Shown one piece after another: positions 1-63,773 of a stretch of 63,773 bases of DNA; positions within the stretch are counted from its first letter, which is position 1; each line of letters opens with the position of its first letter. The stretch is from Sulfobacillus sp. (lineage in GTDB: Bacteria; Bacillota; Sulfobacillia; Sulfobacillales; Sulfobacillaceae): NCBI GenBank assembly GCA_027309085.1, contig DAIDDL010000002.1:111063-174835 (forward strand). Direction: 5' to 3'. Position numbers and translations under genes: made by a program. The notes beneath the pieces are model-generated. The model was not told where the DNA came from. It saw only the letters and a list, made by a program, of their open reading frames with translations, and did not search any database.

Positions 1-494
1 ATTCCTAACCACACCGTCAAAAACTAACTGGTCCTGGAACCATTTGGTTGGGTCTACATGAGAGACAGATGTTCCATCCGGACGGGTCCAAAGGGGATGG
101 GGTGAAAAAATCACTGTTCCCGCTCTCCCCCGGACCCGTCACGTTTAGCTGGCTTCAGACATCTCTGCTGTGAAGGCTCCTCACCCCTCAGAACACCGAA
201 CGAAACTGGCAACCGAGCCAAACACGTGGCAAAAATGCCAAGAGCGGGATTGGGACAGCTTGGTTTGATGCTGCCCCACCCCAAACACCCCGTTCATGAC
301 TCACCGCATCGTGGGTAGATATAGAGCGCCGATCATCTCCGGTTTCTGCCGTTCGTCAGCAACAAATCCCCTATCACACAGCAGTGCATAGACCCCCTGC
401 TGATGGATTGCTGTCCAACCAGTTCATTCCAGTTGCGCGAAGATACCAGAATGCGAAATCCAGGCGCCTGGCCGAGATGGCCGACTCACCAGCT
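1..494. other. Gene-free stretch
   Basis: I see no supportable gene here. The only structure noticed is a 9-base inverted repeat (GACGGGTCC at 81-89 and GGACCCGTC at 132-140), which could form a long-looped hairpin. No T-run follows it, so I do not call a terminator. Confidence 0.4.
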
Positions 495-861
495 TCACGT
501 AGCTCTGCGGCGCATGGCTTTAATGGCTAGAGGTGCCAGAAGAATGGCAGTCAGGCCAGTCGCCCACGGCACTTCGGGAAGCTGACCAACTGGCGAGACG
601 TCAAACCCTTCGTCAGAAAACCAGATAAACTGCACCACTTCCGGGTGGGCTGGATAAGTGGATGGTGGAGTGAAGTCAATAGTCACGGAATCTCCTGAAT
701 GAGGTAGCGGATTCGTTGATGTTCGGTAGGCGGTTGTCAATCTGAGTGCCTTCCCATCCCCACAGTATTGGGGGAACACTACCGCCGAGCAGTCCCTGCC
801 ACGTCCATGTGGCCTGCCATTGTCCATCGCTCAGCGGTACCAGAGTTATGATGCCATACTG
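495..861 (-). pseudogene. Decayed C-terminally anchored surface protein
   Basis: Two minus-strand frames carry protein-like sequence that would make sense only if joined. One frame, from about 861 to 690, reads QYGIITLVPLSDGQWQA and onward with no internal stop. A second frame, to 495, continues with DSVTIDFTPP and ends in LPEVPWATG, a hydrophobic stretch and a basic tail (MRRR). That tail is the layout of a C-terminal membrane anchor on an exported protein. The upstream frame starts right after a stop codon (862-864), so further frameshifts probably lie beyond. I infer a degraded cell-surface protein gene. The exact shift point and the original start cannot be fixed by eye. Confidence 0.4.
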
Positions 862-1236
862 CTAAAATGCCTCCCCTGTTCGTTTCGCCGCTCGGCATCC
901 GTTTCGACCGCACAAAAAACGTCCAGTGCGCATCAAATACTCCGGGACGCAATATGTCCCAAACACTTGTGTCGGCGGGCACTCATAACGGGTATCGGGA
1001 TTTTGTGATGGATCGACGGCCCGTGATGCTGAAACAAAGCCGGAATGTTTGTTGATCGGGGCCGTTTTTCGAAACAGGGCTAATCGATCAAAATGGGTGG
1101 ATCCGGAGGCATCCCTTAATGTGCTAACGCCCCCGAATCTGCCTCATTTGCTGTGTTAAGTATTCCGGCTCAAGCAACCGGACCATCCTCACCAAGCGCA
1201 TGGGTCACCGGGCCTACGGGCGAGCTCTCCTGTTGC
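862..1236. other. Gene-free stretch, probably eroded upstream part of the surface-protein pseudogene
   Basis: An open minus-strand frame from 982 downwards (MPADTSVWDILRPG and onward) may be the eroded upstream part of the neighbouring pseudogene, but nothing ties it to a known family. The rest holds nothing I can support. Confidence 0.3.
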
Positions 1237-2067
1237 TCAAAATGCAGGAATGTCATGCGGCAACGGTTCTTGAGGCCCGTGGTCGCGGCGCCGCTCGGCG
1301 ACCTGCTGGCAGTCCGGGCAGTCGATGTCCTCAGGATCGAACACATGAACGCCATGTTCGTGCACGTCGTGCACCGCCTGCCAAAGATCCCGATTGTCCG
1401 GCGCGTCGGCGTCCTCGGGTAGGCTGTCCGATTGGATGGCCTGGGATGACCATGCCGGCACGCCCATGGCACACAAGGGACACGGGTCCGTGGAGTCGTC
1501 GCTGCTCACACACCACCACGGCACGAAAATTGGGATGGGATTGTGCACACTCAGATCCCGCTCACGCAGGTGGCCACAAAAACGGAAGCCGGGCGGCGCT
1601 TGCCGATTCAGCCGCTCGATGAGTCGCCCGACGGTAGAGTGCGGATCCCCTCGGAGGAGTCGGGTCTGGGCTCGCAGGTGCAGTTCTTCCGTGATTTGGG
1701 GGCTGATCAGGCAACGCCCCAGCGACCGCTCGCGAATCCACGCGGAAAGGTGCGCGAGCGCCTCGTCCTCGTCCGCAAACGGACGGCGTTCCGGACCGAC
1801 TTGAAACCGGTGGACGGTATCGCCCCACGATTCCGGGCACAGCGGACACCAATTCCGCATGCCGTTCCGCGCGTCCACGATCATCACCCGGCTCTCATGC
1901 CAATGCAGCCAGATGTCGTACGCCCGCTCTGCCTGACTGATCGCTTGCGGCATCATGACGGTCCATTTTAACGGACTGTACAGTTCGTCCAGGGTGGTCC
2001 ACTGTTGGGGCCATTTGTTATCCATTTGAGACCCGTTCCCCTTTCCATTAAGCCCCATCGCATCCAC
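1237..2067 (-). CDS. Conserved-looking hypothetical protein with three CxxC motifs
   Basis: A 276-residue open frame, by far the longest in this area, with balanced amino-acid use. Three CxxC motifs are visible: CPLC at residues 74-77, CPLC at 196-199 and CPDC at 250-253, together with a His-rich stretch (AVHDVHEHGVHVF) near residue 235. This suggests a soluble zinc-binding protein. I do not recognise the family, and no membrane segment or signal peptide is present. The start at 2067 is uncertain; the internal ATG at 2025 (MDNKWPQQW) also has a purine-rich AAAGGGG upstream at a long spacing. It stands alone, with no obvious operon partner. Confidence 0.6.
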   Translation of the reverse strand: MDAMGLNGKGNGSQMDNKWPQQWTTLDELYSPLKWTVMMPQAISQAERAYDIWLHWHESRVMIVDARNGMRNWCPLCPESWGDTVHRFQVGPERRPFADEDEALAHLSAWIRERSLGRCLISPQITEELHLRAQTRLLRGDPHSTVGRLIERLNRQAPPGFRFCGHLRERDLSVHNPIPIFVPWWCVSSDDSTDPCPLCAMGVPAWSSQAIQSDSLPEDADAPDNRDLWQAVHDVHEHGVHVFDPEDIDCPDCQQVAERRRDHGPQEPLPHDIPAF

Positions 2068-2565
2068 CCATTGCTATGGTGCGGCACTTCATCGCCCTCA
2101 ATTGTGGCACAAATACAGCGTGGTGACACCAAAGCTCGATTGGGCCCGCGTAGTCTGCCGAGTCGCTCCGCCCACGAAAACCTTGTGACGTGGCGAGAAA
2201 GGGGTCAGGTCAAACCGGTTATTATCCACCACATGGTCTAGTCATCAACCGATTTTTGCGTCGCGGTGCTGACCCAAGGCAGGTCTGCCGACGTAGCTCA
2301 TTGGTTGTACGCGGCCTCCGCGTTCGTGTGGCCCAGATCGAGTTCCTCCATGCCGGTCACCATCACCACCTCCGGATCCCCTCATAACAAAAGCGACGTA
2401 AGGAGCGTATGCAAAAAGCACAGGCCCCTTACGCCGCTTCACTCCCCAAAACGTATTGACCCCAGCTCACCACTGTTCTGCAGGTCCATTGTCTGGAATG
2501 CCTCATTCTGTCCGCCATGGTATGAACTTCCCCGGTCGCGGCGGCATCAAACACGCCCCATTGAT
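2068..2565. other. Gene-free stretch
   Basis: Only short overlapping frames with no family resemblance were found. One minus-strand frame around 2270-2380 reads EELDLGHTNAEAAY before a stop; it may be the trace of an old gene, but I cannot assign it. Confidence 0.35.
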
Positions 2566-3522
2566 TTACCCTTGGGTATAGGTCTGGGTCGGGGACGCGA
2601 TGAAGTTGGCATTGCTCATCTCAAAAAGCACGGTGACCGTATAGGTGCCCGCAGCCAATGATGACGGCGGGGCAAACGACACACTCTTGGTGCTGGTGCT
2701 GTAATCGGACACCGGAACGTTTTCACTGGCGATAAGCGTACCGTTCTGGTCAAAACTCGCCGTGATGGATGTCGGTGTGCCACTCACCACTGCCCCGCTC
2801 GGTATAGCCGCCTGAATCGTCGGCGAAGTTGTCGGCGAAGTTGTCGGCGCTGTGCTCTGCGTTACGGAAACAGCACTGTACCCAGCGCCCTGCGCATCAT
2901 TAATGGCGTCCGGCATTTTAGCGTAGGCAATGAAATGGTAGGGGCCGGCGGCTGATGCCGTAAAGCTGTAAGTGCTGCTGTTGCCATAGTTGCCACTCGA
3001 CGTCCATGTGCCGTCAGGTGACTCATACCAGAATTGATAAAGAACCGGGGAAATATTAGTGGAGCCCGCGGTCAGTGTGACCACCTTCCCCTGCGTGACT
3101 GTCGCTGGCCCCGACACAGTCACCGCACTGCCAACAAATGCGCTGACCACTGCGATGTCACCATCGGGGGCCGTGTTTACGGGTTTCGAAAAATTACCCC
3201 GCGGTGCTGCATAGACAGTGACGAGATAGCTGCCATCCGTCATGTTCTTCAGGCTCACCGTGTTGGCCTTTGACCAATTTTGAGCCACACTCCAGGTATT
3301 GCCCTTTTCCACCCAAAATTGGTATTCCGGATTGGCAATGTTCGTGGATGCCGCCGTAAAGGTGTCACTGCCTCCCAGCGTCGGTGCCTTTTGCGCCTGA
3401 GTCAGCGTTACCGTTGCGGGCGACGCCGCCAAGGCGGCGGTTGCTGGCAATAGCCCAACCAGCACTAAAGAGGAGCCGATAAGAAGACCACTGATTTTCT
3501 TCACACTCGCCATTCTAGACAT
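2566..3522 (-). CDS. Secreted two-repeat surface protein
   Basis: About 318 residues. It begins with a clear signal peptide: basic MSRMASVKK, a hydrophobic core, and an ALA-A cleavage site near residue 32. Two similar modules follow, each with a YQFWxE start and an aromatic NW/NY centre (YQFWVEKGNTW and YQFWYESPDGTW), which I read as beta-rich triple-tyrosine/Ig-like repeats. Then comes a Thr/Pro/Ser linker (TTSPTTSPT). The C-terminal 67-residue domain matches the C-terminus of the lipoprotein at 6568-7113 (SFDQN, VSFxPP, AGTYTVxVLFE). The start at 3522 is chosen because GAAGGGGG lies about 10 bases upstream; the frame extends to 3558 without a better site. Its role is probably extracellular, binding or wall-associated. 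Function is unknown. Confidence 0.75.
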   Translation of the reverse strand: MSRMASVKKISGLLIGSSLVLVGLLPATAALAASPATVTLTQAQKAPTLGGSDTFTAASTNIANPEYQFWVEKGNTWSVAQNWSKANTVSLKNMTDGSYLVTVYAAPRGNFSKPVNTAPDGDIAVVSAFVGSAVTVSGPATVTQGKVVTLTAGSTNISPVLYQFWYESPDGTWTSSGNYGNSSTYSFTASAAGPYHFIAYAKMPDAINDAQGAGYSAVSVTQSTAPTTSPTTSPTIQAAIPSGAVVSGTPTSITASFDQNGTLIASENVPVSDYSTSTKSVSFAPPSSLAAGTYTVTVLFEMSNANFIASPTQTYTQG

Positions 3523-4751
3523 GTTAGATGAACCCCCTTCTTCCGTTACCACCGGCATCCTACCCCGGATACCGAAGGCCTGTCCGCTTTCCGTCTTCTA
3601 TTGCGCTCTGTGCCCCGCGGGCACGGAATTCGGATCTCCGCTATTTGGCTCGCCGTGCAAGTCTATTCTCCACGAAATCATTCATCGTATCTGGAGACAG
3701 GCGACGTCGCTGTGTCTCCGGTACCTCATACCCAAAGGCCAAGCATTGAGCAGGAGATTTAACATTCCCTTTAGGGCAAGTCTCTGAAACTGTTGGATGC
3801 CCGCCTGCATGGCTCCAGTTACGCAAGCCCTTCACCCCGGCAGGCTCACAGCGTTTGCAGCTAGCATGGTGCACTCAATCAAGGCAAATTTGCAACTCAG
3901 TTTCCAGATGATGATGCGCAAAGATTTCCCTCACTATCTTCATGCCCACTGCGCCAGACTGCGGCTGCCATCCTGCGCATATCAAGCCCGCTTGTGCTGG
4001 GATAATTTCGCCGTCAACCAAAAAGGAGAACCAGCATGACCAGATTGCAAACCTATCAGATGCCCTTCATGCTGTTACGCCTATAATACCCTGAATCCAC
4101 TGCCGCGGTATCCCTTGGACGACAAATTTTGGTAAATTCTCTGTATGACGTCAAAAATACTTAATAGTCAGGCGGCGCTCCCTCTACTTCTTCGTCTGTG
4201 TCCTGCCGAGTATCTCCCACAGCAACCCAATTGAGTGTAAAGCTCAATACCACCGCAACGGCCACTCTCTTGGTCCTCGCCTCGCAGCACTCTCCATGAA
4301 GTCAACCTGTAGTGCGAAATATACTCTTACCGCTTCACCCCAAACCCGCACCGCCGGGCTAACATTTCACCTGTCTCTATCATGAGTGCCGTAGTGCCCG
4401 CAACAGCCACCAGAAGGCCATATCCGCTGCCCCAATTCAATGGCGCAGACATGAATCCGGACTGTTGAATTCAAAATCAGCAAGAAAAACTTGGTAAGTC
4501 TTCCATATTTCCTCAGCATCTGTTTCTTCTTGTGTCATAATAAAAATATGGACAGTCTACCGTTTCAACTATGTCCGTGAGAAAATTATCCAAATAAGCG
4601 GTTTCTTTAATGCTACATTTCGACAAATGCTTCTGTGAATATATGGTACTTTGTATTCTGACATAGAACTATTATTTGGTAAAAATGAGTGGGTTCACGA
4701 CTTTATGGGCGTTAAGAGCAAAGAAATATAGCATATGCTAGGAGGAGAACG
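3523..4751. other. Gene-free 1.2 kb between divergent exported-protein genes
   Basis: The stretch separates two divergent exported-protein genes, so it should hold promoters for both. It is notably AT-rich from about 4450 onward. I cannot pick a convincing -35/-10 pair. A strong ribosome binding site (TAGGAGGAG, 4739-4747) sits at its right edge. Confidence 0.35.
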
Positions 4752-5666
4752 ATGAAACCATGGCACGCCTTAGCCCCAGCTGCGCTGGCGGTGGCTTTTT
4801 TACTGCCAGGAGCGCCAGCACTGGCTGTTCATGCCCCAGTCTCTCCGCAATCAGGATCTCGCTATGGGGCAAACCGTCAAGTGTACGCCTCTGCTCTGTC
4901 TCCATCCACAGTGAATTTGGGAGTCAAGGCATTTGCCACTGCAACCAAAGGCCCGACAATTACTGTGACCATCAATGGCGTGGCACAGCAGTTAGCATTG
5001 CCGGCTAATCTCAGTGAAAACACGACGTATACTATCCAGCTGTTCACCATCGTCAACGGCCAACCCGTCATATTGCCCCCGGTGTCGTTTTACGTGAATA
5101 CGTCAGGGACTGTTGTAAATACGCCAGCACCGACGCCGACCCCGACGCCTACTCCCGCACCGCCTCACACTGAGTCAGCTGCTCTCAGGCTTGAGAATGC
5201 GTTGCACGGCTTGCAAATTGAACATGTCAGCCTGCTGTTCGCCTACCTGGAATCCATTCAGCTCACCCCGGCGCAGATCGGGCAAATTGACTCCAATGCG
5301 GCAGCAATTCCCGGGTTGTTCGGCAACATCACCAATCCCAATCAATTGTCCCTTGGGCAAAAAGAACAAGCGGTGAACTTGTTTGTAAGCAGTGCTAATG
5401 AGGCCGATCTGCAAGTTGTGCCGGTACTGGCAGATAGTCAACCAGTAAATCTTGTGACCTACGTCGCAACCCCGAAGAATCCTCTGGAAATTGATCTGGA
5501 GAATGAAAGCGGTAGCGTTCTCGCCGTCATACAGCCCGAGTATTACGATGTCGCTACCCCAGAGCTCGAGGCGTTCATCAATAACGTGGCAATAGCAGCC
5601 AGCGCAGCCTATCAGCTGGAGCACAGCGGGCAGTTCGTGGAGATACCGCACGGCCAGCTTCCATGA
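4752..5666 (+). CDS. Secreted protein with Pro-Thr linker
   Basis: 304 residues with an N-terminal signal peptide (MKPWHALAPAAL, hydrophobic core, ALA-V cleavage site near residue 26). An N-terminal beta-rich domain runs to about residue 122. A PTPTPTPTPAPP linker follows at about 125-138, then an alpha-helical acidic C-terminal domain with no recognised motif. There is no LPxTG signal or C-terminal anchor. The start is well supported by AGGAGGAG six bases upstream. It is the first gene of a plus-strand group with the sortase-fold protein (5778) and the lipoprotein (6568). I infer an extracellular or wall-linked role; the function is unknown. Confidence 0.75.
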   Translation: MKPWHALAPAALAVAFLLPGAPALAVHAPVSPQSGSRYGANRQVYASALSPSTVNLGVKAFATATKGPTITVTINGVAQQLALPANLSENTTYTIQLFTIVNGQPVILPPVSFYVNTSGTVVNTPAPTPTPTPTPAPPHTESAALRLENALHGLQIEHVSLLFAYLESIQLTPAQIGQIDSNAAAIPGLFGNITNPNQLSLGQKEQAVNLFVSSANEADLQVVPVLADSQPVNLVTYVATPKNPLEIDLENESGSVLAVIQPEYYDVATPELEAFINNVAIAASAAYQLEHSGQFVEIPHGQLP

Positions 5667-5777
5667 GGTTGGCTTGTTTGTTTTCCCGTCTGGCCTGTGC
5701 GGGAGAGCTTCACAGAGCAGCGTCCCAGAGGTGTCCGCATAATCCGGCTCACGGGACCCGCTGGTGAGGGAGAGATT

Positions 5778-6398
5778 ATGCGGAAGCTGACCCGGATACT
5801 GCTATGGATTGTGGCGGGCATCCCCGCCCTATTGGCCGTGGCAGGGATAACGGCCACGGCAGTATTCGGGTGGAATACGGTCAAGCAGACGGTCTTGCTT
5901 GCTGATACCCTTATCTTCCCTTACAGACCGGCTCACCTGCAGTACCGGAAGGTTCCGGGGTTCTGGCCCACGCTTCCCGAGCCCGGCACGGCATTGGGAA
6001 CGCTTGTGATTCCCGCAGTACACATCACGGCGCCCACTGTGCAGGGCACCACCTTGGCTCTGCTGAAAAAGTCCGTTGGCCACTATGCTGCGAGCCCGCT
6101 GCCTGGCCAGGCTGGCAATGTCGTATTTAGCGCCTTGGGCAACATCACGTTTCGTAATCTCGACCATGTTAAGCCAGGAGAACGCGTTATTTTCCATTCC
6201 CGTTACGGGTCCTTTGTGTACCGGGTGGTAAGGACAAGCATCGTGCCGCAAACTGATCCCAACATCATTGTGCCGACACAAGCTTCCCAGCTTACGCTGA
6301 CTAGCGGCTACCCTTTCGTATCTCACGACCTCTCCCCCACGGAGCAATTTATCGTGTGGGCTACACCGGTTTCTGAGCCGCCGCATTCTGGCACTTGA
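5778..6398 (+). CDS. Sortase-fold protein lacking the catalytic triad
   Basis: 206 residues with an N-terminal membrane helix (about 7-30) followed by a sortase-like domain. The order of recognisable landmarks fits class D/E sortases: GTLVIPAV at 74-81, SVGHYAASPLPGQAGN at 99-114, then the two active-site strands. The catalytic His of the usual S-G-H-R segment is replaced (SALGN, Leu120). The catalytic Cys of the TLTTC segment is replaced (TLTSGYPF, Gly177). The catalytic Arg is Gln190 (TEQFIVW). Transpeptidation is therefore not expected. Since the frame is intact, a non-enzymatic binding or scaffold role for its exported neighbours is plausible. The ATG at 5778 follows GAGGGAGAG; the longer frame from 5697 is less likely. 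Confidence 0.75.
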   Translation: MRKLTRILLWIVAGIPALLAVAGITATAVFGWNTVKQTVLLADTLIFPYRPAHLQYRKVPGFWPTLPEPGTALGTLVIPAVHITAPTVQGTTLALLKKSVGHYAASPLPGQAGNVVFSALGNITFRNLDHVKPGERVIFHSRYGSFVYRVVRTSIVPQTDPNIIVPTQASQLTLTSGYPFVSHDLSPTEQFIVWATPVSEPPHSGT

Positions 6399-6567
6399 AC
6401 GATTACTGCTGCGGTGTAGGAATCAGCTGAATCTGAGGTTGCGCTTCACATAATGACGCTTTTAGCTGTCACCTTGCTGCCGGGTCTCTCACGGCAGGAG
6501 AGCGTAAAACAATCGCTGAAGCACGGGAATGATGCCCATTAATTAATTGCACCCCGAGGAGGTCTTT

Positions 6568-7113
6568 ATGAACACTTATACGCGGCTGCTCAGTCTGGTC
6601 CCCCTCATCGTTCTGGCAAGCGCATGCGGCGCCCACACTGCGTCTGCTCCATCCCATCACAGGGCTTCCCCTTCTGTGGCAGCCACACACGCCCATTCCC
6701 GGTACTCAGCCAGCCGCAACAATCATAAGCCCACAGTTGCGAAGTCCACGGCGCCAAACAGCGCCGGATCAAATACTGGCGCGGCTCATTCCACTAAACC
6801 CGTCTCGTTGCCGGTGATCTCAAAGCCGTCTACCGCCCAGGGTTCCGCAGCCCAGAACACTGCACTAGTCATCGCGCCTCCCAGTTCTGCGCCGGCGGGA
6901 GCACCTTCCGCCATGACGGTGAGTTTCGATCAGAATTCCCATTTGGTGCAGTCCGCCAACATCACTGCAGAGAGTTTCAATATCGGTGCGGATACGGTGT
7001 CGTTCACTCCGCCAAGGGGCCTGCGGGCAGGCACTTATACGGTGATAGTGCTTTTCGAGTATGGGAACGGCAAGTTCTTTGCCTCGGCACCCAAAAGCTA
7101 CGTGAACAAATAG
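6568..7113 (+). CDS. Lipoprotein sharing a C-terminal domain with the 2.6 kb secreted protein
   Basis: 181 residues. The N-terminus is a lipoprotein signal (MNTYTRLL, hydrophobic stretch, LASAC with the lipid-accepting Cys at residue 20). A Ser/Ala/His-rich low-complexity segment follows to about residue 105, probably spanning the wall. The last 67 residues match the C-terminal domain of the secreted protein at 2566-3522 (SFDQN, PP-L-AGTYTV-VLFE, F-AS, K/T-Y). The start at 6568 has a perfect GAGGAGGT seven bases upstream. It probably belongs to the same expression group as the sortase-fold gene, with a 169-base gap. The domain function is unknown. Confidence 0.75.
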   Translation: MNTYTRLLSLVPLIVLASACGAHTASAPSHHRASPSVAATHAHSRYSASRNNHKPTVAKSTAPNSAGSNTGAAHSTKPVSLPVISKPSTAQGSAAQNTALVIAPPSSAPAGAPSAMTVSFDQNSHLVQSANITAESFNIGADTVSFTPPRGLRAGTYTVIVLFEYGNGKFFASAPKSYVNK

Positions 7114-7585
7114 ACTCCGGTACCTCGCAGCCTTGACCACCGAATTTCGCACTGCTCCGTTCATGTAGAACCGCTTGTCCCATTCCGATCTTGTCTTGCG
7201 GACGCAGAAAGCTCGTCTGGCTTTACCACCCCAAGTTCTTCAATGGAGACTCGGCCAGTTTAGCGCTTGAGCGTCCTTGCAAAAGCCTTCCTCTTTGCCT
7301 ATCTTATGTCAACTGCACCCACTGATCCCGGCAACCTAGAGCAGTGTTATCTCCGCCAGGGGAGTCCTTTGCTGCTAGGTGGATGTTTTCCATATTAGGG
7401 AAAATGGCATTCTGCTCAATTTCCATAATTTGTGTGCAGACTTATTGTTTGTTTTTTTATATTATTGTGCAGAAGCGGCGCCATTCGGATAGTTCCTGCG
7501 ATGGCTATCCCCCACGGGGAACATGGCTACGGCACAATGCGTTTACGCCCTTTAATTATATGCGTGCTGAAAGGAATGCTATCTA
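7114..7585. other. Gene-free stretch
   Basis: No supportable gene. The 3' half is AT-rich (a run around 7440-7465) and could hold the promoter for the RelE-like gene at 7586. Confidence 0.35.
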
Positions 7586-7819
7586 GTGAACGTGTCGTGG
7601 TCGGATTTTGCGCTGCGCGATCTCAAGCAGTTCTCTGAGCTTGAAGCCAGAGCTCTTAAAGTACAGGTTGAAGATGTTTTGAAGGTTTTTCCCTTTGAAG
7701 AAGGAGAGACCATACACATCCCCTATGACAACGATTATATCGTCATCTGCCACCGCTATGCCTCCCCTGCGGTTATCTCTGTCCTCCGCATCCAGTACAG
7801 CGAGGACGGCATGCGCTAG
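7586..7819 (+). CDS. RelE/ParE-like small protein
   Basis: 77 residues starting with GTG; AAAGGA lies about ten bases upstream. The pattern VSWSDFALRDLKQF at the start, a central helix and a C-terminal strand ending in a conserved-looking SVLRIQY segment resemble the compact fold of RelE/ParE toxins, though the match is weak and no catalytic set can be fixed. If it is a toxin, the downstream 85-residue acidic proteins are the only candidate partners; they lie 178 bases away and are not overlapping, which is unlike a normal toxin-antitoxin pair. Function is therefore unproven. Confidence 0.5.
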   Translation: MNVSWSDFALRDLKQFSELEARALKVQVEDVLKVFPFEEGETIHIPYDNDYIVICHRYASPAVISVLRIQYSEDGMR

Positions 7820-7946
7820 CGGCTGATAAGAAGCCCGGAAAGCATCGACTCGCTGCCAGGGCCCATTTGGCCGTTTGACCAGAGGTGACTGGCACAAGCA
7901 GGTTTCGCACGTAAATTCCCAAGGCGGCTGGGTCATATTGTATAGG

Positions 7947-7973
7947 ATCCCTGTCATGGTTACCTGCTAGGAT
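7947..7973 (+). promoter_or_regulatory. Dyad leader element, copy 1
   Basis: ATCCCTGTCA (7947-7956) faces TGCTAGGAT (7965-7973) across a short spacer, an imperfect inverted repeat 24 bases before the gene. It could be an operator or a leader hairpin. It is the most diverged of the four copies. Confidence 0.45.
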
Positions 7974-7996
7974 TATGGAGGAACGGGAGGACAAAC

Positions 7997-8254
7997 ATGA
8001 TCATACTCACTGAAGATTCTGCGGAGGAAATGGCTATGCTGGCAGAGTACTGGATCGCCGATTTAAAGGCGGCCGGATACGATGAGGAGGCTCTTGGACA
8101 GATTTCCAGCATACTGACGCAATGCGCGGCACAAAGCTGGCAACACTGCCATGACGATGAACATAGCGAAATCCTTCAGCAGTTTGTCGACTGGGCTCGG
8201 CAACGAGGGGTCGTGCTTCCGTGGCTCGAAACAGGCAATCCACAAGCGAACTAA
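7997..8254 (+). CDS. Acidic 85-residue protein, cassette copy 1
   Basis: 85 residues, predicted mostly helical, with no membrane segment or signal. It shares with its four paralogues the N-terminal (T/D)(E/D)DS motif followed by an EM pair, a Trp-(I/L)-(A/T)-Asp-Leu helix near residue 20, the Ser-Ser/Ile-Leu helix, a VDW(A/T)RQ segment and a C-terminal LPWLE. It differs from copies 2-4 by its CHDDEH segment and DWARQRG, which resemble copy 5. GGGAGGA precedes the ATG by a good distance. I do not recognise the family. It follows the RelE-like gene and could be a partner, but this is inference. Confidence 0.75.
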   Translation: MIILTEDSAEEMAMLAEYWIADLKAAGYDEEALGQISSILTQCAAQSWQHCHDDEHSEILQQFVDWARQRGVVLPWLETGNPQAN

Positions 8255-8293
8255 TCGGGGACCACCCAAGTTAGCAGCCCCGGTTTGTCGCTT

Positions 8294-8328
8294 AGAAAGA
8301 CCCATGGCGGTTTGGGGGGACTTTAGAG
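8294..8328 (+). repeat. 35-base trailing element, copy 1
   Basis: Begins AGAAAGACCCATGGCGG and ends GGACTTTAGAG. The same sequence recurs at 8787 and 9274, each time 40-70 bases after a cassette gene. It has no obvious hairpin of its own. It may mark the recombination unit. Confidence 0.6.
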
Positions 8329-8428
8329 ACTCCCGTCCACCACACAGATATCCCGGCAAGGCCAGGGGGAGCACGGGGACAAGCTCTCTCCCACAAATTA
8401 CCAAGGCAGGCGGACTACTTTGTATAGG

Positions 8429-8455
8429 ATCCCTGTCACGGCTACCTGATAGGAT
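8429..8455 (+). promoter_or_regulatory. Dyad leader element, copy 2
   Basis: ATCCCTGTCA (8429-8438), spacer CGGCTACC, then TGATAGGAT (8447-8455). The two arms are near-complementary. A TTTGTATAG stretch just upstream could act as part of a -10 region. Confidence 0.5.
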
Positions 8456-8478
8456 AAGGGAAAAACAGGAGGAGAAAC

Positions 8479-8736
8479 ATGACAATCATCACGGACGATT
8501 CTTCAGTAGAAATGGGTATGGTGGTGGACCGCTGGCTCACCGATTTGAGAGCCGAGGGATTCAGTGACGACGCTCTGCGGCAGGCTTCCAGTTCTCTGGG
8601 GCAGTGGGCTGCCACCAACTGGCAGCAGAGTGAGGAAGCGGGACAGGACGAGATCCTGCGGCAGTATGTCGACTGGACTCGGCAACAGGAGCTTGTGCTT
8701 CCGTGGCTGGAAACAGACAGTCCACAGCCAAACTAG
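8479..8736 (+). CDS. Acidic 85-residue protein, cassette copy 2
   Basis: 85 residues beginning MTIITDDSSVEMGM, then a WLTDL helix, SSLGQWAATNWQ, VDWTRQQE and LPWLE near the C-terminus. It is almost identical to copies 3 and 4 (single substitutions such as Ser/Gly in GFSDD). AGGAGGAG sits seven bases before the ATG. The high identity at both DNA and protein level says the duplication is recent or maintained by gene conversion. No family recognised; soluble and acidic. Confidence 0.75.
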   Translation: MTIITDDSSVEMGMVVDRWLTDLRAEGFSDDALRQASSSLGQWAATNWQQSEEAGQDEILRQYVDWTRQQELVLPWLETDSPQPN

Positions 8737-8786
8737 TGCAGTAATTCTTGGCCCAGCTCCGGCTTAGCGGGCGGGATGAGGCCTTG

Positions 8787-8821
8787 AGAAAGACCCATGG
8801 CGGTTTGGGGGGACTTTAGAG
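8787..8821 (+). repeat. 35-base trailing element, copy 2
   Basis: Same sequence as the elements at 8294 and 9274, lying downstream of cassette copy 2. Confidence 0.6.
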
Positions 8822-8917
8822 CCGCCCTCCACGCGAATATCCCCGGCAAGACCAGGGGGAGCACGAGGACAAGCTCTATCCACAAATTACCAAGTCCAAC
8901 AGGCTACTTTGTATAGG

Positions 8918-8944
8918 TTCCCTGTCACGGCTACCTGATAGGAT
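8918..8944 (+). promoter_or_regulatory. Dyad leader element, copy 3
   Basis: TTCCCTGTCA (8918-8927) and TGATAGGAT (8936-8944). One base in the left arm differs from copies 1, 2 and 4; the spacer CGGCTACC is unchanged. Confidence 0.5.
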
Positions 8945-8967
8945 TAGGACAAAACAGGAGGATAAAC

Positions 8968-9225
8968 ATGACAATCATCACGGATGATTCTTCAGTAGAA
9001 ATGGGTATGGTGGTGGACCGGTGGCTCACCGACTTGCGAGCTGCGGGATTCGGTGACGACGCTCTGCGTCAGGCTTCCAGTTCTCTGGGGCAGTGGGCTG
9101 CCACCAACTGGCAGCCCAGTGAGGAAGCGGGACAGGACGAGATCCTGCGGCAGTTTGTCGACTGGACTCGGCAACAGGAGCTTGTGCTTCCGTGGCTGGA
9201 AACAGACAGTCCACAGCCGAACTAG
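8968..9225 (+). CDS. Acidic 85-residue protein, cassette copy 3
   Basis: 85 residues, nearly identical to copies 2 and 4. Visible differences from copy 2 are Ala for Glu in the RAxGF turn, a Pro for Gln in the NWQxSEE segment and Phe for Tyr before VDWTRQ. AGGAGGAT precedes the ATG by six bases. Function unknown; see the array entry for context. Confidence 0.75.
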   Translation: MTIITDDSSVEMGMVVDRWLTDLRAAGFGDDALRQASSSLGQWAATNWQPSEEAGQDEILRQFVDWTRQQELVLPWLETDSPQPN

Positions 9226-9273
9226 GCTGCAGTAATTCTTGAGTTCCGACTTTGCGGGCGGGATGGGGCCTTA

Positions 9274-9308
9274 AGAAAGACCCATGGCGGTTTGGGGGGA
9301 CTTTAGAG
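9274..9308 (+). repeat. 35-base trailing element, copy 3
   Basis: Third exact copy of the trailing element, downstream of cassette copy 3. No copy follows cassettes 4 and 5. Confidence 0.6.
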
Positions 9309-9367
9309 CCCCCCTCCACCAACCTCTATCCGCAAATTGCCAAGGCCAACAGGCCATTTAGAATAGA

Positions 9368-9394
9368 ATCCCTGTCACGGCTACCTGATAGGAT
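9368..9394 (+). promoter_or_regulatory. Dyad leader element, copy 4
   Basis: ATCCCTGTCA (9368-9377), spacer CGGCTACC, TGATAGGAT (9386-9394). The upstream TTTGTATAG of copies 2-3 has changed to TTAGAATAG here. No such element precedes copy 5. Confidence 0.5.
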
Positions 9395-9417
9395 TAGGAA
9401 AAAACAGGAGGATAAAT

Positions 9418-9675
9418 ATGACAATCATCACGGACGATTCTTCAGTAGAAATGGGTATGGTGGTGGACCGGTGGCTCACCGACTTGAGAGCCGAGGGATT
9501 CGGTGACGACGCTCTGCGGCACGCTTCCAGTTCTCTGGGGCAGTGGGCTGCCACTAACTGGCAGCAGAGCGAGGAAGCGGGCCAAAACGAGATCGTGCGG
9601 CATTTCGTCGACTGGACTCGGCAACAGGAGCTTGTGCTTCCGTGGCTCGAGACAGGCGATCCACAGGCGAACTAG
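9418..9675 (+). CDS. Acidic 85-residue protein, cassette copy 4
   Basis: 85 residues, near-identical to copies 2 and 3 through most of the length but with a few changes clustered around residues 58-66 (QNEIVRHF instead of QDEILRQ). Its last residues (ETGDPQAN) resemble copy 1, suggesting some gene conversion between copies. AGGAGGAT precedes the ATG. Function unknown. Confidence 0.75.
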   Translation: MTIITDDSSVEMGMVVDRWLTDLRAEGFGDDALRHASSSLGQWAATNWQQSEEAGQNEIVRHFVDWTRQQELVLPWLETGDPQAN

Positions 9676-9865
9676 GCTGAGCCCAACAGTGGGCACATCT
9701 TTGTCCCGATTCTATTTCTCGAAGCCAGCACTCCAAAGGCTCATGGCAAGCCTTAGCTGAATTTGACTTGGTAGCGGGAAACGTTGGCCCGCCTGACTCT
9801 GGGAATGATTGGCACAAACTGAACCACAAATTCTCAATATTTTCGAAACGAACAGAAGGGGAAAC

Positions 9866-10123
9866 ATGATTATAATCACTGACGATTCTTCCAGCGAAAT
9901 GGGTATCCTGGTAGACCATTGGCTCGCTGATTTGAAGGCCTCTGGATTCGACGAGGACGCCCTTCGCAAGGTCTCCAGTATACTGGGCCAGTGGGCTTCG
10001 ACAGGCTGGCAATACTGCCAGGACGATGGACATGGCGAGACCTTCCAGCACTTTATCGACTGGGCTAGGCAAAGGGGCATGGTGCTCCAATGGCTCGAAC
10101 CCAACACCACAAACTCGAACTAG
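9866..10123 (+). CDS. Acidic 85-residue protein, cassette copy 5
   Basis: 85 residues from the ATG at 9866; the open frame reaches to 9809, but AGAAGGGG lies six to seven bases before 9866 and the length then equals the other copies. Sequence: IIITDDSSSEMGIL, WLADLKASGF, SSILGQW, CQDDGH, DWARQRG. It is clearly closer to copy 1 than to copies 2-4 in the central and DWARQRG segments. Its leader lacks the dyad element, so it may be regulated differently or read from upstream. Function unknown. Confidence 0.7.
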   Translation: MIIITDDSSSEMGILVDHWLADLKASGFDEDALRKVSSILGQWASTGWQYCQDDGHGETFQHFIDWARQRGMVLQWLEPNTTNSN

Positions 10124-10946
10124 CCTCAGACAACCAAATATGATCAAGGCAGGATTTCGAGGGGCGCTGGTGAGCCTTCAATAAGACAACTGCGCTCTCT
10201 GGTGGCCCCCCACGACTGCCCTGTGTCAAGCAAGTACCCCGGGAACGGCGCAACAACACGGTTCCCGGGGCTTGTTGCGCAAAAGTCCGGCCTGATGTAA
10301 TCCTCCAAAACATCTGTGCGGCCATTCCCGCGGGTGCAGAGTCAGTGACTGACCAATAGCGGGCGACGGTCAGCGCAATTTCGGTATGGCTTCTGCATAC
10401 TATACCTAATCGACATCTACAAATAAACACAGGCTGGGAACCGGATTTCTCATAGTAAGGTCAGGACCCCTCTTCCCCTACCGAAACTGCCTCACCCTTT
10501 GCTACAGTCAACGTGCCAGACTTGACACTCGTACAATCAATTCTTCGTGGCCGGACCGCGTCATGCTGTCCTTTCCAGTAGTCCGCGGACTTCACTTGCC
10601 ATAGAAACGGCTACAGGGTAATTTCACCGTCCACAACAAGGCTTTGTTTTCTCCTCGTAAGTCACGAATACTACGCCGCAAGGCTCACTATAGAAAGGGT
10701 GAACCAGACAATCCGTTAATACTGGAAGCCACAATATCCTCTTTTGGAGGCATGTGGACGTCTGGCTGGTGGCAGAAGGCTGTTTACCGTGATTGGCCGT
10801 AGCCAAACGGGGCGCCCCTATTTCGCCGAAATGTGCGGCCCACTTTTCAAGGACTTCTACTATCTGCGGCAGAAATGCTATGGTATACGGAGCAATGTCG
10901 AAGATTTTTTCCCTGCTGGTGGGAAATCCGAAAGGAGTTGCTGTGT
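10124..10946. other. Gene-free 0.8 kb
   Basis: No supportable gene. The one striking feature is the interleaved double inverted repeat at 10237-10280, listed separately. Confidence 0.4.
10237..10280. repeat. Interleaved inverted repeats (A-B-A'-B')
   Basis: CCCCGGGAAC (10237-10246, A) pairs with GTTCCCGGGG (10261-10270, A'). GCGCAACAA (10248-10256, B) pairs with TTGTTGCGC (10272-10280, B'). Both are perfect and they interleave, so as RNA they give either two competing hairpins or a strained pseudoknot. Connecting segments are 1, 4 and 1 bases. It is not preceded by an identifiable gene close enough to call it a terminator. Confidence 0.6.
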
Positions 10947-11447
10947 GTGTCTGTTCTGCTAGACAGTATTGTGATCTTGGGAGGGCCCGAACTGTCATCC
11001 CGAACCCGGGCCGGTCTGCGCCTCGCCCAGCAATATCCTTCGGCAGCTCTTCTCCTGTCAGGAACTCCCCAAGAGACCGCCGCGATGCACACCGCCGTGC
11101 AACGGGAGCTGCCAGCCACCACCCGTCTCATTGAGGATGCGGACTCCTTTAGCACGGTGGACAACGCGCTGTGGGCGAAAGATGTCTGTGCCCAGAATCA
11201 CTTCGGTCATCTGGCCATCGTCACGTCCTCGTGGCATATGCCGCGCACGGCTGCCATTTTCCGGTGGGCGTTTACGGAGTCCCCAACGCATCTTTCCTTT
11301 TTTCCCGCACGAGGCTCCACTCCTCCCACCAAACAGCTAAAATTTTTGGAGATAAGCAAGTGGGCCCTATTTTGTACCCTTCCCAGCGTAAGGACGCGTG
11401 GCAGAAACAAATTAACAGGGCCCACGGGCCGCCGCCCTAAAGTATAA
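10947..11447 (+). CDS. YdcF/ElyC-type DUF218 protein
   Basis: 166 residues from GTG 10947, chosen because AAGGAG lies nine bases upstream; the open frame reaches back to 10833. The DUF218 landmarks are in order: SIVILGG near the start, the TRAGLRLAQQYP helix, ALLLSG, a STVDNALWAKD segment and VTSSWHMPRTAAIFRW. Family members are associated with cell-envelope functions, often as membrane-linked proteins; here there is no N-terminal membrane helix in the chosen start. The C-terminal 25 residues are basic and atypical. Neighbouring genes give no clear partner. Confidence 0.7.
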   Translation: MSVLLDSIVILGGPELSSRTRAGLRLAQQYPSAALLLSGTPQETAAMHTAVQRELPATTRLIEDADSFSTVDNALWAKDVCAQNHFGHLAIVTSSWHMPRTAAIFRWAFTESPTHLSFFPARGSTPPTKQLKFLEISKWALFCTLPSVRTRGRNKLTGPTGRRPKV

Positions 11448-11705
11448 TACAGACCGCAATTGTCCGGCCGCGTTGGGGAGCAGCGCAGTGATATCGGCAA
11501 GTCCGTTGGACGTGGCCCAGACAAATGGAAGAATCCTGTCAGCCGATAACCGCGCCGCTGTCTCTGCATCCCGAAGACATACCGCATTCCTTCGAACGAA
11601 GGCTCCATAGCTCAAGAAGAATTGGAACCAGCTTCGCTCGGCATGATACCATGGCCCTATCGTTGAAGGGCATTGCTTTCCTCTCGGGGACGAAAGGGCA
11701 GTTTA

Positions 11706-12032
11706 GTGACGCAAGTGGTCTTCCAAAATGCGGTCACCGCCGCAGGAAATGGCAATACCCTCACCGTCAACGGTATGAAGACGCTAACCGTGGAAATCTT
11801 CGGCACGGCCACCAGCGCCCAGGTCAATTTCATGGCGGCCTCGGTCAGTGGCACGTACACTCCGATTACCGGGACGAATCTCGATGGGTTTACGCAAGCG
11901 GTCGATGTAACGTCCGTCTCGGCCACACCGCAACTCTGGCAGTTTGATGTGACGGCCTTGGCAAGTGTGCAGATGCAAGTCGCCTCGATCAGCGGCGGAT
12001 CTATCACAGTACAAGGGCAGGTGAGTGTGTAA
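11706..12032 (+). CDS. Phage-like small beta-rich structural protein
   Basis: 108 residues from GTG 11706 with AAAGGG about nine bases upstream; the frame is open to 11673. The protein is rich in Thr, Val, Ser and Ala with alternating hydrophobics (TLTVNGMKTLTVEIFGTA), typical of small phage tail or neck proteins, and has no signal peptide. Its stop overlaps the ATG of the tail-spike-like gene (TAATG at 12030-12034), implying translational coupling. Assignment is by sequence style and context only. Confidence 0.55.
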   Translation: MTQVVFQNAVTAAGNGNTLTVNGMKTLTVEIFGTATSAQVNFMAASVSGTYTPITGTNLDGFTQAVDVTSVSATPQLWQFDVTALASVQMQVASISGGSITVQGQVSV

Positions 12033-13489
12033 TGGCGGATATTATTGCACGGGGCATGGCGACGAATGCGCTGACGCAATTCGGTGGAATGCTAAACGCC
12101 AAGTCCCTGGGAGCCGTGGGCGATGGAGTGCATGACGACACGGCGGCGCTCCAAGCGTGGATCAGCGCCGCGCAAGCGAGTCATGCCGTCGCGTATCTGC
12201 CGCCGGGGGTTTACCTGATTTCCTCGGCGCTACAAATCACCGGGAGTGTTCGCGTTCAAGGCGCGGGCTGTCAGGAACTGTTTGGATCGCAAGGCAGTAC
12301 CACCACCATGAACAACTCGATTAACTTCCCTCAAACTAGCCCGTACCTGCAAGGCACTGTGATCGTGGTCAATGCGGCGAATATCAACGCGATAGAGATT
12401 ACCAGGGCGAGTCCTGTCGTGGACCTGGCCGACTTCGGGATTCGCTTCGCCACCCCCTACGCCAATACGGGTCACGGCATTTATGCGGTCCCGCCGACCA
12501 TTACCAAAGGCGGCTATGACAACGGGGTCATGGGCAGCGAATGGAAGAATATTAAGGTGTTTGGGCATGACGGGGATCATTATGCGTTTTACATGGTCAA
12601 TCCGATCTATATGACATTTAGCACGTTGCGCCATTACGGGGGTGGCGGCTTTTATGTGGAAAACAATTCTGGTCTCGGAGCTCACTATGGTAACTTAGTG
12701 TTCATTCATCCCTATGGTCAACTATATGTCGAAGGGGCGGCTCACGGATATCGGTTTGCGTCCACCACGGCCCTGCTCAACCTCATCGCTATGGTGCGCC
12801 CTCAAGTGACCGTAGCCGATTACAGCGTTTCGGGTGTGACGGCTCCGACAAGTAGCCAGTATACTTTGTACTGTGACAGTGATATAGCGGGCCTTTCGCT
12901 AGGGCAGGCCGATTTGGAAACGAATGTATCTTCCCCGTATCAACTGCCAAACTCCACTTTCTGGGTCGAGCCTGCCGCCTATATTTCGGAAAGTTCTGGT
13001 GATTCTCTCGTGGCATCCTATCCCTTGATGCGCAATCTCGGGGCGACGCGGGAAATGAACAGCACCTTAGAGTTCGACGTGATAGCCAACGAACCCAGCG
13101 GAGATATCTGGAACTTTGGTGGATTCAAATCGTCCTCGTATATGAATCAGGTTGGCCCCAGGACGGACGGGAGTGGGGGTATCAACATCAACGGGCCGAT
13201 TCGAAGTGCCAATAATCCCTCGTCCTTCGCAGGCACCTCGGCAGGGACAGCCTATTACTCGCAACCCGATCAAGCGAATACCTACAAGAAGGCCGTCGTC
13301 GTGCTGGATGGCTACGAGAATACCGGCACAACGGCGCAGACTATTACCTTTCCGACCGCCTTTACCTACACGCCCACGATTACGAGCCAGCCTAGCGGCT
13401 TCGGCGCAACGGTGAGCACGACGGAATTGACACTGCCCGTGAGCATGAGCGCGGCGGTCAGCGGGGTCTTGATTATCGAGGGGATTTAG
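12032..13489 (+). CDS. Pectate-lyase-superfamily (tail-spike-like) beta-helix protein
   Basis: 485 residues. An N-terminal segment (KSLGAVGDGVHDDTAALQAW, residues 25-44) is the signature entry of the pectate lyase 3 / GH55-type right-handed beta-helix, followed by a YLPPGVYLIS strand. The body has repeated short strands and Asn/Gly turns, and the C-terminus (TGTTAQTITFPTAF, TLPVSMSAAVSG) looks like a tail-spike trimerisation or receptor-end domain. No signal peptide, so phage-type assembly fits better than secretion. It probably degrades or binds surface polysaccharide, which suits its place beside an exopolysaccharide locus. The coupled upstream gene supports a tail module. Confidence 0.7.
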   Translation: MADIIARGMATNALTQFGGMLNAKSLGAVGDGVHDDTAALQAWISAAQASHAVAYLPPGVYLISSALQITGSVRVQGAGCQELFGSQGSTTTMNNSINFPQTSPYLQGTVIVVNAANINAIEITRASPVVDLADFGIRFATPYANTGHGIYAVPPTITKGGYDNGVMGSEWKNIKVFGHDGDHYAFYMVNPIYMTFSTLRHYGGGGFYVENNSGLGAHYGNLVFIHPYGQLYVEGAAHGYRFASTTALLNLIAMVRPQVTVADYSVSGVTAPTSSQYTLYCDSDIAGLSLGQADLETNVSSPYQLPNSTFWVEPAAYISESSGDSLVASYPLMRNLGATREMNSTLEFDVIANEPSGDIWNFGGFKSSSYMNQVGPRTDGSGGININGPIRSANNPSSFAGTSAGTAYYSQPDQANTYKKAVVVLDGYENTGTTAQTITFPTAFTYTPTITSQPSGFGATVSTTELTLPVSMSAAVSGVLIIEGI

Positions 13490-14640
13490 CCACCTCTTCC
13501 TGAGACTTGAGGGTGTGTTCGTCGCGAGAGAATAGCATGCAACCATGCTTGTACCTGGCGACGAATTAGCCCCGTGTGGGACTCCGTCAGCCGTCCGATG
13601 CTATAGGCATAAGTCAAAGCTAGGACTACGAAAATGATCGTGACATAGCCGGAATTGAGACCAATCCAATACTGCGAGGCTTTCCACGCATAGAGAAAGT
13701 TCAGCATGGGGAGGTGAGTCAAGTACAGCGTATAGGAGAATCCCGCTAATGCCTTAAACCCCCGAGCGACTCTTGGATTCAGCGTGCGGGACTGATTGAA
13801 GAAACTCAACAGCATGTGAGCTACGACACCAAACGAAAGCGCTACGAACAAGTCACCGAAATACCACGTATAGCCGCCCGCCGGTACAGGGATGCCATAA
13901 AGCATGTAAGGGATTTTCAGACAGAACAGGAAGAGCAATAACGACGGAAGCATTTGGACGAAGCGCGATCGCTCTGCACGTACTGAACGCGGAGGGATCA
14001 GGCCCACCCCAACGCCGACCAACCAGATGAGGAAATACTCCATGATAAATGTTCCAACGAATAGAGCAATTGCCACAAAGATCGTACCATAGAGAATTCG
14101 CGCTCTTGGGGTCTTCGCTGCAAACGCCAAGATGAGACAAGGGAAGAGAATGTAGTACCAAAATTCTAGGTTCAAGCTCCAGAGCACGCCATTGTTCCCG
14201 TACATGGGCGTCAAGATGTTCTGAGTAAAGAACAGATTTCCGAAGAAGACTTTCCAGCTCAGTAAGTGAAGCAACGGCACCGGACCGAATCCGGTCTTGT
14301 CACCGAAGAAATGGTGTTGTGCTTCTACCCACCCTAAGGTTAGGAGCAGCCCCGGAATCAATACGACCCATAATCGGGTCAATCGGGCCTGTAGATACTT
14401 GGACCAGGACCATCGGTCGGCGCTGATGTCTTTGAGCACACTCGATCCAATAAAGTAACCACTTAGAACAAAAAACACCATCACGAATTCGTAGCCGGTG
14501 ACCCGCCAGGTATTGTAGGCCCATCCGAACAGCTTGGTCACCGAGAGATGCGGTGCAAAGGCTGCCGTCAGAGGATAAGTCAGATTCCAAAGCTGCCGAG
14601 CATGGTAAAGAATGACGGTAAATGCGGCAAAGAACCTAGA
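13486..14640 (-). pseudogene. 5'-truncated acyltransferase (OafA/acyltransferase-3 type)
   Basis: An ATG-started frame at 14541 encodes 351 residues with about ten membrane helices and the VFFVLSGYFIG motif of membrane acyltransferase-3 proteins. The same frame continues upstream without a stop to 14640 and reads RFFAAFTVILYHARQ, which is the expected family N-terminus (including the catalytic His of the LYH segment). It runs into a TGA at 14641-14643, and no start codon with a binding site lies between. The first 10-20 codons are therefore missing and the gene is probably inactive unless started internally. Family members acylate surface glycans. It converges on the tail-spike gene with a 4-base overlap of the ends. 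Confidence 0.7.
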
Positions 14641-14841
14641 TCAAGATACACGGATGCATCATTACCTAGTGCCACTCCGTTGCGTGGCTTGAGATATTGT
14701 AGAATTGCTTATTCCTCCATCCATTGGTCAAGATTTCCTTGTCTTTCCTCCTATTCGACATTTACTGTGGATTTCCCTGCAGTTTCCAAGCGTTAGGAGC
14801 CATGAAATTTTAACCTACGAGCTCGTCTCCATTGGGGTTGA

Positions 14842-15051
14842 CGCGGGCCCGGATCGTGTAATTCCAGAGCGGATTCTGGTGTTCCGGCCGCTCAATGGAC
14901 AGCCGCTCAAGCCTTGTCGGATATTCAGGCCAATGTACTTCCGACCTTGGTCACCACTCCCAAAACCATCTATCCAAGTGGCGGAACGCCCATGGCGCTG
15001 TATACCGCCGTGAAGGATATTTTGAGTCAAGCCGTTGATGAACGATGCTGA
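14842..15051 (+). pseudogene. 3' fragment of a phage-like gene
   Basis: An open frame without a start codon reads SGVPAAQWTAAQALSDIQ, then ANVLPTLVTTPKTIYPSGG and TPMALYTAVKDILSQAVD before a TGA at 15049. Its composition is protein-like and matches the small phage-like genes that follow. A TGA at 14839-14841 closes it upstream. It is most simply the tail of a lost gene. Confidence 0.45.
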
Positions 15052-15094
15052 ACAATCCCTGTCGAACACCCCTGGATTGAATTAGGAGGAGCCC

Positions 15095-15319
15095 ATGGCC
15101 TTTACGAGTGATGGAGTGATATCCGGGGGCACATTTATCGGTCTAGCAAACGGACAAATGCCACCAACCAATACCTGGCAAGGATTTTTAGACAGTTTCC
15201 GCGTCACAAATAAGGAACCTATCCTATTTGAGTTTGAGAACTATACCAATACCGCGAACACCGGCGATTTAGTGTTTGGGTCAGTGTGGGAGGTCGAAGC
15301 CATTGACGATATTACCTAA
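15095..15319 (+). CDS. Small phage-like protein
   Basis: 74 residues (MAFTSDGVISGGTFIGL, then FRVTNKEPILFEFENY and GSVWEVEAIDD). The ATG is preceded by TTAGGAGGAG. No membrane segment or signal. It is followed by two more small frames that overlap or abut, which resembles a phage tail or accessory module. Function unknown. Confidence 0.55.
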   Translation: MAFTSDGVISGGTFIGLANGQMPPTNTWQGFLDSFRVTNKEPILFEFENYTNTANTGDLVFGSVWEVEAIDDIT

Positions 15320-15458
15320 TTATCCGATACCGATAAATCCGCAAGTGGGGGACACATACCAAGTAGTAAATCCTGAGGGTAATCTTGTCACGATGCAAGT
15401 GGCCGACGTGTTGCAAACAGAGAGCGGTACTATGTATATCAGCGAGCCAGTTGCGTAA
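15303..15458 (+). CDS. Overlapping small protein with TTG start
   Basis: 51 residues from TTG 15303, inside the end of the previous gene. The start is supported by GGGAGG (15288-15293) nine bases upstream. Sequence is PIPINPQVGDTYQVVN, then LVTMQVADVLQT and MYISEPVA. The 17-base overlap with the upstream frame suggests translational coupling. Function unknown. Confidence 0.45.
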   Translation: MTILPNYPIPINPQVGDTYQVVNPEGNLVTMQVADVLQTESGTMYISEPVA

Positions 15459-15513
15459 CTAACTGGCGCTTGCGGAATGGATTGCCACATTACCACAGTT
15501 ACCAAATGGGGAC

Positions 15514-15696
15514 GTGATTTTGCTTCAATCTGATGGTTTGGTTCAGGCAATTACGCCGCCCGACCTTGCCCTCCAACTGAGCGGGATTTCTAGTGTTCCT
15601 CCTACTCATTCCGAATTGACGGCATTGCCGTGTGCGAGCAAGGGGGGATACCAACAGGTTTTCGATGCGTGGAAGGCGCAAGGGATTATAGCGTAA
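15514..15696 (+). CDS. Small phage-like protein, start uncertain
   Basis: At least 60 residues from GTG 15514, with a frame open back to a CTG at 15463 just after the preceding stop. The additional codons read LALAEWIATLPQLPNGD and look coding, so the true start may lie there or the frame may be joined to its neighbour by a shift. C-terminal part: PPTHSELTALP and YQQVFDAWKAQGI. Function unknown. Confidence 0.4.
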   Translation: MILLQSDGLVQAITPPDLALQLSGISSVPPTHSELTALPCASKGGYQQVFDAWKAQGIIA

Positions 15697-15778
15697 GTTC
15701 CGCGATACATCCACGCTATGGCCATTCTCTTTGGAATGCTACAATCATTGTAAGTAGCATGAAAGGGAGATTTATCCA

Positions 15779-16882
15779 ATGGCTAAAATCTTGTATGTAA
15801 CCCCGTCGCCCCTGGATCATCTTAAACAAGGGTCGCGTTTGCGGTATTGGGCGATTGCGATGGCGCTGAAAAACCTCGGGCATGAGGTGGTTTCGTATTC
15901 GCTTAGTGATGACCCCCCGTCTGTCCCTCCGGGCCGCATTTTGCGCCGACGGGCACGCATGACCCCGGTGAATCACTGGGAGCGTATTGGAACTTGGGTG
16001 AAGCATGAACACTTCGACTCAGCGATTGTCACTCATCCCGAAGCGACCGATTGGATATTGTGGACCCGGAGCTTAGGGATTTACACTATCATTGACACCC
16101 ACAACTTTGAGATGGCTCTTCAACTCCGTCACAGTCATGGCCGTACATGGCGAGATCAAGCAATGCTCTTCGTGGGAGAACGCACCTACTTTCCGCAGGC
16201 CAATCGGATTTGGGCGGTTTCCGAGCCGGACGCGCGGGCCTACCGTCGTCTACATGGGCTTCGTTCAGTGACCGTCATGCCGAACGTTATCACGCTTCCT
16301 CCGCTTCAGATGGACCCTTTCACTCTTCCGCATGTCTTGTTTGTGGGCTTCTTTGCATACCAGCCGAACATCGAAGCGGCTCAATTTCTCGCGCGGGAGG
16401 TCGCACCGATTCTCCGAAGACAAGCGCCAGAGGCGAAGATTCTTTTGGTTGGGAGGATGGCGCCACCATGGTTTGCTGAACTAGCATCAGAGAACGTGAC
16501 GGTCGTCGGAGAGGTCGAGGACCTGCAACCCTATTATTCGGAAGCCAGTGTTGTAGTTGCCCCACTGTTTCATGGCGGTGGCACGAAGCTGAAAGTCATC
16601 GAAGCGATGTCCCATAGCAAGGCCATTGTCGCATCCGCCAACGCAGTCATGGGGCTGGACCTTCCCGCTGATACCGTCGTGACCGTACCGCTAACCGGCG
16701 AAGCCTGGGCCTCCACCATCACGGAGCTGTTACAGAACGACGAGCGACGACGTGTACTGCGCAGTCGGGCGCGGACGGTTGTGGAAGAACGCTATTCCCT
16801 TGCCGTGTTGGAAGCGAAGATGCAAACCGAACTCGAACTCGCCGGAATTGCCAGCCCGCAAGCGAGCACGTTGTTGAACTAA
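15779..16882 (+). CDS. GT4-type glycosyltransferase
   Basis: 367 residues with the GT-B two-domain layout. The N-terminal acceptor domain begins AKILYVTPSPLDHLKQGSR; the donor domain has VGFFAYQPNIEAAQFL, VTVVGEVEDLQPYYSEA and the E-rich loop GGGTKLKVIEAMSHSKAIV characteristic of GT4. It is expected to transfer a sugar from a nucleotide donor onto a growing glycan at the inner membrane face. GGGAGA is upstream. It closely resembles in layout the minus-strand gene at 25328. It stands apart from the main operon by 1.3 kb. Confidence 0.85.
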   Translation: MAKILYVTPSPLDHLKQGSRLRYWAIAMALKNLGHEVVSYSLSDDPPSVPPGRILRRRARMTPVNHWERIGTWVKHEHFDSAIVTHPEATDWILWTRSLGIYTIIDTHNFEMALQLRHSHGRTWRDQAMLFVGERTYFPQANRIWAVSEPDARAYRRLHGLRSVTVMPNVITLPPLQMDPFTLPHVLFVGFFAYQPNIEAAQFLAREVAPILRRQAPEAKILLVGRMAPPWFAELASENVTVVGEVEDLQPYYSEASVVVAPLFHGGGTKLKVIEAMSHSKAIVASANAVMGLDLPADTVVTVPLTGEAWASTITELLQNDERRRVLRSRARTVVEERYSLAVLEAKMQTELELAGIASPQASTLLN

Positions 16883-18189
16883 CGGGCGCTTATTTCCCAG
16901 TTTCAATTTCGCATAGGGAGGCTAGGCATAAAGGATTCCTGCGGAATCTCCAGTTCTCCCCTTCACTTGCGTGGGGAGCCACGCTCTTGTTGACTCAACC
17001 GAGGCCGTAACCACCCCGCCGGGCTGTTTCCCAGTTTCTGTAACCCCTCACCTCGTTCACCATCTCCCTCAAAACTGGGGTCAATTGTTGGTTTTTAGAT
17101 GAGGTGGGCACATTTTCTCGTTGTGCTGTGCCAGCCCCCGGCTAAAGAATTAAGGGACCAGCATTCGACACCATGAAATCCAGCTATTTCCTTGTGATGA
17201 CATAAGAAGAACCTTTGGAGACCCACTCAATGAGGCATCTTGTCTCATGAAATCAAAAAACGTATATCAAACGGATATGCGGCGTAGTTCTCATGTTTCG
17301 CGGGGAGCACACTTACCCTCGGGTATGGCAACCCGTTTTGGCATAAGTTCTTACGGGAATTCCACCCACGACAGCTGCCACATGTGTGCCGAAAGCCCGT
17401 ACGCTGTGAGATATGGTGCCGTGAGCGTTCCACACATCCTTATCCTCGGGCGTTTTTCTCATTGGTAAAAGAAACTTGAGACGGAATATAAGACTGCTCT
17501 CTCAATCATTAAGCCTTATTCTGTAACCGTTTGTGAATTGAGTATGCAGTGGAAAACTTACCGGCATACAAATGTTGGAGACAAGAAATCGTCTCCGCAC
17601 GGTCTCGAAAATGATGGTCTTCTGGTCATGTCTCTCAGCATATTGCCGGAACAGAGCGAACATACTCGGGCCAAGTGAGTCTTTCAGCCGCTGAAAGACT
17701 CACGTATGCCGGGAGAACTCTGCGTCAGCACCGCCTATTGGTTATGGCTAGTCCCGTTTATTTGATTTGAATTGGCGCAAGGGTTTCAGTAAATATCTAG
17801 GCATTGCGGGCGGTTTTGACCACGGATCGACAGACACTGACGTTTCACTATGATATCGTTAAAAATATACAGAAATAATTCCCATTATTTACTTGACTGT
17901 GCAGGAATATGGCTAGAGGACCTCGAATCATTAGCCACGGAATTTTGACCTGAGGGGGAATGTTTAAGAAGAGCATGGACAAGCGTATGACGGATCATCC
18001 ATCACTCTACCAGTGACACGAGTGAGATTACGGGACGGTACCGATGGAAATAGGCCATGGACCGTTTTCTGGTTGTGCGGCGGATAATTATGGATCTTTA
18101 TTTCTATCAATGGCTAAACATATTGTCTTCACAGGAGATTCATCTAATAGCTGTCGTCGGGGGTCTTTTTAAGGAAAAGAGGACACCAA
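16883..18189. other. Gene-free 1.3 kb ahead of the glycan operon
   Basis: Opposed short frames only, none convincing. Contains the perfect inverted repeat at 17675-17703 and an AT-rich 3' part (17840-18180) likely to carry the promoter of the operon starting at 18190. I cannot choose a reliable promoter pair. Confidence 0.4.
17675..17703. repeat. 13-base perfect inverted repeat
   Basis: GTGAGTCTTTCAG (17675-17687), spacer CCG, CTGAAAGACTCAC (17691-17703). There is no T-run on either side and no gene end nearby, so an operator or mobile-element end is as likely as a terminator. Confidence 0.55.
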
Positions 18190-19170
18190 GTGATTAATGC
18201 CAATACAGAAAGCAATCCATCATATAATATTGTCGCGGTGATTCCCGCCTATAATGAGGAGAGGTTCATCGCCAGCGTCGTGCTTCTCAGTCGCCAATAT
18301 GCCTCCTCAGTCGTCGTCGTCGATGATGGGTCAACCGACCACACTGCCTATTTGGCGGAAGAAGCCGGGGCCCATGTTATTACGATCCCGCATGGGGGCA
18401 AGGCTGCCGCCCTGTCGGCCGGCTTCGCGTATGCCCAAACCCTCACCCCCTCGGCTGTGGTGACTCTGGACGGAGACGCGCAGCATGACCCGTCCGATAT
18501 CCCTCTCATCGCCGCACCGGTGCTCGACGGGACAGCCGACGTGGTAGTCGGTTCCCGTTTTCTCAACCGCCAGAGCCACATTCCCAGTTGGCGGCAGGTG
18601 GGTCAGCATGCCTTAACCTATGCGACCAACGTAGTCAGCGGGGTGGAGCTCACTGATTCCCAAAGCGGTTTCCGGGCCTTCTCCAATCATGCCCTGGCCA
18701 ACTTGCGACTAAGAAGCGATAACTTGTCGGTTGAATCAGAAATGCAGTTTGAAATACGCACCCATGACTTGAAAGTGTCCGAAGTTGGCATCAGTGTGCA
18801 GTATCTGGACAAAATGAAGCGCAATCCCGTCAGGCATGGAATGCAGGTTCTCGACACCATTTTGGGGATTATTTCCCGCCGACACCCGCTGTTGGTCTTT
18901 GCGCTTCCCGGTGTGCTGCTGGCCTGTATTGGACTGACAACGGAATGGATCGTGCTCCGCACTATCGATGCCCGCCATGTGCTGTTGATGGGCCATGCCA
19001 TCTACGGCGCGTTCTTAATGCTTACGGGTCTTGTACTCACCATCACGGGTGTTATTCTGTACAGTCTGGAGTCCCTTGTGTCCCGGATCCGTCAAGAGTT
19101 CGGTACAAACCCCATCCAGGCAACCGCTCCGGTTGGTGAAGCCCCCATACAGGGAGGAGCGCCGCTGTGA
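18190..19170 (+). CDS. GT2 family glycosyltransferase with C-terminal membrane helices
   Basis: 326 residues from GTG 18190. GT-A landmarks: VAVIPAYNEERFI at the start, VVVDDGSTDHT, and the donor-binding TLDGDAQHDP with its DxD-type acids. The last 100 residues hold two to three membrane helices (LLVFALPGVLLACIGL; LMGHAIYGAFLMLTGLVL). This is the dolichol-phosphate mannosyltransferase-like type that often uses a polyprenyl phosphate acceptor. First gene of a six-gene operon; its stop overlaps the next start by four bases. Confidence 0.85.
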   Translation: MINANTESNPSYNIVAVIPAYNEERFIASVVLLSRQYASSVVVVDDGSTDHTAYLAEEAGAHVITIPHGGKAAALSAGFAYAQTLTPSAVVTLDGDAQHDPSDIPLIAAPVLDGTADVVVGSRFLNRQSHIPSWRQVGQHALTYATNVVSGVELTDSQSGFRAFSNHALANLRLRSDNLSVESEMQFEIRTHDLKVSEVGISVQYLDKMKRNPVRHGMQVLDTILGIISRRHPLLVFALPGVLLACIGLTTEWIVLRTIDARHVLLMGHAIYGAFLMLTGLVLTITGVILYSLESLVSRIRQEFGTNPIQATAPVGEAPIQGGAPL

Positions 19171-20198
19171 CACTGTTCCCGACGTTATCCGTCATTATTG
19201 TTTCCTATCACAGCCAGTCTGATTTGGAACGGTGCTTGCCCTCCATTCACTGCTCCTCCCCTTTTGAAGTCATTATCGTTGACAACGATCCCGCCGACGG
19301 CACCGGAGAGTGGATACAGCACCATTACCCAGAGATTCAGGTCATCCCGTCGTCCAACAACGGATACGGGGCAGCGTGCAATACGGGGATGGAAGCCTCC
19401 CGCGGGGACTACTGGTGCGTTTTAAACCCTGACACGGTACTGTGGCCAGGGGCTTTGGACGCCATGCTGGAAACGGCCAGGCAAAATTACAAGGCGCTCG
19501 TCACCCCGGCTCTCATGCAGCCTTCAGGAAGCGTCAATGCCTACGGCAACGCTATGCACATCACGGGCATCACGACTTGCTCCCATCTCGGAGATTCATG
19601 GTCGGACACTCCGCGCCTGCGCTCTCCCCTGCTCGCCTCGGGTGCCGCGATTATGGCGACGCGTGCTGTGTGGAAAAAACTTGACGGGTTTGATTCAAGT
19701 TACTTTCTCTATATGGAGGACGCGGATCTGTCGCTGCGGGCGCGGTTGCAAGGTTTCGCCATAGTTTGCGACACCCACGCGCGGATCACCCATGACTACA
19801 CTTTGAACCTTACCCCTGAGAAATTTTACTGGCTGGAACGCAACCGCTGGCGGACTGTGTTGACCACCTACTCGACAGGCACCCTCATCAAACTCACGAT
19901 TCCCTTGCTCGTCACCGAGGCAGCCACGTGGTTCTATGCCCTGACCAAAGGACGGCGCTACCTGTCAGCCCATATTCGCGTATACATGTGGCTGGTCCGC
20001 CACCGCGCTGTCTGGCGGACAAAACGCTCTGCAGTCCAGCGCCAGCGCACCGTGCCGGACGCCGCCTTGCTCGCGTCAATGGAGACGGCTTACCCGCTGG
20101 GTCAGTTAGTATCCAGCCAGAGGCTGGCGCAGCGGCTGAGCCGCTGGTCCTCGTGGTTCTTTGGCTGGTTTTCCGGAAAGAAGGTGGTGCTCCGGTGA
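19167..20198 (+). CDS. GT2 family (rhamnosyltransferase-like) glycosyltransferase
   Basis: 343 residues from GTG 19167 overlapping the previous stop. GT-A markers: SVIIVSYHSQSDLERCL, VIVDNDPADGT, the acidic LNPDTVL loop, and YFLYMEDADLSLRARLQGF, the acceptor-site ED-D pattern of WbbL-like enzymes. A likely membrane-associated helix follows near residue 240. Expected to add a deoxysugar or hexose to a lipid-linked glycan. Gene order and overlaps (GTGA on both sides) indicate one transcript with its neighbours. Confidence 0.85.
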   Translation: MTLFPTLSVIIVSYHSQSDLERCLPSIHCSSPFEVIIVDNDPADGTGEWIQHHYPEIQVIPSSNNGYGAACNTGMEASRGDYWCVLNPDTVLWPGALDAMLETARQNYKALVTPALMQPSGSVNAYGNAMHITGITTCSHLGDSWSDTPRLRSPLLASGAAIMATRAVWKKLDGFDSSYFLYMEDADLSLRARLQGFAIVCDTHARITHDYTLNLTPEKFYWLERNRWRTVLTTYSTGTLIKLTIPLLVTEAATWFYALTKGRRYLSAHIRVYMWLVRHRAVWRTKRSAVQRQRTVPDAALLASMETAYPLGQLVSSQRLAQRLSRWSSWFFGWFSGKKVVLR

Positions 20199-21349
20199 AG
20201 ATTGCACAGGTCACAGCCACCTTCCCGCCATACATGGCGGGCACCGGCAATGTTGCCTATAACCAGGCCCGGATCCTCCATGAGCGGGGCCACAAGATCA
20301 CGGTCTTCACGGCCGCTCCCTCTGGGAGCGATGTCAAACCGGGAGCTTTCCCTTTTGCAGTGGAATACCTCCCAACTGTGTTCCGTCTGGGCAATGCCCC
20401 GCTGACTCCGGCGCTCTTGTACAAGTTGCGGGGATTTGACGTCATCCATCTGCACTACCCTTATATTTTTGGAGCGGAATTGACGCTGGCCGCCTCCAAG
20501 CGGTTTCATATCCCGTATGTGCTCACCTATCACAATCAGTTGCTGCAGCCGGGATCATGGAAACAGATTTTATTTTCCCTTTACAACCACCTTATGGAAC
20601 CGGTGATTCTGCGCCAGAGCGCTGCAGTGATGGCAGTCAGTCTGGACCATTTTCAGAGCCTGCATCGCCGTAACCATAATGAGCAGACTGTTGAGGTGCC
20701 AAACGGTGTGGACACCGCCCTCTTCCGCCCCCTCGACAAGGAGGCGTGCCGGATGCACTTAGAATGGCCGCTAGACCGCCCTATTGTCCTCTTTGTGGGG
20801 GCTCTGGACTCGGCTCACCAATTTAAAAATGTTCCCGTGCTATTGGATGCGGTAAAACAAGCGGCCAAAGTCAGCAATGTCTACACAGCCATCATTGGGA
20901 CAGGCAATTTACAGCCTTTATATTCGGCCCATGCAACTAGCGACGTTAACTTCATGGGACACGTGGATGACCTTCTCGAACCCTATAACGCCGCCGATGT
21001 GACGGTGTTGCCATCATCCACTCCAGAGTCCTTTGGACTGGTTCTAGTGGAATCAATGGCCTGCGGCACCCCGGTCATCGCGTCGGACCTGCCAGGGGTC
21101 CGGACCGTGGTGGACGAAGGCCACACCGGACTTCTGGTTCCACCGGGAGATACCCAGGCCCTCGCGCAAGCCCTGACCAGGCTGCTGTCAGAGCCTGCGC
21201 TCATAAAGCAATATGGCCGGAACAGCCGCCAACACGTGGAGAATAAATACCAGTGGCCGAAAGTGGTGGATCAGCTGGAACAAGTGTACCGGCAGGTTCT
21301 CGCGTCCAAGAATGCGGTATTGCCTCAGGAGGCCCCCTATGCAGGTTGA
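20195..21349 (+). CDS. GT4 family glycosyltransferase
   Basis: 384 residues from GTG 20195, which overlaps the preceding stop; the frame is open far upstream but that part covers the previous gene. Markers: VTATFPPYMAGTGNVAYNQA, the HLHYPYIFG segment, a VPNGVDTALF joint between domains, VLFVGALD, and the donor motif PESFGLVLVESMACGTPVI with its catalytic EXFGxxxxE pattern. Typical of PimA/mannosyl-type GT-B enzymes acting on the cytosolic face. The last codons overlap the next start by 11 bases. Confidence 0.9.
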   Translation: MKIAQVTATFPPYMAGTGNVAYNQARILHERGHKITVFTAAPSGSDVKPGAFPFAVEYLPTVFRLGNAPLTPALLYKLRGFDVIHLHYPYIFGAELTLAASKRFHIPYVLTYHNQLLQPGSWKQILFSLYNHLMEPVILRQSAAVMAVSLDHFQSLHRRNHNEQTVEVPNGVDTALFRPLDKEACRMHLEWPLDRPIVLFVGALDSAHQFKNVPVLLDAVKQAAKVSNVYTAIIGTGNLQPLYSAHATSDVNFMGHVDDLLEPYNAADVTVLPSSTPESFGLVLVESMACGTPVIASDLPGVRTVVDEGHTGLLVPPGDTQALAQALTRLLSEPALIKQYGRNSRQHVENKYQWPKVVDQLEQVYRQVLASKNAVLPQEAPYAG

Positions 21350-21884
21350 CGTTGTCCGGATTCCCTCGTCATTGCCGTCCATGGCGGCAGGCCCCTTTGA
21401 AGAATCGTGGAACCGTGTCGCGGATATTCTGTTTGCGGATGCGGCCCAGTCCGGCCTAGAGGCTCTCACCGTGTTTATTCCCATGACATGGTCAGATTCT
21501 GACTGGCTGACACTTCGCAGCGCCTACCTTCCCGATACCCACTCGGGGTTATCAGGCGCCGTTTGGATTTCCAATGATTCCATCACAGACCTCACAGGAT
21601 TTTCCCGGATTTACTGGGTGCACCAAGAGATCCCACGTGGAGAAAATATCAACCTAGGATCTCGCGTGGAGTCTTATGCCGTCTGGACACGTTCCTCGCG
21701 CTGGTGGGGCGCGGGGGTGCGGCTGGCGGACCTTATGCACGCCACCGCCCTCCGCGACCGCTGCATGAGCCGGTCCCAAGCACAGTTTGTCCGGCAAGGG
21801 GATCTGCTCTCTCAGTTTCATTTGGACATATACGACGGTCAGGAGGTGCCCCATGCCCACTCGCTTGCTGCAGGCAGTCGCTAA
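21339..21884 (+). CDS. Unknown operon protein
   Basis: 181 residues from ATG 21339 (AGGAGG is five bases upstream; the frame extends to 21213 but that would overlap the glycosyltransferase). Visible pieces: VFIPMTWSDSDWLTL, GAVWISNDSITDL, YWVHQEIPRGENINL and SSRWWGAGVRLADLMHA. No signal, membrane helix or known motif. It sits between a GT4 enzyme and the toroid protein and overlaps both, so it must act in the same glycan pathway. I do not recognise the family. Confidence 0.65.
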   Translation: MQVDVVRIPSSLPSMAAGPFEESWNRVADILFADAAQSGLEALTVFIPMTWSDSDWLTLRSAYLPDTHSGLSGAVWISNDSITDLTGFSRIYWVHQEIPRGENINLGSRVESYAVWTRSSRWWGAGVRLADLMHATALRDRCMSRSQAQFVRQGDLLSQFHLDIYDGQEVPHAHSLAAGSR

Positions 21885-23100
21885 CTTGGATGCATGGTTT
21901 GAGACGATGCGTCAGCCCGGCGGGTACGGGGGACCCGTGGCGCACTGGTGGCGTGATCAGTTTGTCTATACCGGGCCTGGTCTCGACTGGCGTTATGAAG
22001 GCATCCTGATGGGCTACAGCGATCTCTGGGACAAGACGGGGGATCCCATTTGGCTTGAGCGGGTGAACCGCGCCGCCAAGGACCTGAGTGACGGGCAACT
22101 GCCGGACGGCAGCTACCGCATGAGCCGGTTCGAACAAAATCCTGGAACCCTTGGCACACCGCACGAAGCGGCCGCTTCCCTTGGATTGCTGGTCAGTTTG
22201 CAGCGGACCGGCGATTTTACCCTGCTTCCCACAGCTCAAGGGAACCTGGACAACATTATCCGCCGTCTTTGGGATCCAGTAACCCGTGGGTTTACGGACC
22301 GTCCCGGTGTTCCGGGACGGGTGCCCAATAAGCTCGCCACACTGAGTCAGGCTTTATGTGCTCTGGCGCAAATTACCCATGATGACCAGTACTTGGTCTA
22401 TGCCAAGGCAGCCATCGATGATGTGGTCCGGTTTCGGGTCACCCGCGGCCATTTTCAAGGCGCTATCCACCAATATTCGGCGGACAATATGCGGGGGGAT
22501 AACCGGCTGTTCCCCTATTACAACGCCCGTTGTGTCGACCCCCTGCTGACAGCGGCAGAGGTATTCGGGGAGGAGACTTATGCGGCGAGCGCCCACGAGA
22601 TTCTAGAATTTCTGACCAGAACAATGACGGAAGACGGCAGCTGGCCGCAGATTGTCTATACATCAGGGAGCCGGGTGGACTATCCCCGCTGGATAGCGGG
22701 AGTAGCTGACATCTTATATGCCTTTCACAGGATGAACAACCCGCTGCCCGGTCCCGCATGGGACCGTTTGGTGGACAGTCAGTTGCCCTCCGGGGCGTTT
22801 CCGACAGCAATAGGATTTCAACGCAAGACATACAGTAAAGCCCCGCTGGATCCTCCTGATTACCGGGACCTTACGCCGGTGGCGGGATGGAATGACAAGG
22901 TGCTGCGCCTCTTGGCAGCCGTCCTCCCGGCACCAGCCAGCGTTCTTCCGGCACCAAGTGTTCATAGCTATTCCCGTCCCGCTCGCATCGCTTCCGAGGA
23001 GGCGGTGTTTACCGAGACAGCAATGGCGTTGCAGTACGGCAATCATTGCGACATCGAGAAATCTTCTGCATGGTCGAAAGGAGAATTCGTATGGGGATAG
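21853..23100 (+). CDS. Alpha/alpha-toroid protein, glycan-active enzyme candidate
   Basis: 415 residues from ATG 21853 with AGGAGGTG upstream. The sequence is built of repeated helix pairs with conserved turns (GYSDLWDKTGDPIWLERV; LGTPHEAAASLGLLVSL; LSQALCALAQITHDDQYLVYA; WIAGVADILYAFHRM), the pattern of six-helical-hairpin toroids found in glycoside hydrolases, unsaturated glucuronyl hydrolases and epimerases. No signal peptide, so it acts in the cytosol, perhaps as an epimerase or trimming enzyme, though an inactive scaffold is possible. Catalytic residues cannot be assigned. Overlaps both neighbours in the operon. Confidence 0.65.
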   Translation: MPTRLLQAVANLDAWFETMRQPGGYGGPVAHWWRDQFVYTGPGLDWRYEGILMGYSDLWDKTGDPIWLERVNRAAKDLSDGQLPDGSYRMSRFEQNPGTLGTPHEAAASLGLLVSLQRTGDFTLLPTAQGNLDNIIRRLWDPVTRGFTDRPGVPGRVPNKLATLSQALCALAQITHDDQYLVYAKAAIDDVVRFRVTRGHFQGAIHQYSADNMRGDNRLFPYYNARCVDPLLTAAEVFGEETYAASAHEILEFLTRTMTEDGSWPQIVYTSGSRVDYPRWIAGVADILYAFHRMNNPLPGPAWDRLVDSQLPSGAFPTAIGFQRKTYSKAPLDPPDYRDLTPVAGWNDKVLRLLAAVLPAPASVLPAPSVHSYSRPARIASEEAVFTETAMALQYGNHCDIEKSSAWSKGEFVWG

Positions 23101-24179
23101 TCATCGCCTTAGCTCTCATCATCATTTTTGCCGCCTATCACCTCTACCGGTTCACTAGACCCGTTCCTCCACAGGTAGTTCTACCCAGACCTCAGTTGCC
23201 GACGCATGTCCCGCTGGTCTCCTTTCTGGTCCCGGCATGGAATGATGGAAGACATATTCCTGAGTTTGTTGCCCATTACCACCAGCTCTCCTATCCGCAT
23301 AAAGAGTTGATTTTGTGCGTAGGCGGACAGGATGGGAGTTGGGAGATAGCGAAGTCCTTAGAGGCAGCCGATATTCAAGTAATCGAACAGGAACCAGGAG
23401 TAGGCAAACAGGTAGCGTTGCGGCATAGCTATCCACTGGCATCGGGTGATATTATCTATTTGACGGATATTGACTGCAGGCTAAATGATGATACCGTGAA
23501 TAACCTGTTGAGCGCGATGCTGCTAAAAGGATATAGTGCTGTGACAGGGTCATCGCGGCCATTGGAGATCCATAAGGATATTCCATTTGTGCAAATGCAG
23601 TGGGCAGTTGAGCAGCAGGTAGCTCCCAAAAACGTTAGCCTAACCACGGGGATGCTCGGACGAAATGCTGCTGTCACAAGAACAGCTCTGAATTTGGCAA
23701 CGGCCTTCAACGAAGACATTGCCTCAGGAACGGACTACTTTCTCGCCAAAAAACTAAGCAAAAGTGGGATATCTATTTGCTTTATTCCGGGATATCCTAT
23801 GCCTAGTGAGTATCCGGATACAGTTCCCATCTATATTCATAAGCAGGCGCGTTGGATCCGCAATGTATTTGTGCTGGGCCGACAGTTTCACAGTCGGCAT
23901 GAAGTGCAAAGTACTTTGAAGACATTATTGCTCCCTATCATCACCCTACTCCTGGTAATGGGGTCTCTCGTATCTGCTTTGACAAGCATCAACGTGTTCT
24001 GGCCTGTCTTAACGATCACCATGTCCATGCCCTTCCATTCGTATTTGAATCGAAAACTATATCTGAGACAAGCGGGAATCCAGAGAGGTGGACTTTCGGC
24101 GATCCTCCATTGGTATGCGGATGTCACTGCATCGTTAACGGCTGGATGGCAAATCCTCATGAAGCGACCGGTGTGGTAA
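23091..24179 (+). CDS. Membrane-anchored GT2 glycosyltransferase
   Basis: 362 residues from ATG 23091 (GAAAGGAG upstream). An N-terminal membrane helix (VIALALIIIFAAYHLY) precedes a GT-A domain: VSFLVPAWNDGRHIPEF, the DIIYLTDIDCRL acidic segment with DxD, then FNEDIASGTDYFLA and QARWIRNVFVLGRQF, the QxxRW-like processive synthase motif (here QARWIRN). Two to three C-terminal helices follow. This pattern fits a processive or polyprenyl-linked sugar transferase. Last gene of the operon. Confidence 0.85.
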   Translation: MGIVIALALIIIFAAYHLYRFTRPVPPQVVLPRPQLPTHVPLVSFLVPAWNDGRHIPEFVAHYHQLSYPHKELILCVGGQDGSWEIAKSLEAADIQVIEQEPGVGKQVALRHSYPLASGDIIYLTDIDCRLNDDTVNNLLSAMLLKGYSAVTGSSRPLEIHKDIPFVQMQWAVEQQVAPKNVSLTTGMLGRNAAVTRTALNLATAFNEDIASGTDYFLAKKLSKSGISICFIPGYPMPSEYPDTVPIYIHKQARWIRNVFVLGRQFHSRHEVQSTLKTLLLPIITLLLVMGSLVSALTSINVFWPVLTITMSMPFHSYLNRKLYLRQAGIQRGGLSAILHWYADVTASLTAGWQILMKRPVW

Positions 24180-24280
24180 AGTTTCATCCCTGCCGATCAT
24201 ACTTGAACGGTCATGCCCCTTGGTTGCCATGCCGACAAGCAGCTCGCACTCCTCTTGACGCTGTCATGAGCCGATTCTTC

Positions 24281-25102
24281 TCACATCCGCCGCCTACGCT
24301 CAAATCGTTCGAATAAAAGCCCGTCTATCCGTACACGTGGATCAGCGATATGTAAGTTATTCGCTACATTCCGTGTCAATCTAACCATCATTCGGTTCCA
24401 TCGAAATCGATCACCCCCGAAACTGGAATGTTTTGGATATGAAGCGCCTTCTGTTTCAGGATGCTCGTATATCCCTAAAGTGTATGAAGCTCTAAGTTTA
24501 TGTTTCGCTCTCATATAGGCATCCACCCGCTGTTCAAAAACCTAACTAATATGCGAGAGCGGGTAGCGCAGGCTGGCGATAGTGTTGTATTTATAGATTG
24601 AGCGTTTTAAATCTATGCGCCGGCACAGGAAAAGCTGATCGCTAAATCCATAGCCTAGAAAAAAATCGCCGACAATCTCATCCGCCTCGCTATCTATTCC
24701 GGGGCGCCACCAATTTGGATTAGCTACCAAGATACGAGAATCGGATTCCATTAATTGTATGGATAATTCAATCCAATTGACAGGCCTTTGCAAACGAACC
24801 TCCGAATCCCAATAGCAAAGCCAGGGACTTCCTGACAGGTAAACAGCGACTAATGCGCAATCCGAATAATGAGGAATACAATCCAACTGACGTTTTGTCA
24901 AACCGACACTTTTTAGGGCTAAATCAATATGGTTCGAGACAAATTCATAAGACGTTATCTCGTGGGTCGCCACGAGTCGCCGTGCAAGGCCTTCTACTCT
25001 ACCTTTGTCTATGACGTTATTGATCCGGACCATTTTTTTGGTAAAGGTATTTATTGTGTTTTGCGATCCGGCTCTATGAATGGCAGAGCAAAAGGGGACC
25101 AT
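24281..25102 (-). pseudogene. Glycosyltransferase-like gene split by an in-frame TAG
   Basis: Two minus-strand open segments lie in the same frame: 25102 to 24542 (ending YPLSHIS) and downstream to 24281 (VFEQRVDAYMRAKHK and on). Only a TAG at 24542-24544 separates them. The first segment carries CALVAVYLSGSPWLCYWDSEVRL-type sequence, which resembles a GT-A donor domain with an acidic DxE. The second ends in basic residues. The codons at the very start (MVPFCSA) fall in an apparent insertion-sequence end, so the true N-terminus is probably lost too. I infer an inactivated glycan-pathway gene. Confidence 0.55.
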
Positions 25103-25125
25103 CGTGACAACCGAAAAGGGGACCA
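25090..25125. repeat. Two direct 12-base repeats, possible IS21-type end
   Basis: AAAAGGGGACCA occurs at 25090-25101 and 25114-25125, separated by 12 bases. Short repeated AGGGGAC motifs of this kind are known at IS21-family ends. No istA or istB gene is present nearby, so at most a relic end remains. Confidence 0.35.
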
Positions 25126-25327
25126 GGGACAGGGTATCATATTGGCCTTTTCTGTAAGGTATCCTCTGAAAAAAATTTAGCGGGTCCGGTGCCTGAGGAT
25201 CCGATTCCGAGGCATAGCGAGGTTCTGGCCTGGAGGATGGTCACGCATCTTTTTGTGACTAAGGGCAAAATTTTTCCAGTAACCTGCTTTCAAGCATTCT
25301 CAAAATCACCACACGCAAGTTCAATCG

Positions 25328-26437
25328 TTAAGAAACTCCTAGCAGCAACAGTTCTTTAGCGATTAGGCTCGTCAATTTCTCTTGCGTATAGTGCGCCACG
25401 AACACTGAATGGGCGGACTTCCCGAGTTGGTCCCTTAGACCCTCATGTTCAAGTAATTCGAGAACAGAGTTGGCAAAAGCTTTCCCATTCATTTTACTCA
25501 GTGAGAAATCCTTCTGTGGGGCAACACGAATTCCCTCCGCTCCTTTAGCCGTCGATACAATGGCCTTTCCATAGCTCATAGCTTCTAAAAATTTGTATTT
25601 AGTTCCACCACCTATCGAAATCGGCACTACTACTAGTGTAGCGCGATGATAGTATTCGGCGAGATCTTTAACCGTTCCCGTCACAGTAATCTTTGGCGAA
25701 GCAAGTGCCCGCATCCAACTTGGCGGGCTGTGCCCTGCAAGAATTAGTCGCACGTTGGACCGAGTGGCCCAAACAACTGGCATAACACGATCCACTAGAA
25801 AGCGCGCCGCAACCTCATTTGGCCGATAGTCAAATGCCCCGACAAATAATATCTCAGGCACATTCATCTTACGTTGGTTAAACACTACGGCAGTGGGTAA
25901 CACATTTGGAATGGTCGCAACGTTTCTCAGGCCATATAGCCTTTTATATCTTGCGTGGTCTATATTTGACACGGTCCAAACCCTCGTCGCCTTGCGAAGG
26001 TAAATACTCTCGCCAATACCGAGCATAATCTGGTCTAGTATCGGCCGACGCAAACTTCGCATCATCTGCAAACTAAATTCAAAATTGGCAGTATACAAAA
26101 TCACAGGGATATGTGCACCAAGCGCCGACGGAACATAATCTGCAAATTGTGGATGCCTCAAGATGAGCAAATCTGGATTCATTGAATCTACCTGCTTGGC
26201 CAAATTCACCCATCTGTGGTTTGTTAAAAATCTCACAGGCCTCTCAAGCCTTCTCGGAACTACTATGCTAGATTCAGTGGAACTATATGTTACGCCATCG
26301 TCCAAGAATACCCGAAACAACTCATGCCCCAAGGTTTTTAATGCCGCAATTAAGGCAGCCTCTTGCAATGATCCTCCTACTGAACGCGTAACTGTTTCAG
26401 TACCACTTCCAGACGCAAACAAAATTCTTGCCGTCAA
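25328..26437 (-). CDS. GT4-type glycosyltransferase
   Basis: 369 residues taking TTG 26437 as start: the sequence from there (LTARILFASGSGTETVTRS) looks like a GT-B N-terminus and is preceded by GAAGAGGAAGG; the upstream 98 codons of the open frame overlap the next gene and look non-coding. Markers: EILFVGAFDYRPNEVAARFL, ITVTGTVKDLAEYYHRA and GGGTKYKFLEAMSYGKAIV. Layout matches the plus-strand gene at 15779, so the two may be paralogues for similar linkages. Acts at the cytosolic membrane face. Confidence 0.8.
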   Translation of the reverse strand: MTARILFASGSGTETVTRSVGGSLQEAALIAALKTLGHELFRVFLDDGVTYSSTESSIVVPRRLERPVRFLTNHRWVNLAKQVDSMNPDLLILRHPQFADYVPSALGAHIPVILYTANFEFSLQMMRSLRRPILDQIMLGIGESIYLRKATRVWTVSNIDHARYKRLYGLRNVATIPNVLPTAVVFNQRKMNVPEILFVGAFDYRPNEVAARFLVDRVMPVVWATRSNVRLILAGHSPPSWMRALASPKITVTGTVKDLAEYYHRATLVVVPISIGGGTKYKFLEAMSYGKAIVSTAKGAEGIRVAPQKDFSLSKMNGKAFANSVLELLEHEGLRDQLGKSAHSVFVAHYTQEKLTSLIAKELLLLGVS

Positions 26438-26480
26438 CCTTCCTCTTCTCCCATCGTCATCGCGAGTAACTAAGCTATCC

Positions 26481-27386
26481 TTAAAATCGATAAGGTCGCC
26501 GCAATACAAAATCAAACAACGCAAAATCAAATGGCCTAGATACCCGCCTACGCAAAGCGTTGGTGACCCATAAAAGTGCGGCTCCAAAGAGCAAGCGCGA
26601 AACAAACAGGCGGGAGCGAAATTTTGCCGCTGTTTCCAATCGATTACGCAGTAAGAAATACTGGACACGACTAGAACCTTGGCCAGCGGTAGCGGAGACA
26701 CGGTGTTGGACAACAGCTGAAGAGTCGACAATCAATTCGTATCCTAAAGCTTTGCAGCGCCAGCACCAGTCAACGTCTTCCCAGTAAAAATGATAGCGTT
26801 GATCCAGTAAGCCAACTTGTTCAAATAACGTCGTCGGAATCAATACTGCAGCAAAATCCACGAAGTCTGCCGAATAGTATCGATCACGCTGAACCGCCAC
26901 TAGAGGCATCCGCAGCGAACGGTGGCTCGTAGTCCACGTGGTAATGTCTAGTCGACCTCCCGCAGTAAACACTATATCAGGCTGTTGGTAATATACCTGT
27001 ACTGCTCCAACAACCGCCGTGTTTTTTCGTTGCCTCGACGTACTTGTCAGTACCTCTGCGACATCTCTGTTCGGCACAGTATCATTGCCTAACAATAGGA
27101 CATATTTGTACGCCCCATCCATTGCGAGTCGAATTCCTAGATTCACTGCTTGTGCATACCCTACTGGCATGGAGGATGTTGCCATCCGCTCTCTATCTGG
27201 ATTCATATATTCTTGAATCCGGCGAGGTGAATCATCTGTTGAGCCGTTATCTACAACAACAACATCAACGGGCTGCGTCTGGGTTCTTAACCCTTCCAGA
27301 CACTCATATGTCAAATCATAGCGATTAAAATTGACGATAATTGCCAGAATTTTTCCAAATGCACTATCACTATTTGTCTCACTCAT
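26481..27386 (-). CDS. GT2 family glycosyltransferase
   Basis: 301 residues. ILAIIVNFNRYDLTYECL and VVVVDNGSTDDSPRR open the GT-A domain; VLLLGNDTVPN holds the DxT/DxD-type acidic pair; YHFYWEDVDWCWRCKALGYEL is the conserved acceptor ED-D block of WbbL/rhamnosyltransferase-like enzymes. The C-terminus has a short amphipathic helix and basic tail, consistent with membrane association. Minus-strand neighbour of the GT4 gene at 25328, same direction. Confidence 0.85.
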   Translation of the reverse strand: MSETNSDSAFGKILAIIVNFNRYDLTYECLEGLRTQTQPVDVVVVDNGSTDDSPRRIQEYMNPDRERMATSSMPVGYAQAVNLGIRLAMDGAYKYVLLLGNDTVPNRDVAEVLTSTSRQRKNTAVVGAVQVYYQQPDIVFTAGGRLDITTWTTSHRSLRMPLVAVQRDRYYSADFVDFAAVLIPTTLFEQVGLLDQRYHFYWEDVDWCWRCKALGYELIVDSSAVVQHRVSATAGQGSSRVQYFLLRNRLETAAKFRSRLFVSRLLFGAALLWVTNALRRRVSRPFDFALFDFVLRRPYRF

Positions 27387-27510
27387 AATGTAGTATGGCC
27401 ACCTTGAAATTTATCTTAATCATTTGACAAATCTTGCTGTAATGATCGTGAAATCCTGATGCAGAGGCTCAATATATTATCGGTCCCTTTAAATTTTGGA
27501 TTACTTAACA

Positions 27511-28389
27511 TTATCTCATTTCAATGTCTGAAGCGGGACTACCATCATATTCCGCCAAGATTTGATTAGCGACCTCCTTATACCGTTCTTCATTTTTTTC
27601 TCGCGCGTAGCCACTACTTAATTCCCATAGCTTAAGTCTGGTCAACGTTTCGTATATTGCCATGTAATAGCTTAATATAAAGCCGTGGACACCGTCCTTA
27701 TAGCCCCGTTCTCTAATAAACCGTTTCCAAAAGCTATGCATCCCACCAAATACAAACCGCATCGGGTGCAAGTCATATCGGTTGCCGCGCGAATCAAGCA
27801 ATTTAGCTTCAATACTAGTATAGCGATTCATTTTCTCAAACCAATGCTGAGAATCCAAGTAGTTAAAGTGCACAATAGCCAATCCCGCACTTGGTTCAAT
27901 TGCAACAACGCGAGCACCGGAGGAAATATCAATAAATTGATGGATTTGACTGTTTGTATTCAGATACCCCTTCTTAAAAAAACGCGAATGCCGATCTTGG
28001 TGTGGGCCCCATCCCGTATATTCAATCTTCTTCCCCAATAAATAATTCTCCCATGGAATATTGACTACATCGCAGGAATCCAATTCTACAAGCTCCATTA
28101 ATTTCTCGCTCAAGCGCCTGGGGACTAACTCATCCGCATCTAGAATCAATACCCACTCTCCGGTGGATTTTTCTATGGCAAATTGGCGAGCGGGATCGGC
28201 ATATCCCATCGGCTCGTATAAGTACACTTGGGCACCAAAGCTAGCTGCTATCTCTCGTGTTCGATCTTTGCTATACATATCAACCACAACAATCTCGTCC
28301 ACCCAGCCTTTTACTGAACCTAAGGCGTAGGGGAGATTTTTTTCCTCATCAAGGGTATTAACTACAGCCGTAATCTTTTTAGTTCTCAC
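27511..28389 (-). CDS. GT2 family glycosyltransferase (WaaE-like)
   Basis: 292 residues from GTG 28389, with GGAGG upstream; the ORF start at 28419 is less likely. KKITAVVNTLDEEKNLPYAL and EIVVVDMYSKDRT open the domain; WVLILDADELVPRRL is the DxD metal site. The C-terminal GYKDGVHGFILSYYMAIYETL segment is typical of the WaaE/LgtF-like class that adds a single glucose or other hexose. The GTGA overlap with the upstream flippase gene shows coupled translation. Membrane-associated. Confidence 0.85.
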   Translation of the reverse strand: MRTKKITAVVNTLDEEKNLPYALGSVKGWVDEIVVVDMYSKDRTREIAASFGAQVYLYEPMGYADPARQFAIEKSTGEWVLILDADELVPRRLSEKLMELVELDSCDVVNIPWENYLLGKKIEYTGWGPHQDRHSRFFKKGYLNTNSQIHQFIDISSGARVVAIEPSAGLAIVHFNYLDSQHWFEKMNRYTSIEAKLLDSRGNRYDLHPMRFVFGGMHSFWKRFIRERGYKDGVHGFILSYYMAIYETLTRLKLWELSSGYAREKNEERYKEVANQILAEYDGSPASDIEMR

Positions 28390-29933
28390 CCTATCCTCCG
28401 GACCGCGCGCGCAACCCACGCGAGATCTTTTCTATAAAGACCGAACCACAACCCCGCATAGAGTAACAGCCAGCCGCACCCATAGAAAAACAATTGTAAT
28501 AAAGATTGTATAGGGTGCCATAGAACCATTGGCTCTATCAACAGTCCTACTATGAGCGAGAGGCCCCAAGGCGGCCACGCCTTGAGCAACAGTTGGCTTT
28601 GCACTAAATTCCCTCCCATACGAATCAAGATAAGATTGCTACCTTGTACAACGAGGTTTGCTATGGCAATGCCGATCGGTCCATAAAGCAAGATTAGAGG
28701 TAATCCGAGTCCCCATTCTCCCACAGCCCATATGATAGCAAACATTAAGGTTCGCCGGGTTTGGCCCATAGCGTTAAAAAGGCTGAATATTGGTGTAGCC
28801 GTAGGAACGAGAATATTGGCCCCCCAAAAGAGATAAAAAAGCGGAATAGCTGGTTTCCATTTCGTTCCATAAATGATCTCGGTAACAGGTCTAACAAAGA
28901 GTACTAGCCAAACTGCAATCGGCGCAACTACGGAATTAGTTCCCCAAACAACTTTTTCGATGAACACTCTGAGCTCTGCGGGAAAAGCCTTCAACCGCGA
29001 TAAAGCTGGAAAATAAATGCGGTTGAGGCCCATTAGTACAATAAGCGAATAGACAGCCAATGTAGAGGCCCATTTCACGTAACCGACAGCCTGAGTTCCT
29101 AAAATAATGCCCACAATGATTGGAGTAAAACTGTCCTTGAATAGCGAAACAACAGAAGAAGCTTGATACATAGCACCAAATCGAATATGTCGACTCCAGA
29201 ATGCCCTGTTCAGGCCTCCCCAGCCAAGCAACCACGGGCTGATAGCAAAGCTCAACACGCTAGTTAAAGTGGTCCGAATTAAGATTGCCCACACAAAACT
29301 CCAAGCTCCGAAACCGCTCCAGGCCAGAGCCACCGCACTTCCATAGTAAGCAACAACCCCAACCATTTCCACTCGAGCTATGTCGCGGATTTCTAACTTG
29401 CGCTCCAACTGGATCGCAGATACAGTGCGAAATGAAGATAGCCACATCGAACCCGAAACCGCTCGGAACATCCATACACTACCGTCGGCGAGATGATATG
29501 CGGACGCAAGAACGGGGCTTAAAATCCACATCACTACCACCACTCCAAGGCCCATAAGTTGCTCGATCGTGAACACTGCGCGGTATTCTTTCAATGTGGG
29601 CACCGTCGGCATTGCGATTAAGGATGCTCCTATCCCCACATTTCCGAATGCGCTTAAAAAGCCAACTGCAAAAGTAAGGATCGCGAACAAGCCAAACGCT
29701 GCCGGCGATAATAGACGGGCGAGTAAAGTGCTACCGATAACACTAACTATACCCACTATTACTTCTTTGGCACCAAGTGTGGTCAGGCCAGTAAACGTCT
29801 TTTGCGCCAACAACCTAGGAGTCCAATCAATTTCATGGGACGTGCGCTTGTCCGACTCGACACCCCCCTCACTACCCGCAATCATTTCAGGGATAATAAC
29901 ACCATGTCCGTCAGCCAGCGACATCATTCTCAC
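28386..29933 (-). CDS. Wzx-like polysaccharide flippase
   Basis: 515 residues from GTG 29933. After a soluble N-terminal 50 residues come 12-14 membrane helices with the features of the MATE/MOP-type polysaccharide exporters: TLLARLLSPAAFGLFAIL, FGNVGIGASLI, a central SFTPIIVGIILGTQAVGY and a polar loop before TEIIYGTKWKPAIPLFY. It should flip a lipid-linked oligosaccharide from the cytosolic to the outer leaflet. It overlaps the next gene (27511) by four bases. No Wzy polymerase was recognised in the window. Confidence 0.85.
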   Translation of the reverse strand: MRMMSLADGHGVIIPEMIAGSEGGVESDKRTSHEIDWTPRLLAQKTFTGLTTLGAKEVIVGIVSVIGSTLLARLLSPAAFGLFAILTFAVGFLSAFGNVGIGASLIAMPTVPTLKEYRAVFTIEQLMGLGVVVVMWILSPVLASAYHLADGSVWMFRAVSGSMWLSSFRTVSAIQLERKLEIRDIARVEMVGVVAYYGSAVALAWSGFGAWSFVWAILIRTTLTSVLSFAISPWLLGWGGLNRAFWSRHIRFGAMYQASSVVSLFKDSFTPIIVGIILGTQAVGYVKWASTLAVYSLIVLMGLNRIYFPALSRLKAFPAELRVFIEKVVWGTNSVVAPIAVWLVLFVRPVTEIIYGTKWKPAIPLFYLFWGANILVPTATPIFSLFNAMGQTRRTLMFAIIWAVGEWGLGLPLILLYGPIGIAIANLVVQGSNLILIRMGGNLVQSQLLLKAWPPWGLSLIVGLLIEPMVLWHPIQSLLQLFFYGCGWLLLYAGLWFGLYRKDLAWVARAVRRIG

Positions 29934-29990
29934 AATAAAATAAATACTTGGAGCTCGTCACGGTCCCCTGTTCTTTCGCCGCGGTAGTCG

Positions 29991-32339
29991 TCATGACTCG
30001 GATCGTCGTCGTGTGGATTCCGTATTTACAGCCTTCCGTATTCGTAACCAAAAGGCTGCCACTAATGCGCTAATGCCAAAACCTAACGACCCTACCAACC
30101 ACTCCCCAAAGCTAGAAGACTCATTACTTAGACGATAGAGATATGCATTAGCAAGTCTGTGTTTAGCGAAGACATTTACATGCTGATAGTAAATGATTTT
30201 ACCATTATTTACAACCGCCATCGCAACAGACACTCCAGAAGGGAAGCGTATATAACCGCTAAAGGCATCGGTACTGGACAGATTCGCTATTGTCCGTACG
30301 AGTGTTGACTTTCCGTTGATCCTCAACTGAACACGCGCAGGTAGCGGCACCCCCGAATCATTGGCAATATCTACAGTGACTTTGTAAAGTTTTCCGGAAT
30401 GTAATGCGCTGCCGTCCCCAATACGTACGCTTGCAGAAAAATCGGGAATGGCCCCCCGGGCAATCGTCCAGCGCTCGCTCTTGGCGTTGTATCGAAGAAC
30501 GTAATGCCCGGAGCGCACATCGATAGCCTTACTCAATAATCCTTTCGTCGTATTATCCGTATTGACAATCAGGTCACCTACCAATCCCTGTCGCGTCACC
30601 TGAACATGGCTTAAGGTGGCCGATGACAGTGTGGTTCCTAGGCCAGAGAAACGTTCTATCCAGCTATGCAAATCCCAAGGATCCCTCCCATTCTCGTAGG
30701 GCTTTACTTCAGTGACGTATTTCTGCCACGTTGTCTTATTAGTGGGCACGGAGATCCTAGCAACGACAGGATTTATTTGAGTCTTTACGATCTCAAGCAT
30801 GCCTTTCCCCGCATAAATAAGGTAATGACCCAAATCGTATAACTGTGAAGTTACGTGGCTTGCGTGCTCCTTGCTACCCCCAGAGGTTTCCCGAACCCAC
30901 CCATCGAAAATATTCCCGTCATCGAGGTTCTCAAACCTCAGAATTGATCCGTTTCCCAAATTCTCCAAACCTTGAGTGGCTCCCCACAAATGTACAAGAT
31001 GGTCAACGTTACTGATATACAGTTGTGGTTTCTGGAAATACGCCGCATTGCTGTCAATTCTATACCCTATTGGTAATGACTCACTTGTTACACTCGTCAT
31101 CGTGGCTTTCGCGACTAAGTGCGGATGAGCCAGATAGGACGGCACCCGGTTCGTCAATCCATCCAACCATGGCCATACACTTGATGTAGTGCCACCTGAA
31201 TCAAAGTATATTCCCTCAGAACCTGAATAGCCGTTCATTGCTTGAACAAAGCTGACGTAGGGCCATGACTTTGAACCCACCCAGTCCCCATAAGACATGG
31301 GCTTCGGTGCATAAACTTTCACCGACCCAATTTTATAATACCGACGAAACGCATGAAAGCCTTGTACCTCCAAGCTATACCGCCAAAGATAAGGATTATC
31401 CATTTTCCATGACAGCCGGAAATAGGATTGTTGTCGATTTACATGTTCAGGTGCATACGGGTCCTTCTTCGGAAACTGTTGGGCCCTGATGACCTCTTGG
31501 GCATAACGGGAATTCGGTATATAATTATAAAAGGCAAAAGGAGATTCAAAGTCTACCGCAGGTGCATATGTAAGTGAATTAAATCGGTACATTCCAGCTT
31601 CTTCAAATCCCACAAACGGAAATTGCAAGATCGAGTCAGTCTTTAAATCAAAATAGACAGGGCTGGGATTTTGCACAAACCAGTTAACGTTTTTATCTTC
31701 ACCAAATCCTAGATAGGGAAAAGTAGGCCACACCGGCGGCTGCACTCGGTATGTCGGGGCGTTTGGTAACCGGACCGTTCCTTCGAATCGCGCTACTCCG
31801 TATTCTTCACTTTTCTTTGCCACTAAGCTGCCTGATTGCCATTGCGGGATTCCTGGCAATTCCTGCCCCACCTGTGTAGTCCACAGGAGCTTGTTCCCTG
31901 CAAATTGATTGACACTGAGATTATAGTTAACCTTGCCCTTGACAAACCACTGGCCTGAACGAGTTGCAAGGGTATAGACCCTCTGCATACCAGGGCGAAC
32001 TTGGGTGCTTTGACCTGTCGAAAACGTAGCCATGACGCGACCCTTATTGATTTTTGAAAATTGTACTTTCATCTTCAGGTTAGAGGGCGCATTAATAGCA
32101 AACAAATATTCGTCTGATACAGTGTTCCCATTTCTCCACCAAGCCTGATGGGGTTTCCATGTAATTTCTTTACCGCTCTTCGACAAGATGTTTACCCAAA
32201 TGCTGTGGCCATCAATGACCGCCACTCTATGGTAGCCATTATTAGACTGAGCATAGGTTGTAGAGCCCACTCCCACCAAACCGATGCTGAAGAACACAGA
32301 CAAAAATGCTAACCGCTTAGATTTCATGGTGGACATCAC
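29991..32339 (-). CDS. Large signal-peptide protein with C-terminal membrane anchor
   Basis: About 782 residues. The N-terminus has a signal peptide (MKSKRLAFLSVFFSIGLV, TTYAQ cleavage site near residue 29). The end has a single membrane helix (FGISALVAAFWL) and a basic RIRKAVNTES tail, so the bulk lies outside the cell. The middle is rich in aromatic residues and Asn/Gly with repeated short beta-strand motifs but no recognised catalytic motif. Its position between the flippase and asparagine synthase, all on one strand, suggests a role in glycan assembly or attachment outside the membrane. The start could be one of three near-adjacent codons. Function unknown. Confidence 0.7.
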   Translation of the reverse strand: MMSTMKSKRLAFLSVFFSIGLVGVGSTTYAQSNNGYHRVAVIDGHSIWVNILSKSGKEITWKPHQAWWRNGNTVSDEYLFAINAPSNLKMKVQFSKINKGRVMATFSTGQSTQVRPGMQRVYTLATRSGQWFVKGKVNYNLSVNQFAGNKLLWTTQVGQELPGIPQWQSGSLVAKKSEEYGVARFEGTVRLPNAPTYRVQPPVWPTFPYLGFGEDKNVNWFVQNPSPVYFDLKTDSILQFPFVGFEEAGMYRFNSLTYAPAVDFESPFAFYNYIPNSRYAQEVIRAQQFPKKDPYAPEHVNRQQSYFRLSWKMDNPYLWRYSLEVQGFHAFRRYYKIGSVKVYAPKPMSYGDWVGSKSWPYVSFVQAMNGYSGSEGIYFDSGGTTSSVWPWLDGLTNRVPSYLAHPHLVAKATMTSVTSESLPIGYRIDSNAAYFQKPQLYISNVDHLVHLWGATQGLENLGNGSILRFENLDDGNIFDGWVRETSGGSKEHASHVTSQLYDLGHYLIYAGKGMLEIVKTQINPVVARISVPTNKTTWQKYVTEVKPYENGRDPWDLHSWIERFSGLGTTLSSATLSHVQVTRQGLVGDLIVNTDNTTKGLLSKAIDVRSGHYVLRYNAKSERWTIARGAIPDFSASVRIGDGSALHSGKLYKVTVDIANDSGVPLPARVQLRINGKSTLVRTIANLSSTDAFSGYIRFPSGVSVAMAVVNNGKIIYYQHVNVFAKHRLANAYLYRLSNESSSFGEWLVGSLGFGISALVAAFWLRIRKAVNTESTRRRSES

Positions 32340-32363
32340 CCAACCTATTGACGCCGTATTTTG

Positions 32364-34241
32364 TCACAAGGACACCCCGTATTGCGCCATCCACGAATCT
32401 AAGATCATCAGTCCCCAAAGTTGATGCGCTCCCTGCGCAGTGGTTGCACTACGTTCCTGCCAGCCAGCCCAAGGAGTACTACCTGAGCTTTCGAATAGCC
32501 GACTTCTCAACGGTCCCAACGCACCGTTTATCCAGCCCCGCAGCGGTGCCTGAAAAGTTTGTTTTGAACGCCGTGTAATATAGTCCGGCAATTCCTTTTG
32601 AAAGGACTCCCGGAGAATCACTTTCCCTTCAGTTTTAGACATTTTATCAGATTCTGGCAATCTTAGGCCAAAGTTTACCACATCAAGGTCCTGAAATGGC
32701 ACTCTTGCTTCCACGGACTGCGACATCGTCGCTTTGTCTAACCGCATATTGTAGTGGTCCGCAACATGGGTTCCTAACTCAAGACGTCCTAGAAGTTCTA
32801 CGTTCGACGGGGTAATTTCGTTGGTTGGAGGCCACGAAAGACGCCTGAGATCTGATTGAACCAGTTCCTTCACCCAAACAACGAGCTGCGACGCCGGAAT
32901 CCCCAACCAGCTCGCGACCGTAGGTACATCAAAGAGCACCGATCCAATAATCCAAAATCTGTCCGACACCGATTTGCGCCACACAGACGAAGCACCATTA
33001 AGGTTTTGTTTAAACTCGTAATTAAGAAAAGGCAGGTACGCTGCGATTTTCGACGCCGTACCAAACCATGGTATCGCATTCAAAACATCGCCCTTCTTCA
33101 CCGCAAAGTAACTCGGATATCCATGAAATATTTCATCGGACCCGTCTCCGGTCAAGACAACCTTGATGCCGTAACTCGCCGCCGCTTGACTTAATAAGAT
33201 TTGGCCGATAAAATTAGCTTCCGCGACGGGTTCATCCAGTGCTGTTATATAGGTTTCCCAGTGCCCCTCAAAATCGCTCGGATTAAGTTGCACCGTAGTA
33301 TGCTTCCAACCCAGTTGCTGACTGTATTTGGCGGCCAAAATAGCATCAGAATTGGCTGAATCACTGGAATCCGAATATCCCAATCCAAAGGAATGATAAG
33401 ACCCATGTTCTGCCATCAAGGATGCAATTATCGTCGAATCGATCCCCCCGCTCAAGAAAATCCCAACTGGGGCATCGCTCAACAACTGACGGTCAACAGA
33501 CGCATGGAGAATCTCCCGCATGGACTCAACACGTTCAGTGTGTTTACGCGAGATTTCAAGAGAGCTCTTCCATCCGATCGGCACTATACGATGTACATCG
33601 GGCTTAGTCATTTTGTCCTTGAAGACCAATCTTTCACCAGGTTGAACTTTATATACTCCGTCGATCATGGACCATGGTGAAGGTACGTATCCAAACAATA
33701 GATAGAATGCCAAAGCCCTTATAGAAACTTTCTTTGACTCTCCCACCGTCATGGCTTTTAGCTCGGAGGAAAAAAACACTCCTAACGCACTCTGTGAGTA
33801 GTATAGAGGTTTGACGCCCATTGGATCCCGTGCAAGAAGCAGCGACTGTTCGCTTCTATTCCAAAGCGCAATACTATAAACCCCATTCAACCGAGACAAA
33901 GTCTCCTCGATTCCCCAACACGTAAATGCCTTAAGCACAGTTTCGGTATCAGACGCCGACTTCCATGACACGCGGGAACCGAGCTCTTGCCGCAATTCCC
34001 AGTGATTATAGATTTCACCATTGAAGGCCAAGACATAATTTTCATAGCTCATGGGCTGATTTCCCGCCGCACTCAAATCCTGGATACTCAGCCGCTTCGT
34101 AATAACACGGTAACAGTCAGAATGAAGGGCCTGATTAAATTGACCGGTTTGGTCGGGGCCCCGATGTTCTATTAAATACGCCATGCTCTCTACCTGGCTA
34201 ACCCGAACCGATACTCCCCACATCCCAGCAAATCCACACAA
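32364..34241 (-). CDS. asnB: Asparagine synthase (glutamine-hydrolysing)
   Basis: 625 residues, the usual AsnB length. The nucleophilic Cys2 is exposed after Met removal (MCGFAG), with HRGPD, the FNGEIYNHWELR segment and the DMD-type DTETVL region of the glutaminase domain. The synthetase PP-loop SGGIDST is at 264-270, followed by SDAILAAKYS and the C-terminal VEARVPFQDLDVVNFGLRLP. In glycan loci this enzyme family often amidates uronic-acid sugars rather than making free asparagine; the surrounding glycosyltransferases favour that reading, but the substrate cannot be told from sequence. Confidence 0.9.
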   Translation of the reverse strand: MCGFAGMWGVSVRVSQVESMAYLIEHRGPDQTGQFNQALHSDCYRVITKRLSIQDLSAAGNQPMSYENYVLAFNGEIYNHWELRQELGSRVSWKSASDTETVLKAFTCWGIEETLSRLNGVYSIALWNRSEQSLLLARDPMGVKPLYYSQSALGVFFSSELKAMTVGESKKVSIRALAFYLLFGYVPSPWSMIDGVYKVQPGERLVFKDKMTKPDVHRIVPIGWKSSLEISRKHTERVESMREILHASVDRQLLSDAPVGIFLSGGIDSTIIASLMAEHGSYHSFGLGYSDSSDSANSDAILAAKYSQQLGWKHTTVQLNPSDFEGHWETYITALDEPVAEANFIGQILLSQAAASYGIKVVLTGDGSDEIFHGYPSYFAVKKGDVLNAIPWFGTASKIAAYLPFLNYEFKQNLNGASSVWRKSVSDRFWIIGSVLFDVPTVASWLGIPASQLVVWVKELVQSDLRRLSWPPTNEITPSNVELLGRLELGTHVADHYNMRLDKATMSQSVEARVPFQDLDVVNFGLRLPESDKMSKTEGKVILRESFQKELPDYITRRSKQTFQAPLRGWINGALGPLRSRLFESSGSTPWAGWQERSATTAQGAHQLWGLMILDSWMAQYGVSL

Positions 34242-34263
34242 ATTATGCCCCTCCCCGCACTCC

Positions 34264-35445
34264 CTACGTTGCTCCGAGATTTTTATAAAAGTCCATTAAT
34301 TCGTTCGCAGCACGCGGCCAGGTAAACCTCGTGGCTCTCGGTCGACAATGCCTTCTCATTTCTTCGTATAAGTCCTTGTCTACAACAACCGTGTTCATTG
34401 CTTCAGCCAACGCCCCAACGTCATCCGATTTCACGAGTATACCTGTCTGCACATTGAGAATCTCAGGAATGCCCCCAACACGCGAAGCAATCACAGGGAC
34501 GCCACTAGCAAGGCTTTCCAACGTTACTAGCGAAAAGGCCTCATTCCAGATAGAAGGCACGACCAGCACATTTGATGCCCCATAAACCACAGGCATTGAA
34601 TCCGCCGAAACTGAACCAAGGTAGTGTACACGTCCCATCTGCTCTAAGGTGTATAGTAATCGGCGAACAGAAGCCTCATAGGATTTTGGCAACACGGTAC
34701 CCATAGCTCCGTCCCATAATTGAGAGCCTCCTGCTAGGACCAAATGAACGCTAGGCAATTCATTAGACAGTCGGATAAAGCTTTGTGCTAAAATATGCAA
34801 GCCTTTAGCTTCCGCGAAAGCCCCTGCAAACAGGAAAACAAAATCATCCTTGCCGATTCCTAGTCTTTGGCGTAGAGCCATGAAATCCAATATCCGTGAA
34901 CTACTGGGTTCCTCATGGATCTTTACCCCATTTACCACTGTCTGGAGTGGCCACGACGAAGCGCCGATGCCGGTCCTTACCCGTTCAGCTACATATTCGC
35001 TGACCGCTATTCCTCCGGTACCATGTGCGGTGACCATCTTCCATTCTACGCTGCCTAAAGCAGAGCCCTCATTCAAAGGGTCGGCGTGAAAGTGCACAAC
35101 TTTTACGGGCACATGCAGAAACTTCATGTAAAAATAGAGATGCGCATGGAGGATATCATAGCGGTGAAAAGCCAAGTGACGCATCAGGGCCAGATGCTGG
35201 CGAAAGTCATATGACTTGTTATTAATCTCAAATTTCGCCCAATCCGTAGATTTTAAGGATAGGAGATGGACCCCATTCCACTCGCTGTGCCATCCTTTTA
35301 ATCCCGCTGCTCCGACAGTCACATCGTTTCCGAGATTCCTCTGTGCGCGCGCCAATTCTAACGCAGCTTTAACAACCCCACTGAGAGGCGATCTAGTCGG
35401 GTGTTCAGGCAAGTTACTAGTTCCAATCCAATGAAGTATTTTCAA
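34264..35445 (-). CDS. GT4 family glycosyltransferase
   Basis: 393 residues. MKILHWIGTSNLPEHP start, FLFAGAFAEAKGLHILAQSF and VLAGGSQLWDG in the donor domain, and the catalytic-loop pattern WNEAFSLVTLESLASGVPVIA with the spaced Glu residues of GT4. A PNV-type hinge is replaced by VNGVKIHEEPSS. Cytosolic or peripheral membrane, acting in the same minus-strand glycan block; 22 bases separate it from the asparagine synthase gene, pointing to one transcript. Confidence 0.85.
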   Translation of the reverse strand: MKILHWIGTSNLPEHPTRSPLSGVVKAALELARAQRNLGNDVTVGAAGLKGWHSEWNGVHLLSLKSTDWAKFEINNKSYDFRQHLALMRHLAFHRYDILHAHLYFYMKFLHVPVKVVHFHADPLNEGSALGSVEWKMVTAHGTGGIAVSEYVAERVRTGIGASSWPLQTVVNGVKIHEEPSSSRILDFMALRQRLGIGKDDFVFLFAGAFAEAKGLHILAQSFIRLSNELPSVHLVLAGGSQLWDGAMGTVLPKSYEASVRRLLYTLEQMGRVHYLGSVSADSMPVVYGASNVLVVPSIWNEAFSLVTLESLASGVPVIASRVGGIPEILNVQTGILVKSDDVGALAEAMNTVVVDKDLYEEMRRHCRPRATRFTWPRAANELMDFYKNLGAT

Positions 35446-35507
35446 TTACTGCTTCGTAATCCTTTCCGTATCAACAATGATAACTGTCCACCGACATATG
35501 CAATATT

Positions 35508-36647
35508 TTAGCATATCCTTTTCTGAATAATACGTCGATACTCATTTAAATACTGCAACACTATTTGGTCCCAGTCGGTATCAGCAAGTGCCCTTGTTCT
35601 AGAATTATTCGATAGGGATTCGTATTCTTCTTTGTGCGTCCCCAACCAAATTAACTTGTCAACCAGTAAGGACATAGAGCAACACGGAAGAAGAAAACCA
35701 TTCAATCCATCTGTTATATAATCCTCTAATCCGCACCCGCAAAAAGCCAAAACCGGTCGTCCTAAAGCAAGGGATTCCAAAGCTGTTCTCGGAGGAGCCC
35801 CCGCCTCGCGTGTGATGACCAATACATCGGCATGGTTATATTCAGAAACCAGCTCCGCGGGCTCCATAGTTTTCTTGAAGTATACATTCCCGCCAGCAAC
35901 TGCTGACTTTAAACCGGAAGCAAGAGGTTCTTTCAGTTCACCATCTCCAACTACCGTCAGAGAATATGCGAATCCTTGTTTTTCCAACAAGTTGACCATA
36001 TCGACAAGATGCTCAGGATTGTTTTCGGGCACTAATCTACCGACGAACAATATATGCAATCTATCACGTAAATTATTTTTATGGAATTGCTCATGCACAA
36101 ACTCAGTTCCGAGTTTGATTACTTTGATTTTTTCTTCTTTTGCTCCAGAACGAATCCACCAATCTTTCATATCCGAAGACGTGGCAGCAATCGCTGACGT
36201 TCTACGTGATGCGATATAAGAAACTATACGGTAAAATATGGCTGACCCATAATTTAACCTAAACTTTGATGCTTGTCTTTGTTTTATACTCCCCGATGTT
36301 GTGAACACCACGGGAGTATGTAGTTTCCCGCTACAAACCCCCGCCGAAAACGCATCCGACGTATGAACTATGTCAGGATGAAGAACAAAGTTAAGCGACT
36401 TAATCGCTCGCATGATTTGCCTAATCTTAGTGAGCCCATTTTGGTCGGGTCGGACAAGTGAATTGAAAGTAACGACATTTAGATTAGGATGATAGAATGG
36501 CAACGGCTTAGTCGAATATGGTGCAATAATTATGACTTTAACATCCAGCAGTACAAGTCGCTTGGCAATTGACCATATAATATCGCTGTGTCCACTAGTT
36601 CCAGGTTTGCTCGGGTTTACCACATTATCTATAAAAACGATTGTCAT
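35508..36647 (-). CDS. GT4 family glycosyltransferase
   Basis: 379 residues. TIVFIDNVVNPSKPGTSGH at the start, then the IVHTSDAFSAGVCSG acceptor-domain segment. Donor domain: LHILFVGRLVPENNPEHL, LTVVGDGELKEPLAS, DVLVITREAGAPPRTALESLALG. In this last motif the conserved E-x7-E loop shows an altered first position (REAGAPPRTALE), as in some GT4 subgroups. First gene of the minus-strand block, divergent from the membrane glycosyltransferase at 36781, with a 133-base AT-rich shared promoter region between. Confidence 0.8.
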   Translation of the reverse strand: MTIVFIDNVVNPSKPGTSGHSDIIWSIAKRLVLLDVKVIIIAPYSTKPLPFYHPNLNVVTFNSLVRPDQNGLTKIRQIMRAIKSLNFVLHPDIVHTSDAFSAGVCSGKLHTPVVFTTSGSIKQRQASKFRLNYGSAIFYRIVSYIASRRTSAIAATSSDMKDWWIRSGAKEEKIKVIKLGTEFVHEQFHKNNLRDRLHILFVGRLVPENNPEHLVDMVNLLEKQGFAYSLTVVGDGELKEPLASGLKSAVAGGNVYFKKTMEPAELVSEYNHADVLVITREAGAPPRTALESLALGRPVLAFCGCGLEDYITDGLNGFLLPCCSMSLLVDKLIWLGTHKEEYESLSNNSRTRALADTDWDQIVLQYLNEYRRIIQKRIC

Positions 36648-36780
36648 GATGGCTTGAGTTCCCTCTTTTAAGAAAAAGATTAGGTTGCTTATTACCCAGT
36701 TATTGCCAAAAACTGTTCACGCATCATTCGAAGTATATTATTATGATTTTACGACATTTTACACAATAAGGAAATGATAA

Positions 36781-38361
36781 ATGGAAATTTCCACAAACAA
36801 GGCTAGACCAGCAGCATCATTCATGTTGCTGTTAACGATGGCCATGATGTACTCCGCTTATTTTGTTCTGCGCTACGGCGGTCTATGGACGGAGAATGAC
36901 ACGGCCGTGTTCACGCAGATCACCTCACAGATGCTTGCAGCCCGTTCTGTGCTGTTTCCCGGCCAGTATTCCCATGGCTTTGGCTATCCCACATGGTTAG
37001 GCTCAATTTCGCTGCTGACGGGTCTGTCCGTTCCCATTATCAATACCATTGTCATGCCGTTTATTGCCATGCTCCTCTTTACGATTGCTGCCTATATTGC
37101 TTACCGGACCTTCCTGAAATCGGACAAACTGGCTGCTCTCTCTGTTCTCGTCATCTTTGCCATTCCCGATGTGATGTTTACCCTCTTACGGGGGAACCAT
37201 GAGAAATTGAATATTGTCCTGATGCTGTGGGCCCTCGTCATGCTCTTCCGTGCTTTTGACTCCGTCCAAAAAGGGTTGTTGCGTGATTCTGCCATCTGGA
37301 TCGGATTGTTCTACGTGTTTGTTTTTACAAACGCTACCGTCAATGACTACTTTGCCTCGACGTTTGCCGTGGCAGCTACACTCACTCTTATCGGAGGTTG
37401 GGGACTGCTAAGAATCCATGCATCGGCTCCAGTGCGCTATCGGTCTCAAATCATCCGTCTGGGGAGCTATGTCGTCGGATCCTGGTTGCTAGTATGGTGG
37501 ATGATGCTCTACGTGTTCCCACCCGCGGGTCACGACTTTGCCTTAGCTCACTCGGCACTCAACAAAATTGTGGACTTATTTGTCACGCTCCACACCTCAA
37601 GCAATCCCTATGCTGCACCCGCCGCTGAATGGGCCGGCAAGACGGACCAGTTCCTCGTTGCTTCCTTCCGCTGGCTGTTATCCGGCCTTTCCATTGCAAT
37701 CTGGGGTTATGAACTGTGGAAAGTGATCTGGCGTAAGCAATCCCGTTCCTTTGAACATCTTTTTCTTCTGGCCCTCTATGGTGCTTTTGGGTTTTTAGTG
37801 GCTCTAGCTATTCCCTTGGATTTCACCGGCATGAATGCGGGCACCAACCTGGAGGTGCGCAACTTCCCCTATTACGCGCTTATGGCCTCCCCTATTCTCA
37901 TCTGGGGCATCATTCCCCGCCTGAGACTTTTGAAGGGAGCCAAGAGGCAGTGGCTGTCCACCGCTAGCGCCGCAGCCCTTGCCGTGTTTGTGCTGATTGG
38001 CTTGTTTAAGAGTACGCTGGATCCGGTTATCTCCAACCAATGGCTGTTCTATACCCCAGCCGAGCGGCAGGCTCTCGCCGCCTTTGATAGTCACAGCCAA
38101 TCGCAGAGCCTGTGGACGGGACCAGACAACAGGCTTGTCTATGCCAACGCAATGTGGCATCCCAACAATTCCGGTGGAAATGCGGTGACGGGATATCAAT
38201 TCACCAGTGCCTATCGTGATATCCTGATTTCTCCGGAAGTGATTGCAAACAGTCTCGTCGAAGAGACTCCTGTCCCTCCCTATTTAGAGCAGAACAGGAT
38301 TTACGATAACGGGTCTGCACAGATTTATCGTTTGCGGCCGCTAACCCCTTTCGAAAATTAG
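36781..38361 (+). CDS. GT-C-type multi-membrane glycosyltransferase candidate
   Basis: 526 residues with about ten membrane helices and a soluble C-terminal part after residue 420. The first extracytoplasmic loop holds TENDTAVFTQ (acidic residues 38 and 40), the place where GT-C enzymes keep their catalytic or metal-binding acids. Second loop acids are near FTNATVNDYF. This layout fits a polyprenyl-phosphate-sugar-using transferase working on the outer face. The start has AAGGAAATG upstream. Alone on the plus strand between two minus blocks. Confidence 0.65.
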   Translation: MEISTNKARPAASFMLLLTMAMMYSAYFVLRYGGLWTENDTAVFTQITSQMLAARSVLFPGQYSHGFGYPTWLGSISLLTGLSVPIINTIVMPFIAMLLFTIAAYIAYRTFLKSDKLAALSVLVIFAIPDVMFTLLRGNHEKLNIVLMLWALVMLFRAFDSVQKGLLRDSAIWIGLFYVFVFTNATVNDYFASTFAVAATLTLIGGWGLLRIHASAPVRYRSQIIRLGSYVVGSWLLVWWMMLYVFPPAGHDFALAHSALNKIVDLFVTLHTSSNPYAAPAAEWAGKTDQFLVASFRWLLSGLSIAIWGYELWKVIWRKQSRSFEHLFLLALYGAFGFLVALAIPLDFTGMNAGTNLEVRNFPYYALMASPILIWGIIPRLRLLKGAKRQWLSTASAAALAVFVLIGLFKSTLDPVISNQWLFYTPAERQALAAFDSHSQSQSLWTGPDNRLVYANAMWHPNNSGGNAVTGYQFTSAYRDILISPEVIANSLVEETPVPPYLEQNRIYDNGSAQIYRLRPLTPFEN

Positions 38362-38549
38362 CGGCTGTGCTGGGTCGGACCGCAATTTCGAGACAACTAC
38401 CTCGTCGTAAGTGTGCAGGCCACTTCTTTGCCGCTGTGTTCCCCTGTGGAAAACCGCTGTCAATCAAGCTCCTTCCAACAAATCGGCCAATCATTACAAC
38501 TTCTCCGCTCCACTCTCCCATGCACTTCGCGGGGTGCCTTCTGTCCGGG

Positions 38550-39701
38550 TTACAATATGGCTGACTCATGAGTTGCTACAGACTGCCCAGTCTTTTGATA
38601 GACCAAGAGTGTTTTTTCAGCTACGGTCGCCCAGCTATGTTGATCGGCCCGCATGATTCCTCGCTGGCTGTAGTCCCCGCGCAGATCCTGCGACTCCAGC
38701 ATAGTCTCCAATCCTTGAGCAATACTCTCGACATCCTCCGGATCGACTAACAGAGCTGCATTCTCCGCTACCTCACGAAAGACCGGAATATCACTGGCCA
38801 CCACGGGCACACCACTTGCCATTCCTTCCACAACCGGAAGTCCGAAGCCCTCAGTGAGAGACAATAAGACCACAGCTGTGGCATTTGCTAGAGCGCTTGG
38901 CTTGTCTTCGGGGTCCACATAGCCCAGGAGGTTCACCCGCTCTTCGAGGTGAAGCATCGCTATTAATTCTTGAATCCTCAATCGGTCCTTCTCCTGCCAC
39001 CGTCCTCCTAAATAAAGGCGCATCTCGGGATAGCTGTTTGCCACCAGGCGAAAGGCTTGAATCAAGCGTGGCAGATTCTTATGCGGCTCAGCGCTGCCCA
39101 TATACAACAAATACGGAGGCTGATCAGCATAGCGGCCTTCGCCTTTATGGCGAGGGGACAACGTTTCCGTATCCACACCGTGCGGAATTACAGAAATCTT
39201 TTGAGGATCAATCCCCAACTGCTGCATGGCATCTTGCTTCACATGGCTGCTCACCGCAATGATGTGTGAAGCTTTCGGTAGCTTCTCGTGATAATAGACG
39301 TTCCAACGCCATGTGCTCAACCGCTGGGACATAGACCCAGCTTTTACACCTGCATGGAATCCCGTCAGGTCGTGCAGTGTCGCGACGGTCGGCACATCCG
39401 GAAAATTCACCAGCCCATTAAAATCCGTTGCATGAAAGACCTCGGGACGGGTCCTCCGCACGACATGGCGAATGGCCCACTCATTGTACAACCAGTAGAC
39501 CTGCGCTGGTCGGTGAGGACGATATAGAGCATGAGCCGGAGCAATCCACGGCGGCAGCTGACTCCGGTCCTGAGCCGAAACAAAGAATTCGCAGGGTGCA
39601 TTGGAAAGTCTGGAAAGTTCCCGGGTGAGATAATACACATAAGTCCCCACCCCGCGCACCCGGTGTTCCGACTGCAAGGGCGTGGCATCGATCAGAATCA
39701 T
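38550..39701 (-). CDS. GT4 family glycosyltransferase
   Basis: 383 residues from ATG 39701 (a G-rich stretch GGGGGGTGTC precedes it; the ATG overlaps the stop of the upstream gene as ATGA). MILIDATPLQSEHRVRGVGT start, ISVIPHGVDTETLSPRH hinge, YLLYMGSAEPHKNLPRLIQA and VVLLSLTEGFGLPVVEGMASGVPVVA with the catalytic EGFGLPVVE loop. Mannosyl- or glucosyl-type activity is usual for this class. Translationally coupled with the next-upstream GT4 gene. Confidence 0.9.
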   Translation of the reverse strand: MILIDATPLQSEHRVRGVGTYVYYLTRELSRLSNAPCEFFVSAQDRSQLPPWIAPAHALYRPHRPAQVYWLYNEWAIRHVVRRTRPEVFHATDFNGLVNFPDVPTVATLHDLTGFHAGVKAGSMSQRLSTWRWNVYYHEKLPKASHIIAVSSHVKQDAMQQLGIDPQKISVIPHGVDTETLSPRHKGEGRYADQPPYLLYMGSAEPHKNLPRLIQAFRLVANSYPEMRLYLGGRWQEKDRLRIQELIAMLHLEERVNLLGYVDPEDKPSALANATAVVLLSLTEGFGLPVVEGMASGVPVVASDIPVFREVAENAALLVDPEDVESIAQGLETMLESQDLRGDYSQRGIMRADQHSWATVAEKTLLVYQKTGQSVATHESAIL

Positions 39702-40813
39702 GACACCGCCCCCCTCAGCACATGGGTATAAACCGCAGTAGTCTGCTCTGCGGTTTGCCGCCAAGAGAATTGCTGAGCGCGGAGATATCCCGCCTCGCCC
39801 AAGGCCTGCCGCGTTGACTCATCGTGAATGAGGCTCCGCATCGCATCCACCCATGCCTCTGTCTTATCGGGATCCGCGTAAAGACCAGTGTCCTGCATCA
39901 CCTCAGGCAAGGCAGACACGGGTGAGGCCACCACTGCAGTGCCGTGGGCCATGGCTTCCAAAGCTGGAAACCCAAACCCTTCGTAGTAAGACGGCACCAG
40001 CACCCCGGAGGCATTTGCATAAAGCAAATGGAGTGTGAGGTCATCCACATGACCGACAAACCGTATGCCGGATCCTTCCTGTTGATAAAACCCCTGTGGA
40101 GGCGCCCCTGTAATTACCAGTGCCGCCTCTTCCCCCGATTCTCGCAGCAGCCCTAGGGCCGCGATGACGCGCTCGGAGTTCTTTCTCGGGTGGCCGGCGC
40201 CAACAACGAGAAAATATGAATGTGGCAAGTTCCACTTGGCGCGCAGTTCCTGCGCGGCCAATCTCCATGTTTGCAGCATCTCTAGAGTCGGTACGTTCAT
40301 TCCGGACGGGGTGACAAAAATTTGGGCGCTCGACAATTTGGTGTAGCGCAACAGATCCGCTTTGGCACTTTCACTGACCGTGAGCACCGCTTGGGTAGAC
40401 CATCGCGCCATCGGCACAGTCGTTCGGTAAACGATATTGCCCAGCAGGGGATAGTATTGGGGGTAGATGAAGGGAATGGCGTCGTGGATTGTCACGATTC
40501 GCTTGTAACGGCCGGGAAACACAAACGGAGCAATGCCGCAGGGATCATGAATCAGATCCAAACTGAATCGCCGCGCTACTGAGGCCAGAGTCACGGGTCC
40601 GGCGAGCAGCACTCCCGGCAGCAAAGCCAAGCCAGGCACTGGAATCACGGGAAAATTCCGGTACCATGGGAGGCCAGAACGCGGGTAAGGATTCAGCAAA
40701 ACGATTTGCACGCTGGGGGATGCGGCCTTCAGCGCATAGCTCAGCTGCATCGCGTACTGGCCGATGCCGGTGAGATTGTCATTCATTCCATAGGTTAGCA
40801 ATCCTATTTTCAT
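39698..40813 (-). CDS. GT4 family glycosyltransferase
   Basis: 371 residues from ATG 40813: GGAGA stands eight bases upstream, and MKIGLLTYGMNDNLTGIGQY is a normal GT-B N-terminus. The longer open frame to 41104 covers the plus-strand gene at 40938 and is not used. Markers: FVTPSGMNVPTLEML hinge, YFLVVGAGHPRKNSERVIAA, GFYQQEGSGIRFVGHVDDLTL and VPSYYEGFGFPALEAMAHGTAVVA. Pairs with the gene at 38550 in a two-gene unit (ATGA overlap). Confidence 0.9.
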   Translation of the reverse strand: MKIGLLTYGMNDNLTGIGQYAMQLSYALKAASPSVQIVLLNPYPRSGLPWYRNFPVIPVPGLALLPGVLLAGPVTLASVARRFSLDLIHDPCGIAPFVFPGRYKRIVTIHDAIPFIYPQYYPLLGNIVYRTTVPMARWSTQAVLTVSESAKADLLRYTKLSSAQIFVTPSGMNVPTLEMLQTWRLAAQELRAKWNLPHSYFLVVGAGHPRKNSERVIAALGLLRESGEEAALVITGAPPQGFYQQEGSGIRFVGHVDDLTLHLLYANASGVLVPSYYEGFGFPALEAMAHGTAVVASPVSALPEVMQDTGLYADPDKTEAWVDAMRSLIHDESTRQALGEAGYLRAQQFSWRQTAEQTTAVYTHVLRGAVS

Positions 40814-40937
40814 GTCGAATCTCCAATGCTTTCCATAAACTTTTAGTAGAATTTGGTTAATTATACCCTTATCCCTTGGTCTTTGGGTTGCATCTGTGTA
40901 TAATGAAATTATTAATTGTTGAGGGAGTGGGTTCCTA

Positions 40938-41168
40938 ATGATGGTGGTGGTGGCAGCCACAACGGCTGCAGCAGGGTCCAATATCCGCGTGCTAGGAGAG
41001 CTCGCCCTCGTGTTTCTGTTGTTGGCTATTGTGTCCCGTGAGATTCTATCGTCTTCTACTATGGGATCGGCATTGGAATTGCGCCGGGGCCTCACCATTC
41101 TCATTGCCCCATTGAGTTTGGCTGTTGCCGTTGTGCTCTTCCAGCAAATCAGCGTGTTCTTTCACTAA
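40938..41168 (+). CDS. Small two-helix membrane protein
   Basis: 76 residues with two hydrophobic helices (VLGELALVFLLLAIVSREIL and TILIAPLSLAVAVVLFQQI) separated by a short charged loop. GAGGGAG about 14 bases upstream and a -10-like TATAATG around 40900 favour expression. No family recognised. It is divergent from the GT4 pair, so it may be a membrane accessory to the glycan system. Confidence 0.55.
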   Translation: MMVVVAATTAAAGSNIRVLGELALVFLLLAIVSREILSSSTMGSALELRRGLTILIAPLSLAVAVVLFQQISVFFH

Positions 41169-41520
41169 AGAGTATCCAGATCCTATTCGGCGATGAGGCT
41201 CCTAATGGGTCTTGTCGTTTTGTTTAATTCTAGGATCCGCTGAAGAGTATGACGATGTTGCCGGCCTATGCAGCGTCATCGCATGGGCGGTCCGTCTCTC
41301 TCGCCATCGGTCTGGACGGACGAACAAAATATCTTACCTCCCACATTGTGTACTGCACCGCTACGTCGCTCGACGAGCTGTCGACTTTGCTGAAAACAAA
41401 ATTCCTTTGAACAACAAAATGTGCAGGATTCCATAAATATGGTATCGAATTAATCATATTATAGATTTTCTAATACCAGAAATTTGCCATAGAGACTATT
41501 AATAAAAATAGAGGGATTAT
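41169..41520. other. Gene-free stretch
   Basis: No supportable gene. The last 100 bases are AT-rich and likely hold the promoter of the PIG-V-like gene at 41521. Confidence 0.35.
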
Positions 41521-42705
41521 ATGAACAGTACAGATCTACTTTCCACGAGCCCGCTATTACAAAATCGGCGCTCTTTGTCTTGGCTCTCGGCCCAGAACAT
41601 TAAGAGAGCCTTTATTCCTTTCTTGGTCCATGAGATGATTATTGTGCTGGCATTTCTCATTCCCCTTCCAGCACACTCCCGTTCGTGGATTCAGCATAAT
41701 ATGGCGTTTGGGAGCCAAGCGCATTTTTTGTTCCAATGGGACAGCCTTTTCTTCATAAATATTGCTCACAGTGGCTACTCGCATCTCATAGGCAATGCAG
41801 CCTTCTTTCCCATGCTTCCTGTCATCATATGGGTCACCGGCAAATGGGGCGCCCTCTTTCTCACACAAGTTGTGTTGTTTCTGATATTGCTGCTCCTGCC
41901 AAAAGTGCTTTCGATTTTGGGTCTCGGGGAAACGCAGACGAATAAGGCCATCTGGCTTTTCGCGGTCAATCCGGCTGAAGTTTTTTATTCCGCTCTTTAC
42001 GCCGAAGCTTATACGATGCTAGGTGCCCTGCTCGTCATCACTCTCCTAGAGAACAACAGGAAGCCAACTGGCATGGTCACAGCCTTTTTTGCAGCTCTTA
42101 CACAGGGCCCGGCGTTATTAACTGGGTCTTTTCCCCTTGTGATATTTATTTTCGGGATCATTCACAAAAAGGCTGCCGCTGTTAAGAAGTCATTTATTAT
42201 CGGCAGTGGATTTGCGCTTGGTTTTATCGCATTTGCGATTTACATGGCATTGCTATGGCATAACAGCGATATCATTTTCCATGTTCAGGCCCTCTGGGGC
42301 CAATCATGGATGCTACCATGGCACCAATTACTTCAAGCTATTCCTATTATAGTGGCCAAGCACGATGTGGGGCTGTTGTCGTTGTGGTTAGCAGTGCTGG
42401 TTTTCACGATAGGAAGTCTCTATTGGTTGGTCTATGTGGCTCGCAGCATGGGCCAGAAGGCGAATCCTCTTGTCATCGGTTCTGGCCTGTACATGTTGTT
42501 AGGCCTTCTAGTATCTCTGAGCTTTGGGATGAAATCCTATCCATTTCACAGTTCCGTGAGGTTTTTCAGTGACTATTTTCCCGTCTATGGAGGATTGGCG
42601 ATAGGATTATCAAACCCGTGGTTATATGTCATTGGAATGGTGTTCTTTGTCGTGATGGCTTTGATGGGTGCCACGCTATTCGTTCACTCGTGGGCATACC
42701 AGTAG
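41521..42705 (+). CDS. PIG-V/GPI mannosyltransferase II-like membrane protein
   Basis: 394 residues with about nine membrane helices. The family signature is present: WDSLFFINIAHSGY at 73-86 (Trp-Asp acidic catalytic site, then IAxxGY) and FFPMLP at 95-100. Bacterial members are GT-C enzymes using polyprenyl-phosphate sugars on the outer membrane face. TNKAIWLFAVNPAEVFYSALYAEA is the second conserved segment. It probably adds a mannose-like residue to the surface glycan. Confidence 0.8.
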   Translation: MNSTDLLSTSPLLQNRRSLSWLSAQNIKRAFIPFLVHEMIIVLAFLIPLPAHSRSWIQHNMAFGSQAHFLFQWDSLFFINIAHSGYSHLIGNAAFFPMLPVIIWVTGKWGALFLTQVVLFLILLLLPKVLSILGLGETQTNKAIWLFAVNPAEVFYSALYAEAYTMLGALLVITLLENNRKPTGMVTAFFAALTQGPALLTGSFPLVIFIFGIIHKKAAAVKKSFIIGSGFALGFIAFAIYMALLWHNSDIIFHVQALWGQSWMLPWHQLLQAIPIIVAKHDVGLLSLWLAVLVFTIGSLYWLVYVARSMGQKANPLVIGSGLYMLLGLLVSLSFGMKSYPFHSSVRFFSDYFPVYGGLAIGLSNPWLYVIGMVFFVVMALMGATLFVHSWAYQ

Positions 42706-43355
42706 ACTGGCCCCGGTCGGAACTGGGGCGAGGTTCGGCGCAATTTGCCTTACAGTTTTGACGCTGGCATTGTGGATCCTCTATCAAGCTACACAAAATT
42801 TTTGCTCCCTTACCAAGGTAAATCTCCATCCGAACGGGCTTTGGCCAAAGAATCCTATTGTACTCGCCACATCGCCATTGCCCGCCCTATCGTCACCAAC
42901 ACCAATAATGCCATAATAGGAATGGAACCACCGCATATTGCGAACATTTCATTCCCCTAGACGTTTGGCGTACCGTGTTACCGTTTTGAATTCACAGAAA
43001 GAAAGACATTCTCGCTATCTCTGACGGGTAACATCGTAGACTTTGCTCTCCACAGGCCATCTTTGGCCAGTTGCTATTCACGGAGGGGAGGGTCAACTCA
43101 TTATCCCAACCCCCACAACATGCCATAGCACTGATGTTCTTCCTCGTGACGGTTTTGAAGGGCGGGGCGCTAGTCTTCCAGTTACGGGCATCCAGGCGGC
43201 TTGTCAGCGGAGCGAGACTTTGGCGCACGAACTATAAATCCCGGCAGCCACAGAGCGCCGCAACAGCGGCGCGTCATACAAAAGAGGACTGGTGAAGAAC
43301 CCCAGTGGCCTCGTGCGACAAATGCTGGTCGAGAATGCGGAGGTGGAACATACGT
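42706..43355. other. Gene-poor stretch with an uncertain decayed frame
   Basis: A plus frame to 42916 reads GAICLTVLTLALWILYQAT, one hydrophobic helix, then a Pro-rich end; it may be the trace of an old membrane-protein gene. Its best start lies inside the previous gene, so I do not call it. Nothing else is supportable. Confidence 0.35.
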
Positions 43356-44168
43356 TTACTTTATGACAAACGGCACGATAAGGAACAGTACGATGTTGGC
43401 CAGTCCGTGGCCCAGGATAGTTGGGAGAATGGACCCGGTTTTCTCTCGGATCCAGCCCCAACCCAAACCGACGGTGAACACGAACACCACATCCAACCCA
43501 GAGTGCCAGCCAATGTGCAGGAGGCTCCATGCCAGAGCCACATACAAAATACCCCGCCAGTAGTGCAGCAGCGGAATGCTGTAATGCTGCAGGAGACCCC
43601 GGAACAACAGTTCCTCAGAAAGTCCCGTAAAGACGATTAACAAGAGCGCCGGCAGCAGCGCCTGGCCCCAGGTAAGGCGGGGTATCAGAGCCCCGGGATG
43701 GATCAGCCGGCTCTCCAGCAGACCGAGAAAAGGCGATGTGACTACTGTCAGGCTGACAAGTCCCCAATTTTTCGGACGCACCATGCCGACATCCCGCCAT
43801 GACAGTTGAAACACCTGTTTGGCAGTCAGCGCCGCACCTAGCAGCGGCGTTTCAGCCAGCACGTAGTACCATACTCCCGGCAAGGTCTTCGAGGAAATCG
43901 CAAAGCTCACAATGCGCACCAAGGGCAGAATCGCCAGAACCCAGAGAAACTGGCGCCGTGCAGCGTCTTTCTCCGTTGTGGCACGGTAAACAATCACGGC
44001 GGCCAGTATGGCATGCAGCCAAATGCCGATAAGAGGTGCGATAATGTCGGAGACGATCTCTGTCAGGCCCAGGACGATGACATAAATCCAGAGTTCTGCC
44101 GACGGCCCTACGGTGAAATTATGTTTGGTGCGCGTGCGCCTCAATGCGTAATTTTGTATGTGATCCAT
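43356..44168 (-). CDS. CPBP family intramembrane metalloprotease
   Basis: 270 residues with about seven helices. The CPBP (Abi/CAAX) motifs are complete: EELLFR with Glu185-Glu186 and Arg190, HxxxH-type HIGWHS with His218 and His222, and HGLAN with His254. The enzyme cleaves within membranes. Members occur in peptide-processing and bacteriocin-immunity settings. It overlaps the upstream DUF1616 gene by 28 bases, so they are translated together. Confidence 0.85.
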   Translation of the reverse strand: MDHIQNYALRRTRTKHNFTVGPSAELWIYVIVLGLTEIVSDIIAPLIGIWLHAILAAVIVYRATTEKDAARRQFLWVLAILPLVRIVSFAISSKTLPGVWYYVLAETPLLGAALTAKQVFQLSWRDVGMVRPKNWGLVSLTVVTSPFLGLLESRLIHPGALIPRLTWGQALLPALLLIVFTGLSEELLFRGLLQHYSIPLLHYWRGILYVALAWSLLHIGWHSGLDVVFVFTVGLGWGWIREKTGSILPTILGHGLANIVLFLIVPFVIK

Positions 44169-44998
44169 AACTGCCGGGCGAGTCCTCCCTTTCCATTGAG
44201 CAGACGGAAGTCTACATGCATCGTTCCACTCACCGGACCGGACGGCAGCAGTATCTGCTGGGTCCAGTGCCCCAGTGCGGGGACTCTCACGGTTTCTTTC
44301 ATGACGGGTCGCTTATTAGCGAGTTCCTGGACCGTATAGATCTCGGCATTGCGCTGAGGATTGGACAGGTGCAGCCGCATGGGATAGACCTGGCCCTCAG
44401 AAATTTGATAAGGGAAGCCCGATAGCTGCCCTTGCGGTGACGTAATGGAAAAAGCGACCGACCGCATCCCGAGGGTATGCGCCACGACGATGCCTGTGAC
44501 GGCCAACAGCACGGCCATCCCCCCTAAATACAGGGCAATGCGCCGGTCAATCAGAGGAACCCATTCGAATCCCGAAATCTGCAGATGCTGCCGGCGCCTT
44601 ACCCACCAGTTCCCCCCCGCCAGCACTATCGTCAGCGCCAGCAACAATTCCATTAAATGCGGAGCCGTCAACGGAAAATGGGCCAAGGCCATCAACAGAC
44701 CCGACACGATAATCAGCACAATATTGACGGTAAACGACAACCCCACACGCTCAAGGCGCGGCACCCTGTCGGCCGGGATGAGCAGCGCGATCACTAAATA
44801 GCCCGGCACATAGAGTCCCATCATGAGTCCCAAGGCGATCCGGAGGGGTTCCAGCACGGGCACCAGCACACTTATCCATAGAATTACAGCGGCCGCAGCA
44901 CTGCCATACAAATCCGCATTGGCCCACGGAATCCTGGCGGGTGCTGGGTGAATCTGCGCCCGCCGGGGCAAGCCACCAGCTGTCCTTCCTTCATTCAT
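44141..44998 (-). CDS. DUF1616-type membrane protein
   Basis: 285 residues from ATG 44998 (TTGAGG upstream; the open frame starts at 45145 but the extra part is unlike protein). Four to five membrane helices: WISVLVPVLEPLRIALGLM and YVPGYLVIALLIP carry the DUF1616 pattern (PGY), then two further helices, and a soluble extracellular domain of about 90 residues at the end. Archaeal and Gram-positive relatives sit in cell-surface glycan loci. Function not established. Paired with CPBP. Confidence 0.7.
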   Translation of the reverse strand: MNEGRTAGGLPRRAQIHPAPARIPWANADLYGSAAAAVILWISVLVPVLEPLRIALGLMMGLYVPGYLVIALLIPADRVPRLERVGLSFTVNIVLIIVSGLLMALAHFPLTAPHLMELLLALTIVLAGGNWWVRRRQHLQISGFEWVPLIDRRIALYLGGMAVLLAVTGIVVAHTLGMRSVAFSITSPQGQLSGFPYQISEGQVYPMRLHLSNPQRNAEIYTVQELANKRPVMKETVRVPALGHWTQQILLPSGPVSGTMHVDFRLLNGKGGLARQLWITYKITH

Positions 44999-45667
44999 AT
45001 CGTAAAACCTCAATAGTTTCTGGCTCCCTTGGGGCATAGCACTGCCCCTCCATGTCAAAACGACCCAATTAGCAATATTATTAGAGTTCGCCATAAAACG
45101 ATAAACTCCTGCCGGCTCCCAATAGATCAAGACAGGCCATGTCAACCGGCTGGAGTCATCAGACTCGTTGCCGCTTGGCTAGCGAAATCCTGAGAGAGTG
45201 CTGCCAGCATCCCACCGGCACCGCTGTCCCTACTATATCAAATTCCTTTGCCTCCTCGGCTCAGTTTTGGTCACTGGACGAAACAGCGCGGCAATTTGTT
45301 TGATGTCGGTAAGGGTTGACGATGCCCGCCGCATTTCCCGACATCCCGAATCTAAGCACCCACCGTCACAAGACGTCCCTAATTCTCACCACGGCGGCCA
45401 CATTTTCCTTGATCCCCGACAACATCGTCTCCAATAGCTGGTTTTTGTCATCTCAGGTTCGCCATGGGCCCGGCACTGCCAGAAATACGCCCGTTCTATA
45501 CCCTGCTCCTTGGCTGCCCAAACATGCGCTGTTCCACCTCGGCGCATCCCCACCCATTCCCCTTGACTAAATTTTTTAAATTGCCAACAGCACGCGGGAA
45601 AAGAAGGACATAGCCTGGTGTCCGTCGAATATTTTGGCAAATGAAGTTCGGAGGCATAATACGTTAT

Positions 45668-45680
45668 AGGTCATTGACCT
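45668..45680. promoter_or_regulatory. Palindrome AGGTCATTGACCT, operator candidate
   Basis: A perfect 6+1+6 palindrome overlapping the putative -35 hexamer of the next gene, where a repressor could block transcription. Confidence 0.4.
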
Positions 45681-45703
45681 CGGCTGCCGACAGAACCTAT
45701 GGT
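45674..45703 (+). promoter_or_regulatory. Putative promoter of the CBS-HEPN gene
   Basis: TTGACC (45674-45679) and TATGGT (45698-45703) with 18 bases between. Start of the gene lies 29 bases further on. Confidence 0.35.
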
Positions 45704-45732
45704 ATGCTCTTTAAGAAAGAAGGCATTCAATT

Positions 45733-46575
45733 ATGCATAGCATTGCCATCCAAAAAAGCCTGACGACCATCGGCGATATTTGTTCCCCGGAAATCAACTC
45801 GGTGAACTCGACTGATTCTTTACTAACCGCACTCACCTTGATGCGAGACAAAGACTATAGCCAACTGCCTGTGCTAACAGATCAACACTACACTGGATCA
45901 ATCCGTGAAAGAACCCTGGCCAGCCTCATCGTTTCCGGCGCCAGCTTGAACAGCCCCCTGAACACTTACCAGTTGGAGAATATCTTTGATGAACGCGACC
46001 ATGCCGAATCGATCGCAGATGCCATCATGTGGTTCGACAGGGATGTGCCGGCTGTTTTGGTCACCGAGGATGGACGCGTAACCGGAATTTTGACGGCATG
46101 GGACGTCATGCATTACAGCCGCATTTTTATTTGGATCCAAGAACTCGAACGGGCTACCCGCGCCTTTACCCTTCAAATACTCAACCGACAGTACGGCAGC
46201 TCGTGGCTGCGATCTGGCCGCTTTCCCATGAGTAAAGTGAGCCATGTCATCGATACTCTCAAGCAAAATGCCGAAGACGTGGATCACACGGTCGCCTCCC
46301 GGGAGACAGTTTATCTGAGTCATGCCAGCTTAAAAAACTGCCGTATCCTCCTGAACGCCATAGTGAGTCATCATTCCTCCTCCGAAATCTATCGGCGTAT
46401 CAATGCTTTACTGGATGAAGCGGCCATCACCCGGAACCTCGCCTTTCATACACAGACGGTGCCCGAAGAGACGGTGTCCCGTTTTCAAAAGATTGCGGAG
46501 AACCTGCAGAGCCTCTATGAAACTGCCTTGCAGCCCGCAAACAGCCGACCCGGCCCTTCAGCACCTCTGAATTAG
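45733..46575 (+). CDS. CBS-pair protein with HEPN-like C-terminal domain
   Basis: 280 residues. The first 125 residues form a CBS pair (ICSPEINSVNSTDSLLTAL, YSQLPVLTD, then VPAVLVTEDGRVTGILTAWDV), which normally binds adenine nucleotides. The C-terminal half is helical (WIQELERATRAFTLQIL, YGSSWLRSGRF) and carries RNLAFH at 234-239, an Rx4H with Asn next to Arg, the motif of HEPN ribonucleases. The fusion suggests a nucleotide-gated RNase or regulator; this is inference, since HEPN motifs in short proteins can occur by chance. Followed 384 bases later by the sacsin-like ATPase in the same direction. Confidence 0.65.
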   Translation: MHSIAIQKSLTTIGDICSPEINSVNSTDSLLTALTLMRDKDYSQLPVLTDQHYTGSIRERTLASLIVSGASLNSPLNTYQLENIFDERDHAESIADAIMWFDRDVPAVLVTEDGRVTGILTAWDVMHYSRIFIWIQELERATRAFTLQILNRQYGSSWLRSGRFPMSKVSHVIDTLKQNAEDVDHTVASRETVYLSHASLKNCRILLNAIVSHHSSSEIYRRINALLDEAAITRNLAFHTQTVPEETVSRFQKIAENLQSLYETALQPANSRPGPSAPLN

Positions 46576-46959
46576 ATGCCGTATTTTTCTGTACCGCGGC
46601 CGCGGAAGAGCCCGATATTCGAACAAGCCGATCAGAACAGCGATGGTAATTGGCCCACAATCTCTGCAGGGAGGCGGGTTATCCACATTGTCCTTTGCGG
46701 CGGTGCATCTTCTGGATACCCAAAGAGAGATACCACCGGCGCATGTACAGTCACGGTGCACCCACCCCTTGGGGTAATCCGCAAGCGTATCCCTGTGGCA
46801 GTCCAATACGCTCATATGCCCCGTAATCTAGCAGCGAATAACTTTTTAAAAGTTCAATTGTAATTGGTTTTGTCTAGCGTTGTTTCTTCCTGTAACCGCT
46901 CGCGAAGCTCTTAATATGGTGTAAAATTATTTAAACAATAATGCTAAAGGATGAATCTC
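46576..46959. other. Gene-free stretch ahead of the sacsin-like ATPase
   Basis: Contains the 12-base palindrome CCGCGGCCGCGG (46594-46605) and an AT-rich last 50 bases, probably the promoter. Ribosome binding site AAAGGATG precedes the ATG at 46960. Confidence 0.4.
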
Positions 46960-49900
46960 ATGCCACATTCAGAAATTCCACGTTATTTATCGAGGGGTGT
47001 TGACTACTTAGGGGATCTGGGGGCCAAATTACGGGATCTTCAGGGGGTCGAAGCTCTAGTTAATGAGCTTGTTCAAAACGCGGATGATGCCAATGCCACG
47101 AAAGTTATCTTTGACGTGGGCGATGAGGCTCTTTATGTAAAAAATAATCGGCCATTTTCTGCGTGTGCTGATGTCTTTAGCGACAACTGTTCATGGACGG
47201 ACACTAAAGGGCATCGATGCGACTTTCACCGTTTTCGTCTGGTAGCCAGTGGCGATAAACGTCTGCAGGACAATACTACCGGGGCGTTCGGGGTCGGATT
47301 TACTGCTGTCTACCAGATTACCGACCAGCCCGAATTAATTTCAAATGGCCAACACTGGATTATCCATGAAGAGAATCCGGAGAGCCAGCGAATCGTCCTT
47401 TGCACGGATTGCGCCTTATGCCGAGGACACAAGCCCGACGAGACGCAATTCATATTTTGGTGGGCTTTTGATGGGAGCACCCCGTTGCGACGAAGGTTAC
47501 GCTTGCCGCCAGTTGGAAAACACCAACTCCAAGAATTTAACAGGATATTGGTTGAGACGCTCCCGGTCGCCATGCTCTTTCTGAGGCACATCACTCATGT
47601 GGATATTTTCGCGTCAGGAAACCTAATCATAGCCTATGAACGTGTGGTCGAAGACAACGACGTCATCATAGCGGGCAACAAAGAAACTGATATGTGGCAT
47701 GTTTTTCACGGAGCGTTTAGTAAGACCGCCGAAATAATCAAGAACCGCTATCCCGGACAAATTGAGGATAAACGCTCCGCGCGCGTCACGGTAGCTCTTC
47801 AAGTGGGTTACTCTAGCGAAGGGAGATATTGCGCTGGCCTTCCGACAATGCAGACGTCCCGTATTCTAGGACATGTCAACGCCGAATTTTTTACCAAGAC
47901 TGATCGAAAATCCATTATCTTGGATGGAGGCTATCAAACCGAATGGAATAATGCGGCGATTCGTTCTGCTGCGGAAACACTCAGTGAGGACCTCCCTCGA
48001 TTGCTGAATTTACTGGAGCCCGAAGGCTTATGGGACCTTCTGTCATCGTTTCATCATATCGCTTTAGAGTCTCCCCAAGCTCCTGAAGCCAGCTATTGGG
48101 AAAGCATAGCCCCTCGCTTACAGGCCGCTCCTACTGTGCTGACTTCTCGGGACGAGATAGTGCTACCATCACAAGCAAAGTACATTACCATCGCCACGCC
48201 TGCGTTTTGGGAACTTGCCGATAGTTTGGGGATGCCAATTGTGCACCAAAAATTGCGACGATTTCAGAATGTGTTAACGTTGACCGATGTCGGCGTCAAG
48301 CAATTCTCCCTGTCAGACCTGGCAGGCTTGTTCACAGCTGCGGGACTAACCGGAACTCATTCGCCGGAAACGTTACCTGAAGTGTTGCACGGCCAAGGGC
48401 TGGACGTGGCGTGGCAGTTCATCTCTGGGCTAGTTCCAACGGACCGCTCGGAGAAGGGGCGAATCTTGATGCGTCAATGCAGCATTGTACCATGCTCTGA
48501 CGGCCTATACCACAGTCCTACGGCCAGCTTCCATGCCGACCCAGACACGATGTGCCTCTTTAACGGCGTGGACCCCCTCATTCCATTTGCTCAAGTTGAC
48601 AACGATGACTTGCTGAATAAACTTGGAGGAAAGCTTTGGGACGTTCCGGCAGCCATCACACGCATGGAGAATTTATTGCATGACCATCAGCTCGCTCTTT
48701 CCGATGAAAAGGCCGAACAGGTCCTCAGTTGGTTCTTTAAAAGGAGTCAAGAGCTAGCTACGCCGGAGCTCAAACGGCGCCTAAGCGCGTTGCCATTATT
48801 TCCTTCAAACTTGAAAATTTGTCCGTTAGTTGACCTTTTATTGCCAGACGCAACTTTCACCGATGAAATGGGCATTGCATCCCTCGTAGACATACGAAAA
48901 TTGACAGTACCGCGAGATTTCTTGCAGGATCTTGGAGCAAAGGAAATCAACGTAGTGACGTTTGTCACGACTAGTTTATTACCCAGCTATCGCAACGGCA
49001 CGCTTTCACCTGAACAGAAACAACACGCCATCGCTTTTTTAGCTCGACACCTAGGAACTCTACAAGACTCTATAGACGACCCAGATGTGTTTGCAGAGAT
49101 TTCCCTTGCCGAGTGCACAGAAGGTCATTTTCATAGGCCACAAGAGCTTCATTTTTCTGATTTAGCTGTCGCTTTGCTTGGCACGCATTCTCACTATGTG
49201 AAAATCCCTATACACGAAAAAAAAGGGGTTATTGACCTATACAAATGGCTAGGCGTGCATGAAAGACCGTCCAGTGCCTTGATGGTTCAACTCGTCCGCG
49301 AAACCTCATCATCTCCCCCAACTGACTTGGCGATTAAGTTTGTTTATGACGTCATTGAGGAATTGTCAAACCGCTTTAAGACAGATGATACCAAGGCGAG
49401 GTCCGATCCCAACCTCGCATTACTAAGAAACATGGCATGGCTACCATGCGAGTCAGACATGGGTCGGTGGTGGAACCCGCACGATCTATTTCTTACCTAC
49501 CAGAAATACTTGTTTGCCTCACAGGGCGCCTTCTTAGCAATGCCAAAACAAAATCAACACGGACCATTTTTAGAATACTTGGGGCTCAATCCGAGTCCGC
49601 CCGTTCGTCTTGTCGTAAACCATTTAATCTACTGCATAGACCACGGTGAATCAGTAAACGAACAGATCTATCTGTTTCTTACAAATAATGCAGGCGACCC
49701 CACCGTAGGTCAGCTTCTAGGAAAACCATGGCTACGCCTCGATAATGGCCATTTTGTCTCGTCGCAAAAAGTTTTCTGGAGCCACCATCCGTTCGGTAAT
49801 TATCGCTGGCAACTGGACCCCCGATTGAATAAGTACCGTGCATTGTTCGACCGGTTGAAAGTCAAGGAGACTCCGGACTATTCCGACACTTTGAGCGTAC

Positions 49901-51417
49901 TTGGAGAAATCTCTGCGCAATTCACTCCGTACAACAAACCACTAACGGACGAAGCTTTCACCGTGGTCATGCAGTGTTGGGAAATGCTTGAAAAAGCACT
50001 TGAAGACGAAAGTCTACCCGACCAAGCTCTTCAGGATTTGGGAAATAAAAAGGTAGTTCCCAATAGAGATCATGTTTTATATTTTCCTACCGGATTAATT
50101 TTCGAAGACCGAGCAAGCATTCCTCAGAACCTTACTCAGCAGTTAGGGCAACATCTGATCCCATGTCCCGCTATTGGACTTCGTGCCATGCACAGGGCAG
50201 GGGTCCGGTGGTTGAGTAAAGCCATGCAGTCCCAAGTCATCAGCACAGAACAGAACACCAAAGACTTCATGGTTGCCAGTCGAATTTTAACCCGCCGGAA
50301 TCACTTCCTTCGTATACTGGCATCCGCCGACGTTACGCAGCCGGAACACAATTTGAACGAATTGAAAGTATTTCGGGTTTCTCGTCTCTCCGTTGAATAT
50401 CAAGTCCCACTCGAACGGATTACTTTGTCAGCCACCAACTACGTTCCGGCGTACATTTCCATTGTCGACATGACCTTGTACTATGTCCCCACTGACGATA
50501 CTGTGCCTTGGAGCGCTGTTGCACGGGAGATGTCGTGGTTTTTAGCTTCCAAGTTCAGGGCAGCCACCATAGCCTCTGGATTCAAGGACGTCCTTGTCGC
50601 ACAATCAGATAGCGAGGCAAGCACGATCCTGGATGACTTAGGATATCCTCGCGTCGATGTTCTCTTAGACTCCGGACCGAAAGATGCAAGTAATATTGTG
50701 AGTTTTGAAAGCCCCGTTGAAACCAACGGAGGCTGTGGCTCTTTGAAGCCTGAAGACAGCATGCCTAGACATCAAGATCCTCAGGTGGATAGTGAACCCC
50801 GCGTCGCATCGTACGAGGGTAAAACACGGTCCACGGCGCCTTCCATAAATGAAGAAGAAAATCCCGAAGCAACTGAAGATAGGGTGCCACGCCCTTTACC
50901 TTCTCCTCATTCTCAAGCATTGCCACCGATTCAAGCAGACCACCAAGCAATGAGGCGGACATATGTCCGCCACCAACAAACCGACACTACGTCAAAGGAT
51001 CCCCTTGAAGAACATTATGATTCTCGAAATGAGGTGGCCGAGCGAGCGGTCTCCGTAGCGGCGGAATATGAGATAAGCCATGGCCGAACACCTGATATCA
51101 AACCGCACAATCATCGCGGGTATGACATAGAGTCTCTGGATATAGCTGGGCAAATACGGTACATCGAAGTGAAAGGCACTAAAGACCAATGGGGCCGTGC
51201 AGGGGTTGAAGTCACAGCGGCCGAGTTTGGTACTGCGCAAGAGAAAAAGGAAGCATATTGGCTCTATGTAGTGGAATTCGCATTAAGCCCTCAATACCAA
51301 TTATATACCATACAAAATCCAGCGAGGGTCGATAGATTCGTCTATGACAATGGGTGGAGCGCTCTTACCGAGCACACCCTATCTCATCCACCTGTTAAGC
51401 CCCATGATAGCAAATGA
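46960..51417 (+). CDS. Sacsin-like GHKL ATPase with C-terminal DUF3883
   Basis: 1485 residues from ATG 46960 (AAAGGATG six bases upstream; an ATG at 46951 sits too close to its site). The N-terminal GHKL/HSP90-like ATPase has the ELVQNADDANA box at about residue 36 (Glu and Asn for ATP/Mg) and the GAFGVGFTAVYQITD lid at about 108. A very long middle region without recognised motifs follows. The C-terminus, from about 1355, is a DUF3883 domain: GYDIESL and IRYIEVKG give a Asp...Glu-x-Lys pattern as in PD-(D/E)xK nucleases. Large GHKL-DUF3883 proteins are found in bacterial defence islands. Function unproven. Confidence 0.8.
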   Translation: MPHSEIPRYLSRGVDYLGDLGAKLRDLQGVEALVNELVQNADDANATKVIFDVGDEALYVKNNRPFSACADVFSDNCSWTDTKGHRCDFHRFRLVASGDKRLQDNTTGAFGVGFTAVYQITDQPELISNGQHWIIHEENPESQRIVLCTDCALCRGHKPDETQFIFWWAFDGSTPLRRRLRLPPVGKHQLQEFNRILVETLPVAMLFLRHITHVDIFASGNLIIAYERVVEDNDVIIAGNKETDMWHVFHGAFSKTAEIIKNRYPGQIEDKRSARVTVALQVGYSSEGRYCAGLPTMQTSRILGHVNAEFFTKTDRKSIILDGGYQTEWNNAAIRSAAETLSEDLPRLLNLLEPEGLWDLLSSFHHIALESPQAPEASYWESIAPRLQAAPTVLTSRDEIVLPSQAKYITIATPAFWELADSLGMPIVHQKLRRFQNVLTLTDVGVKQFSLSDLAGLFTAAGLTGTHSPETLPEVLHGQGLDVAWQFISGLVPTDRSEKGRILMRQCSIVPCSDGLYHSPTASFHADPDTMCLFNGVDPLIPFAQVDNDDLLNKLGGKLWDVPAAITRMENLLHDHQLALSDEKAEQVLSWFFKRSQELATPELKRRLSALPLFPSNLKICPLVDLLLPDATFTDEMGIASLVDIRKLTVPRDFLQDLGAKEINVVTFVTTSLLPSYRNGTLSPEQKQHAIAFLARHLGTLQDSIDDPDVFAEISLAECTEGHFHRPQELHFSDLAVALLGTHSHYVKIPIHEKKGVIDLYKWLGVHERPSSALMVQLVRETSSSPPTDLAIKFVYDVIEELSNRFKTDDTKARSDPNLALLRNMAWLPCESDMGRWWNPHDLFLTYQKYLFASQGAFLAMPKQNQHGPFLEYLGLNPSPPVRLVVNHLIYCIDHGESVNEQIYLFLTNNAGDPTVGQLLGKPWLRLDNGHFVSSQKVFWSHHPFGNYRWQLDPRLNKYRALFDRLKVKETPDYSDTLSVLGEISAQFTPYNKPLTDEAFTVVMQCWEMLEKALEDESLPDQALQDLGNKKVVPNRDHVLYFPTGLIFEDRASIPQNLTQQLGQHLIPCPAIGLRAMHRAGVRWLSKAMQSQVISTEQNTKDFMVASRILTRRNHFLRILASADVTQPEHNLNELKVFRVSRLSVEYQVPLERITLSATNYVPAYISIVDMTLYYVPTDDTVPWSAVAREMSWFLASKFRAATIASGFKDVLVAQSDSEASTILDDLGYPRVDVLLDSGPKDASNIVSFESPVETNGGCGSLKPEDSMPRHQDPQVDSEPRVASYEGKTRSTAPSINEEENPEATEDRVPRPLPSPHSQALPPIQADHQAMRRTYVRHQQTDTTSKDPLEEHYDSRNEVAERAVSVAAEYEISHGRTPDIKPHNHRGYDIESLDIAGQIRYIEVKGTKDQWGRAGVEVTAAEFGTAQEKKEAYWLYVVEFALSPQYQLYTIQNPARVDRFVYDNGWSALTEHTLSHPPVKPHDSK

Positions 51418-51447
51418 GGAATTCTAACCAATCATAGATGTACTAGG

Positions 51448-51473
51448 CCTAACCACCGTGATTTGTGGTTAGG
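51448..51473 (+). terminator. Stem-loop after the ATPase gene
   Basis: CCTAACCAC and GTGGTTAGG, a perfect 9-base stem with an 8-base loop, 30 bases after the stop. No T-run follows, so a rho-independent terminator is only possible, not shown. Confidence 0.35.
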
Positions 51474-51628
51474 TGAGACACTACGAGTGTCGGCGTGTGG
51501 TGGAGTCACAGCATACACAGACGTAAGCTCGTCATCTTCCTATCGAAATGGCCGACCAAACGGAAACTAGACAAGGATGAATGACGCCCTTTTTCCTAAG
51601 CCATTGATATTAGGCAAGGAACAATATT

Positions 51629-52426
51629 CTATCGTTGAAAATAAGCCATGCCAAGATTAGGTTGTGAAGTACGCAGGGCCAATTCTAATCCAGATTTTTC
51701 TAAAAGCGCCTTGCATTTCGTGAACAATTCAGCACTATGATATTCCATGATCACACGCTGGCTATTTTGAAGAGTTCGGGAAGCTCCCTGAAATACCAGG
51801 AGTTCGGCCCCCTCAACGTCCACCTTCAGGCAGTCTACGGATTCGTCCGGAATAAGCGCGTCTAACGGCTTAACTGGTACCTGGATGACTTGTCGGGTTT
51901 CCCTTTTGAGATCATCACCAGAGATCAGTCGGTTCCATCCCGTTGATTCGGCTGTTATTAGCATGGAAAGCGTATCATCCGTGTCAGCAATAGCGTAAGA
52001 ATAGAGTTTTATATCCACTTCTGGATAGCCAACTTTATTTGCTTCAATATTACGCTGTAAATAGTCGAAGGTTCCAGGTACAGGCTCAAAAGCATATATC
52101 TTTCCCCTCCTCGAGTGTCGTGCAGCCCATAATGTGTAACATCCGATATTAGCCCCGATGTCAACCACTGTCCACCCCGACTTTGGCACAAATGCCTCTA
52201 GCAGTCCGTAAGCTTGCCCTACCCAAATTTCTTCAAACTGCTCTAGGTCTGTCCGATTCGGTGCGTCAATAGATACCCGCGAGAAATCACCGTGAATGCT
52301 GCCCTGTTCAGGTAGAGCGCGCCTCAGATATCGTCCTATTTGGCGGTCACGGATAATAGACAGAAGATCATATGGACGTCTGCTCGCAACACGGCCTAAT
52401 ACGGCGACTTTCTCGTACCATTGCAT
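51629..52426 (-). CDS. FkbM family methyltransferase
   Basis: 265 residues. The SAM-binding motif WTVVDIGANIGCYTLW lies at 85-100, followed by IYAFEPVPGTFDYLQRN and the conserved SVDCLKVDVEGAELLVFQG block. These are the FkbM hallmarks of a SAM-dependent O-methyltransferase, which often methylates sugars or glycolipids. It could serve the surface glycan locus upstream, though it is isolated among defence-like genes. Start has no strong binding site; the annotated ATG is the only plausible one. Confidence 0.85.
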   Translation of the reverse strand: MQWYEKVAVLGRVASRRPYDLLSIIRDRQIGRYLRRALPEQGSIHGDFSRVSIDAPNRTDLEQFEEIWVGQAYGLLEAFVPKSGWTVVDIGANIGCYTLWAARHSRRGKIYAFEPVPGTFDYLQRNIEANKVGYPEVDIKLYSYAIADTDDTLSMLITAESTGWNRLISGDDLKRETRQVIQVPVKPLDALIPDESVDCLKVDVEGAELLVFQGASRTLQNSQRVIMEYHSAELFTKCKALLEKSGLELALRTSQPNLGMAYFQR

Positions 52427-52539
52427 ATCTCCACCAACTTCGTGAATTTATTTCTAACTATAGCAATTTTTCTTACGCTATAACCAAACTTTTACATACC
52501 TAAATTCGACACTCTTTTATCCTCCTTTCAAATTATTTG

Positions 52540-53635
52540 TCACCTGCAGCGATACCGGTCAAATGGGGCTCATGATTGGCTTTCGACTTCCTTATCTCCC
52601 CATCTCCATACCTAACTGCTTCTACCTCCTTTTGCCCGCGCAGGTATATCGTAGCTAACCTTCTCAGTTGGCTTCGCTTCACTGACCCCAACACAAGGGA
52701 AACTCCGCCAGTATTGACCGGTCTGCACAATTCCCGAAGAAAGCTTGTTTCGACCCGTGTTTCCCTTTGTCAAGCCACTGTCGGCATCACTTTGCGACAT
52801 AGACCGGTTTGGTGCATTTACTTTGGCAATCTGCCCGCAACATCCCTTTCCGATAGTGCGCCTGCTCTAAGAAGGAGGTGCGTCCGACTTGCCGGTCGGA
52901 CTGCACCATATTCGCGACAGAGGTTTCCACGGGTATTGCCCGTGGAAACCTGAGCATGGTCTCAATTGGCCAAGCGCACCTTGAATTGAGCAAGAATCGC
53001 CCACTGGAAATCGCATCCCTGAAAGCAAAGCTCTCTGTTGTGTCCATCCTCGTTTCCTCCATCAGTACGGCCGGGCGCCCCGACGGGGCGCGACTGTCGC
53101 TAGGGCTGGGCCCAATCTAGCCTTACCAGTCCGTACTACCATGTTAGAATTCTATCGAAGTAGCCGCCCTTCCCATTCCTGCGGGGTTGTGTTGTCCCCT
53201 GCAGTACCTCGGTACTATGCCGGCCTCCGACTCCCTGTCCCACCCAAGAGCGGGGATTGGCGGTCCTCGCATTGCCCACTTCACTGAACTCTTGGACCAG
53301 ACAGGGTTTCACCGGGTCATTCGCAGTTCTTTCCTTCCGTGCCATCCCTAACCACCCCCCGCAGTATGCAGCGGTACGCCTCGTTCCATGCTCGCTATCG
53401 GGTAGCGATACCCCCATTAGCCGTTGCATTAGCAGGCTTCTCCTTAGTCATGAAGGCTCGCCACTGTCGGGAGGCCACCACGGGTTCACAGTTCGTTACG
53501 GCCCCGAAGTTTGGCTCAGGCCCATCAGATTTCACCTTACGGTGGACACCCTGCCATTGTTGCCTATCGCACTTGAACGAGTTAATTTGCTCGAGTCAGA
53601 CTTTCACTGACAAGAACTGCGACCTGCCGTCGCAC
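52540..53635 (-). ncRNA. Group II intron-like RNA, 5' portion, no maturase
   Basis: Read on the minus strand, a GTGCGAC start (53635 downward) is followed by an AGGGTGTCCACCG... segment and AATCTGATGGGCCTGAGCC, which match in order the start and domain I of chloroplast-like bacterial group II introns. Further on there are stem-loops (52920-52950 and 52889-52909, both perfect). No reverse-transcriptase frame and no domain V were found before 52540. It is either an ORF-less or a 3'-truncated intron. Short frames over it are not protein-like. Confidence 0.5.
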
Positions 53636-54014
53636 ATGACCATGGCAGGTGCTTTCCGTGCCACCGCACTCAAAGTCACCGCGGTAGTCTACCACGAGGC
53701 CAAATTAGGGGTCCTCTCGTATCATGAAACTCCTGAGCGATACCAAGCGGGACGCCAACCAGGGCGCTGCATGCCGCCAGATATGGCAAATCTCAACTTT
53801 CCATTTCCCCTATCTCCAAGGAAATGGCCTTTATTTGCGTCGATGCAGCCTTCGCACATTTTCGCCGTAAATCCCCAGCCGTGCTATACTGGATTCCAAC
53901 TCCGCAATATGTGGCCCCATTGAAGCAATAAAATTGTGGGACGAGCGCGTTGGGTGTAAGCATCCCTATTCCGCAATTGCGGGGAAAAGGGCGGCGATTA
54001 GCCGTCCTCCTCAG
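53636..54014. other. Gene-free stretch before csb2
   Basis: Contains the 12-base palindrome CCGCAATTGCGG (53971-53982). No CRISPR-like repeats of 25-37 bases were found here. Confidence 0.4.
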
Positions 54015-55490
54015 TTATTCCTGGGCGCGAAATAAGCCTAATCCATAGTGTGATTCGAATCCTAGGCCGATAGGCCCCGCAGTGGGTTCTGCGAAGGTTA
54101 TCTGCCAAAACGACCCGGCCGTGTCCGGCCCCATTCGGTCAGCATCGCGGGCCCGCCGGAATTGCACAGGCATGAGCGTCTGGCTGGCCACCCGCACGGT
54201 TTTGAGCGCGAGCAAATTGGCTGGCTCCGAAAACCTGCCTAGCAAGGATAATTCCTTTTGCAACTGTTCGCCCGCTCCGAATTTGCCGTGTTTCTTTGTG
54301 TGCCACGGATGTATATAAGGGGTGACCGACGTCCAGACCCGGGCACGCTTGACCAAATCTGTGATTTTCTCAAAGTCTTCCACTGTGCCCAGCCCTTCCA
54401 ATAAGACAGCCCACTTGAACCCCGACTTGTACCGATACAAGTGCCGGACGGCGCCTAACGCTTGAGCCACTTCCGGGGAAATGCCCATAGGGATATACAC
54501 GAGCATGTGGTCAATGTACCCGTCACCATCGGCATCCTCGGACAGGAAGTACCCGTGCTGGTGACCTTTAGATGGCTCATTTCCCGTACCGCTGAGTTCC
54601 ACTGGCGGGGAGCCAAACCCCGGATACCGATTCATCAAGGCCTTCCGCAAAACATCCCCCATCAAAACGGCATCGCGGATCGATGGTCTTGGGGTTCCCG
54701 CGATTACATACCGCGCCAACGTAGGGGTGCCCAGGGAATAGCCTGTTGGAGTTTTTGGGATTCGGGTCGACAGTTCAGGACCGTCTTCCGTGACATAGCG
54801 TATAGAGCGAGTGCCGGGAGGGCGGCTCCACCTCTCTTTCGACAGGAGATTGGTATCCATAATCAAGGCATCCCAAAGAGTCAATGGCACGGTGGCGGCG
54901 TTTCGAGCGGTTAAAGCGGCATGGTATTCTGCCGCCTCCATAAACCCCTCCCGCCAGATGAGGTAATCACGAGGAGCCATAGGCGCCTGAACCACAGTGT
55001 CAGAAACTTGCTCCGCTCGAACCGCCGGATAACAGTTCAACGGTTGGGAATAATCCTCAGCCCGCTGGGCTACCGCCCAACTTTCGGACCTCCCCAAATA
55101 TGAGAGGCCACCCAGGATCTTGTCAAACAACTCCAACTCCGGTGCCTCCAATAGAACATCGGGCCAGCGCACAATCAGAGGGTCATCGCGTCCTACCACC
55201 AGGAAGCTATCGAAGACGATGTAGCTCGCGCCGGGATGATAGTGCCGGGTATGACCGGACGAGGTGGGCGGCAAGCGGTACAGCGGGTTTTGCCCGGCAA
55301 GTTTGTCTATCAGAGACTTTACCAGCGGTCCGTTTTCGTCATCAGAAACTTTTGCGTAGTAGACGGCAATGAAGGCCCGCAGCAACCGCCATGGGCTGGG
55401 AGGCCATTCCACTTGGCCTTCATTGACGTGATTGCCCCAAGGGGTCGCGTGATATGTGCCGCGCACAAAGCGAATGCTTATGGTTACCAT
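54015..55490 (-). CDS. csb2: Type I-G (formerly I-U) CRISPR protein Csb2
   Basis: 491 residues. The N-terminus carries the family signature GTYHATPWGNHVNEGQVEW and PPSPWRLLRAF. A central SYLGRSESWA and C-terminal IGLGFESHYGLGLF complete it. Csb2 is the Cas5-Cas6 fusion of the Cascade-like complex: it binds the crRNA 5' handle and processes pre-crRNA. The frame is intact and full length. Its usual partners (Csx17/Cas8, cas3, cas4-cas1, cas2) are absent, and the upstream csb1 is reduced to its tail. It is four bases behind that csb1 stop, as in a normal operon. Confidence 0.92.
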   Translation of the reverse strand: MVTISIRFVRGTYHATPWGNHVNEGQVEWPPSPWRLLRAFIAVYYAKVSDDENGPLVKSLIDKLAGQNPLYRLPPTSSGHTRHYHPGASYIVFDSFLVVGRDDPLIVRWPDVLLEAPELELFDKILGGLSYLGRSESWAVAQRAEDYSQPLNCYPAVRAEQVSDTVVQAPMAPRDYLIWREGFMEAAEYHAALTARNAATVPLTLWDALIMDTNLLSKERWSRPPGTRSIRYVTEDGPELSTRIPKTPTGYSLGTPTLARYVIAGTPRPSIRDAVLMGDVLRKALMNRYPGFGSPPVELSGTGNEPSKGHQHGYFLSEDADGDGYIDHMLVYIPMGISPEVAQALGAVRHLYRYKSGFKWAVLLEGLGTVEDFEKITDLVKRARVWTSVTPYIHPWHTKKHGKFGAGEQLQKELSLLGRFSEPANLLALKTVRVASQTLMPVQFRRARDADRMGPDTAGSFWQITFAEPTAGPIGLGFESHYGLGLFRAQE

Positions 55491-55494
55491 GGCA

Positions 55495-55704
55495 TCAGCT
55501 CTCTTTAGTCGCTTTATGATAAGTTAACGGAGTCACCGAAGGATCTCGGAGAGCTCCTGTAGCCGCTGCCGCTTCAATCAGTTCTGGCACCATCTCTTCA
55601 AGGCTAGACAGATCTGGCAGCTCGAAGCCTGCCGGCTGCGTTACGCGGAGCGACACCAAGTCTAAATCACAGGCGGTCCGGCCTGGGACGCCGCCAAACC
55701 GCAT
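55495..55704 (-). pseudogene. csb1: 3' remnant of csb1 (Cas7 of type I-G)
   Basis: 69 residues: RFGGVPGRTACDLD, a SLEEMVPELIEAAAATGAL helix and SVTPLTYHKATKES. The position directly before csb2 and the fragment's CDLDLVSL segment fit the C-terminal end of Csb1, the backbone subunit. The frame upstream meets a stop at once, and the DNA becomes Tn3-transposase-like on the other strand. The rest of csb1 has been removed by that insertion or a linked deletion. Confidence 0.55.
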
Positions 55705-57110
55705 GTGCTGCGGACCTTAGGCTGGGCCGCCGATCCCGCCGAGGCGCTCACCCCATTAGCTCAGGCACTCGATGCCGCCTATCGCCAAACGGCAGCCCAC
55801 TGGGCGGACAATCCGGCCGTCCGGCTCGAATCCGGGGCGATTCGGCCCCGGGTGGTGCTCACGCCACTCGACCGCTTGGAGGAATCCACCGCGCTGCGCA
55901 CACTTCGGCCTCGGGTCGATGCCTTGTTGCCCGCCGTCGCGTTACCCGAGTTGCTGTTAGAAGTCCATCAGTGGACCGGATTTGCGGACGCGTTTACCCA
56001 TGTTAGTGAAGGGGGCGACCGCATTCAGGATTTGGCGCTGAGCATCTGTGCCGTGCTGTTAACGCAAGCCTGTAACATCGGGTGGGAGCCCGTGGTCAAT
56101 CCCGCCGTCCCCGCCCTGGCCCGTGACCGGCTGGCCTGGGTCGCGCAACTATATCCGGGCGGAGACGTTGGCGGCCGGCGACGTGGCCTTCGCCGACGGC
56201 ATGCGCTTTGTGGTGCCGGTCCGTACCCTACACGCGGGGAGCAATCCCAAATACTTTGGCATGGGACGGGGCGTGACCTATTACAACTTCGTGAGCGACC
56301 AATTTAGCGGATTTCATGCATTAGTCGTGCCGGGCACCCTGCGGGATTCGCTGGTGGTGCTGGAGGGACTCCTCGAACAAACCAGCGGTCTGCATCCGCA
56401 CGAAATCATGACCGACACGGCGGGCTATAGCGACCTCATTTTTGGCCTGTTTGGCCTGTTAGGCTATCAATTCAGCCCCCGCTTGGCGGATGTCGGGGAA
56501 GCGCGCTTTTGGCGCATCGCGGCTGACGGCGACTATGGCGTGCTGAACGATCTCGCGCATGCCCGCATCCGGTGGGATCTGATTCAGCGCCATTGGGAGG
56601 ACATGCTCCGGGTGGCTGGCTCCTTGAAGTGGGGCGCGGTGAATGCCACAGCCCTCATCCAAACCCTGCACCGCGGCGGACGACCCACGGTGTTGGGGCG
56701 GGCCATTGGAGAGCTCGCCGGATCTACAAGACACGCTATCTCTTGGCCTACCTGGATGACGCGGGCTATCGGCGGCGGATTCTGACGCAACTTAATCGCG
56801 GGGAAGCGCGGCATAGCCTCGCCCGCGCCGCCTTTTACGGCAAACGGGGGGAACTGCACCAAGCGTATCGGGAAGGCCAGGAAGACCAATTGAATGCGTT
56901 GGGGTTGGTGGTGAATGCGATGGTCCTTTGGAATACGCGGTACATGGGGGTGGCCGTCGATGCCTTGCGGGAGGATGGCGTCTCTATCGACCCGGAGGAC
57001 CTCGGTCGGTTATCACCCTTAAGCCATGACCACATCACCATGTTGGGCCAATACTCGTTTCAGGTGCCCGAATCGGTGGCTCAAGGGCGACTGCGGCCGT
57101 TGATGCGGCT
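55675..57110 (+). pseudogene. Tn3-family transposase core, two frameshifts
   Basis: Three frames in succession cover the C-terminal half of a Tn3-family transposase: LLLEVHQWTGFADAFTH, then NYIRAETLAAGDVAFAD, then LNRGEARHSLARAAFYGKRG and LRPL near the end. Frameshifts near 56145 (one base lost in the QNYIRAE region) and near 56717 (one G lost in GELGRIYKT) break it. The catalytic residues Asp (FVSDQFSGFH), Asp (IMTDTAGYSD) and Glu (GEARHS) remain. No N-terminal half, resolvase or terminal repeat was seen. It joins truncated genes on both sides. Confidence 0.8.
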
Positions 57111-59279
57111 CACCCGGCGCAGCAGCGGCTCGCCAGCGGCCCGAAGGTTCGCTGCCTGCGCTCCCTTGATGCCAAGCTTCGCCAGTTCCGCATCACCCGA
57201 TCGCACCGCCTTGACGAATGACCGCGGAGAGAAGTCGTCGGCAGCTACGGCGGCCATCATCTGAGGGCGTGGCCCCGTCGTGTGCTTGATTATGACTTCC
57301 GTGATATTTGATCGATCGGGGGCTGCAATGGGCTGAACCACTACCACACACCCGGTAGCAGCGTTCGCGGCACGTACAGCGTCGTGCAGCGCTTCGACTT
57401 GCTCACGCTCCTGCGATGCCAACTGACCAAGTAGACTGTCCCGATCTTTCTTCAGCCGTTCTAGCTTCTCCACCTGACGCGCCAGACGGGGCTGCTTTGC
57501 CTTTAACGCGTCGAGCGCCTTGCTTGTGTCTAGGTACTTGTCCGGCTCGAGACCCTCGTCGTGGAGCTTGCGCAACACCTCGGCATGCCCATCTCGTTGA
57601 TCCTGCACACTGGACTCCCACTCCTCCTGGGCTCCGCTAATTGCTGACTCTGCCTCCGTAATTGCCTTTCGTGCCTCTCCGGCAAGTTCCTTCAGCCTGG
57701 CGGCAAGCTTGGAAGTCGCCGCCGAGACACGTTCCAACGTCTCGTGTCTCGGCGAATCTTCGACTCCGTCGTAAAGCGCGAGCAGTGTAGTCTCGAGTTC
57801 CGAGTCACCTAAGCTTTGAATAACCTCCGCAACAGCACTGACCCGCTGTCCTCCCTCCTTGAATAACGACTCTTCCTTGGCGAGCCGTTGCAGGGCCTCT
57901 AGGCGTGCCGCAACATCAGTCTTCTTGTATTGTTCCACTTGCTCTTCCAGTCGCGGGATATCGGCTAGCTCGTTTTGGAGGGTGGCAAAGGAACTCTCCC
58001 CACGCTGCAGCTGCTTCCGGTTGTCGGCGAGCTTCTCCCTGACTTCTTGATACTGAGGATCTACACCATTGCCCCCCGCGAAGCGCCGTAGCATTTCGGC
58101 AACCCTCTCTGGGCTGCTGGCCAGTTCAGCCAGTTCGTGTTGGCCAAAGACCTCCACAGGGCCAGCCACGTCCTCAGGCCTCTGATTGGTAGCGGTCCCG
58201 CTCGCATCCCTAACCACCGGAGGATTGGGTACAATGCGCTCGATGGTGTAGCGGTGCGGAGTTGGAGAAACAGCTTCCACCTCTACCTTCACTATGGTTC
58301 CGGAGCGAAGCACCTTCTCGACGATTGCCTTATGGTCTCGCGTCGCATCCTCGCCAATCGGAGTCAGGCCAAGTGCATACCGTAAACTTTCGACAACAGT
58401 TGATTTACCAGTGCCTCGCCCCCCAATGAGCGTTGTGAGGTCACTGGAAATCGGCAGCGTGACTCCATCGAGGAAGCCGCCGGTCCAGCTGATTTGGCGG
58501 ATCGAAGCTCGCGGCTGTCCAGTGGGATCACTGAGCGCAACGCGGGTTTCCGGCGTACGAACGGCAAGTTTTAGGCTCTCGGCTCGGGAGCCACTGACCT
58601 TGAACCACGTTGAGGCACCTACCGTCTTGAGCTGATCCGGGTGCGTGACATCGTCGGCATGGATGATCGCAAGCGGATGCTTTCGATCGTACGGCTTCGT
58701 GCCCTTGACGATCTTGGCCTGGTCAGTTCCGTCGGGTTGTCCGGGTGTGATCGCAAGGACATGGAGACTCGGGTTCTTAACCATTTCGACAAGCGGCTGA
58801 CCAGACCGACCGGTCAGCATTCCACTATTCGGCACGTTGACGTGGGCAGGAATCACCAGCGCACCCTTGGCAGTCATTTTTTCAAGGATCTGCCTGAAGG
58901 AATCCCCGGTTGTACCATTACGGGAGGATGGTTCGACTCCACACGCTCCTATCGCTGCATTTACGGTGGTAGCCTTGGTTCCTTCCTCAAAGATCACCAG
59001 CAGGTGAATGCCCTCAGACGAGTTAGCCTCAAACCCCGGGAGCGCCACAACTCCTCGCGTATTGGCTGCTGTGATAAGTTCCTTCGCCGTGTCCACGCAC
59101 CAGTGATCCGTAACTGCGATCAGACTGATCCCCAGGTTCTCACACTCATCAAGCAATGCCTTGTTGTAGTCGCGTTCCGACGCAAAGGTCGTAGACGGCG
59201 CGGTCTTCCCCTGGTAGGCGTACGGGTTGACCTGCAGTGCCGCGCGAATCCAATGGGCACCACGCACATTGTCACTCAT
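57081..59279 (-). CDS. PHP-domain plus AAA ATPase (TrlF-like), C-terminally truncated
   Basis: 732 residues. PHP domain: VTDHWCVD (metal His), HLLVIF, LVIPAHVNVP and the IHADDVTHPDQL segment. Next a P-loop, TLIGGRGTGKSTVVESL at 283-299, then a long coiled-coil region (400-650) as in SMC/RecN-like ATPases. The ABC signature and Walker B of the C-terminal half are missing: the frame runs into the Tn3 transposase at about 57110 and ends with foreign codons (SRINGRSRP). This family combines a PHP phosphoesterase with a DNA-repair type ATPase and is found in defence islands. Probably inactive here. Confidence 0.75.
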   Translation of the reverse strand: MSDNVRGAHWIRAALQVNPYAYQGKTAPSTTFASERDYNKALLDECENLGISLIAVTDHWCVDTAKELITAANTRGVVALPGFEANSSEGIHLLVIFEEGTKATTVNAAIGACGVEPSSRNGTTGDSFRQILEKMTAKGALVIPAHVNVPNSGMLTGRSGQPLVEMVKNPSLHVLAITPGQPDGTDQAKIVKGTKPYDRKHPLAIIHADDVTHPDQLKTVGASTWFKVSGSRAESLKLAVRTPETRVALSDPTGQPRASIRQISWTGGFLDGVTLPISSDLTTLIGGRGTGKSTVVESLRYALGLTPIGEDATRDHKAIVEKVLRSGTIVKVEVEAVSPTPHRYTIERIVPNPPVVRDASGTATNQRPEDVAGPVEVFGQHELAELASSPERVAEMLRRFAGGNGVDPQYQEVREKLADNRKQLQRGESSFATLQNELADIPRLEEQVEQYKKTDVAARLEALQRLAKEESLFKEGGQRVSAVAEVIQSLGDSELETTLLALYDGVEDSPRHETLERVSAATSKLAARLKELAGEARKAITEAESAISGAQEEWESSVQDQRDGHAEVLRKLHDEGLEPDKYLDTSKALDALKAKQPRLARQVEKLERLKKDRDSLLGQLASQEREQVEALHDAVRAANAATGCVVVVQPIAAPDRSNITEVIIKHTTGPRPQMMAAVAADDFSPRSFVKAVRSGDAELAKLGIKGAQAANLRAAGEPLLRRVSRINGRSRP

Positions 59280-59351
59280 CCGCAGTCTCTATCTGCATCC
59301 GGTATAATCCTGCCTTTCCCACTCATTCGCTATCCCCCCACCATCGCCTAG

Positions 59352-59367
59352 GTGCTTGTCCATAAAT
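59352..59367. repeat. IS1182 left terminal inverted repeat
   Basis: GTGCTTGTCCATAAAT, perfect match to the right repeat, extended outward by CCTA with one mismatch. Confidence 0.8.
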
Positions 59368-59518
59368 AGTCAATATAGGATAATATTGTAGCACATTTGT
59401 TATATATTGCCGAATTATTGGTCAAATATGCGCCCTTTCGCTCGTTTTTGGTCGCATGCTATTCGGAGTCGTTTCGAATTTCATTCCCCTGCGACCCTGA
59501 CACGGCGATTCGGGTGGA

Positions 59519-60468
59519 CTACGCCGCGACCCGCGGCGCCCGCCGTAAAACCGCTGGCACCGCCTCGCCTAATTGGCGGAGTTTTGCTGCCAGCTTACGA
59601 ATATTATAGGCCATCACCAACAGGGCGAATTCGTCGGTGACTTTCTTCAAGCCGCGGAGACTCCACTGCCGAAACCCTAGGGTTTCTTTGAGGATCCCGA
59701 ATACGGGTTCGACAATGATCCCGTCTTGCGCGTCCACGACAATTTGGGTGTTATAGGCCTGTTGCACTCCCTGGTTTTTCGTCACCATAATATGCGAGTC
59801 GGGATCGGTAAAATTGATCTGCGTGCCCGCTGAGGGTTCCGCCTCGGGGCCCTCTTCTGGATAATCGGCCATCCATCGGTCCTTGAGCTCTGCGCGGGCT
59901 TTCTTAATGGCCGCCAACCGTTGGCGAACACGGTCTTCGTGGTCCGCGGGCAGAGTGGAAGTGTAGGGGACGGGGGGCACTTGGTCATCCGCGGCCCCAT
60001 GGGCCGCGACGATCGTTTTCAATTCGGCTTCCAACTGGGAAATCACTTGTTGCATCGCCCATAGGACATGGCTTTATGTTTTGACGCATCAGAATGGATC
60101 TTGGAGCCATCCAGTTTCCAGCCCACCATGCCCAAATCCATACAGAGCAGAATCACTTGGGCCAGCCACTCCGGCAACTCGGCGACATGCTGTTGCCGAA
60201 AGGCGGCTAGAACACTGTGGTGGGGATGCTCCAAGCGGGCCAGCCACATAAACCCCAAGTCTTCCTGGCACGCCTGGCTGATGCGGCGGGAACTAAAGCG
60301 CTGCGTCAAGTAGCCATATGCGAGCAATTTCAAGAGCATTTTGGGTGCGTAAGCGGGGGCGCCCGCCCGATCAATGACACGCACGAGATGGTGCGAGGCA
60401 ATCCAATCATCCACCCGCGCCGGTAACAATAACGGTTGATCCAAAGGGATTCCTACACGAAATTTCAT
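59519..60468 (-). pseudogene. IS1182-family transposase, frameshifted and internally deleted
   Basis: The N-terminal part (60468 to 60043) begins MKFRVGIPLDQPLLLPARVD and reads WKLDGSKIHSDASKHKAMSYGR. It then shifts frame (one base lost in the GR-M-QQ junction near 60050), and continues to 59519: DPDSHIMVTKNQGVQQAYNT, VVDAQDGIIVEPVFG, then the C-terminal GLKKVTDEFALLVMAYNIRKL. The junction IIV|EPVFG fuses an early segment with a late one, so some 150 residues of the catalytic domain are missing. Not functional. Confidence 0.85.
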
Positions 60469-60660
60469 CGGGCCACCTCCCAGGCATTGGCGGAGCGGAG
60501 CGCGGACACTTTAAGATATCCTGGCGTAGAGCATCCACGATACGTCCTTCGTTATAAAGAGTAATTCGAGAAAAAAGTACAAAATCCTTCAAGTCCTGAC
60601 GGAATTACGACATGTGTTGGCGAAGTGGCGCCGGATTAAAATGGCATAATATGGCGTGCG

Positions 60661-60676
60661 ATTTATGGACAAGCAC
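60661..60676. repeat. IS1182 right terminal inverted repeat
   Basis: ATTTATGGACAAGCAC, the exact complement of the left repeat, followed by TTAGGG. Confidence 0.8.
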
Positions 60677-60888
60677 TTAGGGTTGCAGAACTCAAGCGCG
60701 CTGTCTATGCTGAAACACGATGTTTTGCAACAGCGTTTTGCCACATCCCGCATGCGGGTTGCGAGGATCGGGAGATCTCTCGACCGAGCGTTTCATAAAC
60801 GGTCGTTTGTGATACGCCAGTTTAACCAGCATTTTGCAAACCGGAATGAACGGGAAATCTGAGCCCGAAGCTACTCCACCGGGGCAAG

Positions 60889-61284
60889 TTAATGAGCCAG
60901 AAGTACCACGATACTTATACAGGCCACCGCACTACAGTAAAACACAACGAGGGTTCGAGACATGCTCGTGCGCAACCATCCGGGAACCTGCGAGTGGTAT
61001 TGGTTAGAGTTCATCGAAAAATCGATCTTATCGCTTTTATTTCGGACGACATCGTACATTGCTCGGTACAGCCTTTCTTGCCTAAGAAAATACCCATCGA
61101 GCAGCCAAAACAAGCAGAGCGGGACTAAGCCGATGAGCCCCTCCAGTGGACGCCCTATCCCAACGAAAACCCCAAGCAGTCCTGCTACCAATGTGACTGC
61201 CCACCCTCGAAGCGCAAAGGAGTTATTGTTCATCCGAGTGATTACGTTTTGAATGAACTCAAGATGCTTCATCTTCTCCTCCAT
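60889..61284 (-). CDS. Small multi-pass membrane protein, partner of the TIR protein
   Basis: 131 residues with three hydrophobic helices, near 27-43, 48-63 and 110-129, and a charged loop between the second and third (YFLRQERLYRAMYDVVRNK). I recall similar short membrane proteins (MKHLEFIQNVITRM... GYFLRQERL) next to TIR genes, but cannot name the family. The ATG at 61284 overlaps the TIR stop as TGATG; an inner ATG at 61272 has GGAGGAG in front. Translational coupling implies it acts with TIR, perhaps as a membrane effector. Confidence 0.7.
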   Translation of the reverse strand: MEEKMKHLEFIQNVITRMNNNSFALRGWAVTLVAGLLGVFVGIGRPLEGLIGLVPLCLFWLLDGYFLRQERLYRAMYDVVRNKSDKIDFSMNSNQYHSQVPGWLRTSMSRTLVVFYCSAVACISIVVLLAH

Positions 61285-61874
61285 CAGAATCCCTCGTCAT
61301 TCCATCGTTCATAGGGCTCCTGCCCGTTAACCCACGCCCGCAGATTGATATACGTGTAGGGCGATTTGTTCACCCATAAAGTCGGTGTGCTGGAACCTTT
61401 AGGAGGACATTTGTCGACGTAACAGTATAATCCAAGGTATTCGCGGCCATGGTACGCCGGAAAATCTGTTGTGGGCTTGAAACTGATTGGAAGAATGCCC
61501 ACACGTCCCTTCTTGGCGTCGAAATACCCCAGCTCCCACGGCATCCATTTGGACAATTCGGCGTTCTCGGAGTGCACATACAACAAGCAGGCGCAGTGCT
61601 CCATGCGCCATCGCAAACGGTCTGCGGTCTCCCACGACACCGATCGCCGATCCAGCTCTGAGTCCTCGACCCAATCTACGTACACACTAAACGCCATTGC
61701 TTCAAAGTCCATTTTCAGCGTGAGAATTTGCTCCGCATCAAAGTAACTGTGGGACAAAAAAATATCGTACTCCTTGTCTCGGGGTGCTTCGACCGCTTCC
61801 TTTGTTAGAACAGCCTCGGATAATGCCTTATTGAGGGTTTTCGGGGTCAAATCATCGAACGTATATAATGCCAT
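61284..61874 (-). CDS. TIR-domain protein
   Basis: 196 residues. A helical lead of about 30 residues precedes the TIR domain: EYDIFLSHSYFDAEQIL (box 1), YVDWVEDSELDRRSVS, CACLLYVHSENAELS and the catalytic-type Glu114 in WMPWELGYFDAKKGRV. Bacterial TIR proteins of this kind hydrolyse NAD+ or make cyclic-ADPR-like signals. The end (WVNGQEPYERWNDEGF) is basic-poor and lacks a second domain. It is flanked by the Cys-motif gene (31 bases upstream) and the membrane gene (overlapping), so it is the centre of a three-gene operon. Confidence 0.85.
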   Translation of the reverse strand: MALYTFDDLTPKTLNKALSEAVLTKEAVEAPRDKEYDIFLSHSYFDAEQILTLKMDFEAMAFSVYVDWVEDSELDRRSVSWETADRLRWRMEHCACLLYVHSENAELSKWMPWELGYFDAKKGRVGILPISFKPTTDFPAYHGREYLGLYCYVDKCPPKGSSTPTLWVNKSPYTYINLRAWVNGQEPYERWNDEGF

Positions 61875-61904
61875 TTACGTCATCTCCCGTTTTATTCCAG
61901 TGGC

Positions 61905-62504
61905 TCAGTTCAATCGCTCAAGCCGACCGTCATCACTTAGAAACAGAAAGATAATCCCATCAGCAAGTGAGCCGTATCGCTCGAGCCATTGTTGGGGCAC
62001 CTGCCGGATCCCGCCAAACACCAAGAATCGCTGAGTGGCTGTGGTGTGAGACTGTAGCCAGATGTGCTCCGCGATGTGAGCAAACTTAGCAGGAAGAATG
62101 TCGCGGCTGTTCGCTATGGTGTACATCTTGGCGGCTCCAACTACGCTGTTATCTTGAGACTTGTAATCCCATACTTTGGGCACACCAGCCACTGAACCCT
62201 TGGGCAGGGTAGTGCAGAAAAATTCCTCCAACCTTGGCCGCGCAAAGTCCTCAAACTGTTCGGGCGACACCACGTCGCCATGCTCGCGGGCATCGGCATC
62301 TGTCAACGACGTACTCTTTTTCACTTTTCCGCACTGGCTGCATACAGTTGGTTCGCGACGAACTAGGCCCATGTTTTTTTGAGCCTCGCCGATTTGGTAC
62401 GCCAACTGTCTCTGGGGCAACAGTGCTAGGCGGGCCATGCAGTCATCGCAAACCGGACTGGCTAAATGTGCCAGCACCTCCATGAATCGATCTTTGTGAG
62501 TCAT
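61905..62504 (-). CDS. Cys-motif protein, first gene of the TIR operon
   Basis: 199 residues. Two CxxC pairs, C19-C22 (CDDC) and C55-C58 (CSQC), flank a helical segment (RQLAYQIGEAQKNMGLVRR) that looks like a winged-helix with a zinc ribbon. The rest contains VWDYKSQDNSVVGAAKMY and WLERYGSLADGIIFLFL; a DxK pattern there might be nuclease-like but is weak. The ATG at 62504 follows GGAGG at nine bases. First gene of an operon with TIR and the membrane protein, so possibly the sensor or regulator. Confidence 0.7.
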   Translation of the reverse strand: MTHKDRFMEVLAHLASPVCDDCMARLALLPQRQLAYQIGEAQKNMGLVRREPTVCSQCGKVKKSTSLTDADAREHGDVVSPEQFEDFARPRLEEFFCTTLPKGSVAGVPKVWDYKSQDNSVVGAAKMYTIANSRDILPAKFAHIAEHIWLQSHTTATQRFLVFGGIRQVPQQWLERYGSLADGIIFLFLSDDGRLERLN

Positions 62505-62729
62505 CGAAGTCTACCTCCGTATACTACAAATAATAGTAGTTGTTATTCCTGGCGTCAACCTTTTCCGAATGGTTCTTGAACATTACCAAGCACCTGTCCG
62601 AAAAAACTCGAAACGACCCAACTCGGACAGGATGAGGGCCATAAGTCGTCGAACTCATCTCCATGGGGTAATTTCGCGAACTTCCAAGCCCTACCTCAAG
62701 TGGTATATTAGAACAATCGGGAGGTAGAC

Positions 62730-63011
62730 ATGAATTACAACGTTCTTGCGATAGATGATAAGAAACTGAAATACGAGATTACCGATGGCGTGCTCAGAGC
62801 GCTACCCGATTGGTTTGGCATTGAAGAGGCCATCATCGATTACGTCCAAAAATCGCAGGACATGAGATTTTGGGCCGCGTACGTTGTGGAGCGTCCCGTG
62901 GTGTTTCTGCTATCACATAATGCCCAGCAGTTGACGGTATTCGTTGTCCAGGATTTGATGGGCACAGTGGCCGAATGGGTGAAGCCGTCAAGGCCGCGAA
63001 GCGTTTATTGA
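62730..63011 (+). pseudogene. Truncated GNAT acetyltransferase
   Basis: 93 residues. LPDWFGIEEAIIDYVQKS and DMRFWAAYVVERPVVFLLSHN match the N-terminal part of GNAT proteins that begin ...LP-WFGIPEAIDEYV. The frame then departs from the expected acetyl-CoA domain and ends. A GGGAGG site precedes the ATG. The CoA-binding half is missing, so I treat it as a remnant. Confidence 0.55.
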
Positions 63012-63050
63012 GCCTTGACGGGTGACTCGATGCTCCCCACGCTATTTCAC

Positions 63051-63074
63051 GGCCCAGCAATCCCTTGCTGGGCC
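63051..63074. terminator. Perfect 10-base hairpin
   Basis: GGCCCAGCAA, loop TCCC, TTGCTGGGCC. No T-run follows, so termination is only one possibility. Confidence 0.4.
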
Positions 63075-63097
63075 TGCCACGCGGCGAGCGCTGGGGT

Positions 63098-63117
63098 GCA
63101 GGGGATAGGTCCCCTGC
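63098..63117 (+). terminator. Hairpin with short T-run
   Basis: GCAGGGGA, loop TAGG, TCCCCTGC, then GTTTT. A weak rho-independent terminator for the truncated gene upstream is possible. Confidence 0.45.
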
Positions 63118-63534
63118 GTTTTCCCGTGAAGGGACGGAAGGGGGAGAAACAACAGGACCTCGTTGCGGCAGGTCGTTCGTCAGTGTCCAAATCACTGGGT
63201 AAACCGGGGCTTTTCGGCCAAAGTCGCTCGTCAACGCTATTTTGAGGGTCAAAATCCTGAAAAATGGCCATGGCGGTCCGTCATCACATTTCTCCCAAGG
63301 GGCATAGGAACAGCATTGGGACAGGATTACCGTCTAAACGAGGACATCTTACACCGTCAGTCTATGGGCAGGATAGCTTAGTAGCACCACCGTGGGGTTC
63401 CTTGCTCTTCATCGACATAATACCTACACCTCAGAGATTTATTGCATGGGCATTCACCGTCCTTTATAAGGCTTTCAGGCCCTTCGTTTACTCGTATGAT
63501 GACACCATGTCAACCCCGGCCGGCCAAATTCTTT

Positions 63535-63622
63535 TTGGGCCAGCGGAGGGCCGCAGTCAAGGTCGGCGCAGCCGCCGAAGGGTAACCTTGACTGGGAACG
63601 AAGCTGGCCTATCCTGGCCCAA
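63535..63622. repeat. Nested inverted repeats
   Basis: Outer arms TTGGGCCAG (63535-63543) and CTGGCCCAA (63614-63622), inner arms CAGTCAAGGT (63554-63563) and ACCTTGACTG (63585-63594). They nest to give an 88-base extended hairpin. Confidence 0.6.
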
Positions 63623-63773
63623 GCCGGACGGGGTCACTGGTCCCTGCCCGATGCATGCGGGGAAATCCTCTTACGGATTGTTTGAGGCGACGGCGGATCA
63701 TTCTCGTATACGCGGGCTGATAGCTCTCGAAAGAGAGCGTAACCGCAAGTTAGCGAATCCGACGGGAGCTGTC

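Follow-up and report, generated by a model that had tools for sequence, protein, structure and literature searches.

The genomic stretch analyzed here, 63,773 nucleotides from Sulfobacillus sp. (hereafter, the window), contains a tandem array of five genes for small acidic proteins of 85 residues. These proteins represent a real yet unnamed family that is so far confined to the order of the window, that is, Sulfobacillus and its relatives. Four of the five genes are preceded by a palindromic element, the form and position of which suggest a promoter; as far as the libraries and the literature searched show, both the family and the element are undescribed. Tentatively, and with somewhat less than even confidence, we interpret the array as a set of free-standing, co-regulated cassettes that would produce a protein-binding helical protein, the dose of which would be raised by the tandem copies.

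The five open reading frames occupy positions 7997-10123 of the window, each consists of exactly 85 codons, and all are located on the + strand. The encoded proteins are acidic, with pI values of 4.05-4.39 and net charges of -8 to -12, in agreement with the initial annotation, which described five tandem genes for an acidic 85-residue protein. Successive copies are spaced, start to start, by 482, 489, 450 and 448 nt, and these five are the only family members encoded in the genome (4.49 Mb, from the Sulfobacillus group; the window belongs to contig C95). The features of the locus are as follows:

7586-7819, + strand: gene for a RelE/ParE-like small protein of 77 aa with a GTG start, at the head of the array (from the ORF, the S. 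thermotolerans neighbor and the predicted fold)
7942-7973, + strand: candidate promoter element of copy 1, dyad ATAGGATCCCTGT, 10 nt, TGCTAGGAT (pattern search and upstream inspection)
7997-8254, + strand: 85-aa protein, copy 1, outer and diverged (ORF and sequence comparison)
8296-8328, + strand: 33-nt block, first occurrence, left end of the amplified unit (identical after copies 1-3)
8424-8455, + strand: candidate promoter element of copy 2 (pattern search and upstream inspection)
8479-8736, + strand: 85-aa protein, copy 2, inner (ORF and sequence comparison)
8789-8821, + strand: 33-nt block, second occurrence (sequence identity)
8913-8944, + strand: candidate promoter element of copy 3 (pattern search and upstream inspection)
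8968-9225, + strand: 85-aa protein, copy 3, inner (ORF and sequence comparison)
9276-9308, + strand: 33-nt block, third occurrence (sequence identity)
9363-9394, + strand: candidate promoter element of copy 4 (pattern search and upstream inspection)
9418-9675, + strand: 85-aa protein, copy 4, inner (ORF and sequence comparison)
9866-10123, + strand: 85-aa protein, copy 5, outer, with no promoter element upstream (ORF and sequence comparison)

We have high confidence in this anatomy. The repeated leaders and trailers that had been attributed to the array as a whole are found in part of it: the conserved leader precedes copies 1-4 but is missing before copy 5, and the trailer, a 33-nt block that follows copies 1, 2 and 3 without any difference, is missing after copies 4 and 5, so that the claim of repeated trailers holds for three of the five copies. 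Within 3 mismatches, the block was not found elsewhere in the genome. The three blocks show no differences, in contrast to an overall identity of 89% for the non-coding DNA of two units, and the block might be a functional site or the product of recent conversion. When the block and the leader were considered as RNA structures, their stability was not clearly above that of shuffled sequences; scans of the window detected no Rfam match and no tRNA.

Copies 2-4 share 91-95% DNA identity with one another, whereas copies 1 and 5 are only 68-73% identical to the others and to each other, which bears out the earlier description of near-identical inner and diverged outer copies. Because the copies differ in 5-32% of the bases, it seems unlikely that the array is a false duplication introduced by the assembler. 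The amplified unit starts at the 33-nt block that follows the stop codon (8296, 8789 and 9276) and extends past the end of the next gene. In the protein tree, all five copies group in a single clade (support 96/98) that is separate from both copies of Sulfobacillus thermotolerans, and copies 2-4 form a younger clade within it (97/100). This topology indicates that the array arose in the lineage of the window and grew in several rounds, as expected under the repeated local amplification proposed in the initial annotation.

Every pair of copies shows an excess of silent over replacement changes, with dN/dS values of 0.16-0.40 across all pairs and of 0.16-0.26 among copies 2-4, for which the silent excess is significant (Fisher p 7e-4 to 4e-3). 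These values indicate that the copies are maintained as proteins under purifying selection and have not been driven apart in the manner of an antigen-type array. The outer and inner copies do differ at about half of the residues, as could be expected of a diversifying set of antigens, immunity proteins or inhibitors, each with its own target, and the array had indeed been likened to antigen- or inhibitor-type arrays. However, dN/dS does not exceed 0.40 in any pair, no within-array pair shows an excess of replacement changes, the inner copies are near-identical, and neither a signal peptide nor any other export signal is visible, so that this explanation appears extremely unlikely. Distinctly unlikely, too, is the possibility that the array is a by-product of recombination, with tandem duplicates tolerated without benefit. 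The presence of the array in only one genome and the absence of parts of the repeated flanks from copies 4 and 5 are compatible with such an origin, but all five reading frames are intact, silent changes predominate even among the youngest copies, and four copies retain the promoter element. Dosage selection would fit the combination of near-identical proteins and purifying selection. Elsewhere in the family, a second locus in genome G005 (L020, on contig C41) contains two in-frame stops inside the matched stretch, which implies that some family copies decay.

The statement that the protein family is not recognized stands for the libraries that were searched: no model in Pfam, NCBIfam or PHROGs scored above the cut-off with the 85-residue protein. 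We searched for family members among 61 relatives at the protein level and, with a profile, in 154 genomes of the class; the profile detected them in 18 genomes, all within the family or the order of the window, with one to five copies per positive genome. No second tandem array was seen among the family-bearing genomes, in which the copies are scattered, and no relatives were found in the phage, plasmid and viral collections. A match in Methylobacter (L025) in the scan of genome contigs was dismissed as a chance hit inside a long unrelated frame. The starts of distant members were chosen by the ribosome-binding site, and several of the distant loci lie at contig ends or are possibly broken. 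Among named relatives, the closest one in which this locus is present is S. thermotolerans Kr1 (CP019454), which encodes two 85-aa copies (hereafter t1 and t2).

Family members share the pattern [ML]-G-x-x-[VI]-D-x-[WY]-[LI]-x-x-L-R, followed by A-x-x-L-G-x-x-A-x-x-W and then by F-x-x-W. A structural model of the 85-aa protein (pLDDT 75; built, as were the other models, from a shallow alignment of sequences from the window and the S. thermotolerans locus L024 only, seven sequences in this case) includes helices at positions 9-26, 30-46, 48-53 and 57-69, and the conserved tryptophans and leucines lie in the predicted compact, acidic helical bundle. A sequence search of solved structures with the family yielded no credible match, and comparison of the model with PDB folds using Foldseek and VIA retrieved only weak similarities to common helical arrangements. 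Among these, the N-terminal core-binding domain of tyrosine recombinases (5vfz and 2kiw) has a similar arrangement of helices, with VIA Z scores of 6.2 and 5.1, but such scores are common for helical models, and the profile-profile probability for the integrase core-binding domain is 28.5% over 20 columns, that is, a single helix. No DNA-binding or catalytic signature was found in the 85-residue protein, and DNA binding seems unlikely because these proteins are strongly acidic.

A suggestive sequence similarity is that to DUF3243 (PF11588; structure 3d0w), a family that includes Bacillus subtilis YflH and YmfJ. Like the 85-residue proteins, DUF3243 proteins are small and helical, and a G-x-S motif followed by A-x-x-[LI]-G-x-x-[LA] is common to both. 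DUF3243 was the only family matched by two members, in both cases weakly (E 0.0056 and 0.094), and the profile-profile comparison gave a probability of 69.6% (P 4e-5, 43 columns); none of 100 column shuffles exceeded 4.4%, and the small acid-soluble spore proteins (SASP), an unrelated family, reached 0.3%. Because 24736 families had been scanned before DUF3243 was singled out, we regard this link as a lead rather than as evidence of membership. The 85-residue proteins could conceivably be a divergent branch of the YflH/YmfJ group with a role in or around sporulation. The sporulation context has some appeal inasmuch as the SigF regulon has been listed as including ymfJ (PMC12536801) and Sulfobacillus forms spores (PMC8489842, for S. 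harzensis). Nevertheless, the best member scores 17.4 bits against the Pfam cut-off of 27 bits, so that no 85-residue protein is above it, and the array copies do not match the DUF3243 model at all; the P-E-Q-R-L-L-K-E-[LM]-W block of DUF3243 is missing from the 85-residue family; and 3d0w is absent from the listed fold matches of the 85-aa model, which by itself does not imply exclusion. Furthermore, the promoter element differs from those of spore-protein genes in the same genomes, and the genome that carries the array also encodes a separate, true DUF3243 protein away from it (L091, contig C93, 25776-25988). On balance, a distant relationship with DUF3243 is suggestive only, and membership with a sporulation-related role is unlikely.

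The small gene at the head of the array invites comparison with RelE/ParE toxin-antitoxin loci. This gene (7586-7819, 77 codons) is present as the initial annotation stated, but lies just outside the interval annotated as the array, and no Pfam or NCBIfam model matches its product, nor did a sequence search of the PDB yield a match. The product is 74-76% identical to that of the gene preceding t1 in S. thermotolerans. Its predicted fold is of the form H-H-E-E-E (pLDDT 67), with RelE (2khe; E 0.1, non-significant) as the top Foldseek match and with RelE, YoeB and HigB2 among the top structural matches, none of them significant. If the 85-residue proteins were antitoxins of this putative toxin, their multiplication could serve to restrain it. 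Indeed, in two species, the window's and S. thermotolerans, the RelE-like gene, with its RelE/ParE-like predicted fold, stands immediately upstream of a gene for a small acidic protein, and copy 1 shows a weak MazE-like match (E 0.043), which, however, is under the cut-off; no known antitoxin domain was detected above the cut-off in the 85-residue protein with Pfam or NCBIfam. The stable linkage expected of a RelE-type pair was not observed either. The two genes are adjacent only in the window and in S. thermotolerans; genomes G002 and G003 encode a RelE-like protein (63-64% identity) at a locus distant from that of the 85-residue protein and with no obvious partner; and in G001 and G005, the 85-residue gene is present but no RelE-like gene was found. 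Moreover, unlike in RelE/ParE loci, one gene of the two is multiplied here, and the 85-residue gene has a separate promoter element of its own that sits between the two genes. Thus, the two genes are neighbors in two species, not a fixed pair, and a functional partnership finds no support in this distribution; the RelE-like gene is probably independent of the array, and the antitoxin interpretation is highly unlikely.

The upstream element consists of the palindrome AYAGGAWTCCTGT, exactly 10 nt, and then TGNTANNNT, and is located 19-36 nt ahead of the start codon. Alignment of the leaders of the window copies and both S. thermotolerans copies revealed a conserved segment located 30-33 nt upstream of the start codon; with no more than 1 mismatch, this segment does not occur elsewhere in the eight genomes of the genus. 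The element was identified upstream of 18 of the 24 family genes examined, across several genera, in some cases with several mismatches; among the weaker instances, 13 of 18 positions match in G038 and 14 of 18 in G002 and G003. It is missing from copy 5 of the array, from the G001 and G005 genes and from the second genes of G038 and G003, and the G009 gene was counted as lacking it given that the site is too distant and the start is uncertain. The consensus was defined from copies 1-4 of the array, t1 and t2, the G003 and G002 genes and two G017 genes, and the element was then seen upstream of genes that had not contributed to the definition, namely, those of G023, G032, G012 and G038, three of G031 and the third of G017. 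The p-values obtained by shuffling are optimistic for the genes that served as the source of the consensus; the confirmatory genes and the following test of the gap are free of this fault. When the gap was allowed to vary between 8 and 13 nt, 6 sites were detected in 34 genomes, all with a gap of 10, compared with 0 for the reversed-pattern control. The strict pattern occurs at 14 sites, against 1 for the control, and in the genome of the window is confined to the array. Of these 14 sites, seven lie upstream of family genes (four in the window), and the rest precede unrelated genes or none; because about half of the strict sites thus lie outside the family, the element is not exclusive to it. 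In genomes of the same family, the element was found before genes for a 420-aa coiled-coil protein, a 60-aa zinc-ribbon-like protein and a CpaF-like protein (L163, L164 and L173; about position 1501).

By its form and position, the element resembles a promoter: TGNTANNNT reads as an extended -10 box, and the palindrome is centered some 32 bases upstream of the expected transcription start, that is, at the -35 position, where a canonical -35 box is absent. Such a promoter would make each of copies 1-4 a transcription unit of its own. This arrangement is compatible with an extended -10 promoter under the control of a dimeric regulator, or else with an unusual sigma factor; in the latter case, the element would be a promoter and not an operator, and the sequence GGAATC is found 17 nt upstream of the -10 hexamer. 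Two specific sigma factor assignments were considered and rejected. The boxes and spacing do not fit a SigF/SigG sporulation promoter, as judged from 16 upstream regions of SASP genes, which were compared both visually and by pattern; AGGAWT could be read as a sigma-H box, but the accompanying -10 is not that of a sigma-H promoter. A literature search for the palindrome returned matches in unrelated fields only.

The position of the array can be traced in S. thermotolerans, where a lone 85-residue gene lies between a lipoprotein gene and a DUF218 gene, the site that the array occupies in the window. The surface-protein locus beside the array (4752-7113, encoding a 304-aa secreted protein, a sortase and a lipoprotein) is also kept in S. 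thermotolerans (L024, 8789-13398). There, a 2OG-Fe(II) oxygenase gene that is not found in the window (L024, 11938-12807) lies between the sortase and lipoprotein genes, and the lipoprotein and a nearby secreted protein have a similar C-terminal SFDQN...GTYTV module. Directly after an S. thermotolerans 85-aa copy, there is a gene for an Xre-type regulator (L024, 8386-8715), relatives of which are encoded in all eight genomes of the genus, in other places. This protein is a possible candidate for the reader of the palindrome.

Taken together, these observations lead us back to the interpretation of the array as a set of co-regulated cassettes. Under this scenario, copies 1-4 would be separate cassettes, each with its own candidate promoter, and the palindrome would be bound by a regulator acting as a dimer, which would either take the place of the contacts at the -35 position or prevent them, such that four of the five cassettes would respond together to one signal. 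Copy 5, which lacks the element, might be read through from copy 4 or be otherwise expressed. The 85-residue product would be a helical protein that acts as an adaptor or inhibitor by binding a partner protein in a fixed proportion, and the tandem copies would raise its amount. The regulator, the partner and the dose effect are proposed on the strength of the palindrome, the lack of a catalytic or DNA-binding signature, the acidic charge and the pattern of selection.

It is known that the dose of a small gene can be raised by amplifying it in tandem. More generally, we suggest, again as a tentative proposal that falls somewhat short of even confidence, that the order of Sulfobacillus possesses an undescribed regulon in which one palindrome-binding regulator would control dispersed copies of this unnamed family of small acidic proteins through a fixed arrangement of the palindrome, 10 nt and the extended -10 box; individual lineages would tune the response by multiplying whole cassettes, which are scattered in some genera and arranged in tandem here. 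Unlike the protein sequence, the element predicts which genes would respond together and provides a DNA bait for the regulator, and it is short enough for direct testing. Sulfobacillus organisms are used in bioleaching, and the copy number of such accessory genes may matter for stress tolerance in this setting.
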